From a bacterium (GTDB lineage: Bacteria > T1Sed10-126): a stretch of DNA of 11,090 nucleotides. The DNA lies in the NCBI GenBank assembly GCA_003557545.1, contig PWOD01000031.1, positions 1 to 11,090 on the forward strand, written 5' to 3'. The notes below the pieces were generated by a model, which was not told the DNA's origin, did not search any database, and was given only the letters and a program-made list of their open reading frames with translations. The position numbers and the translations under genes were made by a program. Shown one piece after another: positions 1-11,090 of the stretch; positions within the stretch are counted from its first letter, which is position 1, and each line of letters begins with the position of its first letter.

Positions 1-3000
1 TCAAATCATCCATCCAGGTAATGAACTCCCAATGTTCTGAAGCGACTGCCTCCAGAGGCAGCGTCTCCCCGGCTCTGACATCAATTGTTTTAGGAAGTTC
101 GGCCGCAGTATAGGTCTCCCCATCTACAACTACAACACCATCACCAATAATATTCAGTTCAAGACTGTAACTATGCTGTTTAAAAACGGCTGTACAGTAT
201 TTGTCAGAATTTATTAATAGTTCCTGCTGTGCAATGACCCCCCCGAGATTTCCAATCCAACGATCAAAATACCAATATTCATCGGCCAGAGCTTCAAGAT
301 CAACTAACTGTCCGCCCTTGACGGGAATTTCGACAGTAACATCTTCTGTCCCATAGAGCGAATCCCCCTCCAGTTCTATAAAACCCTGACCTACAATATC
401 AAGGTAAAGGGTATAATCAGCTATTTTAAAATGTGCAACGACCGATTTGCTGGAATCGATATATAACTGCTGCTGGCTATCAACTCCAGAGAGATCCCCC
501 GTCCAGCGATCAAAACTATAAAATTCATCGGCTATTGCCTGAAAATCAACCAGCTCACCCCCCCAGACAACCCTTGTCACTATGACATCATCCACGGTAT
601 AAACCGTATCACCATCAACTACCCGACCCGCACCTTCAATATCAATTGTTAAGATATAAGTATCCCGGTTAAAATGGGCCTTAACAGCCTTACTGGAATC
701 GATATAAAGCTGCTGAACCGGCTGTTCTCCCTGAAGATCTTCAGACCAGTCGATAAAATACCAGTGGGTGTCCGGGACTGCTTCCAGCAGTATTGTTTCA
801 CCCTGATTCACCTCAACTGTTGCCGGCTGGTCATAGCTAACACCATCAACCACAACCGCTCCTTCACCCTGCATATCAATATCGAGAGCAACTCGATTAC
901 GAGCAAAATGAGCGGTGACCTGCTTGCTGGAATCAATTAACAGAACCCCGGTATCATTTGTCCCGGTTAAATCACCCGTCCAATGAGAAAAATGATAATA
1001 CCCCTGATGAATCGCAGAAAAATCAATTTCCTGTCCCGCATAGACCTGTTTGATAACCGTGACATCCTCCACAGTATAGAGAGTATCACCGGCAAGAACA
1101 GTGCCCTGGCCTTCAATATCGATGGTTAAATTATATTGAGTTCGGGAAAAATTGGCGATGACCGAACTATTAGAGTTTATGGTTAAACTTTTCTCGGCCT
1201 CTATACCACTAAGATTCCCGGACCAACTGACAAAATGAAAGTAGTGGTCGGGAATCGCTAGAAAATCCAGTTCCTGCCCGGCATAAACGGTTTTTACAAA
1301 GGTAAAGCTATCGCCTGAATAAAGTTTTCCATCAATCTCTATAGAACCCTGGCCTGTAATATCAACAGTCAGAAGATAGGTATCACGGGCAAAGGTGGCC
1401 TGAACCTGCTTGCTAGAATCGATAAACAGCTCTTGAACCGGCTGGGGACCGGATAGATCCTCCGCCCATTCAGAAAAATGCCAGTTGACTCCCGGGTCTG
1501 CTTCAAGGGTCAATGTTTCACCGGCGCTGACTGTGATCAGTTCTGAGCTTTCATAGATCGTTCCATCAAGATCAACCGCTCCCGACCCGGAGATGATCAG
1601 ATCAACTGTGTAATTACGGCGCGAAAAATTTGCTGTAACAGTTTTATCAGAATCGATCAGAAGTTGTTGTTCGGTCTGGACCGCTGACAGATCACCAGAC
1701 CACTGAATAAATTCAAAATATTCACCGGCCACCGCCGTTAAATCAACCAGTTCACCACCATAAAAACTAATTGTTTGAGGAAGCTGAGTAGAACTATAGG
1801 TTGTATCACCAACCAGCAGTTCACCCTGACCCACGATATCAACCGTCAAGCTATATTCAGTCTGTTGAAAATTAGCAACCACAGTTCGATCGCGATCGAT
1901 CAGCAGCTGTTGAGGACGAGCAGTACCTGAAAGATCCCCATCCCAGCCGGTGAAATACCAGTGTTGACTGGCACTGGCGGTAAACTCCGGTTCCTCTCCG
2001 GCATAAACAGTCACCGTCCGGGGAAGTTCGGCAGCCAGATAGGTAGTATCACCAACCGTCATGGTTCCTTCGCCATTAATCTCCAGAGTCAAGCTATAGG
2101 TATCTCTGCCAAAATTAGCAACAACAGCTTTGTCTTGATCAATCAATAGCTCCCGGGTTAGCTGCTGGCCATCCAGATCACCGCTCCAGCCAATAAAATG
2201 ATAATAATCTGCTGGTATTGCCGACAACTGAACTGTCTCACCGGCATAAATTGTCTCTACAACTGGAGTATTCAGATGTGAGTATCCCGTATCTTCCAGA
2301 TCAACATAACCATGTCCAGAAATATCTACCGTCAGGGTATAAGTGTCACGAACAAAATGAGCTGCCAGATCAGCCGGACCGGTAATCTCCAGCTGAATAT
2401 TCTCAGTTAGATCGGATGTTACTCCGCTCCACCCGGCAAAATGATAATATTGCCCGGAGATTGCCTCGATTTCCAGTTGCTGACCAGCATTCACCTGGAT
2501 CTGAGTGGGAAACTGTGTGTCGGCGTAATGCTGCCCATCCACGGCGACCACACCATCACCGATTATTTCGAGCTCAAGATAATAGGTATCACCAAAGTTA
2601 GCTCTGATATATTTATCTGAATCAATCAGCAGATTGGCCAACTTCTCGGTGTCTGAAAGGGCACCGGACCACTCAGTAAAATACCAGTACTGATCCGGTA
2701 TTGCTTCCAGACTGATATTTTCTCCACCATAAAAAATCAATTCAAGCGGGGCCGAATCAACAACTACAGCCGTATCCCCCAGCTCAACAACACCGCCACC
2801 GGCAATATCGACGGTCAACGTATGGGTGTCCCGCCGGAAATGTCCTGTAAGCTGATGATCTCCCTCAATAAATAATGGGCGGGAAGACTGAGCGCCAGCA
2901 AAATCACCAGACCACTGATAAAAATGCCAGTACTGGTCCGAGTTGGCCTCGATCCAAATAGTCTCCCCGCCAGGGACAGCAACAATTTCCGGCAGACTGT

Positions 3001-6000
3001 CAGCTTGATAAACAACACCATCGACAACAAGCTGGCCGCTACCCTCAACATCAAGAGTTAACTGATAGCTATTATCAAAACTGGCAGTAACAAATTTATC
3101 TTCAGAAAAATATAATTGGTGATTAATTTCAGACCCCGAAAGATCACCTTCCCAGCCGGTGAAATACCAGTAATCATTGGCATAAGCAGCCAGTTCAACC
3201 GTCTCGCCTCCCCAAAACTCCAGCGTCCGCGGAAGTTGTTGATAACCGTATGAATCAGCTCCAACTTCAACTGTCCCCTGACCTTCTACCGCAATTGTCA
3301 GCTGATGCCGATTACGTTCAAATTTAGCGGTCAACTGCTTATCCGTATCGGCCTGCACAGAGATTGCCGGCTGAGCACCAGGAGTATCTCCAACCCAGCC
3401 CACCAGATCGGTCCAGGTCTGGAGATGATGATAGGTGTCGGGAACCGCCTCCAGCTCAATTATCTGTCCGGCAGCTACTACCAGTTGAGTGGCAAAAGCA
3501 TCTGCGACATAGATTTCACCGTCTATCTTTAAGCGACCAGAGCCAATTAAATCAACTGAAATAACCCGGGTATCCTGAACAAAAATACCGGTTACAGCTT
3601 TATCCGAATCAATGAACAAAGACTGTTCAAAAACCGAACCATCAAGATCGCCGCGCCATTCGGAGAAGAGCCAGAACTCTGAGGGTGAACTGGAAATTGT
3701 TATCGTCTCACCGGCCTGAACTGTTCGAGTTGATGGCAGTTGATCATAATTATAGGTCTGACCATCAACAGTTAGTGAACCCTGACCTTCAACTTCCAGG
3801 CTCAGGCTGTACTGATCCTGGGTAAAATGGGCTGTCACTCCAACATTAGACTCAACCAGCAGCTGCTGAGTTGTATCGGATCCGGTAACTGTACCTGAAT
3901 ATCCAGAGAAGTGATAATACTGGTCGGGAACAGCGATAAATTCAACGGTTTGGCCGCCATCTACCGACATCTGCCGGGGAACTTCGTCAACCGTATAGGG
4001 TTGCCCATTTAAGATTAAAACCCCCTGTCCCTCAATATTTATACTCAAATTATGTTGATCTCGGGCAAATTGGGCTTCAACAGTTTTATTGGAATCCATC
4101 CACAGCAGAACTTCTTCAGCGGTATCCTGAAGATCACCTGCCCATTCTGCAAGGTGCCAGTATTCATGGGGCAGAGCCTGCAAACTAACCGTTTCCCCTG
4201 CCACAACTTCGATCGATTGTGGAAGCTCTGCCGCCGTGTAAAGCTGGCCTTCCACAACAAGATCACCAGAACCTGACAGGTTGAAATTTAAGCTATAGGT
4301 ATCGCGCTGAAAATAAGCAATTATTTCAAGATCCGACTCCACAAACAGGGCACCGGTGGGGCTGGTCCCTGTCAGATCATCACTCCAGTAATCAAACCGC
4401 CAGAACTGGTCGGCCAGGGCCTCAACTGTCACTGTTTCACCAGCCCAAATAGTATGGGTGGCCGGCGTTTCATCAGCCGCATAAAAATCCGATCCAACCT
4501 GGATACCACCAGCGCCATCAACTGCCAGGCTGAGCTGATAACTATCCTGCTGGAAATGGGCAGTCACCTCGAGATTTTGATCAACCAGCAGCTCAGCCTG
4601 CTGCTCTGTCCCAGAAATATCCCCTGTCCATTGGAAAAATTGAAAATAATCAGCAGCAATTGCTTCCAGGGAAACAGTCTCTCCCGCCGGAAATGATTTT
4701 GCAACTGGCGCCTGCTGGTGAGAAATCATCTCGGCAGCGGCCTGGACAGCTCCGGATCCAACAATGTTTACCGTCAACAGATAGGTATCCTGGGCAAAAT
4801 TTGCTGTCACAGTTTTATCATCGTCAAAAAACAACTCCTGCTCGGGAGTTGTTTGAATCAAATCACCAGTCCATCCGGAAAAATGCCAGTTGGACTCAGC
4901 AGTCGCATTCAACGAGACTGTTGAACCAGCAACCACCGGCTGAACAAAAAGAGTATCACCGCCGGGCAATAACGTCCCATCAATTTCAACCTCGCCCCGT
5001 CCCTCCAGAACAACTGTCAACTGATAAATCTGCTGATCAAAGAGAGCCGTAATCTCCAGGTCAGAGTTAATATACAACTCGGCCCCGGGGCTATCACCGG
5101 TATGGTCTCCCTGCCAGTTAGAAAACTCCCAAAACTGGTGAGAACTGGCCTCCAGATCAACCGTCTCACCGGCATAAACAGTATGAACTATTGGAGCTGT
5201 CGTATGATCATAAGTACTACCGTCAATCTTAACAGCTCCCTGTCCCACAATATCCAGGATCAAACTATAGGTATCACGTAAAAAATCAGCCCTGACTGTT
5301 TTATCAGAGTTAAGATAAAGCACCCGCTGTTGATTATCACCACTCAGATCTCCGCTCCAGCCAGCAAAATGATAGTAGTAGTCAGATTCAGCCCAAAAAT
5401 CAAGGGTTTCTCCGGCCGGAATATCAAGCGTTGCGGGTGAACTATCCGAACCATAGATATGGCCATCGATTGCAACGGTTCCCTGACCGTTGATAACCAG
5501 ATCCAACTGATAAATATCACGGTCAAAACTGGCAGTTACTGCTTTATCTGAATCGATAAAAAGCTGGTTTGTAAGAATTTCACCCTGGAGATCCCCCGAC
5601 CAGTCAGCAAAACTCCAGTAGCTCTCAGGGAATGCTGTAAGAGTAACCGTTGTGCCGGCCGAAACCGGAACTACAGGGGATGGATCAAGATAGCTGTACG
5701 TTTCCCCGGCAACCTGCACCATACCCTGTCCATCGATCTGGAGCTGGAGTTGATGAACAGCCCTGTCAAACCACAATTCAACCTGCTTGTCACCATCGAT
5801 GTAGATTGTCCGTTCTGACGTGGTGCCAGTTAAATCACCGCCCCAACCAAGAAACTCATGGTACTGGTCAGCGACAGCGCTCAAAGCAACTGTTTCCCCA
5901 CCGAAGACTGTTTCAACCACCGGAGAATCTGCTTCCGAGAAGCTGTTGCCAGAGATTTCAACTGCACCAGCACCATAAATGTCAACGGTCAGAGTAAAGG

Positions 6001-7186
6001 TATCCGTTTCAAACAGAGCTGTCAGCTGTTTATCTGTGTCGGCAAACAATGTTCCCGCCGGCAGAGTTCCGGACAGATCACCGGACCATTCAATAAAACT
6101 GGTAAACTGTCCAGCAACGGCCTGAATTGAAACGGTCTCACCGGCCGGCAGATCAATTACTGTAGATTCTCTATATTCAGTTCCTTCGACAAGAAGCTCA
6201 CCCTGACCATCAATAACCAGTTTAAGGGAAAAGTTATCCTGTTGAAAATTTGCTGTGAAGTCCTTATTTGAATTGACAAGAATTACTTTTTGAGACTGCT
6301 GCCCGGTTAGATCACCAGTCCAGCCAACAAAGCTATAATAATCACCGGCCACCGCTTCCAGGGCAACTGTATCCCCGGAATAGACTGTCACAGTTCCCGG
6401 ACCATAGTAAACCTGCCCATCAATTACTATCTCTCCCTCACCGATTAGATCGAAAACTAAATCAAACTGCTGCCGTTGAAAATTAGCTGTAACTGATTTG
6501 TCACCATCGATAAACAACTCCCGGAGTGCAATATCTCCCTGCAGATCACCTGACCAACCGGCAAACTCCCAGTGATTCAACGGCAATCCCTCGAGAACCA
6601 CTGTCTCACCACCATATACAGTTATGTCATGTGGTGCTGAACCGGCCACATATATCTCACCATCAAGATTAACCCGGCCCGAGCCTGAAATGTCCACAAC
6701 GAGAGTAAAGCTATCCTGACTGAAATTAGCCGTTACCTGCCGGTCACCCTCGATTAACAGCTGCTGAAACGGCTCAGTCCCGGATAAATCACCACTCCAG
6801 CCGGCAAAACTCCAATATTCTCCATCTTCGGCTTCAATATCAAGCAGCGTTTCCAGCGGTATTCGTAAATCAGTTGAATAGTTATAGCTCTGCCCTCCAA
6901 CCCGAACAGCTCCTCCCCCATCAATTACAAGCCTGAGATCATACTTTTGTCGTTTAAATTCTGCACTCACCTGTTTATCGGAACTGAGACTTATCTGGCG
7001 AACCGGCCCACCACCATAGATATCTCCAGACCAGGAGAGAAAACTCCAGTCTGTATCGGCCACCGCCTCAAGAGTGACAGAGGTACCGGCCGGATAAACA
7101 AAGATTTGACCATCCTCAGCAGCAATCCCATCTATATAAATTGTCCCTGAATCTGGGTCGTTTACAGTAATCCGATATAGCACCTG
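1..7186 (-). repeat. Array of about 30 divergent InlB B-repeats, mostly 81 residues each
   Basis: Each unit starts with a strand of the form D-T-Y-x-L-T-V-D-I-x-G-Q-G, continues with x-I-D-G-x-x-Y and A-G-E-T-V-x-L-E-A, then the aromatic core Y-W-x-F-x-x-W-S-G-D-L, and ends with L-x-I-D-S-D-K-x-V-T-A-x-F. The closing Phe falls at residues 249, 327, 408, 486, 564, 645, 726, 807, 888, 969, 1050, 1131, 1212, 1293, 1374, 1461, 1542, 1622, 1703, 1783, 1864, 1945, 2026, 2104, 2185, 2266, 2344, 2425 and 2507. Spacing is 81 in 19 units, 78 in five, 80 in two, and 82 and 87 once each. The units are clearly diverged from one another, so this is a protein repeat array of some age rather than a recent DNA expansion. 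Confidence 0.92.
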
Positions 7187-7702
7187 ATCGTCAACAATAT
7201 CAAATGGCTGTGAAATGTCTGATTCGAGGGGATCAAGGGTGGTTTCCGACGAGTCCCAGTCACCACCGACCGGGTAGAGAGGAATCCCGGAAAATTTCCG
7301 GGTCTTGAATTTAAGCCGGAAACCCTCACCAATCTGATTGATCCGTAAATTATCAAACTGTGCCACGCCTCCCGAACTCATCACCGTAGTAAAGCCTGAC
7401 AGTTGAGCCCCGTTTGTCGGATCATTTTCAATAGAAACCATTATTTCCTGATCAGAACCAGTTACACGGTTACCAGAACTATCCTGAATCTCAACCCGAA
7501 TCGGCTCACCATTAACACCGGTTATAGTCTGACCTGCAGAGGTTGTGGAGGGCTGATTGATAATACCAAGCTGAGTTGCGGAAGAGGCCAGAACTGGAGA
7601 TAACAAGAAAGGGAGGAAAATAAAAACAGACCCGATAGCCAAAAAAACTACCAGAAGGAAGAACCTGTCCCAGCACCTGGCGTCGTCGGGAATCCCAAAC
7701 AT
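1..7702 (-). CDS. Giant secreted InlB-repeat protein (N-terminal 2,567 residues; 3' end outside window)
   Basis: One reading frame runs without a stop from the ATG at 7702 to the left edge, translated by eye with the frame re-checked at every repeat boundary. Residues 1-39 are a signal peptide. Residues 40 to about 170 form an Ig-like domain of the Big_1/invasin kind (a G-N-R-V turn near 77-80 and an F-D-N-L-R-I strand near 116-121). From about residue 173 onward there are 29 complete and one partial divergent InlB B-repeats (PF18998-like), each with the core Y-W-x-F-x-x-W-S-G-D-L-S-G, then D-S-D-K-x-V-T-A-x-F. The visible part alone exceeds about 270 kDa. The start is fixed within narrow limits by an in-frame TAA at 7721-7723; the ribosome site is weak (AAGAAAG, 13 bases upstream). 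The likely role is a cell-surface or secreted adhesin or structural fibre; the ligand is unknown. By analogy with the gene at 9050-11090, a C-terminal sorting domain is expected beyond the left edge but is not seen. Confidence 0.93.
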   Translation of the reverse strand, partial: MFGIPDDARCWDRFFLLVVFLAIGSVFIFLPFLLSPVLASSATQLGIINQPSTTSAGQTITGVNGEPIRVEIQDSSGNRVTGSDQEIMVSIENDPTNGAQLSGFTTVMSSGGVAQFDNLRINQIGEGFRLKFKTRKFSGIPLYPVGGDWDSSETTLDPLESDISQPFDIVDDQVLYRITVNDPDSGTIYIDGIAAEDGQIFVYPAGTSVTLEAVADTDWSFLSWSGDIYGGGPVRQISLSSDKQVSAEFKRQKYDLRLVIDGGGAVRVGGQSYNYSTDLRIPLETLLDIEAEDGEYWSFAGWSGDLSGTEPFQQLLIEGDRQVTANFSQDSFTLVVDISGSGRVNLDGEIYVAGSAPHDITVYGGETVVLEGLPLNHWEFAGWSGDLQGDIALRELFIDGDKSVTANFQRQQFDLVFDLIGEGEIVIDGQVYYGPGTVTVYSGDTVALEAVAGDYYSFVGWTGDLTGQQSQKVILVNSNKDFTANFQQDNFSLKLVIDGQGELLVEGTEYRESTVIDLPAGETVSIQAVAGQFTSFIEWSGDLSGTLPAGTLFADTDKQLTALFETDTFTLTVDIYGAGAVEISGNSFSEADSPVVETVFGGETVALSAVADQYHEFLGWGGDLTGTTSERTIYIDGDKQVELWFDRAVHQLQLQIDGQGMVQVAGETYSYLDPSPVVPVSAGTTVTLTAFPESYWSFADWSGDLQGEILTNQLFIDSDKAVTASFDRDIYQLDLVINGQGTVAIDGHIYGSDSSPATLDIPAGETLDFWAESDYYYHFAGWSGDLSGDNQQRVLYLNSDKTVRADFLRDTYSLILDIVGQGAVKIDGSTYDHTTAPIVHTVYAGETVDLEASSHQFWEFSNWQGDHTGDSPGAELYINSDLEITALFDQQIYQLTVVLEGRGEVEIDGTLLPGGDTLFVQPVVAGSTVSLNATAESNWHFSGWTGDLIQTTPEQELFFDDDKTVTANFAQDTYLLTVNIVGSGAVQAAAEMISHQQAPVAKSFPAGETVSLEAIAADYFQFFQWTGDISGTEQQAELLVDQNLEVTAHFQQDSYQLSLAVDGAGGIQVGSDFYAADETPATHTIWAGETVTVEALADQFWRFDYWSDDLTGTSPTGALFVESDLEIIAYFQRDTYSLNFNLSGSGDLVVEGQLYTAAELPQSIEVVAGETVSLQALPHEYWHLAEWAGDLQDTAEEVLLWMDSNKTVEAQFARDQHNLSINIEGQGVLILNGQPYTVDEVPRQMSVDGGQTVEFIAVPDQYYHFSGYSGTVTGSDTTQQLLVESNVGVTAHFTQDQYSLSLEVEGQGSLTVDGQTYNYDQLPSTRTVQAGETITISSSPSEFWLFSEWRGDLDGSVFEQSLFIDSDKAVTGIFVQDTRVISVDLIGSGRLKIDGEIYVADAFATQLVVAAGQIIELEAVPDTYHHLQTWTDLVGWVGDTPGAQPAISVQADTDKQLTAKFERNRHQLTIAVEGQGTVEVGADSYGYQQLPRTLEFWGGETVELAAYANDYWYFTGWEGDLSGSEINHQLYFSEDKFVTASFDNSYQLTLDVEGSGQLVVDGVVYQADSLPEIVAVPGGETIWIEANSDQYWHFYQWSGDFAGAQSSRPLFIEGDHQLTGHFRRDTHTLTVDIAGGGVVELGDTAVVVDSAPLELIFYGGENISLEAIPDQYWYFTEWSGALSDTEKLANLLIDSDKYIRANFGDTYYLELEIIGDGVVAVDGQHYADTQFPTQIQVNAGQQLEIEAISGQYYHFAGWSGVTSDLTENIQLEITGPADLAAHFVRDTYTLTVDISGHGYVDLEDTGYSHLNTPVVETIYAGETVQLSAIPADYYHFIGWSGDLDGQQLTRELLIDQDKAVVANFGRDTYSLTLEINGEGTMTVGDTTYLAAELPRTVTVYAGEEPEFTASASQHWYFTGWDGDLSGTARPQQLLIDRDRTVVANFQQTEYSLTVDIVGQGELLVGDTTYSSTQLPQTISFYGGELVDLTAVAGEYFEFIQWSGDLSAVQTEQQLLIDSDKTVTANFSRRNYTVDLIISGSGAVDLDGTIYESSELITVSAGETLTLEADPGVNWHFSEWAEDLSGPQPVQELFIDSSKQVQATFARDTYLLTVDITGQGSIEIDGKLYSGDSFTFVKTVYAGQELDFLAIPDHYFHFVSWSGNLSGIEAEKSLTINSNSSVIANFSRTQYNLTIDIEGQGTVLAGDTLYTVEDVTVIKQVYAGQEIDFSAIHQGYYHFSHWTGDLTGTNDTGVLLIDSSKQVTAHFARNRVALDIDMQGEGAVVVDGVSYDQPATVEVNQGETILLEAVPDTHWYFIDWSEDLQGEQPVQQLYIDSSKAVKAHFNRDTYILTIDIEGAGRVVDGDTVYTVDDVIVTRVVWGGELVDFQAIADEFYSFDRWTGDLSGVDSQQQLYIDSSKSVVAHFKIADYTLYLDIVGQGFIELEGDSLYGTEDVTVEIPVKGGQLVDLEALADEYWYFDRWIGNLGGVIAQQELLINSDKYCTAVFKQHSYSLELNIIGDGVVVVDGETYTAAELPKTIDVRAGETLPLEAVASEHWEFITWMDDL
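7187..7585 (-). other. N-terminal Ig-like (Big_1/invasin-type) domain of the giant protein
   Basis: Residues 40 to about 172 follow the signal peptide and are not part of the repeat array. The pattern resembles bacterial Ig-like group 1 domains: an N-Q-P start, an A-G-Q-T strand, V-E-I-Q-D-S-S-G-N, a G-A-Q-L-S-G turn, then G-V-A-Q-F-D-N-L-R-I and G-E-G-F-R-L-K-F. A short linker with S-Q-P-F-D-I-V leads into the first repeat. Such domains often cap or space surface proteins. The family assignment is by eye and moderately sure. Confidence 0.6.
7586..7702 (-). other. Signal peptide of the giant repeat protein
   Basis: Residues 1-39 contain an unbroken hydrophobic core from about F14 to L34 (rich in F, L, V and I), followed by S-P-V-L-A and then S-S-A-T, a good signal peptidase I site after A39. 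The n-region is unusual: it has two aspartates (D6, D7), a cysteine (C10), a tryptophan, and only two arginines (R9, R13), so it lacks the usual lysine-rich start. The cysteine is not in a lipobox context, so a lipoprotein is unlikely. The peptide predicts export across the inner membrane by the Sec pathway. Confidence 0.8.
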
Positions 7703-7815
7703 CGCAATCAGCCAGCTTTCTTAAAGTTTTCGCGACATTAAAAAATAACTCTTAATCAATAAATATTTTTTAATTAGCCCCTTAATAAAGGCCGAAAAAC
7801 AGCTGTTTTCTATAT

Positions 7816-7845
7816 TTTATACAATCTACCGAACGCACGTATTAA
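7816..7845 (-). promoter_or_regulatory. Candidate promoter of the giant repeat gene
   Basis: On the minus strand a TATAAA box (7816-7821) lies 18 bases downstream of TTAATA (7840-7845), which matches the sigma-70 -35 consensus at four of six positions. The -10 box sits about 114 bases upstream of the ATG. The match is modest in an AT-rich region, and FCB-group bacteria often use a different -10 motif (TAnnTTTG), which was not found here. An alternative weaker pair, TTGAGC and TAGAGT with 18-base spacing, lies further upstream. Confidence 0.3.
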
Positions 7846-7875
7846 CGTGTACCTATAGGCTACTCTATTGCGCAA
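7836..7875. promoter_or_regulatory. Cluster of three small palindromes upstream of the candidate promoter
   Basis: Within 40 bases lie TTGCGCAA (7868-7875), CCTATAGG (7852-7859) and the inverted repeat CACGT-ATTA-ACGTG (7836-7849). The last overlaps the candidate -35 box, so it could be an operator. Short palindromes arise by chance, and no regulator gene is visible nearby, so the regulatory role is a guess. Confidence 0.25.
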
Positions 7876-8060
7876 CGATAAGCAAGCTCAAACAGAAAAA
7901 ATTGAAATAATTTATTGGATAAAATTTGAGCATTCAATCTAATTAATTCCAGTCTGACAATCATCATCAGTAAAATAGCCCTGGACCAACTTCATTCAGG
8001 TAAATATTTTCCAGCTTCTAACAGCTGACATCGGGCTAAATACCGGTCACCAGCTATTGC

Positions 8061-9026
8061 TCATTCCCCGAGATAATAACTAAAGGCAATTTTGTGCAGG
8101 TTGCCCAGTTCACCGTAGGGAACTATCGCATAATCAAAAACCATGCTGTCATCCAGCTGATAGCCAAATCCAGCGGTTAAACCCCCATCAATATCAAGGT
8201 TTCCATCATATCCAGCCCGCAGGGCGACCTGGTCGGTAACATCCCATTGTAATCCTGCCATGACCCCGGTCTGGCCACTATTAATTTGATACTCAAAATC
8301 AAGATGTGTGCTGACCGGAATCGGAAGATCACGATCCCGGGACCAATCATAACTTATCCCAAACCGGGTCAACAATGGCAAATCATCACTGGTACTATCG
8401 AATTCAACCGACGTCCCAAGATTAGCCAGTACCAGCCCGGCTGACAGCGGCAAATCGGGCAGAGGAGAACGCCATTGTACTCCGGCATCCATGGCCAGAG
8501 CTAGGGCTGTTTGTACATCAATCTTCAAACTTAACAACTTAACAGAAGTTCCCCATGAAAGATTGTACCAACGTTCGCCATAACCAAAACTACCAACAAT
8601 ATCTGAACCACTAAAACTACTTCCGGTAGGTCGCAGAATATTGCCATCATAATCTATCTCTTTTTCCGAACCATAGCTCACATACCTCAAACCGGCGGCG
8701 ACTGCTGCCCAATGATTAATCCTGTAAGTATAGTCGAGGTTGCCAGAACCTATGTCCTCAACCAGCTGCTGATAGGTAAACTCTAAATCATTGGACCGGC
8801 TAAGAGCTATTCCAGCCGGGTTATAATGTAAAGAAGCCGGACCCGAAACAGCAGCAAGGCCAGCCCCACCCATAGCCGGACGGGCAGCTCCAGAACCCAT
8901 TCGTAAAACCTCTGCAGCCGTCTGGCCCGCATCACCGGCCAGAACTCCTCCAGGAGAAATCACCGCTGCCATCAGGAAACCAGTTAAGATCAATCCCCAA
9001 AACTTGTAATTTAAAAAAACCTTCAT
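8061..9026 (-). CDS. PorV/PorQ-family (UPF0164-like) outer-membrane beta-barrel protein
   Basis: A 321-residue protein, typical length for this family. Residues 1-30 are a clear signal peptide (M-K-V-F-L-N-Y-K, a hydrophobic core, then G-V-L-A before G-D-A-G). Residues 44-74 carry the family signature: G-S-G-A-A-R-P-A-M-G-G-A, then L-H-Y-N-P-A-G-I-A. The rest is alternating amphipathic strands, ending with the characteristic G-L-T-A-G-F-G-Y, D-Y-A-I-V-P-Y-G-E-L-G and H-K-I-A-F-S-Y-Y segment. In the type IX system PorV is the outer-membrane partner that receives the C-terminal domain of cargo. Here the gene directly follows one encoding such a cargo, which supports a role in exporting or anchoring it, though PorV/PorQ-family members outside Bacteroidota are little studied. 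I chose the ATG at 9026 because it gives a normal signal peptide and has GGAG 8 bases upstream. The in-frame ATG at 9053 overlaps the upstream stop as ATGA, would add nine residues and has no good ribosome site. Confidence 0.85.
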   Translation of the reverse strand: MKVFLNYKFWGLILTGFLMAAVISPGGVLAGDAGQTAAEVLRMGSGAARPAMGGAGLAAVSGPASLHYNPAGIALSRSNDLEFTYQQLVEDIGSGNLDYTYRINHWAAVAAGLRYVSYGSEKEIDYDGNILRPTGSSFSGSDIVGSFGYGERWYNLSWGTSVKLLSLKIDVQTALALAMDAGVQWRSPLPDLPLSAGLVLANLGTSVEFDSTSDDLPLLTRFGISYDWSRDRDLPIPVSTHLDFEYQINSGQTGVMAGLQWDVTDQVALRAGYDGNLDIDGGLTAGFGYQLDDSMVFDYAIVPYGELGNLHKIAFSYYLGE

Positions 9027-9034
9027 ATTAACAA

Positions 9035-9038
9035 CTCC
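9035..9038 (-). promoter_or_regulatory. Ribosome binding site that favours the 9026 start of the porV-like gene
   Basis: GGAG on the minus strand ends 8 bases before the ATG at 9026. It lies between the stop of the upstream gene and this ATG, and inside the extended frame from 9053, so it decides between the two possible starts. Confidence 0.6.
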
Positions 9039-9049
9039 AGTCAAATAAC

Positions 9050-11090
9050 TCATCGGATTATCGCCAGCTTTCCAGTCTCACTCTGTCCTGTGTCACGATC
9101 CCTAAAGTAATAAAGGTAATACCCACTTGCCACGGCATCTCCCGAATTATTTGTTACATCCCACTCAACAAAATTAACATCTCCCTCCCGTTGTTTGTCG
9201 CCAGGACCGTAGTTGTGATCGAATACCCGATTTCCAGTGACGGTATAGATTTCCACCTCAAAACGCTCACTTTCGGTGGCATCAAACTGAAATCTAATCC
9301 CATCGGAGGGATAAGTTCTTTCGGCATAAAAGGGATTTGGACCGACAACAAAATCTCGTACCCCGGGTTCGGCCGGTTTAGCCATAATTTGAAAAACCGA
9401 GAAACCCTCAATAATCGCCACCACCGTATCACTTTTTACCGCGCTATGTTCAATTCCCCGGCTGGTCCAACGATATCCTCCGGCCTGCTCCTCCAGCCGG
9501 TAAATACGTAAATCTTCCGTCGTCAACTGATCATTACCCAAAAATTTTGAGCTGTCATACGGGATACTCACCTGCATAGTCAATTTCTCTGGGTCCCGGG
9601 AAACAGTGACCCGGGTAAGGGAACCATCAGCAAGTTGATCGACTTCACTGTACAGCGTCCCGGCGGCGACATTTGCCTCGTTCACAGCAGTTTCTAACCC
9701 AATAGCTCCGGTACTCACACTAACAGTTAACCGGGGAGAAATTTCCGCCGAAGCAGCCCTGAAAAGCCGTCCGAGACCCCGATAAACAGTATCCGCCCCG
9801 TCGGCGGCGGCCACTGCAACCCGGGCGACATCATCCCGAACAAACCGACGTGCTACCGAAGCAGTATCGTAAAGTTCCGAACTGACAAATTCCTGAACTA
9901 TCGTAAACCAAAAAGTCCCGGTGTCCGGCACAACAACCGGTCCGGCAAACTCTTCGGCGATCCCCGTTTGGTGAAGAACAATCTGCTCGTAAAAAATCGA
10001 ACTATCGGATTGATCAAGGATCTGTACAGTAACAGTATCACCCTGCACTGCATCCAGCCGGAGACTCGCTTGAAAGGACGTGTCCCCGATCAACTCATTT
10101 TCATAGGGGCTAACTGCTTCAAGCAGTTGCCGGTAGTTGACATTAACAGTATCACTGGCGAATACCACTCCATCACTGATAGCCTGGAAAATAATCTCAT
10201 TTTCACCTTTTACCAGTTCCAGCTGCTGGGACCAGGTGAGTTCAGTATCATCGGCGGGGCTAACCCATTCTACCGGTTCCAGCTGATTAATCTGAATACG
10301 TAACGTATCCCCCTCAAAAGCAGCCATTGTTCCTGTCGCATCGATTACTCGCGGCAGCGTTTCTCCTGTGGCCGGAGTCAAAATGGTCAACTCATCTGGA
10401 TAGTTATTAACCGTAACCAGAGCCTCCGCCGGCTCAGCCCCTCCATGCAAAACAACCGTCAGCTGTTTAATCCCCCGAGAAAGTTCAATCTCTTCAAACT
10501 CCCACTCGGCCCCGGGTAAATCCAGAACCTGCGGCTCACCCACCACAACTCCATCAACTTTCAATATGACAGTATCTCCCGGCTGACTCCCCCCGCTGGT
10601 CCCGCCAACAGTAAGTCGATCGGTTCGGGTCCTGAATTGATCTGCTGGATAGGTTATCGACAGCGTACGGACCGGTATAAACTTCACCGAAATTGTTACG
10701 TCGTCAAACAGCTGTATAGTTGTTGTGGATTCCTCAGGTTCCGAGATTGCACCTACATCACCGATCCAGCTGTAAAATTCATAGCCCGAATTGGGCACAG
10801 CGGAAATCTCCAAAGAGCTGCCTTCCACCACCGTTGTATCCGAGATTATTTCACCATTAACTGTTATATGTCCATTGTACGGTTGACTAACGGTCAATTC
10901 ATAGACAATAACTTCCGGGACAAACAAGGCGGAAATGGTTACGTCGGTATCGCTCTGCAGAATCGTCTCCACCGCAGTCGTATCGGCAATACCGGCGACC
11001 TCACCGGTCCAGCGCTTAAACAGATAGCCGCTGTCTGCCACCGCCTCCAGCCCCACAGTACCCCCCGCCATAAAGATAAATGTATCTCCA
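9050..11090 (-). CDS. Large secreted repeat protein with C-terminal sorting domain (C-terminal 679 residues; 5' end outside window)
   Basis: The frame is open at the right edge. The Met at 11071 is inside a repeat, so it is not the true start. Counting visible residues from 11089, there is a partial InlB-type repeat (1-56), a complete 81-residue repeat (57-137, with G-Y-E-F-Y-S-W-I-G-D), and two Ig/glucodextranase-B-like domains (about 138-233, with Y-P-A-D near the start, and 234-321, beginning L-T-I-L-T-P-A). A long beta-rich region (322-575) ends in the F-S-V-F-Q-I-M motif common before sorting domains. The last domain, 576-679, is FlgD-Ig/type-IX-like and ends in G-K-L-A-I-I-R. No cysteine is present. 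It is probably a surface or secreted adhesin-like protein exported through a PorV-dependent route. The stop overlaps an ATG of the porV-like frame, so the two genes are most likely co-transcribed. It is probably a paralogue of the giant gene at 1-7702; the ligand is unknown. Confidence 0.9.
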   Translation of the reverse strand, partial: GDTFIFMAGGTVGLEAVADSGYLFKRWTGEVAGIADTTAVETILQSDTDVTISALFVPEVIVYELTVSQPYNGHITVNGEIISDTTVVEGSSLEISAVPNSGYEFYSWIGDVGAISEPEESTTTIQLFDDVTISVKFIPVRTLSITYPADQFRTRTDRLTVGGTSGGSQPGDTVILKVDGVVVGEPQVLDLPGAEWEFEEIELSRGIKQLTVVLHGGAEPAEALVTVNNYPDELTILTPATGETLPRVIDATGTMAAFEGDTLRIQINQLEPVEWVSPADDTELTWSQQLELVKGENEIIFQAISDGVVFASDTVNVNYRQLLEAVSPYENELIGDTSFQASLRLDAVQGDTVTVQILDQSDSSIFYEQIVLHQTGIAEEFAGPVVVPDTGTFWFTIVQEFVSSELYDTASVARRFVRDDVARVAVAAADGADTVYRGLGRLFRAASAEISPRLTVSVSTGAIGLETAVNEANVAAGTLYSEVDQLADGSLTRVTVSRDPEKLTMQVSIPYDSSKFLGNDQLTTEDLRIYRLEEQAGGYRWTSRGIEHSAVKSDTVVAIIEGFSVFQIMAKPAEPGVRDFVVGPNPFYAERTYPSDGIRFQFDATESERFEVEIYTVTGNRVFDHNYGPGDKQREGDVNFVEWDVTNNSGDAVASGYYLYYFRDRDTGQSETGKLAIIR
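9053..9364 (-). other. FlgD-Ig/type-IX-like C-terminal sorting domain
   Basis: The last 104 residues begin with G-V-R-D-F-V-V-G-P-N-P-F, the usual entry strand of these domains. They continue with I-R-F-Q-F and V-E-I-Y-T-V-T-G-N-R-V, then V-E-W-D-V-T-N-N-S-G-D-A-V-A-S-G-Y-Y-L-Y-Y, and close with K-L-A-I-I-R. This order of strands is typical of FlgD Ig-like and Por-secretion C-terminal domains, which target cargo to the outer-membrane translocon and are often cleaved on arrival. It resembles type A sorting domains more than type B. The family match is by eye. Confidence 0.8.

Follow-up and report, generated by a model that had tools for sequence, protein, structure and literature searches.

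The question raised by this locus was whether a PorV-like outer-membrane barrel that is encoded directly behind a protein with a sorting-type C-terminal domain (CTD) is a dedicated export or anchoring partner of that protein, rather than a shared housekeeping PorV. The window, which is the whole stretch of DNA that was analysed (11,090 nucleotides), is an entire contig (C53; PWOD01000031.1) of the source genome (G000), a 2.15 Mb assembly in 239 contigs that is 92% complete. The genome is placed in T1Sed10-126, which is in use as a phylum name (PMC12942990). The reading that we favour, with a probability of about 0.68, is that the barrel belongs to a module of type IX-like export in which each barrel would collect cargo with its own subclass of CTD at SprA and hold it on the cell surface. 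On the minus strand of the window, a cut cargo gene (11089..9050) comes first and the barrel gene (9053..8061) second; 358 bases further on lies a giant repeat gene (7702..2). The features were as follows:

9050..11089, minus strand: cargo gene, 5′ end lost at the contig end; 679 aa visible, with two InlB-B-type repeats near the visible N-terminus and then the C-terminal sorting-type domain
9053..9358, minus strand: cargo CTD with an Ig-like, all-beta fold, last residues GKLAIIR
9050..9053, minus strand: ATGA overlap, formed by the cargo stop and the barrel frame's first ATG
9035..9038, minus strand: GGAG, ribosome-binding-like, 8 bases ahead of the second ATG (9026)
8061..9053, minus strand: outer-membrane barrel of the PorV/PorQ family, 330 aa if read from the first ATG and 321 aa if read from the one at 9026; signal peptide at about 8937-9026, then a FadL-type barrel
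2..7702, minus strand: giant repeat protein encoded after the barrel, visible part 2,567 aa with 22 Flg_new_2 stretches, 3′ end beyond the contig

A reading made from the sequence alone, without database searches, had described the cargo ahead of the barrel as a giant repeat protein. The contig end, however, cuts the cargo gene to 679 visible aa, in which two repeats of the InlB type were found (PF18998 at 69.8 bits; residues 63-137 in the best stretch), so that a giant size is not established for it; the giant repeat protein is the next gene, 7702..2. A Pfam search found no CTD within the visible 2,567 aa of the downstream giant. Its N-terminal domain was 54% identical to that of a complete 3,337-aa protein on contig C133 that has a CTD at its end, and in the CTD tree this CTD fell in the subclass of the window CTD. 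Since the paralogue shares the N-terminal domain and has such a CTD, the downstream giant probably also carries a terminal CTD of this subclass and would thus be a further CTD cargo. Contig C133 was considered as a continuation of the giant gene, which is not claimed: the repeats were similar (48% over 395 aa), yet the contig ends did not have any 20-mer in common. Promoter and terminator patterns around the barrel gene were not above chance level.

The assignment of the frame at 8061-9053 to the PorV/PorQ family held when it was compared with family models. The barrel scored 135.5 bits against NF033709 (PorV/PorQ family; cut-off 90), with residues 44-326 aligned to model positions 1-324, and 36 bits against PF19572, where the gathering cut-off is 27. 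Its paralogues in the source genome scored 141-167 bits against NF033709. The barrel stayed under the equivalog cut-offs of both PorV (NF033710, 52.6 bits vs 250) and PorQ (NF033711, 101.2 bits vs 220), with the higher score for the PorQ model. In a profile search the barrel matched PorV chains (E 1.6e-27), and the matches to FadL and TodX were much weaker. The best Foldseek match of the structure model (pLDDT 72.5) was the PorV chain 8gl6_F from a complex of SprA, PorV and substrate (E 4e-13). When the model was aligned with VIA-align, PorV (6h3i_F, Z 27.0) and FadL (Z 26.6) were in a near tie; the fold fails to separate the two, and the family assignment therefore rests on sequence. A grouping with unrelated UPF0164 porins had been feared, and Pfam gave no UPF0164 match for the barrel, which by score belongs to the PorV/PorQ family.

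The FadL-like fold and the appearance of FadL and TodX in the profile and fold searches speak for a different function, in which the barrel would be an ordinary FadL-type uptake porin, the upstream surface protein would capture the substrate and neither would have a role in secretion. We consider this very unlikely, given that the scores for NF033709 and PF19572 were above cut-off, that the top profile and fold matches were PorV proteins of type IX secretion system (T9SS) complexes, and that the neighbouring genes encode a T9SS-like CTD irrespective of any further domains, in a genome that also encodes SprA.

The overlap of the cargo stop codon with an ATG of the barrel frame is present as described earlier, with the ATGA at 9050-9053 common to both frames. 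The overlapping ATG is, on the other hand, probably not the start that is used. The second ATG (9026) has a GGAG ahead of it at a fitting distance and opens a signal peptide that begins with MKVFLNYK, and in the paralogues on contigs C73, C231 and C77 an MK start is found at about the equal alignment position. Because of the GGAG and the MK start of the paralogues, the window barrel probably starts at the ATG at 9026, 23 bases past the cargo stop. The ATGA arrangement was also found in the pairs on contigs C77 and C198 and in several pairs of a second genome of the phylum (G001), and for C119, C136 and several of the G001 pairs the overlapping ATG is the only option. The tight coupling of cargo and barrel genes is thus real for the group as a whole.

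The C-terminus of the cargo had been described as FlgD-Ig/type-IX-like, and this was confirmed by the domain, profile and fold searches. An Ig-like domain covers cargo residues 578-679, with weak matches to FlgD_ig (PF13860) and CHU_C (PF13585) that were under their cut-offs. A profile search with the CTD retrieved PorZ (2e-9), PorU (1e-7) and two CTDs that were solved in the SprA-PorV complex (2e-4 and 1e-3). The structure model of the CTD had a pLDDT of 83.8, mostly 94-98 across the domain, and its best match in the PDB was PorZ (5m11, E 4e-6), followed by weaker matches to PorU (6za2), FlgD and the RemZ CTD in its SprA-bound form (8gl8_D). The type A model TIGR04183 (NCBIfam) did not match the cargo at E up to 0.1, and for the type B system neither TIGR04131 nor PorP/SprF (Pfam, NCBIfam) was matched by the cargo or the barrel. 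By fold and profile the cargo CTD is type A-like, an Ig-like beta-sandwich that is kin to the CTDs of the T9SS.

The source genome encodes about ten members of the barrel family, namely six close ones (the other five are 50-56% identical to the window barrel) and four divergent ones. A CTD gene lies directly ahead of all six close barrels and of two of the four divergent barrels, with a frame spacing of -11 to +23 bases. In total, 8/10 barrels were thus located behind a CTD gene (hypergeometric p about 1e-12), which shows that the adjacency of barrel and CTD is real and beyond chance, and the neighbours carried the T9SS-like CTD regardless of their other domains. The paralogue count, with several pairs in the genome and no single PorV, agrees with the earlier view that the barrel is not a shared housekeeping PorV. 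A strict one-to-one pairing, which had also been proposed, did not survive the count: the genome has about 40 CTD genes vs about 10 barrels, and roughly 30 CTD genes are without an adjoining barrel.

The adjacency was also conserved in the close relative. The sample of phylum T1Sed10-126 consisted of two genomes, the source genome and G001, and G001 has the same layout: its CTD genes number about 13 and its barrels at least 10, and most are paired. Its contig C118 opens with the tail of a third barrel and carries two complete pairs in tandem. Named genomes were scanned with a ten-row alignment of the close paralogues, and 79 loci were returned; a scan with the single barrel protein gave zero matches. 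Among the loci with a readable upstream gene, the upstream gene ended in a CTD at 46/70, compared to 11/471 of the other genes of these loci (p = 3e-38), and, as the scan was seeded with paired barrels, paired loci may be favoured in this count. The next gene downstream of the barrel was CTD-ended in 5/66 loci. Most of the paired loci came from Elusimicrobiota (20/35), Hydrogenedentota (6/7) and Aerophobetes (6/7). Some of the record names returned by the scan (Nitrospira, Marinifilum, Nealsonbacteria) may reflect mis-binning. The cargo-barrel adjacency is thus found again and again, in both genomes of T1Sed10-126 as well as in several further phyla.

Barrel and CTD distances were correlated, both among the six pairs of the source genome (r = 0.78, p = 0.005) and among 17 pairs (r = 0.86, p = 5e-5 by permutation inside genomes). 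The pairs thus travel together, as would be expected under specificity but also under mere joint copying. The CTD tree had two main classes, and a supported clade (99/92) united the CTDs of the window, C77 and one G001 pair (C118a) with those of two unpaired giant proteins on contig C133. In G001, each CTD class has its own barrel type. A search for a class-ii barrel that could match the unpaired class-ii CTDs of the source genome gave only a tail of 39 aa, with which contig C168 ends (E 0.006). Because some of the CTDs without a barrel group with the CTD of the window, each barrel probably serves a CTD subclass and not a single cargo. The proposal of a dedicated partner is therefore supported in part: recurrent pairs, several per genome, with matching distances are there, and the strict one-to-one relation is not.

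The same data have to be weighed against a model in which the barrels are interchangeable shuttles. Pairs would then have been copied as units, any barrel would carry any CTD protein and the adjacency would set the dosage alone. Joint copying by itself would yield the matching distances, the excess of CTD genes (about 40 vs about 10) fits shared use, and the PorV of Flavobacterium is known to take different CTDs via a plastic pocket (PMC10994853). However, the six barrels have diverged by about 30-55% in sequence and yet have kept their CTD neighbours, the two CTD classes have their own barrel types in G001, and the pairing endures over phyla. We judge interchangeable shuttles to be unlikely on this balance and favour barrels that serve their own subclasses.

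The SprA translocon was found in the source genome in two parts at contig ends, an N-terminal part of 1,004 aa on contig C23 and a C-terminal part of 699 aa on contig C86. Each part alone was under the cut-off of the Bacteroidota model; full-length relatives elsewhere reach this cut-off or match the profile that we built. Over 889 residues, the part on C23 shared 32% identity with a SprA-like protein of 1,826 aa from another genome (G029). A candidate conclusion that G001 is without SprA was overturned by a 52% identical N-terminus at the end of its contig C25. A SprA profile built from six such proteins gave strong matches in 20/23 named genomes with these barrels. The feared absence of type IX core genes did not materialise for sov/sprA (C23 and C86), and the part of the expectation that concerned a porU-type sortase was not borne out: the catalytic part of PorU, Peptidase_C25, had no match at E up to 1 in the source genome and G001 and was present in 6/11 genomes searched. 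Across all genomes searched, the models for GldM and GldN had no significant match, even where SprA and C25 are present. For the source genome, the absence of C25, GldM and GldN is that of family models searched against a 92% complete assembly in 239 contigs. The models for GldM and GldN may be too narrow because GldM was missing also in genomes with SprA and C25, and GldM was set aside as a test for a motor as uninformative for the same reason.

The failure to find GldM and GldN, together with the FlgD_ig and CHU_C matches that stayed under their cut-offs, would agree with a CTD that is a mere Ig-like end domain of the FlgD/FN3 type. Cargo and barrel would then form a surface-anchoring pair that needs neither SprA nor type IX-like translocation, with export by another route, for example. 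The CTD profile, however, retrieved PorZ, PorU and SprA-bound CTDs, and SprA is encoded in the source genome and in most of the named genomes with such barrels, which makes this explanation highly improbable.

According to the export module that we favour, cargo and barrel would both cross the inner membrane by Sec, and the cargo would enter a SprA-type translocon. By analogy with known T9SS complexes, in which the loops of PorV bind substrate CTDs inside SprA (PMC10994853), the barrel would be docked at the lateral opening of SprA, grip the CTD of the cargo and depart with it. Since a PorU-type sortase was not found, we propose that the CTD stays uncleaved and that the barrel would be retained as a non-covalent surface anchor, as PorV is for PorU and PorQ for PorZ in Porphyromonas. 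The barrels would have multiplied along with the cargo, each serving its own CTD subclass, with the neighbour first and probably also similar unpaired CTDs.

There are both likenesses and differences to the systems that are known. In the PorU:PorV and PorZ:PorQ pairs, a CTD protein that retains its CTD is anchored at the surface 1:1 on a barrel (PMC5562754), and the CTDs found here most resemble those of PorZ and PorU, and the barrels score higher with PorQ than with PorV; in Porphyromonas gingivalis, porU and porV are also neighbours by locus number (PG0026, PG0027). The genomes studied here differ from P. gingivalis in having at least six close pairs per genome and in a cargo of repeat proteins instead of a sortase or an LPS carrier, with no C25 sortase found. 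In the type B system of F. johnsoniae, a cognate PorP/SprF-like barrel is encoded behind the cargo and anchors it, with some cross-talk, and unpaired cargo shares one barrel (PMC12618676, PMC9143113). The barrel gene directly downstream of the cargo and the presence of unpaired cargo are shared with that system, but it uses PorP/SprF and a type B CTD, whereas here the PorV/PorQ family is combined with a type A-like Ig fold. The Bacteroidota T9SS with a shared PorV has in common with the present case the barrel family and fold, the presence of SprA and the CTD fold. It has one PorV for all type A cargo, in contrast to the about 10 family members found here, most of which are tied to a neighbour, and its PorV equivalog model was not reached by the window barrel.

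Reviews restrict the type IX system to the Bacteroidota and certain related phyla, and they describe its genes as absent elsewhere (PMC11285876). SprA, PorV-type barrels and CTD cargo co-occurred in genomes recorded as Elusimicrobiota, Hydrogenedentota, Aerophobetes, Lindowbacteria, Firestonebacteria and T1Sed10-126, with the barrel adjoining a cargo gene. There thus seems to be a type IX route beyond the usual phyla, with many cargo-linked barrels in place of one shared shuttle. Each part is already known in kind; what differs is that PorV/PorQ-type barrels have multiplied along with cargo of their own, that a sortase appears to be lacking and that the system extends past the usual phyla. No description of pairs of PorV-family barrels and CTD proteins was found in the literature searched, a scope that left aside most papers in subscription journals and all preprints. 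If the pairs are specific, they would offer many natural combinations of barrel and CTD for reading the rules of recognition, and would suggest that barrel-bound anchoring predates the sortase or can stand without it.

A broader proposal, which we regard as tentative and rather doubtful, is that SprA and CTD cargo operate outside the FCB phyla without a sortase or a Gld-type ring and motor. A family of barrels that permanently hold their own cargo classes would replace the single PorV, TPR tails fused to some of them would reach the periplasm, and a set of ExbB, ExbD and TonB genes beside one such locus may power the system.

Three of the six close barrels (C231, C119 and C136) continue past the barrel into a linker rich in proline and acidic residues and then a TPR domain. 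The PorP barrel of Porphyromonas is attached to the cell wall via PorE, a TPR-domain protein (PMC9143113), and our guess, by analogy, is that the fused TPR of these three barrels might have a PorE-like tethering role.

The window's own genome (G000) carries a second class of Ig-like, type IX-like C-terminal domain (CTD) in about 13 genes, whose products end in W.P.LASGTYIYLI.G.G.SSS.TLTIIR, and no gene for a PorV/PorQ-family barrel was found behind any of these genes. Both related CTD genes in the phylum's other genome, G001 (contigs C6 and C79), were followed by a barrel.

Contigs C80, C11, C115, C82, C8, C113, C4 and C136 (18253-19941 of locus L045): second-class CTD genes of G000

The barrel genes at L043, L044, L045 and L051 encode a PorV-family barrel extended at its C-terminus by a linker rich in proline and acidic residues and by a TPR domain, an extension found on three of the six close barrels in the window's genome. 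A barrel with a TPR tail also occurs at a locus of G001 where genes of the ExbB/ExbD/TonB type are adjacent.

L055 (G001 C102), about 6035-12549, minus strand: consecutive genes for a CTD protein, a barrel with TPR tail, a second PorV-like barrel, ExbB (PF01618), ExbD (PF02472) and TonB_C proteins

The counterpart in G000, on C153, lies at a contig end and comprises the matching CTD gene and the start of a barrel. The ExbB/ExbD/TonB_C set might supply the energy where GldL/GldM are missing from the system.

At seven Endomicrobia/Elusimicrobiota loci (L166, L168, L169, L172, L176, L182 and L185), a PorV-family barrel stands alone with no CTD gene upstream, beside a conserved opposite-strand neighbor of about 214 aa. 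These are apparently a single orthologous locus, and the barrel is perhaps a shared PorV of those genomes.

Shorter, second SprA-like frames of about 1,110-1,160 aa were seen in four genomes (G050:C265, G043:C8, G054:C39 and G063:C298), each of which also has a longer SprA. No clear full-length SprA was found in G027, where a weakly SprA-like protein directly follows a CTD-barrel pair. The C-terminal part of SprA in G000 is directly followed by pilus-like genes, recognized by eye.

L058 (G027 C105), 766-3417, minus strand: protein of 883 aa, one stretch of which weakly resembles SprA
L081 (G000 C86), 364-7000, minus strand: Tad/Flp-pilus-like genes (CpaE-, RcpA- and CpaB-like)
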